DNA of 64,000 nucleotides from Daejeonella oryzae DSM 19973 (GTDB lineage: Bacteria; Bacteroidota; Bacteroidia; Sphingobacteriales; Sphingobacteriaceae), in the NCBI RefSeq assembly GCF_000422945.1, contig NZ_AUHA01000002.1:1426001-1490000 (forward strand). Reading direction: 5' to 3'. A program made the translations under genes and the position numbers. This document shows, piece after piece, positions 1 to 64,000 of this stretch; positions within the stretch are counted from its first letter, which is position 1, and the number at the start of each line of letters is the position of its first letter. Below the pieces are notes generated by a model. It ran no database searches. It was given only the letters and a program-made list of their open reading frames with translations, and had not been told where the DNA came from.

Positions 1-927
1 GAGGCTGATCTGACAGAACTATTTAGTGATGCCAAATGGAATTCTGTTGAGCGGCTCATTTTGGGAGGTGGAAGTAATATCCTTTTTACTAAAGATTTTG
101 AGGGCCTGGTTATCCGCATCAGTATTCCCGGCATCCGGAAAGAATCTGTAGGAAATGAAATATTGGTGACGGCCGGGGCCGGAGTAGTATGGAATGATCT
201 AGTAAATTATTGTGTAGACCATCATCTGGCCGGAATGGAAAACCTGAGTCTCATTCCCGGATCTGTAGGGGCATCGCCCATTCAGAATATTGGTGCTTAT
301 GGAGTTGAACTGAAGGATGTTTTTCATTCATGCAAAGCATTTGAAATCTCTTCCGGGAAAATCAGAATATTTTCCAGAGAGGAGTGTGAGTTCAATTATC
401 GCGACAGCATATTTAAAGGCAACTTAAAAGGAAAATATATTATTACTGAAGTTACGTATAAGCTATCCGCTGAATTTCATCCCCAGGTAAGTTATGGAGC
501 CATCACCCAGGAACTTCAAAAGAGAGGCATTTTTAATCCGGGTATAAAAGATATTTCTGAAGTGGTATCTCATATCCGGGTAAGTAAGCTTCCGGATCCT
601 GCAACGATAGGGAATGCGGGCAGCTTCTTTAAAAATCCATTGGTCACTTTAAACCAATTTGAACAATTGCAGTCTATTTTTCCAGACATTGTATTCTATA
701 AAATAGGCAATGACCAGGTGAAGCTTGCAGCTGGCTGGTTAATTGAACAATGTGGCTGGAAAGGCCGGGTTGTAAAAAATACCGGTACATGGAAAAATCA
801 GGCCCTGGTACTGGTAAATCATGGTCAAGCCACTGGTATTGAAGTATTAAATGTATCTGAAGATATAATTAATGATGTTAGGAAACGCTTCAATATTATC
901 TTGGAACGCGAAGTGAATATTTTTTAA
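1..927 (+). CDS. murB: UDP-N-acetylenolpyruvoylglucosamine reductase, 5' end outside window
   Basis: Flavoenzyme that reduces UDP-GlcNAc-enolpyruvate to UDP-MurNAc with NADPH, a cytoplasmic step of peptidoglycan synthesis. The reading frame is open from base 1, so the start and the first residues lie upstream; the TTG at 61 is not a real start. Visible are the FAD-binding GGGSNILF, the IPGSVGASPIQNIGAYG block, YRDSIFK (carrying the Arg of the active site), NAGSFFKNP (Ser proton donor) and a C-terminal LEREV whose Glu matches the conserved catalytic Glu. The YRDSIFK insert places it in the long, E. coli-type MurB class. It ends 186 bases before the sigma-factor gene and looks like a separate transcript. 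Family assignment is secure. Confidence 0.95.
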   Translation, partial: EADLTELFSDAKWNSVERLILGGGSNILFTKDFEGLVIRISIPGIRKESVGNEILVTAGAGVVWNDLVNYCVDHHLAGMENLSLIPGSVGASPIQNIGAYGVELKDVFHSCKAFEISSGKIRIFSREECEFNYRDSIFKGNLKGKYIITEVTYKLSAEFHPQVSYGAITQELQKRGIFNPGIKDISEVVSHIRVSKLPDPATIGNAGSFFKNPLVTLNQFEQLQSIFPDIVFYKIGNDQVKLAAGWLIEQCGWKGRVVKNTGTWKNQALVLVNHGQATGIEVLNVSEDIINDVRKRFNIILEREVNIF

Positions 928-1023
928 GGTATAAATACGTAGAGAAACTCACACAGTATTTACACAATTGCATCACATATTTCATAAAGTTTGAGATTAG
1001 TCTGTGAATAGGCACAGGGTTTG

Positions 1024-1063
1024 TTTAAATTTAAATACATTCTACTTAAACAACATGTTGTTT
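1024..1063. promoter_or_regulatory. Two perfect palindromes upstream of the ECF sigma gene
   Basis: A 12-bp palindrome (TTTAAATTTAAA, 1024-1035) is followed by a 16-bp perfect palindrome (AAACAACATGTTGTTT, 1048-1063) that runs into a T tract. They lie between murB and the sigma-factor start at 1114. The second could be an operator for the sigma gene or, because T residues follow, the murB terminator (stem AAACAA, loop CATG). The sequence alone does not decide between these. Confidence 0.35.
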
Positions 1064-1113
1064 TTTTGAATACGAAAAACTATTTGTTTACCTAAACCTA
1101 AAACCTAAACAAA

Positions 1114-1653
1114 ATGACTAAAATCGAATTCAACACCTTGGTTATGCGGCAAGCGAGTTCATTAAAAATGTACGCTCTTCATTTCACTCATGATGCCGAC
1201 GACGCTAATGACTTAGTGCAGGATACTATGTTAAAAGCCATCACATACTATAACAAGTTTAAGGAAGGAACCAATTTAAAAGGATGGTTATATACCATCA
1301 TGAAGAATACGTTTATAAATAACTATCGCCGCTTTGTAAAAATCAGTTCTTTTGTAACCAAGTCTGATGATATATCTTCTGCTAACCTGGTATTCAGCTC
1401 AACTAAAAATCAGGGAGAGTCAAAATTTATCATGGATGATATTAAAAACGCCATGAGCAAGCTTCCTCAGGAATATTATGTTCCCTTTACAATGTATTTC
1501 GAAGGCCATAAATACCATGAAATTGCAGATCATCTTACAATCCCGATAGGGACAGTTAAAACACGAATTCACGTAGCACGCAAGCTTCTAAAAAAAGGAT
1601 TAAAGCCTTACGATACAGCTTGTAAAAAAGTAGCTTACGCAGAACTCGATTAA
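1114..1653 (+). CDS. ECF-type RNA polymerase sigma factor
   Basis: A 179-residue sigma-70 family protein with only regions 2 and 4. Region 2 (about residues 10-75) contains DADDANDLVQDTMLKA and GWLYTIMKNTFIN, the core-binding and -10 recognition helices. Region 4 (about 115-165) contains LPQEYYVPF and the helix-turn-helix EIADHLTIPIGTVKTRI. No anti-sigma gene sits beside it, as is common for the stand-alone ECF factors of Sphingobacteria. The downstream gene is convergent and a terminator follows at once, so it is monocistronic. Target promoters cannot be read from the window; a general stress or envelope role would be a guess. Confidence 0.9.
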   Translation: MTKIEFNTLVMRQASSLKMYALHFTHDADDANDLVQDTMLKAITYYNKFKEGTNLKGWLYTIMKNTFINNYRRFVKISSFVTKSDDISSANLVFSSTKNQGESKFIMDDIKNAMSKLPQEYYVPFTMYFEGHKYHEIADHLTIPIGTVKTRIHVARKLLKKGLKPYDTACKKVAYAELD

Positions 1654-1684
1654 AGAGCCCCTTTCTAAACATCATAATAATAAT

Positions 1685-1717
1685 AGGGTCAGGTTTACAC
1701 CTGGCCCTTTGCTTTTT
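1685..1717 (+). terminator. Rho-independent terminator after the sigma gene
   Basis: AGGGTCAGGT (1685-1694), loop TTAC, ACCTGGCCCT (1699-1708) form a 10-bp stem with one G-T pair, followed by TTGCTTTTT. It lies between the sigma gene and the convergent SRPBCC gene. Confidence 0.8.
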
Positions 1718-1722
1718 ATAGT

Positions 1723-2253
1723 TTATTTCTTTTCTGAAAGTTGTTTCAGATTTTTAAGTCCCTCCTCAAAATCTTTGCCTATCATCTGGTCCATAAACAG
1801 GCCCATCCAATTTTCCATAGCATTGGTATTAACTCCGCTCATTTCCCATATAACTGTAGTTCCTTTAGATGAAGGGCTTAATTTAAAATTATTTTGAGCT
1901 ATGCTTTTAAAAGGATCGGTAAATGTGAGCTGAAAATTTACCGAGGAAAATGGCTGAACATTCATGATCTCCATTTTACCTTTACCGGATTCTTCACCGC
2001 TCCAGTTATACGTGTGCCCGGGCTGGGAAGGAATGCCAGCAATCCTGATATCTGCAGATGGTTCCCGCAGACTCCAAACGCTCCACTTAACGAATTTATT
2101 AAAATCAGAAATGTTGGTATAGATTATAGTATCAGGCGCCTGAATATTAATAGAGCGGCTTACACGATACGTTTTAGGCAGAAACATTCCGCCAATGAAA
2201 AAAATTGCAGCCAGAGCTACAATGATTGATAAGAAAATCTTTAAAAATTTCAT
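1723..2253 (-). CDS. SRPBCC (START/polyketide-cyclase-like) domain protein
   Basis: A 176-residue protein with an N-terminal hydrophobic helix (residues 5-24) that probably anchors it in the membrane, followed by an SRPBCC fold: the opening strand YRVSRSINIQAP, DFNKFVKWSVW, the central GKGKMEI strand, and the long C-terminal helix MGLFMDQMIGKDFEEGLKNLKQL. The family binds hydrophobic ligands in a deep cavity; the ligand here is unknown. It follows crtI on the same strand after 29 bases and is probably co-transcribed, so a lipid or carotenoid-related ligand is possible but unproven. Confidence 0.8.
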   Translation of the reverse strand: MKFLKIFLSIIVALAAIFFIGGMFLPKTYRVSRSINIQAPDTIIYTNISDFNKFVKWSVWSLREPSADIRIAGIPSQPGHTYNWSGEESGKGKMEIMNVQPFSSVNFQLTFTDPFKSIAQNNFKLSPSSKGTTVIWEMSGVNTNAMENWMGLFMDQMIGKDFEEGLKNLKQLSEKK

Positions 2254-2282
2254 GACGTCTGTAGATTAATTCATACAGGAAT

Positions 2283-3758
2283 TTACACAAAATATTTTTC
2301 TACTTCAGCAGCAACTACCTGCCCCGAAATGATAGAAGGCGGTACTCCCGGTCCCGGAACAGTCAGCTGACCTGTAAAAAATAAATTTTGAACTTTTTTA
2401 GATCTCATTTTCGGTTTAAAAAATGCGGTTTGGCTTAATGTATTTGCAAGCCCATATGCATTCCCTTTAAAAGAGTGGAAATCCTTCGAAAAATCGTCCA
2501 AAGCATAACTTCTTTTTACAATAATTGCATCCCTGATGCTTTGCCCTGTAAGTTTCTCAAAGCGGCTGATCATTAAGTCGAAATAATATTCCCGGGTAGC
2601 ATCATCATCTTTCAAAGCCGGAGCAATTGGCATCAGGAAAAATAAATTCTCATTGTTTTCGGGCGCCACTTCCGGATCTGTTTGAGAGGTGCAGGAAACA
2701 TAAAACAGGGGCTTTGAAGGCCATGCCGGTTTTGTGTAAATTTCCTGAGCATGTAATTCAAAATCTTCGTCAAAAAATAAATTATGATGCTTAATACCTT
2801 CCACTTTCCTGTTTAATCCAATATAAAAAAGCAGACTTGATGGAGAAAGAGTACGGCTGTCCCAGTATTTTGGAGAATAACTTTGATACGGTTTTTCAAG
2901 AAGTTTTTGATCCACATGCTGATAATCCGCATTGGCAATTACCATATCCGCAGCATAAAAGCCTGTATTGGTTTCAATTCCTGAAGCTTTTGCATTCTTT
3001 ACATCAATCCGCAGAACTTCCTCATTTAAAAGAAATTTCACTCCGGCTTCCTCCGCAACAGAAACCATGGCTTTCACAATTTCGTTCATCCCGCCCTGCG
3101 GATACCACGTTCCTAAAGAAAGGTCAGCATAATTCATCATGCTGTACATCGCCGGTGTATTTTGAGGCGTTGCTCCTAAAAATAACACAGGAAATTCCAA
3201 AAGTTTAATCAGTTTTTCATTTTTGAAAATAGAACGTACATGTTTGCTCATGCTGGTGAGCATTTGAATTCTAAAGCTTTCGCGGATTAGACGCAGATCA
3301 ATAAACTCGGTAATAGAATGGGAGGGACGAAAAACATATTGCCCCATGCCCACTTTGTATTTATACTCCGCCTGCTTCAGGAAAGCACGCAATTTTAAAG
3401 CGCTTCCTTTTTCCAGAGATTCAAAAAGCTCTTCCAGCTCTTTCATGCCGGCCGGAATATCCATCACATCATCTTCAGCAAAATAAATGCGGTAACCGGG
3501 ATCGAGCCGGATCAGGTTGTAATAATCACTTACCTTCTTGCCGAAAAGGGCAAAATAATTTTCGAAAACATCGGGCATCCAGTACCAGCTGGGACCCATG
3601 TCAAATCGGAAACCATCCTTTTCCCATACCCTTGCTCTTCCTCCGGGCTGATCGTTTTTTTCATAAATACTTACATCAAAACCCTTTTTTGCAAGAAGAG
3701 CTGCCGCGGCCAATCCGGCAAAGCCTGAGCCGATAACGGCGATTTGTTTTTTATCCAT
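2283..3758 (-). CDS. crtI: Phytoene desaturase family carotenoid dehydrogenase
   Basis: A 491-residue FAD-dependent CrtI-type desaturase that introduces double bonds into phytoene to give neurosporene or lycopene. The N-terminus has the Rossmann dinucleotide motif GSGFAGLAAA followed by EKNDQPGGRARVW; the C-terminus has the CrtI signature region with TVPGPGVPPS. It is divergent from crtB across a 94-base gap, with SRPBCC downstream. On the minus strand TATCTTTA (3768-3775) resembles a -7 box with one mismatch. Close relatives include CrtD-like and ketolase-like enzymes, but pairing with crtB and a lycopene cyclase makes phytoene desaturase the best reading. Confidence 0.9.
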   Translation of the reverse strand: MDKKQIAVIGSGFAGLAAAALLAKKGFDVSIYEKNDQPGGRARVWEKDGFRFDMGPSWYWMPDVFENYFALFGKKVSDYYNLIRLDPGYRIYFAEDDVMDIPAGMKELEELFESLEKGSALKLRAFLKQAEYKYKVGMGQYVFRPSHSITEFIDLRLIRESFRIQMLTSMSKHVRSIFKNEKLIKLLEFPVLFLGATPQNTPAMYSMMNYADLSLGTWYPQGGMNEIVKAMVSVAEEAGVKFLLNEEVLRIDVKNAKASGIETNTGFYAADMVIANADYQHVDQKLLEKPYQSYSPKYWDSRTLSPSSLLFYIGLNRKVEGIKHHNLFFDEDFELHAQEIYTKPAWPSKPLFYVSCTSQTDPEVAPENNENLFFLMPIAPALKDDDATREYYFDLMISRFEKLTGQSIRDAIIVKRSYALDDFSKDFHSFKGNAYGLANTLSQTAFFKPKMRSKKVQNLFFTGQLTVPGPGVPPSIISGQVVAAEVEKYFV

Positions 3759-3823
3759 TTGTTGCCCTAAAGATAATAATCCGAATGTTTAAATACTCAA
3801 GGCTTATAAACTCTCCTTTTTCG

Positions 3824-3831
3824 TAGATTTG
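3824..3831 (+). promoter_or_regulatory. Bacteroidetes -7 box for the crtB operon
   Basis: TAGATTTG fits the Bacteroidetes TAnnTTTG consensus, 21 bases before the crtB ATG. The matching -33 element is weak. It would start the rightward carotenoid transcript. Confidence 0.55.
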
Positions 3832-3852
3832 GCTAAATAGCTTCCCGAACTT

Positions 3853-4689
3853 ATGATGGATTTATACAACGAAACATGTTTTGAGTGCAGTAAAATTATC
3901 ACCCAAAAATATAGTACCTCGTTCAGTTCCGGCATCAGGGCTTTTGCTAAAAAGTTTCATTATCCCATTTACGGCATTTACGGCTTTGTGAGATATGCAG
4001 ATGAAATTGTAGATACGTTTCATGATCATGATAAATTTTACCTTATCAGCGATTTTAAAGCAAAAACTTTTGAAGCTATCCATAATAAAATAAGCCTTAA
4101 TCCTGTTTTACACTCTTTTCAGCAGGTTGTGAATACGTATTCTATAGATTATCCCTTGATAGAGGCTTTTTTAAATTCAATGGAAATGGATCTTGATAAA
4201 ACCAGTTATACCGATTCATCCTATAAAGAATATATCTACGGATCTGCCGAAGTTGTTGGTTTAATGTGCTTAAAAGTGTTTTGTGAAGGTGATCAGGTAC
4301 TACATGACCGACTTATTCCTACAGCCCGCAGTTTGGGTGCAGCTTTTCAGAAAATAAACTTTCTGCGGGATATACAGTCAGACTACGAGGACCGCGGGAG
4401 AACTTACTTTCCCAGTGTAGACTTTGCAAATTTTACCGAGGCCGATAAAAGAGAGATTGAAAATGAAATTAAAATTGATTTTGATCATGCTCTTGAGGGC
4501 ATTAAACAATTGCCAGCCTCCAGTCGAAAGGGTGTTTATATAGCATATGTATATTACTGTGCTCTTTTTGATAAAATTAAAAGTACGCCCGCTAATTTAG
4601 TGGCACAAAAGCGTATCCGTGTTTCAGATCAGAAAAAGATGCTGCTTATGGCACAGGCTGTGCTTAAGATAAAGTTAAATGTATTATAA
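3853..4689 (+). CDS. crtB: Phytoene synthase (squalene/phytoene synthase family)
   Basis: Condenses two geranylgeranyl diphosphates head-to-head to phytoene, the committed carotenoid step. The 278 residues carry both Asp-rich Mg-diphosphate motifs: YADEIVDTF (D50, D54) and LRDIQSDYEDRGRTYFP around residue 170-185. Length is normal for the family. The start is ATGATG; either ATG (3853 or 3856) could be used. It heads a tight rightward operon: the next gene begins 2 bases after its stop, then the cyclase and the b5-like gene follow. crtI lies divergently upstream. Confidence 0.93.
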   Translation: MMDLYNETCFECSKIITQKYSTSFSSGIRAFAKKFHYPIYGIYGFVRYADEIVDTFHDHDKFYLISDFKAKTFEAIHNKISLNPVLHSFQQVVNTYSIDYPLIEAFLNSMEMDLDKTSYTDSSYKEYIYGSAEVVGLMCLKVFCEGDQVLHDRLIPTARSLGAAFQKINFLRDIQSDYEDRGRTYFPSVDFANFTEADKREIENEIKIDFDHALEGIKQLPASSRKGVYIAYVYYCALFDKIKSTPANLVAQKRIRVSDQKKMLLMAQAVLKIKLNVL

Positions 4690-4691
4690 AT

Positions 4692-5222
4692 ATGAGATTT
4701 ATACTGTTGAGTTTCTGTTTGGTTTTTTTTCATATGAGCGCCTTTTCTGAAAATAGTAACCCCTCAGAAATACTAAGTATTAAAGAGGCGATGTACCGGG
4801 CGGTTGAAAGTCCGAAGGTAACCGATTCTTTGTATGCCAAACTGATAAATAAAAAGTCAAAAACGCCGTTGTTATTGGCTTATGTCGGAACCCTGGAAGC
4901 TCTGAAAGCAAAGCATGCCTGGAATCCGTATCATAAATTAAAATACGTTGCACAAGCTCAGAAAACGCTTAAAAGTGCAGTAAGTAAAGACCCTTCGAAT
5001 ATGGAAATTCGGTTCATGCGTTTTTCAATTCAGCATTACACCCCGGCTTTTTTAGGTTACAGTAAAGAGCTCGATGAAGACCGCAGAGAAATTATCAGGC
5101 AATTTAAAAACAGAAGTTTTGGGGTAGCAGATCAGTCGCTGGTCAATAGTATTGCCAGGTTTATGATTGAATCGAAACGCTGCAGTCCGGCAGATTTGCT
5201 TGTTCTTAAAAAGTTTGTTTAG
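4692..5222 (+). CDS. Unknown exported protein of the carotenoid operon
   Basis: A 176-residue protein with a signal peptide (MRFILLSFCLVFFHMSAFSE) and an all-helical, TPR-like body (KTPLLLAYVGTLEALKAKHAW, then YVAQAQKTLKSAVSKDPSN and MEIRFMRFSIQHYTPAFLGY). I recognise no enzyme motif. Spacing of 2 bases to crtB and 12 bases to the lycopene cyclase makes co-transcription nearly certain. In related carotenoid clusters this slot often holds a beta-carotene hydroxylase; this protein has no His boxes and is not one. A role in the envelope, perhaps in placing or stabilising the pigment, is an inference from context only. Confidence 0.8.
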   Translation: MRFILLSFCLVFFHMSAFSENSNPSEILSIKEAMYRAVESPKVTDSLYAKLINKKSKTPLLLAYVGTLEALKAKHAWNPYHKLKYVAQAQKTLKSAVSKDPSNMEIRFMRFSIQHYTPAFLGYSKELDEDRREIIRQFKNRSFGVADQSLVNSIARFMIESKRCSPADLLVLKKFV

Positions 5223-5234
5223 CCAGAATTATTA

Positions 5235-5918
5235 ATGAAGTATTCCTATCTGTTAATTAATTTCTTAACAATCATTTTCCCCATCCTGCTTTCATTCGAT
5301 AAACGGGTTCAGTTCTATAAAAATTGGAAATTCATATTTCCGGGCTTGATTTTAACCGGATTAATGTTTTTAGCCTGGGATTATATCTTTACCATTAAAG
5401 ATGTATGGTCGTTTAATAACGGGTATGTAATTGGATGGTATTTCTTAAATCTGCCAATAGAGGAAATTTTATTTTTCATTACCGTACCATTTGCCTGTAT
5501 TTTTATTTATGAATGCCTTAATTATTATATTAAAAGGGATTTGTTAAAAAATGTATCAGTCTATATTAGCTTGGCGTTAATAGGCCTTTCGGCGATATTG
5601 TTATTGTTTTATTACGACAAAGTTTACACCCTAATCACTTTCGGTTTGCTGGCTGTAGTATTGGTTTATGCACAATACATTGCTAAAATTAATTATTTAA
5701 GCAGGTTTTATCTTGCATTCCTGATTTCTCTGATTCCCTTTTATATTGTAAACGGAATTCTGACTTCCATCCCCATTGTGTTGTATAATAATCAGCAGAA
5801 TATGAGTTTTAGGATCGGAACCATTCCTTTCGAAGATCATTTTTATTCGATGTCATTGTTGCTAATGAATATAATGTTCTTTGAATACTTCCGTAGCTGG
5901 AAGAAATTAAACAGCTGA
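5235..5918 (+). CDS. Lycopene cyclase, fused CrtYc-CrtYd type
   Basis: A 227-residue integral membrane protein with about six or seven hydrophobic segments. It has two copies of the CrtYc/CrtYd-like motif: LPIEEILFF with following helix, and TIPFEDHFYSM with following helix. This is the fused form of the heterodimeric lycopene cyclase found in Bacteroidetes, archaea and fungi, which forms beta-ionone rings on lycopene. The last base of its TGA is the first base of the next ATG, so it is translationally coupled to the b5-like gene. Ring specificity (beta versus epsilon) cannot be read directly. Confidence 0.88.
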   Translation: MKYSYLLINFLTIIFPILLSFDKRVQFYKNWKFIFPGLILTGLMFLAWDYIFTIKDVWSFNNGYVIGWYFLNLPIEEILFFITVPFACIFIYECLNYYIKRDLLKNVSVYISLALIGLSAILLLFYYDKVYTLITFGLLAVVLVYAQYIAKINYLSRFYLAFLISLIPFYIVNGILTSIPIVLYNNQQNMSFRIGTIPFEDHFYSMSLLLMNIMFFEYFRSWKKLNS

Positions 5919-6157
5919 TGGATTTTAAAGAATACAGTAAATCTCAGCTAGCTTTACGCAACGGACAGGATAAGGTAGAGATTTGGGTTGCTTACAAGAG
6001 CTTAATTTACGATGTTTCTGCCAGCCGCTTATGGCGAAAAGGAATGCATTATGAACATTGGGCCGGCCAGGATCTCACAGACGAACTGAAAGACGCTCCG
6101 CACACTGAAGCTGTTTTTGAAAAATTTAAAGTAATCGGGAAGTTGAAAACCTCCTGA
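5918..6157 (+). CDS. Cytochrome b5-like heme/steroid-binding domain protein
   Basis: A 79-residue single-domain protein of the cytochrome b5-like family: the b5 opening FKEYSKSQLALRNGQD, WVAYKSLIYDVSAS, HYEHWAGQDLTDEL and APHTEAVFEKFKVIGKL. Candidate heme ligands are the His residues in HYEHW and APHT, although the HPGG of classical b5 is absent. It overlaps the cyclase stop by one base and ends the operon. An electron-transfer role for a carotenoid-modifying enzyme is plausible, but no hydroxylase or ketolase is in the window. The stop codon lies inside the terminator stem. Confidence 0.82.
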   Translation: MDFKEYSKSQLALRNGQDKVEIWVAYKSLIYDVSASRLWRKGMHYEHWAGQDLTDELKDAPHTEAVFEKFKVIGKLKTS

Positions 6158-6193
6158 TTAATTAAGACCGAACTCAGTCTGTTAATCAGGAGG
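6150..6193. terminator. Bidirectional terminator hairpin between carotenoid operon and pfkB-family gene
   Basis: CCTCCTGATTAA (6150-6161) and TTAATCAGGAGG (6182-6193) form a perfect 12-bp stem; an inner AGAC/GTCT pair extends it. It separates convergent genes and includes the TGA stop of the b5-like gene. The T tail is weak on both sides, so it may act partly as an mRNA 3' stabiliser. Confidence 0.7.
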
Positions 6194-6204
6194 AATAAGA
6201 ATAT

Positions 6205-7125
6205 TTACTGTTCGATTACAAAATTGCTCAGGCTTACAAATTCCTGTAAACGGGCTGCAACTTCAAAATCGGTTAAATTTTTAATTTTTTCGGTACCAAA
6301 TTTTTCTACACAAAACGAAGCCAGGGCTGAGCCATAAATGATGGCGTTTTTCATATTGTTGAAATTAATGGTTTTTACTTTCGCCATGTAGCCAATAAAA
6401 CCACCGGCAAAAGTATCTCCGGCTCCGGTTGGATCAAAAACGTCGGCCAGCGGCAGGGCAGGAGCAGAGAAAATTTTATCCCCGTGAAATAATAAAGCTC
6501 CGTGTTCTCCTTTTTTAATAATCAGATATTCAGGTCCCATCTTTAGGATCTTTTTGGCAGCTTTAACCAAAGAGTACTCTCCCGACAATTGGCGTGCTTC
6601 GGCATCGTTAATGGTTAATACATCAACCATCTTAATCGTTTCCAGTAAATCTTCTAAAGCTACATCCATCCAGAAGTTCATCGTATCCAGAACAATTAAT
6701 TTCGGACGGTTTTTAAAACGCTCAATCGTTTTTTTCTGAATTTGGGGAGTCAGGTTACCTAAAAGTAAGTATTCGCAATCCTGATAATTTTCAGGAATAA
6801 TCGGATCAAAATCGGCAAGAACATTCAGGTCTGTTACCAAAGTATCCCGACTATTCATGTCATTATGATATTTTCCGGCCCAAAAAAATGATTTTTCGCC
6901 TTCTTTTATCTGCAATCCTTCTACATCAATGCCGTGATTTTTGATTTCTTCGATGTCTTCCTCAAGAAAATCATCGCCCACCACAGAGACAATTTTTACT
7001 TTATTATAAAAGTAGGAAGCCGCTAAACTTGCGTATGTAGCCGCTCCGCCCACTATTTTGTCTGTTTTTCCGAAAGGAGTTTCAATGGCATCAAAGGCCA
7101 CAGTACCAATTACAACTAAGCTCAT
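6205..7125 (-). CDS. PfkB-family sugar/nucleoside kinase
   Basis: A 306-residue ribokinase-fold kinase. The N-terminal substrate lid region VIGTVAFDAIETPFG and GGAATYASLAASYF precede GDDFLEEDIEEIK; the C-terminal PfkB signature DPTGAGDTFAGGF supplies the anion hole and catalytic Asp. It phosphorylates a sugar or nucleoside with ATP; substrate is not decided by the sequence, though many Bacteroidetes homologues are annotated as sugar kinases. Monocistronic: convergent with the carotenoid operon and divergent from tRNA-Asn. Confidence 0.85.
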   Translation of the reverse strand: MSLVVIGTVAFDAIETPFGKTDKIVGGAATYASLAASYFYNKVKIVSVVGDDFLEEDIEEIKNHGIDVEGLQIKEGEKSFFWAGKYHNDMNSRDTLVTDLNVLADFDPIIPENYQDCEYLLLGNLTPQIQKKTIERFKNRPKLIVLDTMNFWMDVALEDLLETIKMVDVLTINDAEARQLSGEYSLVKAAKKILKMGPEYLIIKKGEHGALLFHGDKIFSAPALPLADVFDPTGAGDTFAGGFIGYMAKVKTINFNNMKNAIIYGSALASFCVEKFGTEKIKNLTDFEVAARLQEFVSLSNFVIEQ

Positions 7126-7236
7126 AAATTTTTTTTAAAAAATCTTTCCGCAAATATTGCATTAATAATTTTAATTTCCGACTATTGCATTCCCAAACGG
7201 GACAAACGCTTTCAAAAGCATTTGTTAACCAGAAAT

Positions 7237-7310
7237 TCCTAAGTAGCTCAGCTGGTTAGAGCATCTGACTGTTAATCAGAGGGTCCCTGGTTCGAGTCCA
7301 GGCTTGGGAG
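7237..7310 (+). tRNA. tRNA-Asn (anticodon GTT)
   Basis: A full cloverleaf: acceptor TCCTAAG/CTTGGGA, D arm with AGCTCAGCTGGTTAGAGC, anticodon stem TCTGA/TCAGA with GTT at 7271-7273, T arm with GGTTCGAGTCC, discriminator G. CCA is not encoded. Its 3' half from 7276 is repeated at 9998, which marks it as the probable integration site of a mobile element. Confidence 0.96.
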
Positions 7311-7364
7311 CAAATGATAACCCTTCAAATTAAGTTTTGAGGGGTTCTTTGTTTGTAAGGGTTT
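7276..7364 (+). repeat. Left direct repeat (attL-like): 3' half of tRNA-Asn plus terminator
   Basis: Starts at the 3' strand of the anticodon stem and runs through the T arm, acceptor and the downstream terminator to TAAGGGTTT. It aligns over about 88 bases with 9998-10085, with a few substitutions and a one-base length difference. Such a repeat beginning next to the anticodon is typical of tyrosine-recombinase integration in tRNA genes. Confidence 0.85.
7319..7354 (+). terminator. Terminator after tRNA-Asn (imperfect copy)
   Basis: AACCCTTCAAA (7319-7329) pairs with TTTTGAGGGGTT (7335-7346) with a G-T wobble, then TTCTTTGTTT. The copy at 10040-10077 is a perfect hairpin. Confidence 0.75.
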
Positions 7365-7530
7365 TTTGGCCATATTTATTTAGATACCGCAAGCCTTCCC
7401 ACTTTGATATATATGTGCTGGTATTAAAATTAGAAGAATATTGTTGCCTCTTATAACTCGCACCGGTTGCAAATCCCGCCGAGCGGAATGGTATTACACA
7501 GCCTTATAACGGTAAATAGTCCGGCCAATG

Positions 7531-7570
7531 GCAAAAAGGAATGCAGCTGCAAAAACAATCAGCTGCATTC
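7531..7570 (-). terminator. Terminator of the kelch lipoprotein gene
   Basis: GAATGCAGCTG (7539-7549) and CAGCTGCATTC (7560-7570) form a perfect 11-bp stem; read leftwards it is followed by CTTTTTG. It lies 17 bases beyond the kelch stop codon. The stretch 7365-7530 holds no gene that I can see. Confidence 0.85.
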
Positions 7571-7587
7571 TTGATTCGACAAATAAC

Positions 7588-9069
7588 TTATTCTAGTTCC
7601 ACAATCCACTGAAACCTGGCGTTGGGATGCGGTCCATTATCGCTGCCCCATCCGGTAACACCATTGAATTGACAAGTTTCTTTGGCACATAAATATAAAA
7701 CTGCATTTTGCCCGGAATCAGTAATCTTAACCTGATCAGTTACATCTATTTCTTCACGAACATCTCCTCCATCAAAACAACCGGTGTTATTGGGATTGAC
7801 CGGTACTGTCACTTTTCGCTTGCCCACAAAGCCCTCATCGTCGGCATGGCCGCTTACCAGAATTACTTTGATGCTTTTAATTTTACCTTTAAAGAATCGC
7901 TTTATTTTTGCTTCCGCTAAAAACCCAATTTTGGTGCTGTTCACGTTATACGTGTGTTCCGTAAAATCATTTATTACTTTATTATCCACATTATACTGAA
8001 ACTCTTGTTTAATGCCGTGGTAAACAGGGATAGTGTCAGAAGGTGTATATTGCCAGAAATCTTTTTTACCGTCAGGGAAATTAGCTCCTGTCCCAACGAA
8101 TCCGTGGTTCCCTATACTAAAACTGACTGCACTAGCGCGATAACCACCATCATCTGGAACATCAGCCTTTTGCTTCCATATATCGCTGACCGGGTTATAT
8201 TCCCAAAAATCCGATGGGGTAGCAAATGAGTTTAAACCGCCTCCAATATAGCCTTTAGCACCAATACCGAATCCGATTGCCGCTTGGCGAGCCTCACCCA
8301 TAAATGCAGCTTTCATGGTCCATTTATCGGTGACCGGATCATATTCCCAGAAATCATTTGTACCGCCAGTTCCGATATATCCTTTATTGAGTATATTAAA
8401 ACCTACTGCTCCACTTCGGAAGCCTCCTCCAAAGTCCGCTTTACGGGTCCATGTATTTGAGCCCGGATCATATTCCCAGAAATCTTTTAATTGAACTGGA
8501 TCTGAGTAACCGGTTCCAACATATCCTTTGTTACCTATTCTAAAACCTACAGCCTGACCACGACCGGTTTGTCCAAAATCAGCTTTCCGGGTCCATATAT
8601 TTGCCCCGGGATCAAATTCCCAGAAATCAGTTTTATATTCGGAATCAGTACTATCGGAATTTAGACCAACACCAGTTACAATATATCCTTTATTGCCTAT
8701 GCTAAAACCTATTGCATTAGCTCGGAGGCCTCCTCCAAAGTCCGCTTTTTGAGACCAGGCTTTAGTGTCAGTGTCATATTCCCAAAAATCCTCGAGAAAT
8801 CCAAAGTTTCTGTCAGAACCTGTTCCAGCACCTGTTCCAATATAACCTTTGTTGCCTATACTAAAGCCCGCGGCATCATCACGGCCTGTTCCTCCAAAAT
8901 CAGCTTTGCGGGTCCAGCTATTCGGACCATTATCTAATTGTGATGCATCCGGGATAAACGACGTCCCGTCCGGTATATTTGTTATTTCTTTTTCACAAGC
9001 GCCCAACGAAAGACAAACTGTTATTAAGATAGTTAAAAAAATGGTTGTCGATAATTTATGTGTTTTCAT
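7588..9069 (-). CDS. Kelch-repeat lipoprotein
   Basis: A 493-residue secreted lipoprotein: signal peptide with lipobox LSLGAC (Cys25), then about six kelch-type blades from residue 50 to 340 built on the repeat (W)TRKADFGG...GFSIGNKGYIGTG...DFWEYDP. The C-terminal part (about 350-493) is a separate beta domain containing SGHADDEGFVGKR and a Cys-containing end, not recognised. It is likely surface-exposed and binds protein or glycan, but no ligand can be named. A DUF4907 gene lies 27 bases upstream on the same strand, and the pair is the cargo of the tRNA-flanked element. Confidence 0.85.
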   Translation of the reverse strand: MKTHKLSTTIFLTILITVCLSLGACEKEITNIPDGTSFIPDASQLDNGPNSWTRKADFGGTGRDDAAGFSIGNKGYIGTGAGTGSDRNFGFLEDFWEYDTDTKAWSQKADFGGGLRANAIGFSIGNKGYIVTGVGLNSDSTDSEYKTDFWEFDPGANIWTRKADFGQTGRGQAVGFRIGNKGYVGTGYSDPVQLKDFWEYDPGSNTWTRKADFGGGFRSGAVGFNILNKGYIGTGGTNDFWEYDPVTDKWTMKAAFMGEARQAAIGFGIGAKGYIGGGLNSFATPSDFWEYNPVSDIWKQKADVPDDGGYRASAVSFSIGNHGFVGTGANFPDGKKDFWQYTPSDTIPVYHGIKQEFQYNVDNKVINDFTEHTYNVNSTKIGFLAEAKIKRFFKGKIKSIKVILVSGHADDEGFVGKRKVTVPVNPNNTGCFDGGDVREEIDVTDQVKITDSGQNAVLYLCAKETCQFNGVTGWGSDNGPHPNARFQWIVELE

Positions 9070-9096
9070 AACTATATTTTTTAAGTTAAAATTTCA

Positions 9097-9468
9097 CTAT
9101 TTAATCACATTCAGGTTTTTCAATTCCTCTTTCGAAACCGTGGGAGGCATTTCCCCTTTTTTTAATTTGCCCATTACTAGCCATGCAACCTTTTCAGCCT
9201 CTGTTTTTGTTAAAAACCCTTTATTGCCGGGTTGGGAAGGCACATTTTGCTGATGAATAAGAATTCTGTTATCTGCATAGATATCATAACCGAAAGTCTT
9301 TTCAGGGGCATTGGTAATTTTATAACTCAGTTTAGAGTTTTTACCAATATTACCCGAAGAGTCAGGCAAAGCAGATTTTGAATTTGAAGTTTGGGAAGCA
9401 TGATCCTGAATACACTGTAAACAGGTAGCAATAAGGAAGAGCATGAAAATAAAAAATAGAGACTTCAT
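9097..9468 (-). CDS. DUF4907-like lipoprotein
   Basis: A 123-residue protein with an SpII-type signal (Cys16 or Cys19 in LIATCLQC) and a compact domain: SYKITNAPEKTFGYDIYADN, LIHQQNVPSQPGNKGF, TEAEKVAWLVMGKL and GEMPPTVSKEELKNL. From memory this matches DUF4907, a family often found beside kelch proteins in Bacteroidetes. Function unknown. Its stop lies 27 bases before the kelch ATG, so the two are probably one transcript and the products may act together at the cell surface. Confidence 0.75.
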   Translation of the reverse strand: MKSLFFIFMLFLIATCLQCIQDHASQTSNSKSALPDSSGNIGKNSKLSYKITNAPEKTFGYDIYADNRILIHQQNVPSQPGNKGFLTKTEAEKVAWLVMGKLKKGEMPPTVSKEELKNLNVIK

Positions 9469-9480
9469 AAGGGAATAAGT

Positions 9481-9684
9481 TTAATTTTGAAATCTAGTAT
9501 TGCTTTTCTGAAGAGTGGAGGAATAAGGTGGTGCATGTATTGATAGTATCCTATCATTCAGTATACAAAATGATAAAGTAAAAACAAAGGATATGAGCAG
9601 GAAAAACGGGAGCTGAATACTTTGCATACTTGATTCTCCAGGGAAATAAGCCAGAAAACATAAAGGTTTGTAAAATTTTTTCAT
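9481..9684 (-). CDS. Possible small membrane protein, doubtful
   Basis: A 67-codon frame starting at the ATG at 9684 (an upstream in-frame ATG at 9717 is less likely), 12 bases upstream of the DUF4907 gene on the same strand. It has one hydrophobic stretch (PFFLLISFVFTLSFCIL) and nothing else recognisable. It could be a leader gene of the DUF4907-kelch transcript or a chance frame. Confidence 0.25.
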   Translation of the reverse strand: MKKFYKPLCFLAYFPGESSMQSIQLPFFLLISFVFTLSFCILNDRILSIHAPPYSSTLQKSNTRFQN

Positions 9685-9717
9685 AACATAATTTTTAATG
9701 CTTGCTGAAGGAGGCAT

Positions 9718-9997
9718 GCATGCCTTGTTGTAAAAATGGCCTGAAATTTTAACCGGTAGCGGCTCGCTTTATGTAAAAGAATATAATAAATTACCTGTTG
9801 CAATGAGGTATATAATACTCAGGGAAATCTGTAGATGAGCGGAAAACAGTTCTGTTTTCAATGAGTAAAACAGAATAGATAAAAGTTAATGAAAATGCAT
9901 CAGCACTAACTATTTGTGAAATTTGCAATTCCACTTTAATACTTAACTAAATTTAAGCATTTATTTATTTAATATACTTGTATTTTATTCGGGCTAT
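9718..9997. other. AT-rich intergenic stretch inside the tRNA-flanked element
   Basis: No convincing gene on either strand. It probably holds the promoter of the leftward DUF4907-kelch transcript and the right end of the element. Confidence 0.5.
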
Positions 9998-10085
9998 TCA
10001 GAGGGTTCCTGGTTCGAGTCCAGGCTTGGGAGCAAATGATAACCCTTCAAATTAAGTTTGAAGGGTTCTTTGTTTTTAAGGGTTT
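9998..10085 (+). repeat. Right direct repeat (attR-like): displaced 3' half of tRNA-Asn plus terminator
   Basis: Matches 7276-7364. It contains only the 3' anticodon strand, T arm, acceptor strand and terminator of tRNA-Asn, with no 5' half before it, so it cannot be a working tRNA. The terminator AACCCTTCAAA/TTTGAAGGGTT here is a perfect 11-bp stem. It probably represents the original end of the tRNA gene before insertion. Confidence 0.85.
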
Positions 10086-10427
10086 ATCTTTAGCCCTGGA
10101 AAAAAGTAAAATATGACTGTTTAGTTTGCAAATAGTTTGCACAAGCAGGATAGGCTCATGTTTGGATTTCATGATCACTTGTTTAAATACAGATGAAATT
10201 AATTTAAAAGGCATACCCGGGAAATTCAACGATTATCGAAAATGCCTTTTCAATGTTTTCTGTCTATTTAATTACATCAAGAGACCCGAAAGTAATCTTT
10301 GCAGTGGCAATCAAAAGCACATCATTTGGATTATTCTGGATCATACTCATCTCTCTTGAAATTTACACCTATTCAGGCAGATACAATTTGACCAGGAAAT
10401 TATTCGGTATATTCAACAATTACACAG
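10086..10427. other. Gene-free stretch between the tRNA remnant and the cassette array
   Basis: Only short overlapping frames on both strands, none with a plausible product or start context. I see no repeats or mobile-element genes in it. Confidence 0.5.
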
Positions 10428-10470
10428 GCATAACAGTACTCAAGTAAGTGAGTTTTATACTTATGTTAGC
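10428..10470 (+). repeat. attC-like site 1 (short)
   Basis: GCATAACA at 10428 and TGTTAGC ending at 10470 are complementary with one bulge; an inner ACTCA/TGAGT pair closes the loop. The next frame starts 10 bases later. It is much shorter than the others and is the least certain of the set. Confidence 0.4.
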
Positions 10471-10479
10471 ATTGGCGTT

Positions 10480-10689
10480 TTGACAAAGTTTACTCAGACA
10501 GACTTTAAAGAAATTGATTCGCTAAACATAAAAGCGAAATACAAAAGCGACAAATACGAAATGACAATTGAATCTAAAGACGGCATTCAAAATGGGGACG
10601 AAACTTGGCTAAAAACAGGGATAATTAAGCTGACAAATAAAAATGGTGAAACAATTACAAAGCCATTTTATGGAGAATGTGGTTGCTAA
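10480..10689 (+). CDS. Small hypothetical cassette protein
   Basis: A 69-residue frame from a TTG start 10 bases after attC-like site 1 to a TAA 20 bases before site 2. Sequence is hydrophilic with a beta-rich pattern (KYEMTIESKDGIQNG, KTGIIKLTNKNGETIT) and a C-terminal ECGC. No family recognised. No ATG is available upstream in frame, so either TTG is used or the 5' end was lost when the cassette was formed. Confidence 0.45.
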   Translation: MTKFTQTDFKEIDSLNIKAKYKSDKYEMTIESKDGIQNGDETWLKTGIIKLTNKNGETITKPFYGECGC

Positions 10690-10709
10690 TTTGACGAACA
10701 GAAAACCTA

Positions 10710-10843
10710 CCGCTAGCAGCACATTTGCAATAGGCGGGGTTTTGTGCTCTGGAAGAAGCTTTGCGGTTAAGGGAAGCGAAGTGCTCCTGATGAACATTTT
10801 TCCAGAGAGTCCCGCCCATCGCAAATCTGCAACCCGTTAGCGG
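10710..10843 (+). repeat. attC-like site 2
   Basis: Left arm elements CCGCTA, ATTTGC, GGCGGG and CTCTGGAA are mirrored in order by TTCCAGAG, CCCGCC, GCAAAT and TAGCGG on the right. This gives a long imperfect hairpin of about 134 bases with mismatches between the paired blocks, the layout of an attC site. Confidence 0.7.
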
Positions 10844-10995
10844 CAACAATAATCCACGACAACAGTGCCTTATGACAGAAAAGCACCCCGGTAATTGAAC
10901 CAAAACTCCAGAATACATCAATTTATCTAATGGGTTGTCTTTTTAAGTTTAACTTCTTTTAACAATCAACTAAATATTAAAATCGTCAGTTCGTA

Positions 10996-11003
10996 TATCT
11001 TTA
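10996..11003 (+). promoter_or_regulatory. Possible -7 box of the hydrolase-fusion gene
   Basis: TATCTTTA differs from the TAnnTTTG consensus only in the last base and lies 20 bases before the ATG at 11024. No good -33 element is visible. Confidence 0.35.
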
Positions 11004-11023
11004 GCAATTATTATTGAACCTAT

Positions 11024-12715
11024 ATGAAACATATACTGTCAACTGTTTTGTTCGCCCTTTTCATATGCTTTGCTTCCATCGCACAAACAATACGTATTGA
11101 GGGAGAGGTGCTTGACAGCAAAACCCGTCAGCCCATTCCGTACCCTACAATAGGAGTAAAAGGTAAAAGTATTGGCACCGTTGCTGATGAGAAAGGATTA
11201 TTTAATTTCAAGATTAATGAAACAACAATTGTCTCGGACGAATCAATTATTGTTTCATCTATAGGGTATAAGAGTGAAGTTATCTCTTTAGAGAAATTCA
11301 AAGAAGGTAAAATAGTTATCGACCTTACCCCCACAATTAAAGAACTTGAAACTGTCATAATTCAACCAAAAAAATCTAAAAGAAAGATTTTCGGCAGAAC
11401 AGGCAGTAGCACTTTTATGACTGCTAATATGTTTACCGAACGAAATCTTATTGATGATAATTTGGGAAAAGAGCAAGCCCGGATCGTAGATGTTGATAAA
11501 GAATGTTTGATAAGAGATTTTAGTATGTACGTGGTTCTCAACCACTTCAAATCAGTAAAATTTAGACTAAATTTTTACAGTGTAAAAAATGGTGAACCAT
11601 ATCAATTGATTAACGACGATGACATTCTCTTTGATGTTTCTCAAAAAAGCGGATGGGTAAAGGTTGATTTGCGTAAATATGATTTGTTTATAAAAGAACA
11701 TGATAAAATAGCGGTTGCAATTCAGTGGATTAAAAGCATTAAGACAGATAGCACATCCAGAGCATTCAATGTATCTGTCATACCAACACCTTTGCAGTCC
11801 ATGTTTTTTAGAAATAAAAGCCATTTAGTTTGGGAAAAGATATCCCCAGCAAACCTGGCATTTAATATTACGGTTGATAGTTTTAAAGGAAGTAAAAAGG
11901 ATGGTCAGCTAACAGATAAAGATGAACACATAAACGGGAACATCAAAAGCTACTTGCAAATTTCCAAATTTCAGGAAGAGGCTCGCTCTTCAGAATATGG
12001 AAATAATCGAAGCGCCGGAAGATATATAGCCATAAATAATTCAAACATTTACTTTGAAACATATGGGTCGGGAGAACCGCTGTTATTATTGCATGGAAAT
12101 AGTCAATCCATTTCGGCCTTTTATAAGCAAATAGCGGAGTTTGCTAAATACTTTCGGGTTATTGCTGTTGACACCCGAGCTCATGGAAATAGTTCAGATA
12201 CTTCCACACAGATGTTAAGCTATGATGTGTTTGCTAACGACATGAAACAATTTTTAGACTCCTTGCATATCACTCACACCAATATTCTAGGTTGGAGCGA
12301 CGGTGGGAATACAGCATTAATCATGGCAATGAAATATCCTTTATTAATAAAAAGGATGGTTGTTATGGGAGCTGTATTAAGTCCTTCAGGTGTAGAACAG
12401 GCTCTACTTGATAGTATAAAAAGCAACAGTGAGAAGTTAAAAAACAACACCGATAAAAAATCGGAATATCAGTTACGTATTTTATCAATGCTATTAAACG
12501 AACCCCATATCTATGCCGATGACCTAAAATCTATTAAAGCTCGGGTTTTAGTAATGGCAGGAGAAAGAGATATGGTAAAACCACTTCATACTCAGGAGAT
12601 AAAAAATAATATTAAAGATTCTAAGTTGTTTATAGTTCCCGATGCGAGTCATTATGCACCAACTGAAGTTCCCGGACTATTTAATAAAGTAGTAATAGAC
12701 TTTTTAAGAAAATGA
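11024..12715 (+). CDS. CarboxypepD-like regulatory domain fused to alpha/beta hydrolase, exported
   Basis: A 563-residue two-part protein. A signal peptide (MKHILSTVLFALFICFASIAQ) leads to a carboxypeptidase-regulatory-like beta sandwich (residues 22-110: EGEVLDSKTRQPIPYPTIGV, GTVADEKGLFNF), then a region of unknown fold (110-330) with strands typical of TonB-associated surface proteins. The C-terminal part (about 345-563) is an alpha/beta hydrolase: LLLLHGNSQS oxyanion loop, nucleophile elbow GWSDGG (Ser425), acid in GERDMVKP and His in DASHYAP. Substrate unknown; likely an ester. It lies between attC-like sites 2 and 3 and is the largest cassette gene. It has a possible promoter of its own. 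Confidence 0.85.
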   Translation: MKHILSTVLFALFICFASIAQTIRIEGEVLDSKTRQPIPYPTIGVKGKSIGTVADEKGLFNFKINETTIVSDESIIVSSIGYKSEVISLEKFKEGKIVIDLTPTIKELETVIIQPKKSKRKIFGRTGSSTFMTANMFTERNLIDDNLGKEQARIVDVDKECLIRDFSMYVVLNHFKSVKFRLNFYSVKNGEPYQLINDDDILFDVSQKSGWVKVDLRKYDLFIKEHDKIAVAIQWIKSIKTDSTSRAFNVSVIPTPLQSMFFRNKSHLVWEKISPANLAFNITVDSFKGSKKDGQLTDKDEHINGNIKSYLQISKFQEEARSSEYGNNRSAGRYIAINNSNIYFETYGSGEPLLLLHGNSQSISAFYKQIAEFAKYFRVIAVDTRAHGNSSDTSTQMLSYDVFANDMKQFLDSLHITHTNILGWSDGGNTALIMAMKYPLLIKRMVVMGAVLSPSGVEQALLDSIKSNSEKLKNNTDKKSEYQLRILSMLLNEPHIYADDLKSIKARVLVMAGERDMVKPLHTQEIKNNIKDSKLFIVPDASHYAPTEVPGLFNKVVIDFLRK

Positions 12716-12720
12716 AAATT

Positions 12721-12860
12721 GCAGCAGGTAGCACCATGTTTAAATTATACCCGGGTGTGACGTGGTTCTTGTTCTGCACTGCTTTATATCTACATTTATT
12801 TCTTAGGCGACAAAGTGCTTTTTAATCGGGCTCAACGTAAACCTGTAACTGTTAGCAGCC
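12721..12860 (+). repeat. attC-like site 3
   Basis: Begins GCAGCAGGTA and ends GTTAGCAGCC. The left arm TTTAAATTATACCCGGG is opposed by CGGGCTCAACGTAAACC on the right. Closely related to site 5 (14707-14845): both share TTTAAATTATRCCCGGGTG and the block GTGCTTTTTAATCGGGC. Confidence 0.7.
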
Positions 12861-12868
12861 ATACCACC

Positions 12869-13696
12869 ATGACACAAGAAGATTATCAATGGCATATCAA
12901 CTTAGTTAAGGACAGAAACCATGACCTTAACCTGACATTTGAGCAAGCCGAGCAAATTTATAAAATTGAGGAAGATAAAAGTATTTATTCTGAGAAGCAG
13001 TACTTCTCGGCATGGGAAGAAATGGACTATGAACTTTCAACTTTCAAGAAAATATTGAATCCAAAACAATTTGCCACTTTCGAAATAAATATGAAAGAGA
13101 TAGTTGAAAATTATCAACAAAGTCTCATAGAGCAGGACACAGAAAAGCTAATTGAAATTGAATTCAATAAAGCGACAATAAAATATTATGAAGAGCAGTT
13201 TTTGCCAGGTTTTTTTAAAGAACCTTTACTTTATACGTTTCATTGGCTTTCAGCTGACAAAGCAAAAATTGAATTCCTAAAAGCTGAATACAAAAAGTTT
13301 TTAGACGATTCAAGAAAGCGAATACTTATAGAGCATTTTAGACATTACAGAACTTTCAAACCAAATGAACTTGAAGCTTCACTGCTTCAACACAAACTAT
13401 CATATTTATGGCCAGACTATTTGTCTTTCAAAGCAGTGATGGACGAACCGACAAAAGTAATAACTGAATACCTAAAGCAAAAGTTTAAATACGTCATAGA
13501 AAAGTACGATGAATTCATAGCAAAAAAACTAGAAGAATTAATTGTATTTAATAAAGAAAATTCTGACAAATATCATGATGATAGCCATGGAGGTTGGCAT
13601 ACAATAGTTATTGGTCAAACGAACACAGAAGAAGAAGAAAAAGAGTATAGAGCTATGTGTGTATTACTTCTTGATCGAGAAAAGTACGGCTGCTAA
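12869..13696 (+). CDS. Hypothetical cassette protein, 275 aa
   Basis: The ATG at 12869 is chosen: the longer frame from a GTG at 12815 would translate the right arm of attC-like site 3. The protein is soluble, strongly helical and charged, with Glu/Lys-rich stretches (EEDKSIYSEKQYFSAWEEMD, KYVIEKYDEFIAKKLEELI) and a Gly/His patch HDDSHGGWH near the C-terminus. No domain recognised. The TAA stop lies inside the left end (GCTAAC) of the next attC-like site, as in integron cassettes. Confidence 0.75.
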   Translation: MTQEDYQWHINLVKDRNHDLNLTFEQAEQIYKIEEDKSIYSEKQYFSAWEEMDYELSTFKKILNPKQFATFEINMKEIVENYQQSLIEQDTEKLIEIEFNKATIKYYEEQFLPGFFKEPLLYTFHWLSADKAKIEFLKAEYKKFLDDSRKRILIEHFRHYRTFKPNELEASLLQHKLSYLWPDYLSFKAVMDEPTKVITEYLKQKFKYVIEKYDEFIAKKLEELIVFNKENSDKYHDDSHGGWHTIVIGQTNTEEEEKEYRAMCVLLLDREKYGC

Positions 13697-13882
13697 CATG
13701 AGGTTTGCTGCTATGACGGCTTGACGGCAGCTTCAACTATCTATCATCTTCAGCTTCGGCTTGACCGTTTTATAATGGGATTTTGTCCTAAATTTAATCA
13801 TCAAAATTCTAATCAGCTTCAGTTGCCTGGCTGACTTTTTTTTCAAATACCGGCAGAGCAGCAAGCCTTAACCGTTACCTGC
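13688..13882 (+). repeat. attC-like site 4
   Basis: Left arm GGCTGCTAAC...TTTGCTGCTATGACGGC is opposed by CCGGCAGAGCAGCAAGCC...GTTACCTGC. The inner block TTGCTGCT pairs perfectly with AGCAGCAA. It is the longest site, about 195 bases, with a non-pairing middle. Confidence 0.65.
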
Positions 13883-13907
13883 AACTTAATGAAAGTCCTT
13901 ACATATA

Positions 13908-14696
13908 ATGGGAAAATCCATGACATCTGAAGAAATGCAAGTTGAACTCAAGCGAATTAGAGATATCTTGCTTGCAACACTCAACTATCACCTTGAGCAT
14001 TACACAGGGAGCATTGTTTTTGACCAAAGGGACCCTGCCGAAGAGTATTACCTGAAACAAATCGACGAAATAGAGAATGACTTTCAAAAGCTCCGGTTAG
14101 ATGAACTTCAGGAACGATGGAGCCATTTTAAAGAACGACTATCCAGAAGGGTTGATTTAGGGTTTACAAATTATATAAAACAAAAGACCGGATATGATAT
14201 CGACATCTTCGAAGACCTGCGAAAACGTGTTGCCCCTATCATTGCCCAAAACAAAATAGATAATGTAAAAGAGGCTCAGGATGTAAGCAACATTCTCGAG
14301 GTTTATCAAAAAGTAAGCAATAATGACGGTGAGGTCACCACCTTACGGCAACTTCTTAATGAATACAACCAGAAATTCAAAAAACCTACCCTTTCAAAAT
14401 CGCTTGGACGAATTATTAAAAACTTGGAGGAAAAACATTCACCAAACCATAAGCACAGTATATTCATTCAACATAGTGGCAGTGGTGTAAATGCTTTGAC
14501 TACTGTGGTAATCTCTGTCCCGGGAGGATCAGGTCCTATCTATTGTGCAAGAGGAGCAAACTTACCTATTAAAGCATACTGGAAGGATGATTCTACTATT
14601 ATTATTGAAACTAACAAGAATAACATAATCGATCATAAGCATGAACAGGTTAAGAGTTATCAATATATTATTAAAATAGAATATGTTGAGACCTAA
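13908..14696 (+). CDS. Hypothetical cassette protein, 262 aa
   Basis: Starts at ATG 13908 (or the in-frame ATG at 13920). The N-terminal two thirds is helical with likely coiled coil (MTSEEMQVELKRIRDILLAT, DEIENDFQKLRLDELQERW). The C-terminal third is beta-rich (KHSIFIQHSGSGVNALTTVV, then SGPIYCARGANLPIKAYW). No family recognised. It lies 25 bases after site 4 and ends 10 bases before site 5. Confidence 0.72.
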   Translation: MGKSMTSEEMQVELKRIRDILLATLNYHLEHYTGSIVFDQRDPAEEYYLKQIDEIENDFQKLRLDELQERWSHFKERLSRRVDLGFTNYIKQKTGYDIDIFEDLRKRVAPIIAQNKIDNVKEAQDVSNILEVYQKVSNNDGEVTTLRQLLNEYNQKFKKPTLSKSLGRIIKNLEEKHSPNHKHSIFIQHSGSGVNALTTVVISVPGGSGPIYCARGANLPIKAYWKDDSTIIIETNKNNIIDHKHEQVKSYQYIIKIEYVET

Positions 14697-14706
14697 GATA
14701 AGATAG

Positions 14707-14845
14707 GCAGCAGGTTACACAGGATTTAAATTATGCCCGGGTGACGTGAATCTCGTTCCTTTTCTTCTTTTTATTTATTTTGGTGATGGTGACTGGTAAG
14801 TGCTTTTTAATCGGGCACAACTTAAACCCTTAACCTTTAGCAGTC
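14707..14845 (+). repeat. attC-like site 5
   Basis: Begins GCAGCAGGTTA and ends TTTAGCAGTC. The left arm AGGATTTAAATTATGCCCG is opposed by CGGGCACAACTTAAACCC with single-base mismatches spaced along the stem. Homologous to site 3. Confidence 0.72.
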
Positions 14846-14886
14846 ATTATGAAGACGAACAAGTAAAAAACATAACGCTGAAAAAT

Positions 14887-15058
14887 ATGACAAAAACAGA
14901 AATAGCAAAAGCTTTCTCAAATGGAGAATTTGAAAAACAAACAAGTTCATTTCGGATACAGCTGTTTGGACTGTTGTAGAAGAAGATACTTTTATAGGTA
15001 AACAAGCAATCATTGACAATTGTGAGCAAGTCGGTAGTTACTTCCTGTCCGTGACAAC
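14887..15058 (+). pseudogene. NTF2/SnoaL-like fragment, frameshifted
   Basis: From the ATG at 14887 one frame reads MTKTEIAKAFSNGEFEK and then hits TAG at 14977. A second frame continues the sense with SDTAVWTVVEEDTFIGKQAI and ends in SYFLSVTT. Together they look like the first half of an NTF2/SnoaL-like protein (helix, then W and the FIGKQAI turn). A small indel near 14940 breaks the frame and the C-terminal half is missing, replaced by the TrpF-like fragment that follows. Confidence 0.55.
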
Positions 15059-15084
15059 CGCACAACATTATCAACCATTACAGA

Positions 15085-15509
15085 CGAGTAAATACAACGA
15101 CCATTCAAATTGTACACGAGCTGAAAAAAAGTGAGTATGAAATACTTCGTAACGAATTACCAAATGTGAAATTAGTGCAAGTCATTCACGTATTGACGAC
15201 GATTCAGTAAAAGAAGCCATTGAAATTTCAAAGTATGTTGACGCAATTTTATTGGACAGCGGAAACCCAAATTTATCCGTTAAAGAATTGGGTGGAAAAG
15301 GAAGAACACATAATTGGGATTTAAGCCGAGAAATAAGAAACTCAATTTCAATTCCTTTATTTCTTGCAGGTGGACTAAATAAGGACAATGTTCGACAAGC
15401 CATTGAAGCTGTGCAACCTTTTGGACTTGACCATTGCAGTAGCGTTCGGACAGACGGAAAACTTGACCCACAAAAACTAAAAGATTTTTTTAATGCAATT
15501 GACAACTAA
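15085..15509 (+). pseudogene. Phosphoribosylanthranilate-isomerase-like fragment, 5'-truncated and frameshifted
   Basis: One frame gives TTTIQIVHELKKSEYEILR, then LPNVKLVQVIHV. After a one-base shift near 15190 the frame with the stop at 15507 gives DDDSVKEAIEISKYVDAILLD, KELGGKGRTHNWD, FLAGGLNKDNV and PFGLDHCSSVRTDGKLD. These are the C-terminal motifs of TrpF-like TIM barrels (GGxGxxxxW and the phosphate-binding loops). The first third of the barrel is missing, so it is probably inactive. It ends 24 bases before attC-like site 6. Confidence 0.65.
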
Positions 15510-15533
15510 AACAACGGACGAAAAAAGGGCGAA

Positions 15534-15667
15534 CCGCTAACATTGGTTTGGCAATATGGCGGCTGAAGTGCTTCTATGAAACATTTATGCGGGGTTAAAC
15601 AGCAGTAATTCAATTTAACTTTTGTGCTAAAAATCCGCCACATCGCCAAGCCGCAAACCGTTGGCAG
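15534..15667 (+). repeat. attC-like site 6
   Basis: Left arm CCGCTAAC then GGTTTGGCAATATGGCGG; right arm CCGCCACATCGCCAAGCC then CCGTTGGCAG. The stem GGYTTGGCRATRTGGCGG pairs nearly throughout. It shares the internal segment CTGAAGTGCTTCTATGAAAC with site 7. Confidence 0.78.
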
Positions 15668-15707
15668 TCACTGTAAAAAACGACCTGTAGAAATTGAACA
15701 TAAAAAA

Positions 15708-16388
15708 ATGAAACAAAATTTAACTCATATTGCAATAGTTGTAGACGACTATGACAAAGCAATTGAATTTTATACTCAAAAATTAAATTTCACTTTATTA
15801 GAAGACACTATACTTTCCGACACAAAACGTTGGGTTTTGGTTAGACCAAAAGGTGCAAATGAGTGTTCTTTATTGTTAGCCAAAGGAGCAAATGAAGAAC
15901 AAATAAGCAGAATTGGAAATCAAACTGGCGGACGAGTTTTTTTATTTTTGCATACTGACAATTTCAAAAGAGACTATCAAAACCTAATAGAAAACGAAAT
16001 TAAGATTGTTAGAGAACCAAGTTTTGAAGACTACGGAACAGTAGCCGTTTTTGAAGATTTATACGGAAATCTTTGGGATTTAATTGAACCTAAAAAAGTT
16101 GAACAAAATTTCTATTCGACAGGAATTTTAAAAATAAAAGACCTGACCAAAATTGATTTCGCAGTTTCTCAACTTATAAAATTGAGAGATCAGACACTGC
16201 TTGAAACTGGAAATATTTCATTCGACATAAAACAAGTGAAGGATGACCCAAGCAAAATTATTCTTTGGGAATGCTTTAAAAATGAACAGTCATTTAATGA
16301 CCATTTAAACTCAAAACATCTTCAAGACTTCACAAAACTTTGCTTGGTAGAACTTGAAAATGGGTACATAACAAACAATATTGAATAA
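15708..16388 (+). CDS. VOC-family (glyoxalase/bleomycin-resistance-like) protein
   Basis: Start at ATG 15708; the longer frame from 15624 would only translate site 6. Residues 1-125 form a VOC module (LTHIAIVVDDYDKAIEFYTQ, KLNFTLLEDT, RVFLFLHTDNF, DLYGNLWDLIEP). The His of HIAIV and the Glu of LIEP are candidate metal ligands. A C-terminal extension (about 130-226), including LWECFKNEQSFNDHLNS, resembles an antibiotic-biosynthesis-monooxygenase/ABM-like half. Substrate unknown. It is the sole gene between attC-like sites 6 and 7. Confidence 0.82.
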   Translation: MKQNLTHIAIVVDDYDKAIEFYTQKLNFTLLEDTILSDTKRWVLVRPKGANECSLLLAKGANEEQISRIGNQTGGRVFLFLHTDNFKRDYQNLIENEIKIVREPSFEDYGTVAVFEDLYGNLWDLIEPKKVEQNFYSTGILKIKDLTKIDFAVSQLIKLRDQTLLETGNISFDIKQVKDDPSKIILWECFKNEQSFNDHLNSKHLQDFTKLCLVELENGYITNNIE

Positions 16389-16396
16389 GCAACGAA

Positions 16397-16486
16397 CCGC
16401 CAACATCGGTTTGGCAATGTGGCGCTGAAGTGCTTCTATGAAACATTTGTGCAACGCCAAATCGCAAAGCCGACAATTGTTATGAG
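16397..16486 (+). repeat. attC-like site 7
   Basis: CCGCCAACATCGGTTTGGC on the left is opposed by GCAAAGCCGACAATTGTTATG on the right, with ATGTGGCG/CGCCAAAT continuing the stem. It shares a central segment with site 6 but is shorter, about 90 bases. Confidence 0.75.
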
Positions 16487-16506
16487 TCATACTAAAAACC
16501 AGCTGA

Positions 16507-17619
16507 ATGCGAGTAAAATCAAATAGACAATACATATTTATCCTTTGCTGCACATTTTTGATTGTTGTAACAATCTCTTGTAATAATCAAAGTCGATCAA
16601 ATAAGGGAAATCAGATAGTACAGGCTAAAAGTAATACTCAACCCATTGAAAGTGGAATCAACGCTATAAGATTAAAATACACAACAGGAGTTCGTTCAAT
16701 ATTAGAAGATAGTAAAGGAAATATTTGGTTTGGTAGTTACAATGAAGGAGTGTGTTTGCTTCATAATGGAAAGCTCCAATATTTCACAACAAAAAACGGA
16801 TTAAGTGACAACCAGGTTAGGAATATTTATGAAGATAAAAATGGCATAATTTGGTTTGAATGCGGAAGAGGGTTGAGTATTTATAGTGGAAAAGAAATAA
16901 CTACATACAAACACCGAAATTACAATACAAAGAACGAGTGGAAATTAAATGAAAGTGACCTTTGGTTTAAAGGAGATGAAATTGAGGGCTATAATAAACT
17001 TGAAAATTATCCTGGAGTGTATCAATATGAAGGTCAAAAGCTTTCCTATCGCCCGTTTCCTGTTACACCCAAACCCGGAGATGGGTTTAAATATTACATT
17101 TCAACACCTTTTGTCAAAGGTAAAAATGGAACTGTTTGGTTTGGAGCATACGGCGCTGTAATAGGATATAATGGTTCAAATTTTAAGATACTGGATAATG
17201 AGTATCTTGGGCTAAACTCAGAAACTAGTTCTTTGCATGTTCGAAGTATAATTGAAGATAGAAAAGGAAATCTCTGGATTGGTAATAATGGTATGGGGGT
17301 TTTGAAATATGATGGAAAAAAAGTAGTCAATTTCACAGTACAACAGAAATTGACGAAGGAGTATACGAAAGGCAATTCTCTTGAAAAGGTTTTTTCGATT
17401 GGTGAAGATGCTAAAGGAAACATTTGGTTCGGTACTGTAGGTTCCGGTGTATGGAGATATGATGGTAATTCCGTAAAAAATTTCACTAATGAGGATGGAC
17501 TTAAAAGTAAACACATTTGGACTATTTATAAAAGCAAACAAGGAGAGTTGTGGTTTGGAGGAGCAAACCCAAGTGGTATATATAAATTCAATGGCAAGTC
17601 ATTTGAAAAAAAATATTAA
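16507..17619 (+). CDS. Two-component-regulator-propeller-like lipoprotein
   Basis: A 370-residue lipoprotein with lipobox VVTISC (Cys25) and about five to six Reg_prop-type blades of the form VRSILEDSKGNIWFGS...GVCLLHNGKLQYFTTKNGL. The same blades form the sensor part of SusR-like hybrid two-component systems, but this protein has no membrane helix, kinase or regulator part. It is therefore a free-standing secreted half-propeller or a small propeller. Ligand unknown. It starts 20 bases after attC-like site 7 and ends 14 bases before site 8. Confidence 0.8.
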   Translation: MRVKSNRQYIFILCCTFLIVVTISCNNQSRSNKGNQIVQAKSNTQPIESGINAIRLKYTTGVRSILEDSKGNIWFGSYNEGVCLLHNGKLQYFTTKNGLSDNQVRNIYEDKNGIIWFECGRGLSIYSGKEITTYKHRNYNTKNEWKLNESDLWFKGDEIEGYNKLENYPGVYQYEGQKLSYRPFPVTPKPGDGFKYYISTPFVKGKNGTVWFGAYGAVIGYNGSNFKILDNEYLGLNSETSSLHVRSIIEDRKGNLWIGNNGMGVLKYDGKKVVNFTVQQKLTKEYTKGNSLEKVFSIGEDAKGNIWFGTVGSGVWRYDGNSVKNFTNEDGLKSKHIWTIYKSKQGELWFGGANPSGIYKFNGKSFEKKY

Positions 17620-17633
17620 CAAGAAGTACGAAT

Positions 17634-17765
17634 GCATAACAGGCGTTTGGCAAAAAATCGAGTTGAGTGGTTAATTGAACATTTTACCTCATATCAACTT
17701 TTGTGTAGGGCTGACATGTTTAGTGCTTCAAAATTCGCTTCTTCGCCAATGCAAAATGTTATGGG
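17634..17765 (+). repeat. attC-like site 8
   Basis: GCATAACAGGCGTTTGGC on the left is opposed by GCCAATGCAAAATGTTATGG on the right; an inner AAAATCG/CGCTTCTT block pairs partly. It belongs with sites 1 and 7 in using the ATAAC/GTTAT ends. Confidence 0.65.
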
Positions 17766-17816
17766 ATATCTTATTGTCAGGATACGGGATTATTCCGTTA
17801 TAAAACCAAAAATATA

Positions 17817-18458
17817 ATGAAACAAATAATTTATCTATCAGCTATACTGGCAATGCTCTCCTGCAACAACCATCCGCCAGCGAATGAAGAATCGGCTAAA
17901 GAAACTCCAACTACAATATCAAAATCTCCGGAAAGTTCATCTAAAGCGTTGAACAAAATACAGACCGTTGATGGAATAAAGGCTGCTTATTCATCCATAA
18001 TTTCTAAAATTGCAATGAAAAATATGGATTCGATCTCATTTAAATACAATTGCAATGGCGAAAAAACCGGAAAAGTGCTATACTTTATTGAAAACGGAAA
18101 AGTCCGATTAATAAAACATACATATAATGAATACAGCCATTTCTCTGCAACTGAACAATACTTTATAAATGATGGCGAAGTTTTCTTTGTTCTTTATAAT
18201 CACGTCTCATGGAGTTTTGTTGACCAGGACAAAACCAAAGACGATATTACGGAAAAGCGATTCTATGTAATAAATAACAATCCTGTAAAATGCCTCCAAA
18301 ATAAATCTACAGTCATATCCAGTTCTGGCAAAGCAGGTAAACCAACTGTTGTTTCAAACAACGAAATAGAATGTTCATCATTTGAACCTGCATTAAAGCA
18401 GTTTAATACGCTTATAAAATTAAGTGGTCAAAGGAAGGATCTTAAATGTCTGGAATAG
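17817..18458 (+). CDS. Hypothetical lipoprotein, 213 aa
   Basis: Signal peptide with lipobox AMLSC (Cys17), a Ser/Thr/Glu-rich linker, then a mixed domain (about 55-213) with the strands SISFKYNCNGEKTGKVLYFI, VRLIKHTYNEYSHFSA and EVFFVLYNHVSWSFVD. No family recognised; the pattern resembles small anchored beta domains of Bacteroidetes. It follows attC-like site 8 by 51 bases and is the last cassette gene. A possible left end of another site (CCACTAAC, 18463-18470) lies just past the stop. Confidence 0.75.
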   Translation: MKQIIYLSAILAMLSCNNHPPANEESAKETPTTISKSPESSSKALNKIQTVDGIKAAYSSIISKIAMKNMDSISFKYNCNGEKTGKVLYFIENGKVRLIKHTYNEYSHFSATEQYFINDGEVFFVLYNHVSWSFVDQDKTKDDITEKRFYVINNNPVKCLQNKSTVISSSGKAGKPTVVSNNEIECSSFEPALKQFNTLIKLSGQRKDLKCLE

Positions 18459-18477
18459 AAATCCACTAACAACAATT

Positions 18478-18775
18478 TACGAATGACTGGAAATCCCATT
18501 TCATCGGATATTTCTGAAATATTCAGGTTTTTGTTTTCCGGCAGCAAAACAATTCGTTCTTTAGCGTATCGTTGTATCCATTGCGATGCTGTAATGCCTG
18601 TATTGGTTTTGCAAATTTGATTCAGATGTTTTGCGGTGTTATGTAGTCGGTCGCTGTAAAATTGCACTTCCCGATTTTTCCTGCAATGGAGTTCAACCAG
18701 ATAAACAAAGCGTCCGTATAAGGTTCCAAGTAATGCTGAACTGCAAATTTCCTCTTTTGTGTTTATATTAAACTT
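18478..18775 (-). pseudogene. AraC-family regulator remnant
   Basis: Leftward translation gives a linker (KEEICSSALLGTLYGRFVYL), the first helix-turn-helix of an AraC DNA-binding domain (YSDRLHNTAKHLNQICK, then GITASQWI) and the start of the second (NLNISEISDEMGFP). After this the expected FFxRYF/K...PSxYR end is lost to a shift and stops. The N-terminal effector domain is also missing. It is a broken fragment between the cassette array and the VOC gene. Confidence 0.65.
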
Positions 18776-18797
18776 TTGTACATTAATACCAAAAATT

Positions 18798-19235
18798 ATG
18801 GCACTGATCAATCCTCACATTAACTTCAACGGAAATGCTGAAGAAGCTTTCAATTTCTACAAATCTGTATTTGGTGGAGAGTTCGTAAAGATTATGCGTT
18901 TCAAAGATCTGTCAAGCCCTGAAAATCCGGTAGCAGAAAATGAGGCAAATAAAATAATGCACATTGCTTTGCCAATTGGCAAAAATATTTTAATGGCCAA
19001 TGATGTTCCCGAAAGTATGGGTCGGGTAAATGAAAATGAGAACAGATCTAAAATCTCTATTAGTGCGGTAAGCAAAGAGGAGGCCGACAGGCTATTTAGC
19101 GGACTTTCAGCAGGCGGAAATATTGAAGTGCCAATTGGCGAAAGCCCCTGGGGTTCGTATTTTGGAATGTTTAGAGATAAATATGGTATTGAATGGATGG
19201 TAGATTTTGACCCAAAATATAAGGGGGAATTTTAA
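18798..19235 (+). CDS. PhnB-like VOC family protein
   Basis: A 145-residue protein from ATG 18798; the frame extends upstream to 18759 but that part runs back into the araC remnant. Motifs are MALINPHINFNGNAEEAFNF, FYKSVFGGEF, IMHIALPIG, NILMANDVP, WGSYFGMFRDKYGIEWMVDF. This is the PhnB / 3-demethylubiquinone methyltransferase-like branch of the VOC superfamily, normally dimeric and usually of unknown substrate. Single gene. Confidence 0.88.
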   Translation: MALINPHINFNGNAEEAFNFYKSVFGGEFVKIMRFKDLSSPENPVAENEANKIMHIALPIGKNILMANDVPESMGRVNENENRSKISISAVSKEEADRLFSGLSAGGNIEVPIGESPWGSYFGMFRDKYGIEWMVDFDPKYKGEF

Positions 19236-19360
19236 AATTTATAAAGCTCATTGGTAATAAATGGAAATAAAATACGCTACACAAATGAGTTATATGTTGC
19301 ACTCTAAGTTTTAATGAGATAAAATTTAAATCTAATGGAATAGTTGCTTCTCAATTCAAA

Positions 19361-20671
19361 TTATCCGGCCTTTGTATTCGGAATAATTAAAGAAAAGGCA
19401 CTTCCTTTCCCGAATTCAGACTCTGCGGTAACTGTGCCTCCTATCCGATCAAGGATTTCTTTTACAATATAAAGTCCCAGTCCGCTTCCTGTAATACTCG
19501 AATTTGCCCGGTAAAACATTTGAAAGATCTTATTCAATTTATCTTCCGGAATTCCTAAGCCGTTATCAATGATTTCTATTTTTGCCTCATCAGTACCTGT
19601 TTTAATCCGGATATGGATGAATCGTTCTGCTTTATCGGGATCATAATATTTAATTGCATTGGAGATCAGGTTATTTAAAACCACCGCAATTCTCTTTCTG
19701 TCTGAATAAAAAATCCCCTGTTGCTCAATATCCAACTGAATATTCAGATTTTCTGTTTCAATAGAATAGCTCAGTGGTTTTTTAATTTCCTCCAGTAGGT
19801 TGCTGAAACTGATTTCGTCATGCTCAATATCTACCCGGCTATTCTTAGAGTATTCAATAATATCTTTAATTAGCCCGTCGAGGCTGGCTACACAACTTTC
19901 AATCAGATTGATGCATTTATTTTTTTCTGCCTCCGTATCCTGAAGCTTGGCAAGAGTTACTAATCCCATAATGGAAGTTAAAGGAGAACGCAGCTCGTGC
20001 GACGCACTGTACACAAAGCGATCGAGTTCTGAATTGGTTTTAACAAGCTCTTTATTTTGATCTTCCAGCTTTTGTTCAGCCAGCTTGCGTTCGGTAATAT
20101 TCTTAATTATTCCATCAACCTGCGTTAGTTTACTATCAGTAAACACCGGTACAACCGATACTTCGATCCAGCGAATGTTTTTGTCTTTCAGTATAATTCG
20201 GTATTCAGAATTGATAGATTCTCCGGTCAGGAGTCTTTCATTGTCGCGGTCAATAATATACCGGTCATCGGGATGAATTACTTCAAACCACAGATTTACA
20301 TTATTTTTAAAGTCCTCGATAGAATATCCGTAAATCTTTTGGCATCCGGCCGATAAATAATTATACCGGTTATTAATCAGGTCCCGGGAATAGAACCCTT
20401 CGCTAACTACATGAAAAATTCGGTTTAATTCGTTTTTGGTCAATTTAAGTTCTTCAGATTCTTTTTGAAGCCGGCTTTCTAAATTGAGTTTTTGATTTTC
20501 CAGATCTGATACCAGGGTTTCCTTTTGGAGCTGATCCTTCTCAAAAGTGTCATAGGTGCTGCTGATTTTGCTTAACAAACGCAAAAAATCATCCGGTAAC
20601 GAGCTCTGTTCAATAGAAAAATCCTTAATCTGATCAGACAGCAACTTATTTAAATCTCCCATACATAGCAC
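19361..20671 (-). CDS. PAS-domain sensor histidine kinase
   Basis: A 436-residue soluble kinase with no membrane helix. An N-terminal coiled coil (to about residue 75) is followed by a PAS domain with PAC (SEGFYSRDLINNRYNYLSAG, EVIHPDDRYIID, IIKNITERKLAE), a HisKA domain with H-box ASHELRSPL (His near residue 225), and HATPase boxes NNLISNAIKYY, DNGLGIP and GSGLGLYIVKEI. The start could be the first ATG or the one nine bases in (MGDLNK). No response regulator is adjacent. Probably an intracellular redox, light or ligand sensor; the signal is unknown. Confidence 0.9.
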   Translation of the reverse strand: MLCMGDLNKLLSDQIKDFSIEQSSLPDDFLRLLSKISSTYDTFEKDQLQKETLVSDLENQKLNLESRLQKESEELKLTKNELNRIFHVVSEGFYSRDLINNRYNYLSAGCQKIYGYSIEDFKNNVNLWFEVIHPDDRYIIDRDNERLLTGESINSEYRIILKDKNIRWIEVSVVPVFTDSKLTQVDGIIKNITERKLAEQKLEDQNKELVKTNSELDRFVYSASHELRSPLTSIMGLVTLAKLQDTEAEKNKCINLIESCVASLDGLIKDIIEYSKNSRVDIEHDEISFSNLLEEIKKPLSYSIETENLNIQLDIEQQGIFYSDRKRIAVVLNNLISNAIKYYDPDKAERFIHIRIKTGTDEAKIEIIDNGLGIPEDKLNKIFQMFYRANSSITGSGLGLYIVKEILDRIGGTVTAESEFGKGSAFSLIIPNTKAG

Positions 20672-20863
20672 TATTATTTGGCGTATTAAACTTAATCCAT
20701 TCTTTTGGGAGAAAGAATTACTGCAATTTATTTTCTTAAATATAAAACAGTAAATGTTAAAATGAAAATTTTAAATAGCCTGAACAATAGGAATTTATTA
20801 TTTGTGGCTGTGGAAGATTCAACTGCAAACCAAATGATTGTTGCAATGGGGGCAAAATAAAAA

Positions 20864-20887
20864 AGCCCGATCTTTTGAGATCAGGCT
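20864..20887 (-). terminator. Terminator of the small membrane-protein gene
   Basis: AGCCCGATCT and AGATCAGGCT pair around TTTG with one mismatch. Read leftwards the stem is followed by TTTTTTATTTTG, so it ends the minus-strand gene at 20906. Confidence 0.75.
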
Positions 20888-20905
20888 AATTGTATTTTAG
20901 AGAAA

Positions 20906-21085
20906 TTATTTAGAGGCAGGTGCTGAAATATAATTTTGGGATTTCAGTGTTTTTCCGGTTGACTCTTTGTTGCACTGACCTAACAGAAAATAGATCAGGA
21001 CGAAAATTAATATGGTCGAAAAACAACCACCTCCCAATTTTTTGGCACCATATCCGGCAATTAATGCTCTGAAGAATTTATTCAT
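20906..21085 (-). CDS. Small single-span membrane protein
   Basis: 59 residues from the ATG at 21085; the frame extends to 21163 but the upstream 26 residues look like untranslated leader. MNKFFRALIAGYGAKKLGGG is followed by one membrane helix (CFSTILIFVLIYFLLGQC) and a short polar tail. The AKKLGGG segment before the helix recurs in small Bacteroidetes proteins. Function unknown. It has its own terminator. Confidence 0.65.
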   Translation of the reverse strand: MNKFFRALIAGYGAKKLGGGCFSTILIFVLIYFLLGQCNKESTGKTLKSQNYISAPASK

Positions 21086-21191
21086 ATTCGTTTTGTTAAT
21101 TAAATGAAGTTTTTTACTAACTGATAATTGGTAGAAAAGTTTGCCGAAATACAATCGTTTCAAAATTTCATTATCACCTAAAGGATTATAA

Positions 21192-21199
21192 TATCTTTG
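21192..21199 (+). promoter_or_regulatory. Bacteroidetes -7 box for the S1-domain gene
   Basis: TATCTTTG matches TAnnTTTG exactly, 54 bases before the ATG at 21254. The -33 region is weak. Confidence 0.6.
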
Positions 21200-21253
21200 C
21201 AGTTCAGAAAGATTTAATATTCTTCAGAATACTAATCAGCAGCAAGCATAAAA

Positions 21254-22099
21254 ATGGAAATCGGAAATTATAACGAGCTCAGATATATAAAAAAAACAGA
21301 CTCAGGTTTGATTTTAACTGACGGAGAAAAAGAGGTGATATTGCCTTATAATCATGCACCAGCCGAAGCAAATATCGGCGATAATTTACATGTGTTTGTG
21401 TATGTGCATGCCGATGGAAGATTGTTTGCAACTACCCAAACTCCTTTAGCGTGTGTGGGCGATTATGCCTTTTTGCAGGTTGTTGATGAGAATGAGAACG
21501 GAGCATTTCTAAGCTTAGGGATAGATAAAGATGTTTTCGTTCATCAGAGAGATCAAAAGCGTCCCATGAAAATGGGAGGAAAATACGTGGTATATATTTT
21601 TCTCGACGATAACGACCGCATTTCTGGCTCTTCCAAAGTAGCCGAGTTTGTGGAAGTTGAAGACATTGATCTGGAAGTGGCTGATGAAGTAAATTTGCTG
21701 ATTTTTGATCAAAGTGATTTGGGTTTTAGCGCAATTGTTAATCAGAAATACGCCGGACTTTTATATCATAACGAGGTTTTTGAAGAACTGCAACCGGGCG
21801 ATGTAAAAAGAGGATTTGTAAAAAAGATTACTGAAGGGAATAAAATAGACCTGAGCCTGCAGGTTATTGGTTTCAAGCATATTCTGGATTTGAAAGAAAG
21901 CATCATGCTTGATCTGAAGGAAAGCGGCGGAATATTGGCATTGGGAGACAAAAGTTCTCCTGACGAAATTTATACCCGTTTAAAGATCAGCAAAAAGGCA
22001 TTTAAAAAAACAATAGGTTCTTTATACAAAGAGAGACTGGTAGAAATTTCTGATTTTGAAGTAAAACTGGTAAAGCCTCCTTTGGATGATGAAAACTAA
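21254..22099 (+). CDS. CvfB-like S1 RNA-binding protein
   Basis: A 281-residue protein of the CvfB/YitL family: tandem S1-like OB folds (NELRYIKKTDSGLILTDGEK; AFLSLGIDKDVFVHQRDQ; GFSAIVNQKYAGLLYHNEVF; GFVKKITEGNKIDLSLQ) and a C-terminal winged helix (DEIYTRLKISKKAFKKTIG, LYKERLVEI). Known members bind RNA and affect post-transcriptional regulation. Single gene, with a convergent kinase gene downstream. Confidence 0.88.
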   Translation: MEIGNYNELRYIKKTDSGLILTDGEKEVILPYNHAPAEANIGDNLHVFVYVHADGRLFATTQTPLACVGDYAFLQVVDENENGAFLSLGIDKDVFVHQRDQKRPMKMGGKYVVYIFLDDNDRISGSSKVAEFVEVEDIDLEVADEVNLLIFDQSDLGFSAIVNQKYAGLLYHNEVFEELQPGDVKRGFVKKITEGNKIDLSLQVIGFKHILDLKESIMLDLKESGGILALGDKSSPDEIYTRLKISKKAFKKTIGSLYKERLVEISDFEVKLVKPPLDDEN

Positions 22100-22116
22100 G
22101 CTGCAATAAACTTTTA

Positions 22117-24507
22117 TTAAGTAAGTACATTTTCAATCTTACTCAACAGGCTGGTTACTTTCTGATATAAAAGTTTGGCGTCCAGAGGTTTGGTCATATA
22201 GTCATTTACACCTAACTCAAAAACACGGTCTTTGGTGCTTTCCAGAACATCGGCAGTTAAAACAATGATTGGGATTTGCCTATTAGACTCTCCCGCAGTT
22301 CCGTTTCTAATGGCCTCAGTAGCTTCATAGCCATCCATAACCGGCATTTGAAGGTCCATTAAAACTATGTCAATATCCGTAGTTCGCAGTATTTCCAGGC
22401 TTTCCAGTCCGTCGTTTGCAAAACTAACTCTGGTATTTTTCCATTTTTTGAGAATCATTTTAATGACCATCTGGTTCATTTGATTATCCTCAACTACCAA
22501 AATATGCTTATCTGATAAATCACATTCATCAACAGGAAAAAGGTTGACCGGTTTTTTCTCTTCAGGAGCCAGGACGTAATCTAATGAAATGCAGCATACT
22601 GTTCCTTCATTCGGTTTGCTTTCTAATTCTATTTTTCCTTCATGAAGATCAACCAAAGCTTTTACCACGCATAAGCCTATCCCAAAACCGCCGAATTTTC
22701 GTTTATTGTTGATGTTTATCTGAGAAAACATTTCGAAAACAGAATCCAGCTTTTCAGGCGCAATTCCAATTCCCGTATCGCTGATAATAAAATTTAAGCT
22801 GATTTCATTATCCTCATGATTTTGGGTTTCAACACTGAAACGTACAATTCCCTGTGGAGTAAATTTCAGGGCATTGCTTAGGATATTGTTTAATATCTGT
22901 TCAAGGCGAAGCGGATCTCCAATAACCGATGCATTTTCAGCCAGGGCGGAAGAGAAATTAAAATCAATTCCATTACTCAAAGCCTGCGTTTTAAACTTCT
23001 CATTCACTTTCTGAATAATAGAATGCGGACGAAATTTGATCCTGTCCAGCTTCAGATCACCCCGTTCAATTTGAGAAAAATCAAGAATGTCATTCACCGA
23101 TGAAATCAGGCTGTTGGACGCCTGTTTAATTATTCCGCAGTTGGCTTTAATTTTCGGATCATCAATTTCACTTTCAATCATGATGGTCATGCCCAGAATT
23201 GCATTTAAGGGAGTACGCAACTCATGACTCATGTTTGATAAGAAATAAGATTTCATATCATTCATTTCCTCAGATTTTTGCAGGGCAATAGCCTGAAGTT
23301 CCTCTTTTTTAGTTTTTAACAGGCGAATGCGGTTGGCCATAGAAAGCGAAAGAGCAATGATTTCTAAACCGATACCTAATTTAGTAATGTTATCAATTGA
23401 CGCGTTGTTTATCCATCCGAAATTAATTGCAATGACCAGGGTAAAACAAATAAATAAAATGCTGATACCCGAGGCATAATACAAATCAACGGGCTTCTTT
23501 TTAAACACTAAATGTCCTATCGATATTACGATCAATATCATCCCGGTTAAGGTTAAAATATTGACAACAGGATATGAAAACTTTAGAAAAGCGGGAATGA
23601 AGATGATGCCGCTCAGCACTATCCCGAAAAAGATATACAGCAATTTAAAACTGTATCTGAGCAATTTATTGCTGTTTTTAACATCTAAAATGATTTCGCT
23701 GTATTTGCCGAAAAAATAGGAGGAAACCACGGCAAAGATGATTACTGCATGAAGATTAATCCATGAATTACTGCGATCCAGATACTGATGGAAAAATCCG
23801 TCAAGCGCAAACTGGCATAGTGCTACAAAAGCAACGTATAAAGAATAATACAGGAAAGAAAGTTCGCTTATTGCAAAATAAAAAAACAGGTAAGTGACGG
23901 CAATTATTAAAAGAACGCCATAAAAAATACCCATAATAAACTGGTCATGATAGGTTGATTGCAATAAACTTTCCTGGCTGATTAGGTTTAGAGGTAAGCT
24001 ATTTCTTTCTCCGTCATTTTTGATTTCTATAAATGCCTGTTTACGCTCGCCGGGATTTAATTTAATTTTAAACAGGGTTTTTCGATGATCAACAGCCCGT
24101 TGATTAAATGAAAGTTTGTCCCCGTTATGTTGGGTTAATACATTGCCCCGGCTGTCAATTAAATATAAATTTACATTATCGGTAATTGATTCTGCCGCTT
24201 CCAGATAATAAAACACCGGAATATTCAGAGTGTTAAGAAGTTCAAATTTTAGCCAGTAAGTATGATCTGTAAAACCCAGTTTCCCTAAATTACCGTTAAG
24301 CCAGCGAAATTTTAGATTTGCGGAATTGCTTTTAACCTGCTCAATAGAATAGTCCTGATAATTTGCGTCGGCCAGTTCAGCATACTTTAAAATCGAAATT
24401 TTAACCGGTAGTTCATCCTGTTTAAAAACATATTGGGAATGAGATTCTGTATAACAGAATAAAAGCAGGATTAAAATATAAAGTTGTTTCAAGTATAGAA
24501 TATTCAA
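22117..24507 (-). CDS. 7TMR-DISM hybrid histidine kinase with receiver
   Basis: A 796-residue membrane sensor. After a signal peptide comes a periplasmic 7TMR-DISMED2 sandwich (about 25-165, including LGFTDHTYWLKFEL), then seven membrane helices (about 185-385), a coiled coil, HisKA (H-box [11 protein letters not shown], His near 428), HATPase (LNNILSNALKFTPQG, DTGIGIAPEK, GFGIGLCVVKAL) and a C-terminal receiver (ILVVEDNQMN, phospho-acceptor in IVLMDLQMPVMDGYE, TKPLD) near 665-790. The DISMED2 module is thought to bind carbohydrates. No phosphotransfer protein or regulator is encoded next to it. Confidence 0.92.
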   Translation of the reverse strand: MNILYLKQLYILILLLFCYTESHSQYVFKQDELPVKISILKYAELADANYQDYSIEQVKSNSANLKFRWLNGNLGKLGFTDHTYWLKFELLNTLNIPVFYYLEAAESITDNVNLYLIDSRGNVLTQHNGDKLSFNQRAVDHRKTLFKIKLNPGERKQAFIEIKNDGERNSLPLNLISQESLLQSTYHDQFIMGIFYGVLLIIAVTYLFFYFAISELSFLYYSLYVAFVALCQFALDGFFHQYLDRSNSWINLHAVIIFAVVSSYFFGKYSEIILDVKNSNKLLRYSFKLLYIFFGIVLSGIIFIPAFLKFSYPVVNILTLTGMILIVISIGHLVFKKKPVDLYYASGISILFICFTLVIAINFGWINNASIDNITKLGIGLEIIALSLSMANRIRLLKTKKEELQAIALQKSEEMNDMKSYFLSNMSHELRTPLNAILGMTIMIESEIDDPKIKANCGIIKQASNSLISSVNDILDFSQIERGDLKLDRIKFRPHSIIQKVNEKFKTQALSNGIDFNFSSALAENASVIGDPLRLEQILNNILSNALKFTPQGIVRFSVETQNHEDNEISLNFIISDTGIGIAPEKLDSVFEMFSQININNKRKFGGFGIGLCVVKALVDLHEGKIELESKPNEGTVCCISLDYVLAPEEKKPVNLFPVDECDLSDKHILVVEDNQMNQMVIKMILKKWKNTRVSFANDGLESLEILRTTDIDIVLMDLQMPVMDGYEATEAIRNGTAGESNRQIPIIVLTADVLESTKDRVFELGVNDYMTKPLDAKLLYQKVTSLLSKIENVLT

Positions 24508-24724
24508 GGGATCAATACATGATTCTGACGCCCTAATGGGATCAACATTTTGCCAGAATCAATGGCGTGTAGATTATACGCAATATACCTCCATCGGGTT
24601 TAATACTTTTCTTTAAAGTTTCTTAAGTTGAATTAGAAATGAATTGAGTCCATTTTAAAACTTCATTTATAATACATAATCCCTATTTTGACTTTTTAAT
24701 TTTTACATAGTTATTATTCATCGT

Positions 24725-27013
24725 ATGCGATTTTTAATTCTTATTACGGGCTTATTTTTATCTGCCGGCCTTTCTGCACAAATAAAAAATTCAAGTTTTG
24801 AACCCGCAGAATATGTAAATCCCTTAATGGGAACCGATTCAAAACCTTCTCTTTCTAACGGAAATACGTATCCTGCCATTGGTGTTCCCTGGGGGATGAA
24901 TTTATGGACTCCTCAAACCGGGAAGATGGGAGATGGCTGGGCATATACGTACGGAGCAGACAAAATTCGCGGATTTAAACAAACGCACCAGCCTTCGCCA
25001 TGGATGAATGATTACGGACAATTTTCCATTATGCCCGTTACCGGAACTCTTAAAATTGATCAGGATGAACGTGCCAGCTGGTTTTCACATAAATCAGAAA
25101 TTGTTAAGCCATATTATTACAGCGTTTACCTTGCAGATCATGATGTAAGTACAGAATTAACCACTACCGAACGTGCTGCTCAATTCCGGTTTACTTTCCC
25201 AAAAACCGACAGCGCATGGATAGTTCTGGATGCTTTTGACAAAGGATCATATGTTAAAATTATTCCCGGCGAACGAAAAATTATGGGTTACAGCACCCGC
25301 CACAGCCGCGGAAAATATGATGATTTTAAAAATTACTTCGTCTTAGAATTTGATACAGATTTTAAACTGGCGGGAACTTGGGATGGCAAAGAATTCAGTT
25401 CCAAAAAAATGGAGTTAAAAGCAAACCATACGGGTGTGGTTATCGGGTTTAAAACTCAAAAAGGAGAAAAAGTAAATGTTAAAGTCGCATCTTCCTTTAT
25501 CAGTTTTGAACAGGCCAGCCTGAATCTGCAAAGAGAAATAGGGAAAGATGAATTTGAACAGACCAAAGAGAAGTCCAGAAAAATATGGAATGAAACCCTT
25601 GGTAAAATAAAAGTTGAAGGCGGATCAACCGATGAACTTAAAACATTTTATTCCTGTCTGTACAGAACGGTTTTCTTTCCCAATAAGCTTTATGAAATTA
25701 ATGCCGTCAATGAAATAATTCACTGGAGTCCGTATAACAGCAAAATACTGCCGGGATATATGTTCGCCGGAACCGGTTTCTGGGATACATTCCGGGCATT
25801 ATATCCTTTTCTAAACCTGGTTTATCCCTCCATAAATAAAGAAATGCAGGAAGGTTTGATAAATGATTACAAAGAAGGAGGTTGGCTGCCCGAATGGTCC
25901 AGTCCCGGCTATGCCAATATTATGATCGGTAATAATTCGGCTTCGGTAGTGGCCGATGCCTATGTGAAAGGCTTGAGAGGCTATGATATTGAAACGTTAT
26001 ACAAGGCGCTGATTCACGGAGCCAATAATGAAGGGCCCATTGAAGCTGTAGGCAGAGCCGGGGTTGACTATTATAATTCATTGGGTTTTGTTCCTTATGA
26101 TGTTAAAATCAATGAAAATGCAGCCCGAACTTTGGAATATGCTTACGATGATTTTGCCATTTACCAGCTTGGAAAAGCTTTGGGAAAGCCAAAAGCAGAG
26201 ATTGATGTGTATGCTAAACGGAGTATGAATTATAAAAATTTATTTGATCCGTCTACAGGGTTAATGAGAGGGAAAAACAAGGCAGGTGATTTTCAGTCCC
26301 CCTTTAATCCGTTTAAATGGGGAGATGCATTTACAGAAGGAAACAGCTGGCATTATACATGGTCGGTTTTTCAGGATATTGAAGGATTGGTTACGCTCAT
26401 GGGAGGTAAAGAGAAATTTGTGAATAAGCTCGATTCCGTTTTCACTCTGCCGCCTGTTTATGATGACAGTTATTATGGCGGTATGATTCATGAGATAAAA
26501 GAAATGCAGATAGCTAATATGGGCCAGTATGCGCATGGAAATCAGCCTATTCAGCATATGATTTATTTGTATAATTACGCTGCTGAGCCATGGAAAACTC
26601 AATATTGGGTTCGCGAAACGATGGACAGGTTATATAAAGCAAGTCCGGACGGCTATTGCGGCGATGAAGATAACGGACAAACTTCTGCCTGGTATGTTTT
26701 CTCAGCCATGGGTTTCTATCCGGTTACGCCGGCCACCGATCAGTATGTATTGGGTGCGCCGCTGTTCAAAAAAATTACTCTGACACTTGAAAATGGGAAG
26801 CAAATAATTATTGATGCTCCCAATAATTCCGCAAAGAATAAATATATCAGTAAGATGAAGATTAACGGGTCGCTGTATAATAAGAATTGGCTAAGTCATT
26901 CAGAACTTCTTAAAGGAAGCAGGATTAATATAGAGATGTCGCCCAATCCAAATCTTAAACGCGGAACATCCGCCTCATCATTTCCTTATTCGTTTTCAAC
27001 CCAGGCACAATAA
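24725..27013 (+). CDS. GH92 family alpha-mannosidase, first of a pair
   Basis: A 762-residue exported exo-alpha-mannosidase; signal peptide ends at LSAGLSAQ. GH92 enzymes use calcium and single inversion to remove mannose from N-glycans or mannans in the periplasm or at the surface. Seen here: NPLMGTDSKPS, VPWGMNLWTPQTG, FWDTFRALYP, TEGNSWHYTW (Glu538), HGNQPIQHM and GDEDNGQTSAWYVFS (Asp647, Asp649). The 109 and 111 residue spacing from Glu538 equals the reported spacing of the catalytic acid and two Asp in BT3990, supporting an intact active site. The second GH92 starts 10 bases after the stop. Confidence 0.92.
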   Translation: MRFLILITGLFLSAGLSAQIKNSSFEPAEYVNPLMGTDSKPSLSNGNTYPAIGVPWGMNLWTPQTGKMGDGWAYTYGADKIRGFKQTHQPSPWMNDYGQFSIMPVTGTLKIDQDERASWFSHKSEIVKPYYYSVYLADHDVSTELTTTERAAQFRFTFPKTDSAWIVLDAFDKGSYVKIIPGERKIMGYSTRHSRGKYDDFKNYFVLEFDTDFKLAGTWDGKEFSSKKMELKANHTGVVIGFKTQKGEKVNVKVASSFISFEQASLNLQREIGKDEFEQTKEKSRKIWNETLGKIKVEGGSTDELKTFYSCLYRTVFFPNKLYEINAVNEIIHWSPYNSKILPGYMFAGTGFWDTFRALYPFLNLVYPSINKEMQEGLINDYKEGGWLPEWSSPGYANIMIGNNSASVVADAYVKGLRGYDIETLYKALIHGANNEGPIEAVGRAGVDYYNSLGFVPYDVKINENAARTLEYAYDDFAIYQLGKALGKPKAEIDVYAKRSMNYKNLFDPSTGLMRGKNKAGDFQSPFNPFKWGDAFTEGNSWHYTWSVFQDIEGLVTLMGGKEKFVNKLDSVFTLPPVYDDSYYGGMIHEIKEMQIANMGQYAHGNQPIQHMIYLYNYAAEPWKTQYWVRETMDRLYKASPDGYCGDEDNGQTSAWYVFSAMGFYPVTPATDQYVLGAPLFKKITLTLENGKQIIIDAPNNSAKNKYISKMKINGSLYNKNWLSHSELLKGSRINIEMSPNPNLKRGTSASSFPYSFSTQAQ

Positions 27014-27023
27014 TATTGTTGTT

Positions 27024-29363
27024 ATGTATTTTTCAAAATCCAGATTTCTTCAGATTAGTCTAATCCTTATATTTTCGGCTGCGTCAGGTTCATTAAGCGC
27101 CCAGACAAAAAAATTGGATCTGCTTCAGTATGCAAATCCAATGATCGGTACAGAAAAAATGGGCCATACTTTTCCCGGCGCTACAGTTCCGTTTGGTTCC
27201 GTACAGTTAAGTCCTGATACGGATACAATTCCATATGCTGTAAATGGGAAGTACAATGGCGATGTTTACAAGTATTGTGCGGGCTATCAGTACAATGATC
27301 CGACAATTGTGGGTTTTAGCCATACGCACTTTAGCGGAACAGGTCATTCTGATTTGGGTGATTTCCTGATAATGCCTACTGTAGGTGCGCTGCAGTTAAA
27401 CCCGGGAACCAAAGATCATCCCGAAACAGGGTATCGTTCGCGGTTTTTTCATTCTACAGAAAAGGCCGAGCCTAATTACTACAAAGTAAAACTGGAGGAT
27501 GATAAGATTCTGGCCGAAATGACTACCACCACCCGGGTTGGATTACACCAGTATACATTTCCCAGATCAGATCAGTCGCATATTATTTTAGACATGATGC
27601 ATGGCATTTACAATTATGATGATAAAAATGTATGGACCTTTATCCGTGTAGAAAACGATTCGCTGGTTACCGGTTACCGCCAAACCAATGGCTGGGCCAG
27701 AACCCGCACCGTGTATTTTGCCATGTCTTTTTCTAAACCGTTTAAATCTTACGGATCAAAGGAATATTCTAAATCCCAGCCATATAAAGGCTTCTGGCGA
27801 AAGTTTGATCAGAGTAAGAATTTCCCTGAACTGGCCGGCAGGCAGTTAAGAATGTATTTTGATTTCGATACAAAGGAAAATGAACAGGTAAAAATCAAAT
27901 TCGCACTTTCTCCGGTAAGCACAGAAAATGCATTGGCAAACATGAAAGAGGAAATTCCCTCATGGGATTTCCAAAAAGTTAAAATGGAGGGTCAGAACCA
28001 ATGGAATTCAGAATTTAACAAGGTTCAGGTAAAAACGGGTGATCCAAAAGATTTGGTTAATTTTTATACCGCCATGTACCATGCATTTCTCAGCCCGACT
28101 GAATACATGGATAAAAACAGGGAATATAAAGGACTGGATCAAAACAGACATGTAGCCAAAGATTTTACAAACTACACAACCTTTTCTTTATGGGATACCT
28201 ACCGGGCGCTTCATCCATTATTCAATTTGATTCAGCCCTCCAGAAATAATGATATGGCCAAATCGATGCTGGCCCATTATGATCAGAGTACTCTGAAAAT
28301 GCTGCCTGTATGGTCGCATTATGCCAATGATAACTGGTGTATGAGCGGCTATCATAGTGTTTCTGTACTGGCAGATGCGATTATAAAAGGAAATTTTACA
28401 GGAGATATAAACAAAGCTTTGGAGGCTTGTATAGCTACAGCTAATCATCGAAGCTACGAGGGAATTGGAGAGTATATTGATAAAGGATACATTCCCTCAG
28501 ACAAAAACGGCACTTCGGTTTCATCTACTTTGGAATATGCTTATGATGATTGGAGTATTGCTCAGATAGCTAAAAAAATAAATAATTTACAGGTCTACAA
28601 TGAGTTTTTAAAGCGATCTCAAAACTGGAAAAATGTGTACGATGCCTCTATAGGTTTTATGAGACCCAGGCTTAGTGACGGGAATTTCAGAAAAGACTTT
28701 GATGTGCTGAATACGGAAGGTCAGGGCTTTATTGAAGGGAATGCATGGAATTACAGCTTGTATGTTCCGCAGGATCCATCTGGTCTGATTGCTATGATGG
28801 GTGGGGATAAAAAATTTATTCCTCATCTGGATTCCTTATTTACCATGCATCTGCCCGATGAATTTTTTGCTCATACCGAAGATATAACCCGGGAAGGAAT
28901 TATAGGAAATTATGTTCATGGCAATGAGCCTGCTCACCACGTAGCCTACCTTTATAACTGGACAAGCCAGCCCTGGAAAACTCAGGAAAGAGTTCGGATG
29001 ATCCTTAAAAAGCAGTATAATAATGGTCCGGATGGTTTGGGCGGAAATGATGATTGCGGACAAATGAGTGCCTGGTATATTTTTAGTTCACTCGGGTTTT
29101 ATCCGGTTGCCCCGGGATCTGATCAATATTCAATAGGTAGTCCATTGGTACAATCCGCTGTTCTTCATTTTGAAAATGGAAAAGTTTTAAAAATTACCGC
29201 GAAAAACCAGAGCGATAAAAATGTGTATGTGCAGAAAATTTTGCTGAATGGTAAGCCTTTAGATCGGTTATTTTTAACACATCAGGAGCTTACAAATGGC
29301 GGAGATTTAATTTACATGATGGGAAAGTTGCCCGGCAACAATATTTTCCATTCCAAAAAATAG
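27024..29363 (+). CDS. GH92 family alpha-mannosidase, second of a pair
   Basis: A 779-residue exported GH92 protein (signal peptide through SLSAQ). Motifs are NPMIGTEKMGHTFPGATVPFG, LSPDTD, LWDTYRALHP, IEGNAWNYSLY (Glu571), HGNEPAHH and GNDDCGQMSAWYIFS (Asn675-Asp676-Asp677). It differs from its neighbour in the base-site signature (NDD for DED) and in the GNEP loop, so the two are ancient paralogues, perhaps with different linkage preference. No SusC/SusD pair or other glycosidase is adjacent. Co-transcribed with the first gene. Confidence 0.92.
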   Translation: MYFSKSRFLQISLILIFSAASGSLSAQTKKLDLLQYANPMIGTEKMGHTFPGATVPFGSVQLSPDTDTIPYAVNGKYNGDVYKYCAGYQYNDPTIVGFSHTHFSGTGHSDLGDFLIMPTVGALQLNPGTKDHPETGYRSRFFHSTEKAEPNYYKVKLEDDKILAEMTTTTRVGLHQYTFPRSDQSHIILDMMHGIYNYDDKNVWTFIRVENDSLVTGYRQTNGWARTRTVYFAMSFSKPFKSYGSKEYSKSQPYKGFWRKFDQSKNFPELAGRQLRMYFDFDTKENEQVKIKFALSPVSTENALANMKEEIPSWDFQKVKMEGQNQWNSEFNKVQVKTGDPKDLVNFYTAMYHAFLSPTEYMDKNREYKGLDQNRHVAKDFTNYTTFSLWDTYRALHPLFNLIQPSRNNDMAKSMLAHYDQSTLKMLPVWSHYANDNWCMSGYHSVSVLADAIIKGNFTGDINKALEACIATANHRSYEGIGEYIDKGYIPSDKNGTSVSSTLEYAYDDWSIAQIAKKINNLQVYNEFLKRSQNWKNVYDASIGFMRPRLSDGNFRKDFDVLNTEGQGFIEGNAWNYSLYVPQDPSGLIAMMGGDKKFIPHLDSLFTMHLPDEFFAHTEDITREGIIGNYVHGNEPAHHVAYLYNWTSQPWKTQERVRMILKKQYNNGPDGLGGNDDCGQMSAWYIFSSLGFYPVAPGSDQYSIGSPLVQSAVLHFENGKVLKITAKNQSDKNVYVQKILLNGKPLDRLFLTHQELTNGGDLIYMMGKLPGNNIFHSKK

Positions 29364-29573
29364 TTGATGGGTGTAATAATTAACAAACTACTCAGTTGCA
29401 ACGGCATGATTTTGGATACTGTCGGAAACTTCACTATCAACTAAATTGTTACAATAAGTAAACAATAATTTGTTAATTGGAATATATTGATTTCCTGCAT
29501 TTAAAGTTTTTTGGAAAAGCTGCTTTTGTCAGGTTTAAATTATAGAACTGAATTTTTTAGATGACTCGAAACG

Positions 29574-32500
29574 ATGAATTCAAAAGATAACAATGCCCCT
29601 GATGAAGATTCTCTGGATCTGAAAGAACTGCTTCGGGTTTTATCCCTTGTTAAAATTGGGAAGTTAAATGTAAGGATGCCCGTTACTCAGGCGGGTATAA
29701 GCGGAAAAATCTGCGAAGTGCTTAATGATATCATCGATATGAATGAGCGGGTAGTTTCAGAGATTTCTGCCGCAGAAAGAGTTATTGGTCATCAGGGAAA
29801 TCTGTCCAAAAGAGTAGACATTCCGGAAGCCCGGGGCCAATGGTTATCTGGAATTAATTCATTAAACTGCTTAATTTCCAATCTTACTGTTCCCACCATA
29901 GAAATGGCTGGAATGATAAATTCTGTTGCTCGCGGTGATCTGTCAAAACAGATTCCTTTAGAGGTAAATGGCCAACCTTTAAGAGGCGAATTTTTAAGAA
30001 TCGCCAAAGAATCCAATACGATGATTAGCCAGCTCAGGCTGTTCACCATGGAAGTAACCCGGGTTGCCCGCCAGGTGGGTTCTGAAGGTAAACTTGGTGA
30101 ACAAGCCAGAATTAAGGGAGTTGCAGGGGTATGGGCAGAGCTGACAGATTCGGTAAACCAAATGGGAAGTAACTTAACTACCCAGATGAGAAATATTGCC
30201 GAAGTAACTACAGCTGTTGCTAAAGGGGATCTTTCCAGAAAGATTACCGTGGATGCAAAAGGAGAGATTCTGGAATTAAAAAATACGATTAACACGATGG
30301 TGGATCAGTTGAATTCATTTTCATCTGAGGTAACCCGTGTAGCACTCGAAGTAGGTACAGAAGGAAAACTTGGAGGCCAGGCTAAAGTAACCGGTGTGGC
30401 CGGAACCTGGAAAGATTTGACAGATTCTGTAAACCAGATGGCGGGTAATTTAACTGCCCAGGTCCGAAACATTGCCGAAGTTACTACCGCTGTAGCAAAG
30501 GGTGACCTTTCCCGGCATATAACTGTTGATGTAAAAGGGGAGATACTGGAACTGAAAAACACTATTAATACAATGGTGGATCAATTGAACGGTTTTGCTT
30601 CTGAAGTAACCCGGGTGGCTCTGGAAGTAGGTACCGAAGGAAAACTGGGCGGCCAGGCTAAAGTACCCGGTGTTGCCGGAACCTGGAAAGAATTAACAGA
30701 TTCAGTAAATCAGATGGGAGGAAATTTAACTTCTCAGGTAAGAAATATTGCAGATGTTACCACCGCTGTTGCCAACGGAGATCTTTCCCGAAAAATTACG
30801 GTTGATGTTAAAGGCGAGATTCTTGAATTAAAGAACACGATCAACACGATGGTGGATCAGCTGAATTCCTTTGCCTCGGAAGTAACCCGGGTAGCCCTTG
30901 AAGTAGGTACAGAAGGTAAGCTCGGCGGTCAGGCTAAGGTGAGAGGTGTTGGCGGAACCTGGAAAGATTTAACAGATTCAGTAAATAAAATGGGTAGCAA
31001 TCTGACTACCCAAATGAGAAATATAGCAGAAGTTACCACGGCGGTGGCCAAAGGAGATTTGTCAAGAAAGATTACTGTGGCGGCAAACGGGGAGATTTTG
31101 GAGCTGAAAAATACCATTAATACAATGGTAGACCAGTTAAACTCTTTTGGTAATGAGGTTACGCGGCTGGCCAGAGAAGTAGGTACGGAAGGTAAGCTCG
31201 GCGGACAGGCATATGTGCCGGGTGTTGCCGGAACCTGGAAAGATTTAACCGATTCGGTAAATCAGATGGCCGGTAATTTAACTGCCCAGGTTCGTAATAT
31301 TGCGGCCGTAACTACAGCGGTTGCCAATGGAGACCTTTCCAAGAAAATCACGGTAACCGTAGAAGGCGAAATTTTTGAATTGAAAGAAACCATTAATACA
31401 ATGGTGGAACAGCTGAACGCATTTGCTTCTGAAGTAACACGTGTAGCACTCGAAGTAGGAACTGAAGGGAAACTGGGCGGGCAGGCTAAAGTAAAAGGAG
31501 TTGGCGGTGTTTGGAAAGATCTAACCGATTCGGTAAATAAAATGGGTAGCAACCTGACTCTTCAGGTTCGGAATATTGCACAGGTAACCACGGCAGTAGC
31601 TAAAGGAGATTTATCTCGAAAAATTACCATTGAAGCCAGGGGCGAGATTCAGGAATTGAAAGATACCATTAACACAATGGTGGATCAGCTGAACGGTTTT
31701 GCTTCCGAAGTAACCCGGGTAGCTCTCGAAGTAGGTACCGAAGGAAAACTGGGTGGTCAGGCTAAAGTTCCCGGTGTTGCCGGAACCTGGAAAGAGCTTA
31801 CAGATTCGGTAAACCAGATGGGTGGAAATTTAACTTCGCAAGTGAGAAATATCGCGGATGTAACCACCGCAGTGGCGTATGGGGATTTAAGTAAAAAAAT
31901 TACGGTAGATGTAAAGGGAGAAATTCTCGAATTAAAAAACACTATCAATACGATGGTGGATCAGCTGAATGGTTTCGCCTCTGAGGTAACCCGTGTGGCA
32001 AGAGAAGTAGGAACCGAGGGTCGGTTAGGCGGTCAGGCGTTTGTGCCGGGTGTTGCCGGAACCTGGAAAGATTTAACAGATTCGGTAAATAACATGGCTT
32101 CGAATTTAACAAGTCAGGTACGTGGTATTGCCAAAGTAGTAACTTCTGTAGCAAATGGAAATCTGAAACAAACACTTTCCATTAATGCTCAGGGTGAAGT
32201 TTACCAGTTAACGGAAACAATTAATGGGATGATTGATACCCTGGCTGTTTTTGCTGAGCAGGTAACAACTGTAGCCCGTGAGGTGGGAGTAGAAGGAAAG
32301 CTGGGTGGCCAGGCCAATGTGCCGGGCGCATCCGGAACATGGCTTGATTTAACTAAAAACGTAAATCAGCTGGCAGAAAACTTAACCACACAGGTGAGGG
32401 CTATTGCCGAAGTTGCTTCGGCGGTTACTAAGGGAGATTTAACCCGAATGATTCGTGTGGATGCCCGTGGCGAGGTGGAAGCTCTGAAAGATACCATCAA

Positions 32501-35291
32501 CCAAATGATCGCCAACCTGAAAGATACTACTACAGAAAACCGGGAACAGGATTGGCTGAAATCTAACCTGGCCAAGTTTGCCCAGATGCTGCAGGGACAG
32601 CGGGATAGAAATGCGGTTGCAAATAAAATTTTATCTGAGCTTGCAGAATTGGTAAACGCCCGTTATGGTGCATTTTATATATTGCAGCCGGCCGAAGAAA
32701 ATAAGGAACCTAAGTTAAAGCTCTTTGCAGGTTATGCTCAAAAATCTCGCAAAACTATTAATAAAGAATTCTCGCTGAGTGAAGGACTGGTAGGACAATG
32801 TGCTACCGATAAGGAGCGGATTTTATTATCCAACGTTCCGGGCGAATATCTGAGAATTAATTCCGGAATTGGAAATGCGCCACCGCTTGATCTGGTAATT
32901 CTGCCGGTATTGTTCGAGAATAATATTAAAGCGGTTATAGAGCTAGCTTCTTTTCAGCATTTCAGTCATACACATCTCGATTTCCTCGATCAGTTGACAG
33001 AAAGTATCGGTATCGTGTTAAACAATATCGAAACCAATACCCGTACAGAAGAACTTTTATCTCAGTCGCAATCCCTTTCGGGAGATTTAAAATCCCAGCA
33101 GGAAGAATTAAGAAGGGCCAATGATGAGCTGCATGAAAAGGCTCAGTTATTAGAAAAGCAAAAAGAGGAAGTAGAGCAAATTAATAAAGAAGTAGAGGAG
33201 GCCCGTCGTTCACTGGAAGATAAGGCAGAACAGCTCACGCTGACTTCTAAATATAAGTCGGAGTTTTTGGCTAATATGTCGCATGAGTTACGCACGCCAC
33301 TAAATAGTTTGCTGATTTTAGCTCAGCAACTTTTTGAAAATCACGACGGAAATTTATCAGAAAAGCAGATCAGGTATGCAAAAACAATCCATTCATGCGG
33401 TAATGATCTGATTCACCTGATTAACGATATTCTCGATCTTAGCAAGATTGAATCCGGAGTAATCACAATTGATATTACACCGGTAGATTTCAGGGAAATT
33501 GTTTCCTTTGTTGAAACAACGTTCCGCCCGATTTCTGAAACCAAAAACCTGAATTTCAAAATCGAAATTGATGAGAATCTTCCCGAAAAATTAGATACTG
33601 ATGTACAGCGACTGGCTCAGATCTTAAAAAATCTCCTTTCAAATGCATTTAAATTCACCGAAAAAGGGGAAGTTAAACTGAGTATTCAGCGCACCTCGCT
33701 GAAAAATGTTAGTCCGGCCAGCGGAGATTCATTCATTGCATTTTCTATAGAAGATACAGGAATCGGTATTCCGGAGAAAAAACAATCGCTGATATTTGAA
33801 GCCTTTCAGCAGGCGGAAGGTTCTACTAGCCGAAAATACGGAGGCACAGGTCTGGGACTTTCAATCAGCAAAGGTTTTGCCGAATTATTAGGCGGCGCTA
33901 TTATGGTAGAAAGTATTCCGGACAAGGGAAGTATTTTTACCTTATATCTCCCCCTCAAATATAATGAGGGTAAAAAACCATTACATATTTCACCTGCAAA
34001 AGAATTCGGAGACACTGCTACGTCCACAGCCATCAAATTGAAGGATTTTGATGAAATTCTGATAGAGGATGATAAACCTCAGATATCTTCCAAAGATAAA
34101 GTGGTTTTACTTATTGAAGATGATCTCAGGTTGAGAAGTATAATGAGAGAGAAGGCTCATGATGCAGGTTTAAAAGTGGTTATAGCCATCAGTTATCTCG
34201 AAATATTTGAGTGTATTCAGAATTTTAAGCCGATTGCCATTACGCTGGATGTAAATATGCCTGAATCAAATGGGTGGAATATTTTAAAACTTTTAAAAAG
34301 CAATTCTGCAGTTCGCCATATTCCCGTATATGTGATTTCCGGAGTAGATTATAAAGACGTTTCGTATAAATTGGGCGCAAAAAGTTTCCATATAAAACCG
34401 GTTTCTGCTCCCCTTATGGAAAATTTATTTGAAGAAATGATCGCTTTTAATAATCGCCAGCTTAAAAAAGTGCTGGTTATTAATCCGGTTCAGAAAGTAA
34501 ATAGCGAATTGAAGGAACTTCTTAAATCAGAATTTATCAGCACTTCGTTTGCTTCAGATGTAAATGAGGGAATGGAATTAATAAAGACAGGAGAGTTCGA
34601 TTGTATCGTAGCTGATTCGGAATTATCTGATGAGAAAAGCTTATTTAAGTTTTTAAAAGCCGAAAAATCAGAAATACCACTTATACTTTATACTGATAGT
34701 GTTGTTAATAAAACAGACCAGAAAAGTGTGAAGGGATTAAACATTAGTACACTTCTAAAGTCAGAAGAATTCAACGGGCATTTATTAAACGAAGTTCTTA
34801 GCCGTATTCATTTAAATATAAATACTTTGGAAGATGATAAAATGCGTTTGGTTGAAAAAGCTATTGGAACTGCAGATATACTTGATGGTAAGAAAGTTTT
34901 AATTGTGGATGATGATGTCCGGAACTTATTTGCTTTAACTGCTGCCTTTGAGAGATCAAAACTGGACGTTTTAACTGCCGAAAGCGGAAAGGAAGCACTT
35001 GAGATTTTAGATTCACAATCGGAGATCGATATTGTATTAATGGATATCATGATGCCTGAAATGGATGGTTATGAAACTATTCAACACATCCGTAAAGAGA
35101 AAAAAAATGATAACCTGCCAATTATCGCGGTAACAGCAAAAGCTATGATCGGCGACCGTAAAAAATGTCTGGCCTCTGGTGCTTCAGATTATATTACGAA
35201 GCCTGTTAAAACCGATCAATTGTTATCTCTGATGCGGGTTTGGCTTTATCAGCAAAATGAGATTCAGGAGTATGAAAAGAAGATTAAATAA
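29574..35291 (+). CDS. Giant poly-HAMP hybrid histidine kinase with GAF and receiver domains
   Basis: A 1,905-residue cytoplasmic kinase without membrane helices. Residues 1-210 hold irregular HAMP-like modules. Residues 211-946 are eight 92-residue units, each a pair of HAMPs ([16 protein letters not shown]...[18 protein letters not shown]...[18 protein letters not shown]), with a ninth partial unit to about 990. Then come GAF (1010-1150), a coiled coil, HisKA ([11 protein letters not shown], His near 1235), HATPase ([19 protein letters not shown]), a receiver (1508-1620, [10 protein letters not shown]), a diverged receiver-like module (1630-1745) and a canonical receiver (1770-1895, [15 protein letters not shown]). 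The layout matches group III hybrid kinases of the Nik1/Os-1 kind, which sense osmotic or cytosolic signals through the HAMP stack. A REC-kinase gene starts 21 bases downstream. Confidence 0.93.
30204..32530 (+). repeat. 276-bp in-frame tandem repeats coding the poly-HAMP stack
   Basis: Units begin at 30204, 30480, 30756, 31032, 31308, 31584, 31860 and 32136, with a ninth partial unit at 32412. The period is exactly 276 bp (92 codons) at the points I checked, with no indels. Protein identity between units is high while many codon third positions differ, so the array is maintained by selection on the protein or by old duplications with some conversion, not by a very recent expansion. Confidence 0.9.
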
Positions 35292-35312
35292 AAGTATAGC
35301 AGAACAATCCTA

Positions 35313-36512
35313 ATGGTAAAAATTCTACTGGTTGATGATAATGCGGATAGCCTGATGTCAATGGAAGTTATTCTTGAGAAAGAAGGCTATACATTCTTCA
35401 AGGCTCTTTCTGGCAAAGAAGCCCTGAAAATTCTTTTAAAAGAAGAGGATTTTTCGCTGATACTTTTGGATGTTCGTATGCCGGTGATGGATGGGTATGA
35501 AACCGCTGAATTGATTTATCAGCGTGATAAATTAAGACACATTCCTATTATTTTTATAACCGGTCAGGATTATGAGGATGCATCGGTATTTAAAGGATAT
35601 AAAGCCGGAGCAGTAGATTATATCCGTAAACCGGTTAATCCGCAGATACTGCGCTCTAAAGTTGCTGTTTTTGCAGAATTGCATAAGAAGAACATGCTTT
35701 TAAAGCGGCAGGAAGAAAACCTGATCAGCATTAATGATGAACTTATCCGCTTAAATCAGGGACTTGAAAAAAGGGTTTCTGAAAGAACCCAGGAACTTGA
35801 AGAATTAAATAAGGAACTTAAAGACCTGAATCTGTCAAAAGATAAATTTTTGTCAGTTATTTCACACGATTTGCGGAATCCGCTTACGGCTTTACTTATT
35901 TCTTCAGATAAGTTAAGCCGCGATACCGAAAATCAAACTTTTGAAGATATTCAGCCTCTGGCAAAAATCATTCACAGAACCTCCAATAAAATTCTTCAGC
36001 AATTGAATGAATTGGTTGACTGGGCCAAAATGCAGCACGAAAAAACAAACTTTAATCCTGAGAAGCTTCATATGGTTAGGGCAATGGATCAGAGTTTGGA
36101 ATTATTGAAAGCAAACGCACTTCAGAAAAACATTACACTTCGTAATAAAATTCCTTTTGACGTGTATGTAAATGCAGATATTTTAATGCTTCGGTCCATA
36201 CTCCAGAATTTAGTTACCAATGCTATAAAATATACTCCTCAGGGAGGATTAATAACGGTAACTGCTCAGCGTTTAGATAAGATGATAGAAGTTTGCATCA
36301 CCGATTCGGGTGTTGGAATGGAAGCAGAAATCCGTGAAAATTTATTTAGCAATTCTACTTCCCAATCAGTTTCGGGCACTAATAATGAAAAAGGATCAGG
36401 CCTTGGCTTAATCCTGGTGAAGGATTTTGTAACTCAGCACGGCGGTATTATCCGCGTAGAAAGCGAACCCGGTGAAGGCACCTGCATCATTTTTACAATT
36501 CCTGAATCGTAA
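35313..36512 (+). CDS. Response-regulator-fused histidine kinase
   Basis: A 399-residue soluble protein in receiver-kinase order. The receiver (1-120: ILLVDDNADS, LILLDVRMPVMDGYE with acceptor near 53, IRKPVNPQ) is followed by a coiled coil (125-175), HisKA (VISHDLRNPLT, His near 185) and HATPase (LQNLVTNAIKYTPQG, DSGVGM, GSGLGLILVKDF). It starts 21 bases after the poly-HAMP kinase and is probably co-transcribed, so it may take phosphate from that protein through its receiver and modulate its own kinase. No DNA-binding output domain. Confidence 0.92.
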   Translation: MVKILLVDDNADSLMSMEVILEKEGYTFFKALSGKEALKILLKEEDFSLILLDVRMPVMDGYETAELIYQRDKLRHIPIIFITGQDYEDASVFKGYKAGAVDYIRKPVNPQILRSKVAVFAELHKKNMLLKRQEENLISINDELIRLNQGLEKRVSERTQELEELNKELKDLNLSKDKFLSVISHDLRNPLTALLISSDKLSRDTENQTFEDIQPLAKIIHRTSNKILQQLNELVDWAKMQHEKTNFNPEKLHMVRAMDQSLELLKANALQKNITLRNKIPFDVYVNADILMLRSILQNLVTNAIKYTPQGGLITVTAQRLDKMIEVCITDSGVGMEAEIRENLFSNSTSQSVSGTNNEKGSGLGLILVKDFVTQHGGIIRVESEPGEGTCIIFTIPES

Positions 36513-37379
36513 TTATTTGTTTAAGATGTTTTTTCGGATCATGGCCTGGAGATGATTTCCGCTTGTATCCAGGCCGGATTTTAAATACGTAAATTTTTCT
36601 GCGTTCTCAGAACTCAGGTATCTTAATGCAGGCTTTTTATCGGCAATGCAAGACGATATAAGTTCAGCAATCTGATCAGGAGTTTGAAAGGCTTTTGCTT
36701 TCATTTCATCAGTAAAGGAAGCCCGGTAATCCATATAGTCATTAACCAGCGGCTCGTATGCGCCTTTTTTAATTCCTCCGGATTTCTCCAGATTTTTAAA
36801 GATGTTATTTCCAAATTCGGTAATGATTCCGCCCGGCTCAATAATGGAAACATTAATTCCAAAATAAGGCTCCATATAGGTTGCGATGCTTTCAGAAAGG
36901 CCTTCAAGAGCAAATTTAGCGGCGCAATAAATTTCATTCATGGGCTGGCCCACCAATCCTCCCACCGAAGAAATATTTATAATATGACCCGCATGCTGTT
37001 TACGCATAAAAGGTAAAACCGCCTTCATACACCTGATTGGTCCGTAAAAATTAATATCCATCGTATTATGAATCTCCTCCATAGAGGTCTGTTCCATTGT
37101 TCCAATAAATCCGGCGCCGGCATTATTAATCAATACATCAATACGGTTTTCCTTGCTGATAATGGTATTTACGGCGGCTTCAACCTCTTCGTTTTTTTGA
37201 ATATCAAGCTGTAAGATCTCGAGTGATACATTTTTTAGTCCGGCCAGATTTTCTAAATCTTCTTTTTTAGAAAGATCTCTCATGCTGGCATATACTTTAT
37301 TTCCCTGAGCGGCCAGATGAACCGCGGTGTGTAATCCAACTCCTGAGGATGTACCGGTAATTAGAATGACTTTTGACAT
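36513..37379 (-). CDS. Short-chain dehydrogenase/reductase
   Basis: A 288-residue classical SDR: cofactor motif TGTSSGVG (residues 9-16), NNAG (85-88), catalytic Ser137/138, Tyr151 and Lys155 in YCAAK, and the PG motif IEPGGIITEF. Asp59 in QLDI lies where it contacts adenine. It reduces or oxidises a carbonyl or alcohol with NAD(P); substrate unknown. The length and C-terminal extension fit the 'oxidoreductase SDR family' group of about 280-290 residues. Its stop directly abuts the convergent kinase gene's stop. Confidence 0.9.
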   Translation of the reverse strand: MSKVILITGTSSGVGLHTAVHLAAQGNKVYASMRDLSKKEDLENLAGLKNVSLEILQLDIQKNEEVEAAVNTIISKENRIDVLINNAGAGFIGTMEQTSMEEIHNTMDINFYGPIRCMKAVLPFMRKQHAGHIINISSVGGLVGQPMNEIYCAAKFALEGLSESIATYMEPYFGINVSIIEPGGIITEFGNNIFKNLEKSGGIKKGAYEPLVNDYMDYRASFTDEMKAKAFQTPDQIAELISSCIADKKPALRYLSSENAEKFTYLKSGLDTSGNHLQAMIRKNILNK

Positions 37380-37544
37380 ATTACTTTGATTTGGAATTCA
37401 TGATCTTAACTTATCAATTTCATTCTTGTTTTGATCAGAAGACAATTTTTTTCTTGTGCAATTTAAATAATTCATAACAGTTCAAAATTCAGGCACTTAA
37501 ATTGGTCTGGATTTTAACTCAATTTTTCACCATTAAAACATAGT

Positions 37545-40418
37545 ATGAACGAAAAAGAAATTTATGGCCGTTTGAATTGGAGCTCCTCTATTTTAATAGC
37601 TTTAATAACCTTAACTGTACTTATTTTCTTGCTGGATATATTCTCATTGACTGTATTCAAAATTATAATTTCTGCACTTCTGGTTTTCGCTCTGGTACTT
37701 ATTGTAACATTGAAAAAAACGATAAGTCACACGATATTTCAGGGAAAAATTCGTCTTAAGTCGGCCGAATATAAGTTTGAAAAAATCTATGAATCAACGA
37801 TAATTGGTATTCTGATTTCTAATTTTGACGGAGTGGTAATAGATGCCAACGACACATTTTTGAATATGATCGGATATTCAAGAGAAGAATTGATCAAAGG
37901 TGAAATACGCTGGAGTGAGATAACTGCTCCGGAATTTATACCCCAATCTTTATCCGCTATTGAAGATCTTAAGTCTTCAGGACAATGTGCTCCGTTTGAG
38001 AAACAATATATCCGGAAAGATGGAACACGGGTTTGGGTTCTGATAGGATCTTCAGCTCTTCAGGATCATAACAGGGCGCAGGCTGTAACATATATAATTG
38101 ATATCACCAATCGCAAAGAAGCTTTCCAGAAAACCGATCTTCTCCAAAAAATTATAGATAAACAACAGGAAGAATTCAAATCTGTATTTATGAATGCGCC
38201 TGCATTTATCACGGTTAGACGCGGTCCTGAGCTGAGATATGATTTTGTAAACCGGGCAGTAACCGAATTCTCGAAAAGAAACGATCATTACGGCAAAACT
38301 CCCGAAGAAATGTATCCGGGCCTTATTGATCCAAAAGATGCAAAAATTGGCCGCGAGGTTTTTGAAACAGGTAAGCCTCAAAAGGGAAGCAGACACAAAC
38401 TTAATTTTACCGAACCCAACGGACATCAGAAGGAAATTTATCTTGATTTTAATATTACACCCGTTTATGATCAGCAAGGAGATATTGACGGTATTGCTGC
38501 TTTTGGATTTGAAGTTACCGACCTCGTTCTGGCTAACAAAGAGATGGAAATCAGCAAAAACAGAATGGAGTTTATTGCCGATTCAATGCCTCATAAAGTT
38601 TGGGTTGCTGATGAAAAAGGCAATGTGAATTACCTGAATAAAGCCTGGATGAGCTACGCCAACATTTCTCTGGATGATGTTAATTCATGGAAATGGGATT
38701 CTTTAATCCATCCGGATGAACGGGATGAGTACAATAGAAAGTTGCTCCATTCATTTACAAATCAAACAGAATTTAGTATGGAAACACGTTTGATGGATGC
38801 CGGCGGCGAATATCGATGGCATGTTTCGAATGCTATTTGCCTGAAAGATAATTCAGATGAGGTGGTGATGTGGGTTGGAACCAATACCGATATCAATGAT
38901 CAGAAAATGGAGGTGGATCAGTTAAAGCATGCTGAAAAGTATTTCAAAATACTTGCAGATGAAACTCCTTTTATGGTATGGAAGGCTGATGTGGATGGTA
39001 AATGTGTGTATGTAAACAAAAAGTGGATTGAGTTTACAGGAATATCTTTCAACGATAGTTTAGGCTTTGGATTTTATTCAGCAATAATTATGGATGACTC
39101 TGAAGAAAGAAAATTCAAATGGTTGGAAAGTGTAAAACGCCGTATTATTTATCATAATAAGCTTCAGTTAATTGATGCTGAAGGTAAGATTCATTGGGTT
39201 TTTGCTCAGGCTAACCCCCTTTATATTAACTCCCGTTTCGAAGGTTATGTTGGAAGTATGGTTGATATAACGGAGCAGGAACTGGCCAGCCAGGCTATCA
39301 AAGATCTTTCAGAGAAAAAAGATGAATTTCTAAGTATCGCAAGCCATGAATTGAAAACCCCCCTTACAAGTATTAAAGCGTCCATACAGCTTATAGAAAA
39401 AATGGTGGATGATGATCATAGCGCTCATAAATTTGCTTTGAAAGCATCAGATCATCTATTGCGTTTAGAAAGACTTATTTCTGACCTTCTGGACGTCTCT
39501 AAAATTAATGCCGGTAAATTGGTATACAACGAAACTGAATTTGATTTTATGGAGATGCTTGCTGATAGTGTCAGAAGCATGCAACTTACTTCACATTCAC
39601 ATCAGTTGATTATAGCGCAAACGGAACCGGTATTATTTAAAGGCGACCGATTCAGAATAGAGCAGGTGATTTTCAATTTTCTTTCCAATGCAATCAAATA
39701 TTCTCCTGATGCAGATAAGGTAATAATCAAGCTTGAAATTATAGATGATAATATTGTAGTTTCTGTGCAGGATTTTGGTATTGGCATTGAACCGGAGAAT
39801 CTTTCAAAAACGTTTGACCGATATTATCGTGTGGATAATACTTCCATGCGTTTTCAGGGATTAGGTCTGGGTTTATTTATTTCAAATGAAATTCTTAAAA
39901 GACATCAGGGCAGTTTATGGATAGAAAGTGAACCCGGAGTTGGTTCGGTATTTTATTTCTCTTTGCCACTTTGTATTCAAAAAACGGAATGTAAACCTGA
40001 TACAGATAACCAAACTTTTTATTCTGATTCAAAACTTGATATTAAATATATACCTGATAAACAGTGGTTATATGCAGAATGGAAAGGGTTCCAAAACTTC
40101 GAGACTGTTAAAAAGGGTTGCCTGGTGATGCTGGATCTTCTGAAAAAAAATAACTGCAGCAAAGTTTTAAACGATAATTCCAAAGTAATTGGTAGCTGGT
40201 CTGAGGCTGCCGACTGGGGAGGCGAAATCTGGTTTCCGCAAATGGAAGAAGCCGGATTGAGAAATTTTGCCTGGATATACTCTGGAAGTACGTTCAGCAG
40301 GTTATCTGCCAATAAATTAGTAAAACATAAAGAAAGTGAAATTAAAGCTGAATTTTTTATTAATAAAGCCTGTGCAGAAAGCTGGCTTGCAAATAATAGC
40401 GGAGAAACGATCAATTGA
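37545..40418 (+). CDS. Multi-PAS histidine kinase with C-terminal STAS-like domain
   Basis: A 957-residue membrane kinase. Two N-terminal helices (about 15-60) are followed by four PAS/PAC modules (about 75-190, 215-325, 340-455, 465-580), HisKA (SIASHELKTPLT, His near 600), HATPase (EQVIFNFLSNAIKYSPDA, DFGIGIEPEN, GLGLGLFISNEIL) and, past the kinase end, about 125 residues (KLDIKYIPDKQWLYAEWKGF, NNCSKVLNDNSKVIGSWSEA, RNFAWIYSGSTFSRL). That tail matches a free-standing STAS/SpoIIAA-like family common in Bacteroidetes. The fusion suggests the kinase output or regulation involves the STAS module. No partner regulator is adjacent. Confidence 0.9.
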   Translation: MNEKEIYGRLNWSSSILIALITLTVLIFLLDIFSLTVFKIIISALLVFALVLIVTLKKTISHTIFQGKIRLKSAEYKFEKIYESTIIGILISNFDGVVIDANDTFLNMIGYSREELIKGEIRWSEITAPEFIPQSLSAIEDLKSSGQCAPFEKQYIRKDGTRVWVLIGSSALQDHNRAQAVTYIIDITNRKEAFQKTDLLQKIIDKQQEEFKSVFMNAPAFITVRRGPELRYDFVNRAVTEFSKRNDHYGKTPEEMYPGLIDPKDAKIGREVFETGKPQKGSRHKLNFTEPNGHQKEIYLDFNITPVYDQQGDIDGIAAFGFEVTDLVLANKEMEISKNRMEFIADSMPHKVWVADEKGNVNYLNKAWMSYANISLDDVNSWKWDSLIHPDERDEYNRKLLHSFTNQTEFSMETRLMDAGGEYRWHVSNAICLKDNSDEVVMWVGTNTDINDQKMEVDQLKHAEKYFKILADETPFMVWKADVDGKCVYVNKKWIEFTGISFNDSLGFGFYSAIIMDDSEERKFKWLESVKRRIIYHNKLQLIDAEGKIHWVFAQANPLYINSRFEGYVGSMVDITEQELASQAIKDLSEKKDEFLSIASHELKTPLTSIKASIQLIEKMVDDDHSAHKFALKASDHLLRLERLISDLLDVSKINAGKLVYNETEFDFMEMLADSVRSMQLTSHSHQLIIAQTEPVLFKGDRFRIEQVIFNFLSNAIKYSPDADKVIIKLEIIDDNIVVSVQDFGIGIEPENLSKTFDRYYRVDNTSMRFQGLGLGLFISNEILKRHQGSLWIESEPGVGSVFYFSLPLCIQKTECKPDTDNQTFYSDSKLDIKYIPDKQWLYAEWKGFQNFETVKKGCLVMLDLLKKNNCSKVLNDNSKVIGSWSEAADWGGEIWFPQMEEAGLRNFAWIYSGSTFSRLSANKLVKHKESEIKAEFFINKACAESWLANNSGETIN

Positions 40419-40479
40419 TTTTATGAAAACAGAACCGCTCTAAAATTTTAAGTTGTGATTTTCGTTCCGAAATAAACAT

Positions 40480-41019
40480 ATGTATATGAACAGAACATTC
40501 AAAATATTTCTAATTGCTGTTGCATTTACCGGCAAAGCTTTTTCTCAGCACAATCAAACCGTAGATAAAACTTCGCAGGAGGTAACTGATGAACCGGAAA
40601 AATCTCCCATAAAGTCCTTATCTCTCTCTGAATATAATGCTTACAAACATGGTAAGGGAATGGGTTTGGCAAAGCCGGCAGAATTAAACAGTTATCCGGG
40701 ACCGATGCATGTTTTGGATTTGGAAAAAGAGCTTAAACTTTCAGCTTTGCAGAAAACTCATCTAACGGCTGCGATAGAAGCCATGAAATTTAAAGCACTG
40801 GAAATGGCAGGATTTATACTTGCTGAAGAAAAAAAGATTAATGAATTATTTGCTTCGGGCAAGGCAAATGAAGGTTCTATTATCTACTATACAAACAAAA
40901 TAGGGCTTTATCAGGCCGAATTGAGAAATGCTCATCTGCAGGCACATCTTAAGGCCAGACGGATTCTAAGTCCTGATCAAATCAAAAAATATAACCGGAT
41001 TAGAGGTTATTCAAATTAA
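40480..41019 (+). CDS. CpxP/Spy-like periplasmic protein
   Basis: A 179-residue exported protein with a signal peptide through AFSQ; the second ATG (40486) may be the start. The mature part is helical, with GPMHVLDLEKELKLSALQKTHLT, EEKKINELFASGKANEGSI and LQAHLKARRILSPDQIKKYN, the pattern of the Spy/CpxP/heavy-metal-sensor family (LTxxQ motif and long helices). Such proteins act as periplasmic chaperones or metal-stress sensors. It follows the multi-PAS kinase by 61 bases and might share its control. Confidence 0.72.
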   Translation: MYMNRTFKIFLIAVAFTGKAFSQHNQTVDKTSQEVTDEPEKSPIKSLSLSEYNAYKHGKGMGLAKPAELNSYPGPMHVLDLEKELKLSALQKTHLTAAIEAMKFKALEMAGFILAEEKKINELFASGKANEGSIIYYTNKIGLYQAELRNAHLQAHLKARRILSPDQIKKYNRIRGYSN

Positions 41020-41074
41020 GCTTGCTTTTGGATTGGTAAAAATGCCTATTTTAGCGGGCTCATTATGTGGATAA

Positions 41075-42028
41075 ATGCATACAACATTTGATTTTGAAAA
41101 GCCAATAGCCGATCTGCAAAGCCAGATTGATAAGATCACCCAAGTTTCTGATAAAACCAAGGTAGATATGACGGCTACACTTGCAGAGCTTGAATCAAGG
41201 CTGGAAGAAACACGGAAAACCATATATTCTAACCTTACAGGCTGGGAGGAAGTACAACTTTCCCGTCATCCTGATCGTCCGCAAACGTTGGATTACATTT
41301 CCTATATATGCGATGATTTTATAGAAATGCATGGTGACCGCACCGTAAAAGATGATAAAGCCATTATTGGTGGATTTGCAACCATTGCCGGTCAAACCGT
41401 AATGATTATCGGCCATCAAAAAGGGAAAAATACAAAGGAACGCCAGTATCGCAATTTTGGAATGGCAAATCCGGAGGGCTACCGAAAAGCCCTGCGGTTG
41501 ATGAGACTTGCTGAAAAATTCAACAAGCCGGTTATTTCATTCATTGATACAATGGGTGCTTATCCAGGTTTGGAAGCAGAAGAACGCGGACAAGGCGAGG
41601 CTATTGCCCGCAACCTTTTAGAAATGTCAGTATTAAAAGTACCGATCCTTTGTATGATTATTGGCGAGGGTGCTTCGGGTGGCGCTTTGGGAATTGGGAT
41701 TGGCGATAAAGTATATATGCTTCAGCATACCTGGTATTCTGTAATTTCACCGGAATCATGTTCTTCTATCTTATGGCGAAGCTGGGATTTTAAACAAAGG
41801 GCAGCCGAATGTTTGAAACTTACTTCTAAGAACATGCTGGAAAATAAATTGATTGATGGTATAATCGAAGAGCCGCAGGGCGGAGCGCATCACAATCCGC
41901 AAATGATGGCCAATACTATTAAAGAACAGATTTTAAAAGATCTGGCCATTTTAAAAAGCAAAAGCATTGATCAGATCATTACAGAACGTATTGATAAGTT
42001 TTGCGCAATGGGAGTTGTGGTAGAATAG
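41075..42028 (+). CDS. accA: Acetyl-CoA carboxylase carboxyltransferase, alpha subunit
   Basis: The 317 residues match the normal AccA length and motifs: N-terminal helix pair [97 protein letters not shown] and [17 protein letters not shown]. AccA with AccD transfers the carboxyl group from carboxybiotin to acetyl-CoA to make malonyl-CoA for fatty acid synthesis. Monogenic here, with a strong terminator after it. Confidence 0.96.
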
Positions 42029-42098
42029 CTGATATTTCCTTACAATATCAAAAGGATTTAAGTCTAAATACTATCAAACCTGATATTTAATAATATAT

Positions 42099-42134
42099 AA
42101 AAGGCCTGCTTCTGTAAGATAGCAGGCCTTATTG
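42099..42134. terminator. Bidirectional terminator between accA and the DUF2723 gene
   Basis: AAGGCCTGCT (42101-42110) and AGCAGGCCTT (42121-42130) form a perfect 10-bp stem with a 10-base loop. It lies between the two convergent stop codons. Confidence 0.8.
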
Positions 42135-42170
42135 TTACAAGTTAATTTAATAGTTTTAAAGCTCTGATGT

Positions 42171-45100
42171 TTATTCCATCTGTCTGCCGCCAATAAATTT
42201 AGACTCCAGTGCTTTAAATTTACTTTGCAATTTTGCATTTAAAGCAGTCTGTCCGTTTTGTTCAGTAATTTTTACAAGCTCATTCATGATAGACATTCCA
42301 AGTTGAATATCCTGTTTTCCAAGATTTTCTTTAGTTTGAGAAATGGCATACATATAATTCAATTGATCCTCAATATAATCTGCGGTGCTTTCCGTAATCT
42401 GATTTCCTTTCTGAATATCTTTAAGTTTATAAAACAAATCGGCCATATAAAATTTGCGGATTGTAAAATTCAGAGAGAAGTTTTTGTTAGGAACAACTTC
42501 AAGACATTTGTCAAGAACTTTTTTGGCCTCCGCTGTACGACCTTGTTTGTATAAAGATTCTGCCAGGATATTGAAATTGTTTACGATCACCGCAATCATT
42601 CTTACAGACTCCGGATCCAGGTAAGCTGCATTTTTCATGTTTCCCCATTTGAATTTATTCATCATGTGGTCATACATTGCATCGGTATTGGTCAGTTCCT
42701 GACGTTGCTGAGTGCTGTCGGGAGCAGGTTGTTGCAAAGGAAGCAAGCGGTAAGCAAATCCCTCATTATACAGGTAATTATCTAATCCGATATAGTTATC
42801 AGAAGGAACAGTAATCGCAAAATAAACCGGACGCTTCCAGTTGTTATGAGCCAGGATATCAAAAATAGCCAGTTCGGTTTTTGTAACGTAATTCTTGTTG
42901 TAATTCCATTCCATCATCGGGGTTATTTGACTCTTCTGAGTTTCATTTACAGTATTTGTTGAAAGAACTACATTGGGATCTACAGTTAATTTGAAGCTTT
43001 TAGTCGGAAGGAAGTTTTCTTTTGATCCATCCTGATACGTTGCTTTGTCTGCATCATCTTCTGAAGTAAGAACATCAAACAGAGTTTTCAATTCTACTGC
43101 ACCCTGAACCTGATAATCCTGGTAGCCCAGAACATCCCTTACACCTTGTACAAATTTTTCATCGGGCATAGAGATTGGAAGTGCATCTGCCTGATTAACT
43201 TTCTTTTTCATCTGGCGGATATACCAGTCTGTTCCCAGTAAACTTAAATTCACTACACGCACATCTGGTCTGATATTTTCGACTTCCTGGGCATACCACA
43301 GCGGATAAGTATCATTATCTCCGTAGGTGAATAGAATAGCGTTAGGTGCACAAGACTCCAGATAATTGCTTGCCAGATCGCGGGCTGTGTATTTTTCAGA
43401 ACGATTATGATCATCCCAGCCATCTTTCGCCATCAGCACGGGCGCTGCTAATAAACCTAAAACTGTTGCGGTAATGGCAGCTGTTTTAGAATTGATTTTT
43501 TTACGAAGCAAATCGGCAATTCCCGCAACCCCCAAACCAATCCAGATCGCAAAAGCATAAAAAGATCCCGTATAGGCATAATCTCTTTCACGTGGTTGTA
43601 ATGGGTTTTGATTCAGATAAAGAACAATGGCTAAACCGGTGAAGAAAAATAATAAACCCACTATTCCCGCATCTTTTTGATTTCGCTTAAAATGCCAGAA
43701 AGCACCAATAATTCCCAGAATAAAAGGCAGGAAATAAAAACGGTTAAATGCTTTATTCTCGAGCTGACTCTGAGGTAGATCATTTTGGCCGCCTAAAAGC
43801 ATATTGTCTATAAAAGTGATTCCGCTAAGCCAGTTTCCATGTGTAAAATCTCCATGGCCCTGTTCATCATTTTGCCTGCCTATAAAATTCCATGCAAAAT
43901 AACGGGTGTACATAAAACTGGTTTGATAGCTTATCAAAAATCCAATGTTATCCATAAAGGTAGGAGACTGAGTTTCGGTCATACCCATCCAGTCTCGATA
44001 ATAACCTACATGCTGTCCGTCATCGCTGTACATTCTCGGCAGTAAGGTGTCCCGGTCATAAACACGCTCGAACTTACGACCTGCCTGCACATATTTATCT
44101 TTTCCTTTGCGATAAATCACATCACCTTGCTTGTTGTCTATTGGCTTTGAATCAAAATACTGGCCATATAATAATGGACGATCGCCATATTGTTCACGGT
44201 TTACATAGCTCAGTAAAGCAAATGCATTGTCCGGATCGCTGTTGTTTAATGTTGGATCTGCTTTAGCCCGGATTACGATCATGGCATAGGATCCATATCC
44301 TAAAATAATAAAAACGATTGAGATGAGAGCCAGGTTTAAAATCCGGCGTTTTTGACGGATTTTAATCAGATATTCAAGACCGGCTAATAAAATTGCAGAA
44401 ACTATCATTCCGCCAATTCCACCGCCAATGGTCATAAGGGCTACAAAAGAAGCTACAGCTGCAATTAAATAAGTGCGTTTTGGATTAATAGTATATAATA
44501 TACCGGATGTAAGTGCAATAATCAGAAGTATGGCAAAGAAAGTAACTCCAGATCCGAACCCTAAGCCCAAGGTGTTCACGAAGAACAGATCAGAATAAGC
44601 GGCAAATTTAACCAGATACTGAACAATTCCGTACTGGATAAAAGCCAGAATAACAATACCTACAAAAAGCGCCAGAATTGTTCCGCCGGAAGTTCGTGTT
44701 TTAGCTCTTCGGAAATAATAAACCAGAGCAATAGCGGGAATCGCCAATAAATTTAACAAATGGACACCTATAGATAAGCCCATAACGTAGGCAATGAAAA
44801 TTAACCATCTGTCTGCAAAGGGTTCGTCAGCATGAGCATCCCATTTTAAAATTGCCCAGAAGACAATTGCTGTACATAATGAGGAAAGGGCGTAAACCTC
44901 AGCCTCTACCGCCGAAAACCAAAATGAATCTGAAAATGTATAAGCCAATGCGCCAACCAACCCGGAACCCATGATAATAACTAATTGGGAAGTTGACACC
45001 TTTTCTACAGGTTTTACCAATACTTTTTTTGCTAAAGCAGTAATGGTCCAGAATAAAAACAGAATGGTTGCGGCACTTGCAAGTGCTGAACTCATATTTA

Positions 45101-45332
45101 CCCAATAAGCTACCCTACTTAAGTCGTCTCCGGCTATCAATGAAAATATTCTGCCAATCATTAAGAAAAGGGGAGCACCCGGCTGGTGCACAACCTGTAA
45201 TTTAAAAGCGGCAGAAATAAACTCTCCGCAATCCCAAAAGCTTGCGGTAGGTTCCAATGTTAAGGTGTAAACAATCGCGGCTACAACAAATGTTGTCCAA
45301 CCTAAAATGTTATTTATTTTCTGGTAATTCAT
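42171..45332 (-). CDS. DUF2723 family membrane protein (GT-C-like)
   Basis: A 1,053-residue integral membrane protein from ATG 45332 (MNYQKINNILGW); the frame extends 29 codons further but those are AT-rich leader. The first ~300 residues include TLEPTASFWDCGEFISAAF, HQPGAPLFLMIGRIF and GLSIGVHLLNLLAIPA, the DUF2723 signature with the acidic loop typical of GT-C glycosyltransferases. More helices run to about residue 690, then a soluble domain ends in a helical, TPR-like part (about 930-1,040). In Bacteroidetes these proteins are thought to be protein O-mannosyltransferase-like. Monogenic, divergent from tRNA-Gln. Confidence 0.88.
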   Translation of the reverse strand: MNYQKINNILGWTTFVVAAIVYTLTLEPTASFWDCGEFISAAFKLQVVHQPGAPLFLMIGRIFSLIAGDDLSRVAYWVNMSSALASAATILFLFWTITALAKKVLVKPVEKVSTSQLVIIMGSGLVGALAYTFSDSFWFSAVEAEVYALSSLCTAIVFWAILKWDAHADEPFADRWLIFIAYVMGLSIGVHLLNLLAIPAIALVYYFRRAKTRTSGGTILALFVGIVILAFIQYGIVQYLVKFAAYSDLFFVNTLGLGFGSGVTFFAILLIIALTSGILYTINPKRTYLIAAVASFVALMTIGGGIGGMIVSAILLAGLEYLIKIRQKRRILNLALISIVFIILGYGSYAMIVIRAKADPTLNNSDPDNAFALLSYVNREQYGDRPLLYGQYFDSKPIDNKQGDVIYRKGKDKYVQAGRKFERVYDRDTLLPRMYSDDGQHVGYYRDWMGMTETQSPTFMDNIGFLISYQTSFMYTRYFAWNFIGRQNDEQGHGDFTHGNWLSGITFIDNMLLGGQNDLPQSQLENKAFNRFYFLPFILGIIGAFWHFKRNQKDAGIVGLLFFFTGLAIVLYLNQNPLQPRERDYAYTGSFYAFAIWIGLGVAGIADLLRKKINSKTAAITATVLGLLAAPVLMAKDGWDDHNRSEKYTARDLASNYLESCAPNAILFTYGDNDTYPLWYAQEVENIRPDVRVVNLSLLGTDWYIRQMKKKVNQADALPISMPDEKFVQGVRDVLGYQDYQVQGAVELKTLFDVLTSEDDADKATYQDGSKENFLPTKSFKLTVDPNVVLSTNTVNETQKSQITPMMEWNYNKNYVTKTELAIFDILAHNNWKRPVYFAITVPSDNYIGLDNYLYNEGFAYRLLPLQQPAPDSTQQRQELTNTDAMYDHMMNKFKWGNMKNAAYLDPESVRMIAVIVNNFNILAESLYKQGRTAEAKKVLDKCLEVVPNKNFSLNFTIRKFYMADLFYKLKDIQKGNQITESTADYIEDQLNYMYAISQTKENLGKQDIQLGMSIMNELVKITEQNGQTALNAKLQSKFKALESKFIGGRQME

Positions 45333-45473
45333 TGTTTGGGGTTGTCTTTTAAGAAAAATTTGCTGCCGAAAATAGTGAATACAATTGATAAATTGGAAAT
45401 CTTGCTTTTCATTTAACACAATTTAACCGCTCTGTCAGGCAGTTAAAGAAATTTTAAAAAAAAATAAAATTGA

Positions 45474-45505
45474 TTTGCAGGATATACTATATCCCGCTAT
45501 ATTTG
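45474..45505 (+). promoter_or_regulatory. Promoter for tRNA-Gln (Bacteroidetes -33/-7)
   Basis: TTTG at 45474-45477, 20 bases, then TATATTTG at 45498-45505: a full match to the Bacteroidetes consensus. It lies about 40 bases before the tRNA and may also serve prs. Confidence 0.8.
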
Positions 45506-45545
45506 CATTCCATTTCAAAAGGACGTTAGCCCTTAGATTTAGAAT

Positions 45546-45616
45546 TGCCCGATAGTATAAAGGTAGTACAACTGTTTTTGGTGCAGTTTGTCTAGGTTCG
45601 AATCCTGGTCGGGCAA
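45546..45616 (+). tRNA. tRNA-Gln (anticodon TTG)
   Basis: Acceptor TGCCCGA/TCGGGCA, D arm with AGTATAAAGGTAGTAC, anticodon stem ACTGT/GCAGT with TTG at 45578-45580, T arm GGTTCGAATCC, discriminator A. CCA is not encoded. prs follows 65 bases later. Confidence 0.95.
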
Positions 45617-45681
45617 CAATAAGGATTTCGGATTGAGCATTTCAATCCGAATTTTTTTTAATCCTATTACTCCCGAGCGCC

Positions 45682-46626
45682 ATGCCCTTGTCTTTCAATC
45701 CCGTAAAATTATTTGCCGGTTCCGGAACTACAGTACTCGCAGAAAATATTGCCAGAGCTTATGGTAAAGATCTTGGAGATATAACTATTTCCAGATTTAG
45801 TGATGGGGAATTTCAGCCGCATTTTAATGAAACTGTTAGGGGATGTGATATTTTTTTAATTCAATCTACCAATCAGCCTAATGATAATCTGGTTGAACTT
45901 TTATTAATGACGGATGCAGCAAAGCGTGCTTCTGCTCATTACATTACGGTAGTTATTCCTTATTTCGGTTTAGCCCGTCAGGATCGGAAAGATAAACCCA
46001 GGGTTGCTATCGGAGCTAAATTAATGGCTAATCTGATCACCGCTTCAGGTGCACACCGTATTATGACTATGGATTTGCATGCTGCTCAGATTCAGGGATT
46101 TTTTGATATTCCTGTTGATCATCTGGATGCATCAGTAATTTTTGTGCCGCATATTAAGGCATTGAATTTACCAAATCTTACCATTGCTTCACCAGATATG
46201 GGCGGATCTTACAGAGCTCGTACATTTGCAAAGTTTTTTAATGCAGAGGTTGTTATTTGTGATAAACGCCGTAAACGTGCTAATGAAATTGAGTCAATGT
46301 CCATCATCGGTGATGTAACCGGTCAGGATATTGTATTGATTGATGATATTTGCGATACAGCAGGAACTTTAGCGAAAGCAGCGGGCTTAATAATGGAGAA
46401 TGGTGCTAACAGCGTGAGAGCGGTTTGTACACATCCTGTTTTATCCGGAAAGGCAATTGAAACAATTGAAAACTCGGCTTTAGCTGAATTAATAGTTACC
46501 GATACCATTCCTTTGAAGCAACAGAGTCCTAAAATAAAAGTATTGTCAACAGCAGATTTGTTTGCAAGAGCAATTGCGAATGTAAACGAACACGGCTCTA
46601 TAAGCGAGCTGTTCAGAGTTGATTAA
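45682..46626 (+). CDS. prs: Ribose-phosphate pyrophosphokinase
   Basis: Makes PRPP from ribose 5-phosphate and ATP for nucleotide, His and Trp synthesis. The 314 residues have the class I features: FSDGEF, FLIQSTNQPND, YFGLARQDRKD, MTMDLHAAQIQGFF, the flexible-loop region CDKRRKRANE, and the PRPP-binding DIVLIDDICDTAGT. Normal length. It is followed by a weak hairpin and then by the L25 gene. Confidence 0.96.
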   Translation: MPLSFNPVKLFAGSGTTVLAENIARAYGKDLGDITISRFSDGEFQPHFNETVRGCDIFLIQSTNQPNDNLVELLLMTDAAKRASAHYITVVIPYFGLARQDRKDKPRVAIGAKLMANLITASGAHRIMTMDLHAAQIQGFFDIPVDHLDASVIFVPHIKALNLPNLTIASPDMGGSYRARTFAKFFNAEVVICDKRRKRANEIESMSIIGDVTGQDIVLIDDICDTAGTLAKAAGLIMENGANSVRAVCTHPVLSGKAIETIENSALAELIVTDTIPLKQQSPKIKVLSTADLFARAIANVNEHGSISELFRVD

Positions 46627-46645
46627 ACAGGAAAAAAGTTAAAAG

Positions 46646-46670
46646 AATCAGGAATATAAATTCTGATTTT
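46646..46670 (+). terminator. Weak hairpin between prs and rplY
   Basis: AATCAGGAAT and ATTCTGATT pair with one bulged base, followed by TTTTAAAAA. It may be an attenuating terminator; read-through to rplY is likely. Confidence 0.35.
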
Positions 46671-46705
46671 TAAAAAGAGAATACAAACAATTAAATAAAT
46701 AAATA

Positions 46706-47281
46706 ATGAAATCAATTGCAATTAGCGGTTCTCCAAGAGAGAACGTAGGGAAAAGAGACGCTAAGGAATTGCGTTACCAGGGATTGGTACCAGCAGTTCT
46801 TTACGGTGGTAAAAATCAAATCCACTTTGCCGTTTCAGCATCTGATTTGAAAGGTTTGGTTTACACACCAGATGTTCAATTCGTTGATCTTGATGTAGCG
46901 GGTGTTAAAACTCAGGCTATCATTCAGGATGTGCATTTTCATCCATTAACTGATCTTCCTCTACATGTTGACTTTTTAGAGTTAAACGATGAGAAACCAG
47001 TTGTTATGGAAATTCCGGTAAAATTAACCGGTGTATCTCCGGGTGTAAAAATTGGTGGTAAATTAGTTCAGAAGTTACGTAAGCTGCGTGTTAAATCTTT
47101 GCCAAAAGATATGCCTCAGAGTGTTGAAGTTAACATCGGCAAACTTGATGTTGGTAAATCAGTAGGTGTTAATGAATTGAAATTTGATAATTTCAAAATT
47201 ATGAACAACCCTGATGATACAATCGTTTCTGTAACAATGTCTCGTGCATTGAAGCAAGCTGAAAACGAAGGCAAAAAATAA
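46706..47281 (+). CDS. rplY: 50S ribosomal protein L25/general stress protein Ctc
   Basis: A 191-residue CTC-form L25 that binds 5S rRNA. The N-terminal RNA-binding part has SGSPRENVGKRDAKELR, VPAVLYGG and VDLDV; the C-terminal TL5-like part has LPLHVDFLELNDEKPV, PVKLTGVSPGVKIGGKL and VSVTMSRA. Longer than the 94-residue E. coli L25, as usual in Bacteroidetes. prs-ctc-pth order is a common bacterial arrangement. Confidence 0.95.
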   Translation: MKSIAISGSPRENVGKRDAKELRYQGLVPAVLYGGKNQIHFAVSASDLKGLVYTPDVQFVDLDVAGVKTQAIIQDVHFHPLTDLPLHVDFLELNDEKPVVMEIPVKLTGVSPGVKIGGKLVQKLRKLRVKSLPKDMPQSVEVNIGKLDVGKSVGVNELKFDNFKIMNNPDDTIVSVTMSRALKQAENEGKK

Positions 47282-47322
47282 TTTGTTGATTGCACAGATT
47301 GTGTAAATTACAATGATAAATG

Positions 47323-47356
47323 GCAGTACAGAATTATTCTGTACTGCTTTTTTTTT
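47323..47356 (+). terminator. Strong terminator after rplY
   Basis: GCAGTACAGAA and TTCTGTACTGC form a perfect 11-bp stem around TTA, followed by nine T. It separates rplY from pth. Confidence 0.9.
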
Positions 47357-47388
47357 AATTTATCTTTTATCCTATATAAATACCTTTT

Positions 47389-47949
47389 ATGAAATACTTG
47401 ATTGTAGGCCTGGGAAATATTGGTCCTGAATATGCTGATACTCGACATAACATTGGGTTTATAATAGTGGATGAAATGGCCCGCCGTGCCAGGGAATCGT
47501 TTCATAACATGCGTCTGGCGTATTACACGGAGCTGAGTCATAAGGGCAAAAAAATACATTTAATTAAACCTACCACTTTCATGAATTTAAGTGGTAAAGC
47601 GGTTAATTACTGGATGCAGGAATTAAAAATTCCGGTTGAGAATGTATTAATTATTGTGGATGATCTGGCCTTGCCATTTGGCACTATTCGTTTAAAACCC
47701 AAGGGAAGTGCCGCCGGTCATAATGGTTTAAGAAGTATTGAAGCAGTTCTTGGAAGATCCGATTATCCAAGGCTCAGATTTGGTATCGGTGATAATTATC
47801 CTAAAGGCCGGCAGGTTGATTATGTATTATCCGGATTTGATAAAGAAGAACTACTGGATTTACCGGCATTAACGGATCGTTGTATAGAAATTATCGAAAG
47901 TTTCGTGAGTGCAGGAGCTGAATTAACCATGACCAGATTTAATAAATAA
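47389..47949 (+). CDS. pth: Peptidyl-tRNA hydrolase
   Basis: Releases peptides from peptidyl-tRNA that drops off ribosomes. The 186 residues show the N-terminal GLGNIGPEYADTRHNIGF (catalytic His in RHNIGF), KPTTFMNLSG, IIVDDLALPFG (catalytic Asp) and AAGHNGLRSI. Normal length. The ArsC-like gene begins 4 bases after its stop, so the two are coupled. Confidence 0.95.
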   Translation: MKYLIVGLGNIGPEYADTRHNIGFIIVDEMARRARESFHNMRLAYYTELSHKGKKIHLIKPTTFMNLSGKAVNYWMQELKIPVENVLIIVDDLALPFGTIRLKPKGSAAGHNGLRSIEAVLGRSDYPRLRFGIGDNYPKGRQVDYVLSGFDKEELLDLPALTDRCIEIIESFVSAGAELTMTRFNK

Positions 47950-47953
47950 TGTG

Positions 47954-48301
47954 ATGAAAGTTTACGGAATCAAAAACTGTAATACAGTTAGCAAAACAAT
48001 AACCTGGCTCAATGAAAATAATATTGAATTTGAGTTCCATGATTACAAGAAATCAGGCATCAGCGAAAGCAAATTAAAGGAATGGGCAGATCAGGTCGGC
48101 TGGGAAGCATTGATTAATAAAAGAGGGACTACCTGGAAAAAGCTAGATGCGGAAACTCAGATTTCCATCGTATCTCCTGAAACCGCATTTGCGGTCATAG
48201 TACAAAAAACAAGTTTAATTAAGCGCCCAATTCTGGAAACATCAAAAGGCATCCTGCTTGGTTTCGAGGAGTCTGTTTACCGGAAAGAGTTAATTGGCTA
48301 A
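47954..48301 (+). CDS. ArsC/Spx-like thioredoxin-fold protein
   Basis: 115 residues from ATG 47954; a GTG one codon upstream is possible. It starts MKVYGIKNCNTVSKTI, with Cys9 in the ArsC-family NCNT position, then FEFHDYKKSGI, WEALINKRGTTWKKLD and IKRPILETSKGILLGF. This is the YffB/Spx branch of the ArsC family, a putative glutathione- or thioredoxin-dependent reductase. True arsenate reduction is not supported: there are no ars genes nearby. Confidence 0.85.
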   Translation: MKVYGIKNCNTVSKTITWLNENNIEFEFHDYKKSGISESKLKEWADQVGWEALINKRGTTWKKLDAETQISIVSPETAFAVIVQKTSLIKRPILETSKGILLGFEESVYRKELIG

Positions 48302-48325
48302 TGCTTTACCGGTTCTTTTTATTAA

Positions 48326-48348
48326 AAGTTGAATTGATTATTCAACTT
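48326..48348. terminator. Hairpin between convergent ArsC-like and helicase genes
   Basis: AAGTTGAAT and ATTCAACTT form a perfect 9-bp stem around TGATT. The helicase stop codon lies within it. The T tail is poor on both strands, so its role as terminator is uncertain. Confidence 0.4.
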
Positions 48349-50803
48349 CTGCATTAATAAATGCAAGATGATTCATCACAGCTTTTAAATCTCCGTAAGA
48401 AATATCATCTCCTAAGGCGGATTTTATTTCATTACTGCCTGCACCCGGATGCTGAATGATGTAGGCCATAATTCTGGCAACTTTTAGTTTTGAAACAATA
48501 TCGAATATAGAGATTTCTCCGCTACTTATGAAATGCGCTAAATGACCTTCTATGGTTGCGGTTGTAAACCCACGTTCAGAAGCTATTTCCGCAATTGATT
48601 TCCCTTCTTTATACAAATCAAATGAAAGTTTTTTAGTGTCAATTTTAATTTTTTCCGCTTTTAAAGGAATCATCATTGCAGTCCGCTGTATATCATTATC
48701 CTCGCAATAATCATTAATCAATTTCATTATTTGTGAGCCATATTGCTTCACTTTTGTTTTTCCAATACCCTTAACAGATCCAAGTTCATCCAGATTTGAT
48801 GGTAATTTTTTTACCAGTTCTTCAAGGGCCTTTTGTGGCAATACCATATAAACCGGCAAATCGTTCTCTTCAGCCAAATTATCCCTCCATCTTTTAAGTT
48901 CAGTATAAAGTTTTGGGTGAGCTATATCAGAAGGGGATTTAACCGTTCTTATTTGTTTATTATTTTTTGACTTCTCCGAGTAATCTATTTCTGCATTTGC
49001 TGTAGTTTGAAGATAGGAGAGAGTAGAAAAACCGTTTTGGCAAACCTTCATACCTGCCATCTTTACAAAAGCCTCTTTTTGCAAAGTAGCCATCGCTTCG
49101 GTTATACTTGCTTGTACAGCTTTATTGTCGCTATCTATATTGATTTTTTGCGAAGTCAGATAAATCCCGGTTTCAATTTTCTCATGAAAATAGGAGCATG
49201 CCTTTTTTAATCTTTCCTGCAGTTCCGTGTTTTCTTCAGGCATATCTTCAGAAATTAACAGGTTTCCGAGCTGCTTTTTAAAGATATTTGCAACAGTATA
49301 AATTTCTTTTTCTGAATTGAGGTGCAAGGTATTTAATTCGTTTATAAGTGTTGCAGGCAGCGAGGGATGATGATCTTCAGCCAATTTCCTGCAATGATAA
49401 TAGCGTGATTTGATAGAGGTAAAATCAAATAACTGATATAATAAGGATTGCTGAAAAGCAATTTTAGAATCCTGCAAATGCTGCTCGCCCGGGGCATTTT
49501 TGTCTGCATTTTTGGTGTATTCAGCAACCGTTCCATCTGTTTTTACACTATTAAAAGAAATTGGCGAACGCAGCACCATTCCTTCAAAACTTTTACATCG
49601 GCTTAAAGCAACATAAACCTGCCCGTGTGCAAAGGCTGCGTTTGCATCAATAATTGCTTTTTCAAAAGTTAAACCCTGACTTTTATGGATTGTTATCGCC
49701 CAGGCTAACTTAAGCGGATATTGTGTAAAGCTGCCAATTATCTGCTCCTCAACCTCTTTGGTTTGTGTATTAAGAGTGTATTTAATATTAGTCCAGTCAA
49801 GAGGTTCAACCTTAATTACGTGTAAATCTCCGGGGCACTTAACATAAATAATTTCATTCTCAATTTTAAGCACCCGGCCAATTTTACCATTGTAAAATAA
49901 CCGTTCCCGGGATGGATCGTTTTTAACAAACATTACCTGTGACCCTATTTTCAATTCTAGCTCTGCAATTGTGGGATATGTATATTCAGGAAAGTCATCC
50001 CGGATAACTGCACTAAAAGTGTATACCGGTTTATTGATCTCTTTGAGCTTTACTTCATTAATCTGCTGCGCCGATTGATTGTGTGTTGTTAAGGTAATAT
50101 ATCCCTCATCATCCGCAGGTTTAAAATCTGGAATGTAGCGCTGATTGAGCTGTTGTAAAATATTTGCATCAATATTATTCTGACGAACGCTGTTTAACAA
50201 ATCAATAAAATACGTATCAGACTGTCGGTAAATATGTTTAAGCTCAATACTTACCGGCAATGTCTTTTGCAAGGCCTTACTGCTGAAGAAATACATATTA
50301 GGATAAAAATCTTTCAGGATTCTCCATTCTTCATCTTTAACTACCGGCGAGAGCTGATGCAAATCTCCAATCATTAATAATTGCACTCCGCCAAAGGGTT
50401 TGTTTGGATTCTTATAGCGCTTTAGTATCTCATCCATGTTATCCAAAGTATCGGCACGCACCATGCTTATTTCATCGATCACCAATAAATCCAGACTGCG
50501 GATGAGGTTGATTTTGTCGCGATTAAATCTTTTCTGTCTTTGCGCATTATCATTTGCCAATCCTGCACCTTCTGCAACGTAAGGACCAAACGGCATTTGA
50601 AAAAAAGAATGGATAGTTACTCCGCCGGCGTTAATTGCTGCAACCCCGGTTGGCGCAACAATAGCCATTCGTTTAGGCGATGACTTTTTTAAATTGTGTA
50701 GGAAAGTGGTTTTTCCGGTTCCAGCCTTTCCCGTAAGGAAAATGTTCCGGTCTGTAAACGTCACAAAATTATATGCCAGATTCAGCTGGAGATTGGAATT
50801 CAT
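48338..50803 (-). CDS. Pif1-like helicase with HRDC and C-terminal winged helix
   Basis: An 821-residue SF1B helicase. The Pif1 core has Walker A GKAGTGKTTF (residues 25-34), PTGVAAINAGG, LLVIDEISMVRADTLD (Walker B), GGVQLLMIGDLHQLSPV and the motif VI region FAHGQVYVALSRCKSFEGM (about 395-415). After a variable linker there is an HRDC domain (about 626-700: LKRWRDNLAEENDLPVYMVL) and a helix-turn-helix of RQC type (about 725-800: YKEGKSIAEIASERGFTTAT). This joining of a Pif1 core to RecQ-type accessory domains is typical for Bacteroidetes. Probably acts at G-quadruplexes or stalled forks. Single gene. Confidence 0.9.
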   Translation of the reverse strand: MNSNLQLNLAYNFVTFTDRNIFLTGKAGTGKTTFLHNLKKSSPKRMAIVAPTGVAAINAGGVTIHSFFQMPFGPYVAEGAGLANDNAQRQKRFNRDKINLIRSLDLLVIDEISMVRADTLDNMDEILKRYKNPNKPFGGVQLLMIGDLHQLSPVVKDEEWRILKDFYPNMYFFSSKALQKTLPVSIELKHIYRQSDTYFIDLLNSVRQNNIDANILQQLNQRYIPDFKPADDEGYITLTTHNQSAQQINEVKLKEINKPVYTFSAVIRDDFPEYTYPTIAELELKIGSQVMFVKNDPSRERLFYNGKIGRVLKIENEIIYVKCPGDLHVIKVEPLDWTNIKYTLNTQTKEVEEQIIGSFTQYPLKLAWAITIHKSQGLTFEKAIIDANAAFAHGQVYVALSRCKSFEGMVLRSPISFNSVKTDGTVAEYTKNADKNAPGEQHLQDSKIAFQQSLLYQLFDFTSIKSRYYHCRKLAEDHHPSLPATLINELNTLHLNSEKEIYTVANIFKKQLGNLLISEDMPEENTELQERLKKACSYFHEKIETGIYLTSQKINIDSDNKAVQASITEAMATLQKEAFVKMAGMKVCQNGFSTLSYLQTTANAEIDYSEKSKNNKQIRTVKSPSDIAHPKLYTELKRWRDNLAEENDLPVYMVLPQKALEELVKKLPSNLDELGSVKGIGKTKVKQYGSQIMKLINDYCEDNDIQRTAMMIPLKAEKIKIDTKKLSFDLYKEGKSIAEIASERGFTTATIEGHLAHFISSGEISIFDIVSKLKVARIMAYIIQHPGAGSNEIKSALGDDISYGDLKAVMNHLAFINAEVE

Positions 50804-50988
50804 TATCTTAGTTTTTATAGATTAGTTGTTAAATTAAACTGTTTATTAATTACAGGAACTGATATAATCTCCGGATGGAGTTAATATTAATTTAAGAACT
50901 TTTAGCTTATCATTCTTGTTGGTACGCTCATTATTTATAGTCCACCGATGGAAATCTTAATCCAGGCTAAATAAATAAATCCCAACCT

Positions 50989-51020
50989 CTTGATTATCAC
51001 AAATTAAGTTTCTACTTTTG
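50989..51020 (+). promoter_or_regulatory. Promoter of the str operon (rpsL-rpsG-fusA-rpsJ)
   Basis: CTTG at 50989-50992, then 20 bases, then TACTTTTG at 51013-51020, matching the Bacteroidetes -33/-7 pattern. It lies 45 bases before the rpsL ATG. Confidence 0.75.
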
Positions 51021-51065
51021 CAGTCCCTTAAATAAGGATAAAACTATAAACAATAAAAGGAAAAA

Positions 51066-51479
51066 ATGCCTACTATCCAACAATTAGTTAGAAAAGGTAG
51101 AGTAGCTCTGGTTGACAAGAGTAAGTCACCAGCGTTGGACAGCTGTCCACAGCGAAGAGGAGTGTGCACCCGTGTGTATACCACTACCCCTAAAAAACCA
51201 AACTCAGCAATGCGTAAAGTTGCACGTGTGCGCTTAACCAACGGAAAAGAAGTGAATGCTTACATTCCGGGTGAAGGTCACAACTTGCAGGAACACTCTA
51301 TCGTGTTAATCCGTGGTGGTCGTGTTAAAGATTTACCAGGTGTGCGTTACCACATCATCCGTGGTGCATTAGATACTTCAGGCGTTGCCGGTCGTAATCA
51401 GCGTCGTTCTAAATACGGAACTAAAAAACCAAAACCAGGTCAGGTAGCAGCAGCTCCAACCAAGGGTAAAAAGAAATAA
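51066..51479 (+). CDS. rpsL: 30S ribosomal protein S12
   Basis: The 137-residue S12 of the decoding centre. It starts [12 protein letters not shown] and has the conserved loops [12 protein letters not shown] and [14 protein letters not shown]. Both Lys residues whose change gives streptomycin resistance in other species are present, so it reads as wild type. A C-terminal Lys/Pro-rich tail makes it slightly longer than in E. coli. First gene of the str operon. Confidence 0.98.
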
Positions 51480-51494
51480 ACGGAGGAAAGCAAC

Positions 51495-51962
51495 ATGAGA
51501 AAGTCAAAACCAAAAAAGAGAATCATCCTGCCAGATCCAAAGTTTAACGACGTAATGGTAACCAGGTTTGTAAATAACATGATGTATGATGGAAAGAAAT
51601 CCATTGCATACAGCATTTTTTACGATGCAGTAGAATTAATAGAGAAAAAAACCAGCGAAAGCGGTTTGGAGGCTTGGAAAAAAGCTTTGAATAATGTAAT
51701 GCCGGCAGTTGAGGTTAAATCTCGTCGTGTGGGTGGTGCAAATTTCCAGGTTCCAACAGAAGTTCGTCCGGAGCGTAAAATTGCTTTGGGAATGAAATGG
51801 TTGATTAACTATTCGCGTAAGCGTGGTGAAAAAACCATGATGGAGAAATTAGCCGGTGAAATTATTTCTGCTTCTAAAGGCGAAGGTGCCGCAGTGAAAA
51901 AGAAAGAAGATACCCATAAAATGGCTGAAGCGAACAAAGCGTTCTCTCACTTCAGATTCTAA
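51495..51962 (+). CDS. rpsG: 30S ribosomal protein S7
   Basis: 155 residues starting MRKSKPKKR, with [35 protein letters not shown] and [18 protein letters not shown], the classical S7 motifs. It nucleates assembly of the 30S head. 15 bases after rpsL and 10 bases before fusA. Confidence 0.98.
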
Positions 51963-51972
51963 TTAAAATATA

Positions 51973-54081
51973 ATGTCAAGAGATTTAAAATACACAAGAA
52001 ATATTGGGATTGCAGCTCATATTGATGCGGGTAAAACCACAACTACCGAGCGTATTCTTTACTACTCTGGTGTGAGTCATAAAATAGGTGAAGTGCACGA
52101 AGGTGCAGCAACTATGGATTGGATGGCACAGGAGCAGGAACGTGGAATCACTATTACTTCTGCAGCTACAACTGTAGATTGGAAATACAGAGGCCAAACA
52201 TACCATATCAACATTATTGATACACCGGGACACGTGGATTTTACCGTAGAGGTAAATCGTTCATTACGTGTATTGGATGGATTAGTATTTTTGTTTTCTG
52301 CGGTTGACGGTGTTGAGCCTCAATCTGAAACCAACTGGCGCTTAGCAAATAACTACAGCGTTGCACGTATCGGTTTTGTTAACAAAATGGATCGTTCAGG
52401 TGCTGATTTCTTAAAAGTTGTGAAGCAGGTTAAGGACATGCTTGGGTCTAATGCAGTTCCATTGCAATTGCCTATCGGCTCTGAAGATACTTTCAAAGGT
52501 GTGGTTGATTTAATTAACTTCCGTGGTATTGTTTGGAATGAGCACGATAAAGGAATGACCTTTACCGAAATTCCAATTCCGGAAGATATGATCGAGGAAG
52601 CAACTGAGTGGAGAGAAAAACTTCTTGAATCTGTAGCGGAATATGATGAAGGCTTAATGGAGAAATTCTTCGATGCACCCGAAACTATTACCGAACGTGA
52701 AGTTTTAGATGCTTTACGTCAGGCTGTTTTGGATGCAAAGATTGTTCCTATGGTTTGTGGTTCATCTTTCAAAAATAAAGGTGTTCAAACCATGCTTGAT
52801 TACGTGATGGAATTACTTCCTTCACCGATGGATGTGGAAGGTATTTCAGGTACTCATCCCGATACTGGTGAAGAAATTGTTCGTCAGCCATCTGAAAAAG
52901 AGCCATTCGCAGCATTAGCATTTAAAATTGCAACCGATCCGTTTGTAGGCCGTTTATGTTTCATCCGTGTGTACTCAGGTAACCTTGAAGCAGGCTCGTA
53001 TGTTTACAATATGAGATCTGGTAACAAAGAGCGTATTTCCCGTATCTTCCAAATGCATGCTAACAAGCAAAATCCTATTCCAAATGTTGGAGCGGGTGAT
53101 ATTGCAGCAGTTGTTGGATTTAAAGATATTAAAACAGGAGATACTCTTTGTGACGAGAAAAACCCAATCATCTTAGAATCTATGAATTTCCCTGAGCCGG
53201 TAATTGGTTTAGCTATCGAGCCTAAAACTCAGGCAGACGTAGATAAATTGGGTATGGCTTTAGGAAAATTATCAGAGGAAGATCCTACATTCCACGTAAA
53301 AACGGATGAAGAAACTGGTCAGACAGTTATTTCAGGAATGGGCGAGCTTCACCTGGATATTATCATGGATCGTTTGAAACGTGAGTTTAAAGTTGAAGTA
53401 AATCAGGGTGCTCCTCAGGTTTCTTACAAGGAAGCAATTACAGGTACTACACAGCACCGCGAAACCTATAAGAAACAAACGGGTGGTCGTGGTAAATTTG
53501 CCGATATACAGGTTGTTATTTCTCCTAATGATGAAGGAAAAACTGGTTTACAGTTTATCAATGAAATTTCTGGTGGATCTATTCCCCGTGAATTTATCCC
53601 TTCTATCGAAAAAGGATTTGCAGCTGCAATGGTAAATGGCGTTTTGGCCGGATATCCTTTACAGGATATGAAAGTTCGTTTAATTGACGGATCTTTCCAC
53701 GCGGTCGATTCAGATGCTTTATCATTTGAAATTTGTGCTAAATCCTGCTTCCGCGAAGCTTTACCAAAATGTAAGCCTGTTTTAATGGAGCCGATCATGA
53801 AAATCGAAATATTAACCCCTGAAGAAAACATGGGTGATGTAATCGGTGATATGAACCGTCGTCGTGGACAGCTTTTAGGTATGGATTCACGTGCCGGTGC
53901 TCAGGTTATTAAGGCTACTGTTCCCCTTTCAGAAATGTTTGGTTATGTAACTCAACTACGTACTATCACTTCTGGTCGTGCAACGTCTACAATGGAGTTT
54001 GATCACTATGCTGAAGCTCCAAGAAACGTACAGGAAGAAGTTATTGCTAAAATTAAGGGCAAAAAAGCAGCTAACGCTTAA
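51973..54081 (+). CDS. fusA: Elongation factor G
   Basis: The 702-residue translocation GTPase. G motifs: [14 protein letters not shown] (P loop), GITITSAAT (switch I), [22 protein letters not shown] and GSSFKNKGV. Domains II-V follow with [14 protein letters not shown] and [18 protein letters not shown]. It is in its usual place between rpsG and rpsJ, which supports the housekeeping copy rather than a paralogue. Confidence 0.98.
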
Positions 54082-54102
54082 TTGCAAAAGAGATAAGAGA
54101 TC

Positions 54103-54190
54103 CAGGAGTAAAGATGATTATCGTTTTATTCCTGACTCTTTAATCAGATAAAATAATCAGGTTCTCGTTATAAATAGCTCTAACGAGGAT
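54103..54190 (+). promoter_or_regulatory. Two mRNA hairpins between fusA and rpsJ
   Basis: AGGAGTAAA pairs with TTTATTCCT (about 54104-54133), and CTCGTTA pairs with TAACGAG (about 54163-54188). Neither has a T tract, so they are more likely leader structures or processing sites of the rpsJ message than terminators. Confidence 0.4.
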
Positions 54191-54208
54191 CATAAACTAA
54201 AAATAAAA

Positions 54209-54514
54209 ATGAGCCAACGTATCAGAATCAAATTAAAATCTTACGATTATAATTTAGTAGATAAATCTGCTGAGAAAATCGTTAAGACCGTAAAACCTAC
54301 AGGTGCTGTAGTTAGCGGACCAATTCCATTGCCAACTGAAAAGAAAATTTTCACAGTTTTGCGTTCTCCGCACGTGAATAAAAAAGCTCGTGAGCAATTT
54401 CAGTTATGTGCTTACAAGCGTTTGTTAGATATTTACAGTTCTAATTCTAAAACTGTTGATGCTTTAATGAAACTTGAATTGCCAAGTGGTGTTGAAGTAG
54501 AAATCAAAGTATAG
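54209..54514 (+). CDS. rpsJ: 30S ribosomal protein S10
   Basis: 101 residues with [38 protein letters not shown] and [17 protein letters not shown]10 is a 30S head protein and also the NusE antitermination factor. In this genome it ends its transcript: a terminator follows and rplC lies 2.5 kb away behind three reverse genes, which is unusual for the S10 operon. Confidence 0.98.
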
Positions 54515-54536
54515 GTTATACTTAATGATAAAAGAA

Positions 54537-54562
54537 AGGCTACCCGATGGGTGGCCTTTTTT
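54537..54562 (+). terminator. Terminator after rpsJ
   Basis: AGGCTACCC, loop GAT, GGGTGGCCT, then TTTTTTG. A 9-bp stem with one G-T pair. It ends the str transcript. Confidence 0.88.
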
Positions 54563-54660
54563 GTTTCTATTTTTTAGAGGCTAGCTTCCGGAGTGGGTTT
54601 ATCATCTATCAGAAAATCAAGTTCAGATTTTGCTGTCTCCGGCAGGATTATTAACAAATA

Positions 54661-54693
54661 AAAAAAGCTTTCCAGAATATGGAAAGCTTTTTT
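54661..54693. terminator. Bidirectional terminator downstream of the charged-repeat lipoproteins
   Basis: AAAAAAGCTTTCC and GGAAAGCTTTTTT form a perfect 13-bp stem around AGAATAT, with T tails on both strands. It serves the leftward lipoprotein gene ending at 54713 and backs up the rpsJ terminator. Confidence 0.88.
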
Positions 54694-54712
54694 ATGTCAA
54701 TTTAAAACAGAA

Positions 54713-55252
54713 TTAGTTTCCTGATTTTGTTTTCATTTCATCGTCTTCAATTTTGGTTTTCGAATCTCCGTCTTTGATCTTTACTTCATCACCGTCAACT
54801 TTCTTTTTATAATCACCGTCTTTCACTTTGCTGTCTTCACCGTCAATCTTGATTTTAGAATCGCCGTCTTTGATCTTTATTTCATCGCCGTCAACTTTAA
54901 CTTTAGTTTCATCAAAACTCCATTTTCCACCGGTATTAACCAACGAATGGTTTACTACTAATCCTGTTTTGTATAAAGTATCAGAGGTGGTCGGGTTGAT
55001 ATAAAAGTCAACAGGAACTTTGCTGATGCTGTCAATTGCGTAGCCAGTTGTGGGATCAACCACAATATAAACTGTTTTTCCAGTATTCAGATCTACATAA
55101 GATCCCGGAACTACGGTTGCCTTGGTTTCGGTATATTCTACATTATCTGTATCAGTAGAATCATTCATCTCAACAGTTTTTTGTTCGTTATTGCAGGCTG
55201 CAAATGCAACCATCATTGTTGCTCCTAAAACTAATTTATAAGTCGTTTTCAT
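54713..55252 (-). CDS. Lipoprotein with charged 16-residue tandem repeats (copy 1)
   Basis: 179 residues with an SpII signal (lipobox AFAAC, Cys20). Residues 45-110 hold a domain shared with the neighbouring gene (VPGSYVDLNTGKTVYIVVDP, TTGYAIDS, VPVDFYINPTTSDTLYKTGL). From about 112 to the end it consists of nearly four 16-residue units of the type KVDGDEIKIKDGDSKI, alternating Lys and Asp/Glu. Function unknown; no metal- or sugar-binding motif of a known family, though regularly spaced acidic residues could bind calcium. It is a paralogue of the gene 32 bases upstream, probably co-transcribed. Confidence 0.8.
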   Translation of the reverse strand: MKTTYKLVLGATMMVAFAACNNEQKTVEMNDSTDTDNVEYTETKATVVPGSYVDLNTGKTVYIVVDPTTGYAIDSISKVPVDFYINPTTSDTLYKTGLVVNHSLVNTGGKWSFDETKVKVDGDEIKIKDGDSKIKIDGEDSKVKDGDYKKKVDGDEVKIKDGDSKTKIEDDEMKTKSGN

Positions 55253-55284
55253 TTTGCTTTGTTTAATTTTAAATCTGTAATTGT

Positions 55285-55803
55285 TTAGTTTTTTGTTTTA
55301 GTAACTACTCCGTCTTCTATTTTTATCTTGGTATCGCCATCTTTAATTTTCACTTCATCGCCATCTACCTTCTTTTTATAGTCTCCATCTTTAATTTTCA
55401 TCTCATCGCCATCCACCTTCTTTTTATAATCACCGTTTTTGACTTTGTATTCATCTCCATCTACTTTCTTTTTGTAGTCGTCGTATTTTATTTTGATCTC
55501 TTCATCATCAACCTTAACTTTGGTTTCATCCACTTCATAAATGCCTTCTGTACTCGCAATTAATTTATTATTAACTACTACCCCAGTTGTAAAAACAGTA
55601 TCCTGATTGTCATCAACATATAAATACACAGGTTTTTTGGTCTCTGCATTATAGGCATATCCGGTTTCGGGATCTGCCATCACCTCTATAGAATCTCCCG
55701 TATTTAGATCTACGTAAGTTCCGGGAACAATTTTTTGATTGTTGTTACATGATGCCAATGCAATGATCATTGCGGCACCTAGAATTTTGCTGTAAGGTTT
55801 CAT
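55285..55803 (-). CDS. Lipoprotein with charged 16-residue tandem repeats (copy 2)
   Basis: 172 residues with lipobox ALASC (Cys19), the shared globular part (PGTYVDLNTGDSIEVMADP, ETGYAYNAETKKPVYLYVDD) and four 16-residue units: KVDDEEIKIKYDDYKK, KVDGDEYKVKNGDYKK, KVDGDEMKIKDGDYKK and KVDGDEVKIKDGDTKI. Each unit is two related octets. The DNA repeats are therefore 48 bp long. Function unknown. It is upstream of and paralogous to copy 1, and both sit reversed inside what is normally the S10 operon. Confidence 0.8.
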   Translation of the reverse strand: MKPYSKILGAAMIIALASCNNNQKIVPGTYVDLNTGDSIEVMADPETGYAYNAETKKPVYLYVDDNQDTVFTTGVVVNNKLIASTEGIYEVDETKVKVDDEEIKIKYDDYKKKVDGDEYKVKNGDYKKKVDGDEMKIKDGDYKKKVDGDEVKIKDGDTKIKIEDGVVTKTKN

Positions 55804-56004
55804 AATTTTCTGGTTTAATAGTTATATAGTAATCAACTATGAAACCAAAACAGAAATTTAAAGAGGAAGTCTCCTCCAGACTTTAAAAACAGGGGAATAT
55901 TGAATTGGGAAAAACTATAAGCGATTGAGTATTGTCAGTATACTGTCTTTATTACTAAACACATTGTCTTTAATAGTACGATATTTTAGTTGAAATTAAA
56001 ATAA

Positions 56005-56619
56005 CTAACGTGCTGTTAATTCGTCAACTCTGTTCTTTTCAGTTTGCAGTTCTCGGGCAAGACGTTTTTCCTTTTCGTTCGCTTTAATTTTATAAGTCTG
56101 AAACTCTTCAGATAAATCTGAAAATAACTTAATACGGTAGCGTGCTTCTTTTCTGTAAGATTGCGATTGGAACAGGGTAAACGCAAGGGCGGCTGCTAAC
56201 AAAAATAAAACTCCCCACATAACCATACTGTATGTAGATTTATTTACTGGCATTCCTAGAAATTCAATTTGATTAATCAGATCTTCAGATTTACTTAAAT
56301 TTTCTTCTTTGGTTTTTATACCGGCATTTAAAGTATTAATCTGCTTGTTCTGATCATTTAATTGTGAAATTGCCTCGGCAAGTTTTTGCCGGCTTGTATT
56401 TAAACTATCCGTGAGATTTCTTTTAAAGGTTTGCAGCCTTACCGGATTGATAATCTTATATCCCTGATTATTATTTTTAGATTTTTTAATAAGTTCATTA
56501 TACTGACCTGAAATAGTAGGATCTGAAGTCTTTAATGTATCCTGGGCAATTGCAGAAGTGCATAAAAATCCCAGGAGCAGGAAAAATGATAAGAAATGTT
56601 TTGCTGTATATTTTGTCAT
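56005..56619 (-). CDS. Membrane protein with flanking coiled coils, unknown function
   Basis: 204 residues: signal peptide (through SAIAQ), a periplasmic coiled coil (about 70-120: NTSRQKLAEAISQLNDQNKQ), one membrane helix (about 132-152: SMVMWGVLFLLAAALAFTLF), then a cytoplasmic coiled coil (FSDLSEEFQTYKIKANEKEK). Related proteins in Pedobacter-like genomes are often labelled 'tRNA (guanine-N1)-methyltransferase', but no methyltransferase motif is present here and I would not carry that name over. It is the third reverse gene between rpsJ and rplC. Confidence 0.75.
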   Translation of the reverse strand: MTKYTAKHFLSFFLLLGFLCTSAIAQDTLKTSDPTISGQYNELIKKSKNNNQGYKIINPVRLQTFKRNLTDSLNTSRQKLAEAISQLNDQNKQINTLNAGIKTKEENLSKSEDLINQIEFLGMPVNKSTYSMVMWGVLFLLAAALAFTLFQSQSYRKEARYRIKLFSDLSEEFQTYKIKANEKEKRLARELQTEKNRVDELTAR

Positions 56620-56944
56620 GAACTAAGAAATTGATTTAAAAACCTTCTAAAGTAACCGTCTTAAAAATCATTTATTGTTGCCTATGTTATTAAATCACAT
56701 TAAAAAGTGTTTTAAAGTTGGCAATCAACCTTTTAAATATATTGATAAGAGATGTATTTTTAAATGTTCTTTTAGTTGCTTTCTTATTAAATGTTGAATT
56801 TATAATTTGCTGATAAATACAATCATTCTCCTGTTTTTCGTTTTATATTGAAGAAATTCAAAGAATAATTCTTCATTTTATTAAAACAATATGTGCGGAT
56901 AAAAAATATATTATCACTTATTGTAGAAAATAACTTCCTAACTG
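56620..56944. other. AT-rich intergenic stretch before the rplC promoter
   Basis: No gene on either strand. It should hold the promoter of the leftward coiled-coil protein gene and upstream elements of the rplC promoter. Long A/T runs but no repeats seen. Confidence 0.55.
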
Positions 56945-56975
56945 TTTGATAATTAATAAGACTTTTCTATCTTTG
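56945..56975 (+). promoter_or_regulatory. Promoter of the rplC-rpsH operon
   Basis: TTTG at 56945-56948, 19 bases, TATCTTTG at 56968-56975: a perfect match to the Bacteroidetes consensus. It lies 76 bases before the rplC ATG and replaces the promoter that would otherwise come from upstream of rpsJ. Confidence 0.85.
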
Positions 56976-57051
56976 CCCTCCCTTTAAGGGGTTTACTATG
57001 CCTTGAACGAAGCCCTACTGCTTCGATGGGCACAAATTGAATTATTAGAAA

Positions 57052-57669
57052 ATGTCAGGAATTATTGGAAAAAAAGTAGGAATGACCAGCATTTTCGATG
57101 CTGAAGGGAAAAACATCCCTTGTACAGTTATCGAAGCTGGGCCTTGCGTAGTAACTCAACTACGCACCGTTGATCAGGACGGCTACGCAGCAGTTCAGTT
57201 AGCTTTCGATGAAAAGAAAGAAAAAAACACATCCGGACCATTAAAAGGACATTTCGTAAAAGCAAGCACAACTCCAAAGCGTAAGCTGGTTGAGTTTAAG
57301 ACGTTTGAAGATGAGAAAAGCCTTGGTGATACGGTTACTGTAGAAATTTTTGCCGAAGGAGACTTCGTGGATGTAGTTGGTACATCTAAAGGTAAAGGTT
57401 TCCAGGGTGTTGTTAAGCGCCATGGTTTTGGTGGTGTGGGTGGTCAAACTCACGGTCAGCATAACCGTTTAAGAGCGCCGGGTTCATTAGGAGCTTCTTC
57501 ATGGCCTTCACGTGTATTCAAAGGAATGCGCATGGCAGGACGTATGGGTGGTGATCGTGTAAAGATCCAAAACCTGGAGATTCTGAAAGTGTATCCGGAA
57601 CAAAACTTATTAGTAGTTAGCGGTTCAATCCCGGGAGCTAAGGGTTCTTACGTAATCGTTGATAAATAA
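57052..57669 (+). CDS. rplC: 50S ribosomal protein L3
   Basis: 205 residues: [32 protein letters not shown], then the rRNA-contacting loop with [15 protein letters not shown], and [14 protein letters not shown]3 organises the peptidyl-transferase region. It is the first gene of its transcript in this genome and is followed by rplD after 4 bases. Confidence 0.98.
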
Positions 57670-57673
57670 GAGG

Positions 57674-58303
57674 ATGGAAGTTAACGTAATAAATATATCA
57701 GGCAAAGAAACAGGTGCCAAGGTGCAACTTCCTGATGCGATCTTCGCGGTAGAACCCAGCGATCACGCAATCTACTTAGATGTTAAGCAATACCTTGCGA
57801 ATCAACGCCAGGGAACGCACAAGTCTAAACAACGTAATGAAATTGCAGGTTCAACCCGCAAATTATATAAGCAAAAAGGTACAGGTGGTGCCCGTGCCGG
57901 ATCAATAAAATCTCCATTGTTTAATGGTGGTGGTCGTGTATTCGGTCCTCAGCCACGTGATTATAGCTTTAAGCTGAATAAAAAGCTGAAATCTTTGGCT
58001 CGTAAGTCTGCTTTGACTTATAAAGCACAGGATAACAATATTGTGGTTTTAGAAGACTTCAGTTTTGATGCTATCAGTACTAAAAATTACATCAAGTTGG
58101 TTTCAGATTTAAACCTGACTGACGAGAAAACATTATTGGTATTGCCGGCTGCAGATAATAATGTTTATTTATCAAGCAGGAATTTAAAGAAAGCAAAAGT
58201 TGTTACCGCTGCTCAGCTTAATACATATGATGTATTAAACGCAGGAAAACTTTTGTTAACTGCAGAAACTGTTAAAACATTGGAGGAGGCGTTTGCCAAA
58301 TAA
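57674..58303 (+). CDS. rplD: 50S ribosomal protein L4
   Basis: 209 residues from ATG 57674 (the frame extends five codons upstream into the rplC stop region). It has the extended loop [20 protein letters not shown] and [15 protein letters not shown], which line the exit tunnel. In E. coli, L4 also represses the S10 operon; whether that applies here is unknown. Confidence 0.97.
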
Positions 58304-58304
58304 G

Positions 58305-58595
58305 ATGGAAATTTTAAAGAAACCTATTTTAACTGAAAAAGCATCAGCATTAACTGAAAAGTTAAACCGCTTTTCTTTTAAATGTGATCACAGAGCCAAC
58401 AAATTACAGATCAAAGGTGCGATCGAAAAAATGTATGGTGTGAATATCGAAGCTATCAATACAATGGTAGTTTTTGGAAAAACAAAAAATCGTAATACTA
58501 AAGCAGGTATGGTATCTGGTAATGCTGCCAAATACAAGAAAGCTATTGTTACGCTTAAAGATGGTGAAACCATTGACTTTTACAGCAATATTTAA
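58305..58595 (+). CDS. rplW: 50S ribosomal protein L23
   Basis: 96 residues from ATG 58305, directly after the rplD TAA. Motifs ILKKPILTEKASAL, FKCDHRANKLQIKGAIEKMY and GVNIEAINTMVV are typical. L23 forms the tunnel-exit docking site for trigger factor and SRP. Confidence 0.97.
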   Translation: MEILKKPILTEKASALTEKLNRFSFKCDHRANKLQIKGAIEKMYGVNIEAINTMVVFGKTKNRNTKAGMVSGNAAKYKKAIVTLKDGETIDFYSNI

Positions 58596-58602
58596 TTAAG
58601 AC

Positions 58603-59427
58603 ATGGCAGTAAGAAGATTTAAACCGGTTACCCCTGGTACTCGTTTCAGAGTAGGAGGAGTTTTCTCTGATGTAACAACTAACGTTCCTGAAAAGTCGTT
58701 GGTTACAGCAATCAAGAAATCTGGAGGTAGAAATAATTCCGGTAAAATGACTATGCGTTATCTCGGTGGGGGACATAAAAAGTCATACCGATTGATTGAT
58801 TTTAAACGCGATAAAAACGATATCCCCGCAACTGTTGCCACAATTGAGTACGATCCGAATCGTAGCGCACGTATCGCCCTGGTAAATTATGCCGATGGTG
58901 AGAAACGTTACATCATTGCTCCAGAAGGTTTAACAGTAGGTCAGAAGATAGTTTCTGGCGATGCTGTACCACCCGAAGTTGGTAATTCATTACCATTAAA
59001 AAGCATTCCTTTAGGTTCTATTATTCATAATATTGAATTGAATCCGGGACAAGGTGCCACAATTGCTCGTAGCGCCGGAACATATGCCCAGTTATCAGCA
59101 CGTGACGGTAAATACGCTATCATCAAGATGCCATCAGGCGAAACCCGCATGATTTTATCTACTTGTATGGCTACTATCGGAACCGTTTCAAACTCTGAAA
59201 AAGCTAACGAAGTGTTAGGTAAAGCAGGTAGAAAACGTTGGTTAGGACGTCGCCCAAGAGTTCGTGGTGTAGCCATGAACCCAGTCGATCACCCAATGGG
59301 TGGTGGTGAAGGTAGATCATCAGGTGGTCACCCTCGCTCTAGAAAAGGTTTGTTATCGAAAGGTTTCAAAACTCGCGACAAAAAGAAATCATCGGATCGT
59401 TACATCATTGAGAGAAGGAAGAAATAA
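58603..59427 (+). CDS. rplB: 50S ribosomal protein L2
   Basis: 274 residues, normal length. [35 protein letters not shown], and the universally conserved [20 protein letters not shown] with the functionally important His. Its TAA overlaps the rpsS ATG by one base. Confidence 0.98.
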
Positions 59428-59693
59428 TGGCTCGTTCAATAAAAAAAGGACCCTATATAGATCATAACGTAGAGAAGAAAGTAAACTCTATGAATGATGC
59501 TAATAAAAAATCGGTAATTAAAACCTGGTCACGTCGGTCAATGATCTCCCCGGATTTTGTCGGTCATACGTTCGCAGTTCATAACGGAAATAAATTTATT
59601 CCTGTTTATGTAACGGAAAATATGGTTGGTCATAAATTGGGAGAATTTGCTCCAACCAGGACATTTAGAGGTCACGCTGAAAAGAGGAAATAA
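59427..59693 (+). CDS. rpsS: 30S ribosomal protein S19
   Basis: 88 residues: [39 protein letters not shown] and [17 protein letters not shown] 30S head protein that pairs with S13. Starts on the last base of the rplB stop. Confidence 0.98.
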
Positions 59694-59696
59694 GCA

Positions 59697-60059
59697 ATGG
59701 AAGCAATAGCAAAATTAAATAATTGCCCTACCTCACCACGTAAAATGAGATTGGTTGTCGATCTGATCCGCGGTGAAAGAGTTGAGAAAGCGTTATACAT
59801 CTTAAAGTATACGAATAAAGAAGCTGCAATAAGAGTTGAGAAACTTTTATTATCAGCCATCAAAAACTGGGAGGCTAAAAACGAAGGCCAGCGTCCGGAA
59901 GACAATGAATTGTTTGTGAAAACAATCATGGTAGACGGTGGACGTCAGTTGAAGAGATTAAGACCAGCTCCTCAGGGTCGTGGACATAGAATTCGCAAGC
60001 GTTCTAATCACGTTACTCTGATAGTTGACAGTAAGAATATTGAACCAAAAGCTAACTAA
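59697..60059 (+). CDS. rplV: 50S ribosomal protein L22
   Basis: 120 residues with [37 protein letters not shown] and the long hairpin [20 protein letters not shown] that lines the exit tunnel near the macrolide site. Normal length; no insertion in the loop. Confidence 0.98.
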
Positions 60060-60063
60060 GGAA

Positions 60064-60951
60064 ATGGGACAAAAAGCAAATCCAATAGGTGCCAGATTAG
60101 GTATCATCAAAGGATGGGATTCTAATTGGTTCGGTGGCAATGACTACTCCGAGAAATTAGTTGAGGACGAAAAAATCAGAAAATACCTGTCTGCACGTAT
60201 TTCAAAAGGCGGAATATCTAAAGTAGTTATCGAGCGTACTTTGAAACGTATCACTATAACTGTTCACACTGCCCGTCCGGGTATTGTAATCGGTAAAGGT
60301 GGTCAGGAAGTAGATAAGATTAAAGAAGAGTTAAAGAAGCTGACTAAAAAAGATGTTCAGATCAATATTTTTGAGATCAAACGTCCTGAACTAGATGCAC
60401 AATTAGTTGCAGAAGGTGTAGCCAAGCAATTGGAAGCTCGTATTTCTTTCCGTCGTGCCATGAAAACTTCAATCGCATCAACTATGCGTATGGGAGCTGA
60501 AGGAATCAAAATTATGTGTTCTGGTCGTTTAGGGGGTGCTGAGATGGCACGTACCGAACAATACAAAGACGGTAGAACTCCATTGCATACATTACGTGCT
60601 GATATTGATTATGCATTAGCTGAAGCCTTAACCACTTATGGTAAGATTGGTGTTAAAGTATGGATCTGCAAAGGTGAAGTATATGGTAAACGCGATCTTT
60701 CACCTAACATTGGTCAAACTACCGGTGTAAAAGGTAAAGAAGGTAGCCAGGCTCCATTTAGCGGTGGCGACAGACGCGGTGGTGCAGGTGCAGACAGACG
60801 TGGTGGCGATAACAGACGTGGCGGTGATAACCGTGGCGGCGCTAACCGTGGTGGTGGTGCAGGAGCAGGCGGCGGTGCGAACCGTGGCGGCGGACCGGGC
60901 CAGAATCGTGGTGGTGGAAACGCAGGTGGTGGTTTCAGACCAAAAAAATAA
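60064..60951 (+). CDS. rpsC: 30S ribosomal protein S3 with Gly/Arg-rich tail
   Basis: 295 residues from ATG 60064; the 13-codon upstream extension overlaps rplV in another frame and is not used. The usual S3 body is intact: [13 protein letters not shown], the KH domain with [32 protein letters not shown] and [14 protein letters not shown]. After about residue 230 there is an unusual low-complexity tail of about 60 residues rich in RGG-, DRRGG- and NRGGG-type repeats ending FRPKK. Such RGG tails bind RNA in other proteins. The tail makes the protein about 60 residues longer than E. coli S3. Confidence 0.96.
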
Positions 60952-60991
60952 TTAAGATTTAGACATCGGTTAACGATAAAAAAATAAGAAC

Positions 60992-61414
60992 ATGTTACAG
61001 CCAAAGAGAACGAAGTTCAGAAAGATGCAGAAGGGCAAAATGAAAGGTTTAGCCACCCGTGGTGCTGAACTTGCATTCGGTTCTTTCGGAATTAAATCAT
61101 TAGAGCCTGCCTGGATCACCAGTCGCCAGATCGAAGCTGCCCGTATTGCGGTTACCCGTTTTATGAAACGTGAAGGTCAGGTGTGGATCCGTATTTTCCC
61201 GGACAAGCCCGTTACCAAAAAACCAGCCGAAGTACGTATGGGTAAAGGTAAAGGTGCACCGGAATATTGGGTAGCAGTAGTAAGACCAGGAAGAATGATT
61301 TTTGAAGCAGAAGGCGTGCCTTTAGAAGTAGCTAAAGAAGCAATGCGTTTAGCAGCTCAAAAATTACCGGTACAAACCAAATTCGTTTTACGTAGAGATT
61401 ACGTAGAAGTATAG
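60992..61414 (+). CDS. rplP: 50S ribosomal protein L16
   Basis: 140 residues: [59 protein letters not shown] and [15 protein letters not shown]. Contacts the A-site tRNA elbow and 5S rRNA. A 40-base gap follows rpsC. Confidence 0.97.
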
Positions 61415-61420
61415 AAAGGC

Positions 61421-61463
61421 TATTCATTGTAAGCTGAAGATTTCCTTCAATTTACAATGAATA
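61421..61463 (+). promoter_or_regulatory. Long hairpin between rplP and rpmC
   Basis: TATTCATTGTAA (61421-61432) and TTACAATGAATA (61452-61463) form a perfect 12-bp stem; GAAG/CTTC closes an inner part of the loop. No T tract follows, so it is not a standard terminator. After it AACAACTAAC-type words are repeated three to four times up to the rpmC ATG. A processing or regulatory site in the r-protein message is possible. Confidence 0.5.
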
Positions 61464-61527
61464 TCTAATAACAGTTGTTGGCCGTTACCTAACAACTAAC
61501 AACGGTTAACTAACAACTAATATTAAA

Positions 61528-61755
61528 ATGAAGAACGCAGAAATTTTAGAGCTAACAACCGAAGAAGTTGTAGCCCGAATTAATGAAGAGAAAGCTAATC
61601 TCACCAAATTAAAATTTGCACATACAGTTTCAACTATCGAAAATCCTACCCGGATTACTAAAGTTAGAAAAGATGTTGCACGTTTAAACACAGAATTGAC
61701 TAAGCGCAAGGCGGAAGCACAAGCATCTGCTGCGACAGAGTCCGCTTCTGAATAA
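61528..61755 (+). CDS. rpmC: 50S ribosomal protein L29
   Basis: 75 residues: a two-helix hairpin with [40 protein letters not shown] and [18 protein letters not shown]. The C-terminal [12 protein letters not shown] is a short low-complexity tail. Binds near the tunnel exit. Confidence 0.95.
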
Positions 61756-61769
61756 ATCAAGAGTCCAAA

Positions 61770-62024
61770 ATGGAAAGACAATTAAGAAAAACAAGAACCG
61801 GGCTGGTTGTAAGCAACAAGATGGCAAAGTCTATCGTGGTTGCTGTTGAGCGGAAGGTGAAGCACCCGATCTATGGTAAGTTCGTGAAGAAAACTACCAA
61901 ATTTATGGCTCATGACGAGACTAACACGTGTGGTATAGGTGACACGGTTGTTATTATGGAAACTCGTCCGCTGAGTAAGACCAAGAACTGGAGATTAGTG
62001 GAAATTTTAGAAAGAGCTAAGTAA
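61770..62024 (+). CDS. rpsQ: 30S ribosomal protein S17
   Basis: 84 residues: [58 protein letters not shown]. An OB-fold primary 16S-binding protein. Its stop is one base before the rplN start. Confidence 0.97.
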
Positions 62025-62025
62025 C

Positions 62026-62394
62026 ATGGTACAACAGGAATCAAGACTGAATGTTGCTGACAACAGTGGAGCTAAAGAAGTTTTAGTGATCCGTGTTTTA
62101 GGTGGTACCGGTAAGCGTTATGCATCCATAGGTGACAAAATAGTTGTTACAGTAAAAAGTGCGCTTCCATCAGGTAACATCAAAAAAGGAACTGTCTCTA
62201 AGGCAGTTGTTGTGAGAACAAAAAAAGAAATAAGACGCAAAGACGGATCTTATATCCGCTTTGACGATAATGCAGCGGTATTATTGAATGCACAGGACGA
62301 ACCGCGTGGAACACGTATCTTCGGCCCAGTTGCCAGAGAATTGCGTGAGAAACAATTCATGAAAATTGTATCACTAGCACCGGAGGTTTTGTAA
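62026..62394 (+). CDS. rplN: 50S ribosomal protein L14
   Basis: 122 residues: [48 protein letters not shown] and [15 protein letters not shown], all classical. Sits at the subunit interface. rplX begins one base after its stop. Confidence 0.98.
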
Positions 62395-62395
62395 G

Positions 62396-62737
62396 ATGAA
62401 AAAGAAAGTAAACACACAACCTAAGTTGAAAATCCGTAAGGGTGACCTGGTAATGGTTATCGCCGGAGATTCTAAAGGTACACAAGGAAAGGTTTTAGAA
62501 GTTTTGTTGGAAAAAAACAGAGCGATTGTAGAAGGTGCCAATATGGTATCTAAGCATACAAAACCAAGTGCGGCTACTCCAAACGGAGGAATCGTTAAAA
62601 AAGAAGCTACGCTTCACGTTTCTAACCTGATGCTTATTGATGCCAAAACCGGCAAAACTACGCGTATTGGTAAAAAAAGAGATTCTGAAGGTAAATCAGT
62701 TCGCATATCTAAAAAATCTGGGGAGGAAATTAAGTAA
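62396..62737 (+). CDS. rplX: 50S ribosomal protein L24
   Basis: 113 residues with the KOW motif in [19 protein letters not shown], then [20 protein letters not shown] and [15 protein letters not shown]. Assembly initiator of the 50S subunit. Its TAA overlaps the rplE ATG by one base. Confidence 0.97.
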
Positions 62738-63306
62738 TGACTTACGTACCAAGATTAAAATCAAAATATAAAGAGGAAATCGTTACCGCTTTAAAGGATA
62801 AATTCCAATATAAAAGCGTAATGCAGGTACCTCGCCTAAGTAAAATTGCCATCAACCAGGGTGTTGGTGCAGCAGTTACTGACAAGAAATTAATTGACAA
62901 CTCTATTAAAGAGATGACAACTATTACCGGTCAGCAGGCCATTGCAACAAAATCAAAAAAGGATATCTCAAACTTTAAATTACGTAAAGGTATGCCAATT
63001 GGTGTACGTGTTACTTTACGTGATAACCAGATGTATGAGTTTCTAGATCGTTTGATCGCGGTAGCTTTACCTCGTATCCGTGATTTCAAAGGTATTAATG
63101 ATAAAGGTTTTGATGGCCGTGGTAACTACACATTAGGTGTTACTGAGCAGATCATTTTCCCTGAGATTAATATTGATCAGATCAACAAAATAATGGGTAT
63201 GGATATTACTTTTGTAACCACTGCAAAAACAGATGTTGAAGCATTGGAATTACTTAAGCAATTTGGTTTACCATTTAAGAATCAAACTCCAAATACAAAT
63301 CTATAA
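62737..63306 (+). CDS. rplE: 50S ribosomal protein L5
   Basis: 189 residues: [55 protein letters not shown] and [15 protein letters not shown]. Binds 5S rRNA and the P-site tRNA. Overlaps rpsN by one base. Confidence 0.98.
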
Positions 63307-63575
63307 TGGCTAAAGAAGGTGTAAAAGCACGCGACGTTAAACGTGCCAGATTAGTTGCTAAGTATGCTGACAAAAGAGCTGCAATGAAAGCGGCAGGTGA
63401 TTACGAAGGATTAGATAAATTGCCGAAGAATGCTTCTCCGGTACGTTTGCATAACCGTTGTAAGTTATCTGGTCGTCCACGCGGTTATATGCGTCAGTTT
63501 GGTATTTCACGTATTGTTTTCCGTGATATGGCCCTTGCAGGTAAAATTCCTGGTGTTAAAAAAGCAAGCTGGTAA
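63306..63575 (+). CDS. rpsN: 30S ribosomal protein S14 (zinc-free form)
   Basis: 89 residues: [40 protein letters not shown] and [19 protein letters not shown]. It lacks the CxxC pairs of the short zinc-binding S14, so it is the C-minus form. Confidence 0.97.
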
Positions 63576-63576
63576 A

Positions 63577-63636
63577 ATTAAAAGCAGGTTATAGGGTAAA
63601 GATTATTTCTAAAACCTGAAGCTGCCTGCTTTAATT
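63577..63636 (+). promoter_or_regulatory. Inverted repeat between rpsN and rpsH
   Basis: AAAGCAGG (63581-63588) and CCTGCTTT (63625-63632) pair perfectly with flanking A/T pairs and a 36-base loop. The 131-base gap is long for this operon. The hairpin might be a processing or regulatory element; no T tract follows. Confidence 0.4.
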
Positions 63637-63706
63637 AATAAAAATTAACCGATGTAAGGTCGCCCCGAATAGTTTGGGAAGGAAACCAACATCATAACTC
63701 AATAAA

Positions 63707-64000
63707 ATGAATACAGATCCAATAGCAGATTATCTTACAAGAGTAAGGAATGCCATTAAGGCCAACCACCGGGTTGTTGAAATTCCTGCATCAAACCTTA
63801 AAAAAGAAATGACTAAAGTTCTTTTTGATAAAGGTTATATCACAAATTATAAGTTTGAGGATACCGATCCGCAGGGAATAATTAAAATTGCACTGAAGTA
63901 TAACCCCATTACAAAAATACCTGCTATACGCACAATTTCACGTGTAAGTAAACCTGGTTTAAGAAAGTATGCTGGTGTTGCAAATATGCCACGTGTATTA
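63707..64000 (+). CDS. rpsH: 30S ribosomal protein S8, 3' end outside window
   Basis: Starts at ATG 63707 and stays open to the window end (98 codons). MNTDPIADYLTRVRNAIKA, VVEIPASNLKKEMTKVLFDK and ISRVSKPGLRKYAG are S8 motifs. Binds helix 21 of 16S rRNA. Next gene in the operon after rpsN; rplF would be expected to follow. Confidence 0.97.
   Translation, partial: MNTDPIADYLTRVRNAIKANHRVVEIPASNLKKEMTKVLFDKGYITNYKFEDTDPQGIIKIALKYNPITKIPAIRTISRVSKPGLRKYAGVANMPRVL

Follow-up and report, generated by a model that had tools for sequence, protein, structure and literature searches.

Probable tandem remains of two islands behind a tRNA-Asn gene in Daejeonella oryzae

The stretch of the Daejeonella oryzae DSM 19973 genome analysed here (64,000 nucleotides, hereafter the window, with positions counted from its first letter) carries an intact tRNA-Asn(GTT) gene on the plus strand at 7237..7311, called by ARAGORN and scoring 69.2 bits against Rfam. 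Two copies of its 3' half are present in the same orientation: a proximal copy (7276..7363, plus strand), composed of the tRNA 3' half and a terminator-like hairpin (A), and a distal copy (9998..10084, plus strand), composed of a displaced tRNA-Asn 3' half and a second terminator-like hairpin (B). The copies are identical in 84 of 88 aligned columns, with three mismatches and one gap, and their starts are 2722 bases apart. Each of them extends from the 3' strand of the anticodon stem over the tRNA 3' end and the hairpin, which folds at −15.9 kcal/mol in one copy and at −16.0 kcal/mol in the other (z −3.3 each). A 27-base probe for the tRNA half, allowing up to three mismatches, had two matches in the window and none in any of 100 shuffles, and a 28-base probe matched twice genome-wide. 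The initial annotation had described the tRNA-Asn 3' half with its terminator as present twice, 2,722 bases apart, and as beginning at the 3' anticodon stem, and both statements hold; its 88-bp repeat is real as well, with the end of the right copy corrected to about 10084-10087. The 5' half is missing from the distal copy, and resemblance to the anticodon loop upstream of 9998 is confined to a few bases. The distal copy also has a T where the intact tRNA-Asn has a C in all 15 congeners with a hit, as expected of a non-functional copy. The locus thus shows a direct repeat at both ends of the enclosed DNA together with a whole tRNA gene, as in an integrative element inserted in the 3' part of a tRNA gene.

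The enclosed DNA (element Y, 7364..9997) encodes on the minus strand a kelch-repeat protein of 493 aa (7588..9069; Pfam Kelch_3, 1.5e-16), by eye a probable lipoprotein from its signal sequence, and a DUF4907 protein of 123 aa (9097..9468; Pfam PF16250, 4.5e-18). Two further predicted ORFs, of 91 and 134 aa, lie antisense. The Phage_integrase profile has six matches in the whole genome and none in the window (C1:1426001-1490000), and a tblastn search for integrase remnants gave none in Y and, elsewhere in the window, no hit below E 0.37, so that the earlier statement that the enclosed DNA has no integrase is borne out by both searches. Candidate arm-like sites within Y were no better than chance, 40 to 139 of 200 shuffled motifs scoring as well. 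The two non-coding ends of Y had no match at E 1e-5 in a family sample of 399 genomes, bar a single match of 39 bp (G275). The latter was dismissed as a relative of Y, as it lies between two small ORFs (DNA-binding-like by eye) with no tRNA.

The DNA directly behind the distal copy appears to be the integrase end of another element (element X). It consists of an arm-like pair (GTTTG at 10124, period 11) and an integrase-start remnant (ATG at 10171), which together occupy 10112..10180 on the plus strand in a DNA alignment. The distance from the distal tRNA end to the start of the arm-like pair is 91 bp, as compared with 82-112 bp in congeners. The stretch from the pair to ATG 10171 aligned to the integrase end of another genome (G152, at tRNA-Arg) with a score of 61, the best of 1000 dinucleotide shuffles reaching 33; eight of ten comparison regions outscored all shuffles against this same stretch, and two (G005 and G014) did no better than chance, several of the comparison loci having been fetched by the same similarity, so that their scores are not independent. 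With eight reference regions compared and the highest score retained, the distal copy reached 70 against a null maximum of 49 (200 plain shuffles). The proximal copy reached 25, a value attained by 186 of the 200 shuffles, and the integrase end is thus absent there. Only about 10 bp of the integrase start are left at X, and a protein search (tblastn) for an integrase behind the distal copy returned nothing; it is by DNA alignment that the X remnant is recognised. The initial annotation had an accessory region with a cassette array start immediately after the right repeat. Instead, the integrase-end remnant of another element comes first, and because of its position directly behind the right repeat the latter is better read as a junction of two elements. 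The proposal of an element integrated at tRNA-Asn is accordingly supported as regards insertion and revised as regards its right boundary, the next element being a remnant too. Further to the right, a fragment at 10253-10444, which by eye could have passed for the end of a transporter, had no Pfam match. Between 10700 and 17800 there are related inverted intergenic stretches separating unrelated genes, by eye like the attC sites in a cassette array, in a window that has no Phage_integrase match.

The paired motif GTTTG-N6-GTTTG was found 51-66 bp before the integrase start in five of five integrases located at tRNA-Asn (two of them from G014). Beside other tRNAs it accompanied one of 13 integrases, as a tandem run at a locus that had itself been fetched by the motif (L094, apparently the same record as G263:C85). 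These counts refer to a set of 18 integrases from which matches starting after query residue 30 were dropped; the background frequency of the motif is 0.011 per 400 bp. The 23-bp motif of the window is identical to that of G003. An exact scan with 20 bp of the motif returned ten places, two of them before this integrase (L094 and L097). The other eight are in Prevotellaceae or Crocinitomicaceae, with this integrase absent within 2.9-8 kb and with some places promoter-like by eye, so the motif is not specific when taken alone and needs its context. A family scan with positions 10034-10160 gave matches in 61 of the 399 genomes, most of which covered just a short part of the hairpin or of the motif, and 14 places from it were fetched and inspected. 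In five of the 14 this integrase follows directly behind the motif (full length in G152, G263 and G269; partial or broken in G206 and G191b), with a tRNA-Arg, tRNA-Val or tRNA-Lys nearby, and a genome of another genus (G317) presents a tRNA-Asn, the motif and a decayed integrase start; at a further place (G104) there is a tRNA-Asn half copy. Three places resemble a far end (G003:C27, G263:C29 and G191a): the first two lie behind a RadC-like frame (by eye), and G003:C27 (by eye) and G191a precede a tRNA-Val or its copy. A fourth (G040:C3) is similar to these and less clear, and nothing was seen at three of the 14 (G040:C13, G251 and G305). The arm-like pair would presumably bind the integrase.

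The comparison within the genus was based on 20 genomes, one per species, with the tRNA-Asn locus recovered in 16 of them, our own included; the other four had no hit and lie outside the 15 congeners referred to here. All 15 have pfkB upstream of tRNA-Asn. The DNA behind the tRNA differs among most species, even in those with a tRNA identical to that of the window (G002, G003 and G017); G014 and G015 are alike behind it, and the hairpin of G007 resembles that of the window. In the downstream stretches (0.5 to 18.8 kb) the window proteins gave hits of 24-31% only, involving the histidine kinases (in G001, G004 and G013) and the propeller protein (in G009), and in G012 a crtYcd-murB block lies there in reverse. 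As a separate observation, murB and its neighbours are found on the opposite side of tRNA-Asn and reversed with respect to the window in both G011 (L082/L042) and G012 (L043), which amounts to an inversion near the tRNA. As to the right flank of the window, 17 of the 20 genomes, own included, have cvfB (21254); over 20 kb around cvfB in five congeners, none of 21 other window-gene queries exceeded 38% identity, matches at or below this value having been dropped.

An integrase end is located behind tRNA-Asn in five of the 15 congeners (G003, G005, G011, G014 with two copies, and G015), in addition to the genome of another genus mentioned above (G317), and was not found in the other ten. G005 has an intact integrase of 398 aa (Arm-DNA-bind_5, Phage_int_SAM_5, Phage_integrase) that starts 166 bp after tRNA-Asn. 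In G003 and G014 the integrase start is followed by the contig end, in G015 the gene is broken, and in G011 it has decayed to a state visible by DNA alignment only. In G011 the tRNA half and terminator recur 21 kb downstream of tRNA-Asn, both copies having the terminator, and the start of the repeat in the window agrees with that of the G011 repeat to within about 8 bases. In G014 a complete tRNA-Asn, its terminator and an integrase start are present a second time, identical to the first set in 667 of 694 aligned bases; the genus thus has such units in tandem or in circular form. G003, with the same motif 82 bp after tRNA-Asn and a different terminator, is a partial stand-in for an empty site. 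The suggestion that tRNA-Asn is an insertion hotspot is thus supported by the integrase ends in one third of the congeners and by the similar repeat geometry in G011.

Of the Y genes, kelch had no match in 16 of the 20 genomes and DUF4907 none in 17; in the remaining congeners the genes are on contigs other than that of tRNA-Asn, including G004 and G011, in which the two families adjoin again. The pair was found behind tRNA-Asn in none of the 15 congeners. These data bear on the possibility that X entered a secondary site 2.7 kb away from tRNA-Asn, bringing a tRNA half, a terminator and an arm pair of its own, with the kelch/DUF4907 DNA being ordinary chromosome. Such a history would agree with the location of the integrase end of X at the distal copy and with a Y in which neither arm-like sites nor mobility genes were found. 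However, with the kelch pair either absent from the congeners or on other contigs, it had to arrive behind tRNA-Asn anyway, and the few bases resembling an anticodon loop upstream of 9998 make a poor case for a secondary site; we regard this history as unlikely.

The locus would probably be best explained as the tandem remains of two tRNA-Asn islands, with Y having landed between the tRNA and the integrase end of an older X. According to this explanation, tyrosine-recombinase elements of one family (Arm-DNA-bind_5 / Phage_int_SAM_5 / Phage_integrase) would use tRNA-Asn for attachment. They would recombine near the anticodon loop and supply the tRNA with a replacement 3' half, directly followed by a terminator, by arm-type sites and by the integrase gene. 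X would have been the first to arrive, producing the order tRNA-Asn, terminator B, arm pair and integrase. Y, with its kelch and DUF4907 genes, would then have entered the same tRNA, displacing the tRNA half, terminator and arm pair of X by 2.7 kb. The arrival of Y after X at one target would account for the existence of a repeat, for a terminator at each copy and for the base change in the copy that is silent. Later losses would have included the integrase genes, the far end of X and the integrase end of Y; a third tRNA half marking the far end of X was found neither in the window (27-base probe) nor genome-wide (28-base probe). Y would once have had an integrase of its own or have been moved in trans. 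As no arm-like site and no integrase trace above chance was found in Y, it is from the core repeat alone that we infer its entry by the same kind of integrase as X.

The state of the tRNA copies in two congeners raises another option, a local tandem duplication of tRNA-Asn with its terminator, after which DNA would have inserted between the two copies and the second would have lost its 5' half. G004 indeed has three decayed tRNA-Asn copies within about 800 bp, a terminator copy following each of them, and in G001 there are two 3'-half copies in a decayed state. In the window, however, the distal copy is devoid of a 5' half, shares its start with the G011 repeat to within about 8 bases and is followed by an integrase end, all of which renders a duplication quite unlikely. 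The G001 copies are close behind tRNA-Asn (L033, 8162-8540), the first of them with a terminator.

In G104 (L120, 1041-1600) tRNA-Asn and a tRNA-Asn half copy are separated by a GIY-YIG gene, and in G004 (L036, around 14600-13800) such a gene stands between decayed tRNA-Asn copies; the copies in both genomes contain palindromes of the TCCCGAT..ATCGGGA type. Among 30 GIY-YIG loci from the genus, seven have a tRNA, and raw half-copy scores, taken without a null, were 36-48 of 80 in three of these seven (L165, L183 and L185) versus 20-28 in the other four. A GIY-YIG nuclease unit, rather than an integrase, might then have split and restored tRNA-Asn near the anticodon loop in the window, the nuclease being later replaced by the kelch pair. 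The G104 half copy, with its terminator and arm-like pair, is 75% identical to that of the window over 101 bp, and in the eight-reference test it scored 54 against a null maximum of 50. Yet the window contains none of the four GIY-YIG matches of this genome, and hence no such gene between the tRNA and the half copy. Moreover, the nuclease frame of G104 overlaps the tRNA end, where a terminator would hardly fit; in the window and in G011, by contrast, both copies have one. We hold this scenario to be highly improbable. In a broader version, replacement of the tRNA-Asn 3' half would be used by tyrosine-recombinase islands and GIY-YIG genes alike, and the kelch unit would have been moved by the latter or by some other integrase-free route, a notion prompted by 2.7 kb without arm-like sites and one that we consider very unlikely. 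Our literature search found no paper joining GIY-YIG, a tRNA gene, Bacteroidetes and a homing endonuclease.

The two-island reading has parallels among known systems. The closest patterns are the cis-mobilisable/accretion scheme outlined in PMC5704250, within which ICESt1-related work is cited, and the rows of ssrA islands described in PMC3146451. The former source portrays CIMEs as elements that have lost their integration and transfer genes and kept attL and attR, and reviews tandem accretion at an att site. A tRNA-targeting integrative element would have an integrase gene inside; no match to one was found in Y, and X retains a start remnant only. Like a CIME, Y appears as a passive unit flanked by copies of the end of its target gene, here a tRNA 3' end, beside the integrase end of another element; its minus-strand ORFs are kelch and DUF4907, neither of them an integration or transfer gene, and the window has no Phage_integrase match. 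It differs in that core repeats are present at both its ends with no arm-like site found within it, and in that its neighbour X is itself a remnant. The Dehalococcoides ssrA islands likewise comprise several islands lined up behind a single RNA gene, with copies of the 3' end of that gene as boundaries, and many are devoid of integration genes; they involve a serine recombinase and tmRNA, in contrast to the tyrosine-recombinase family, tRNA-Asn and two units considered here. NBU1 at tRNA-Leu, NBU2 at tRNA-Ser and Tn6031 of Sphingobacterium at tRNA-Pro, as listed in PMC5704250, share with our case the tyrosine recombinase, the tRNA 3' end and the phylum, and differ from it in the target, which is tRNA-Asn here.

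The stacked arrangement is therefore ordinary in kind, a known type here traced in detail through relatives, and changes no known principle. Its value is that of a readable case of island remnants piling up behind one tRNA gene, in which the integrase end, the arm-like sites and the displaced tRNA halves can be followed in congeners. The paired GTTTG with period 11 behind a tRNA end may be suggested as a signature for island ends that have no integrase. Integrases of the G005 family also occur at another tRNA gene of the genus: in G013 (L083, 5800-8700) two of them flank a single tRNA-Val and point apart.
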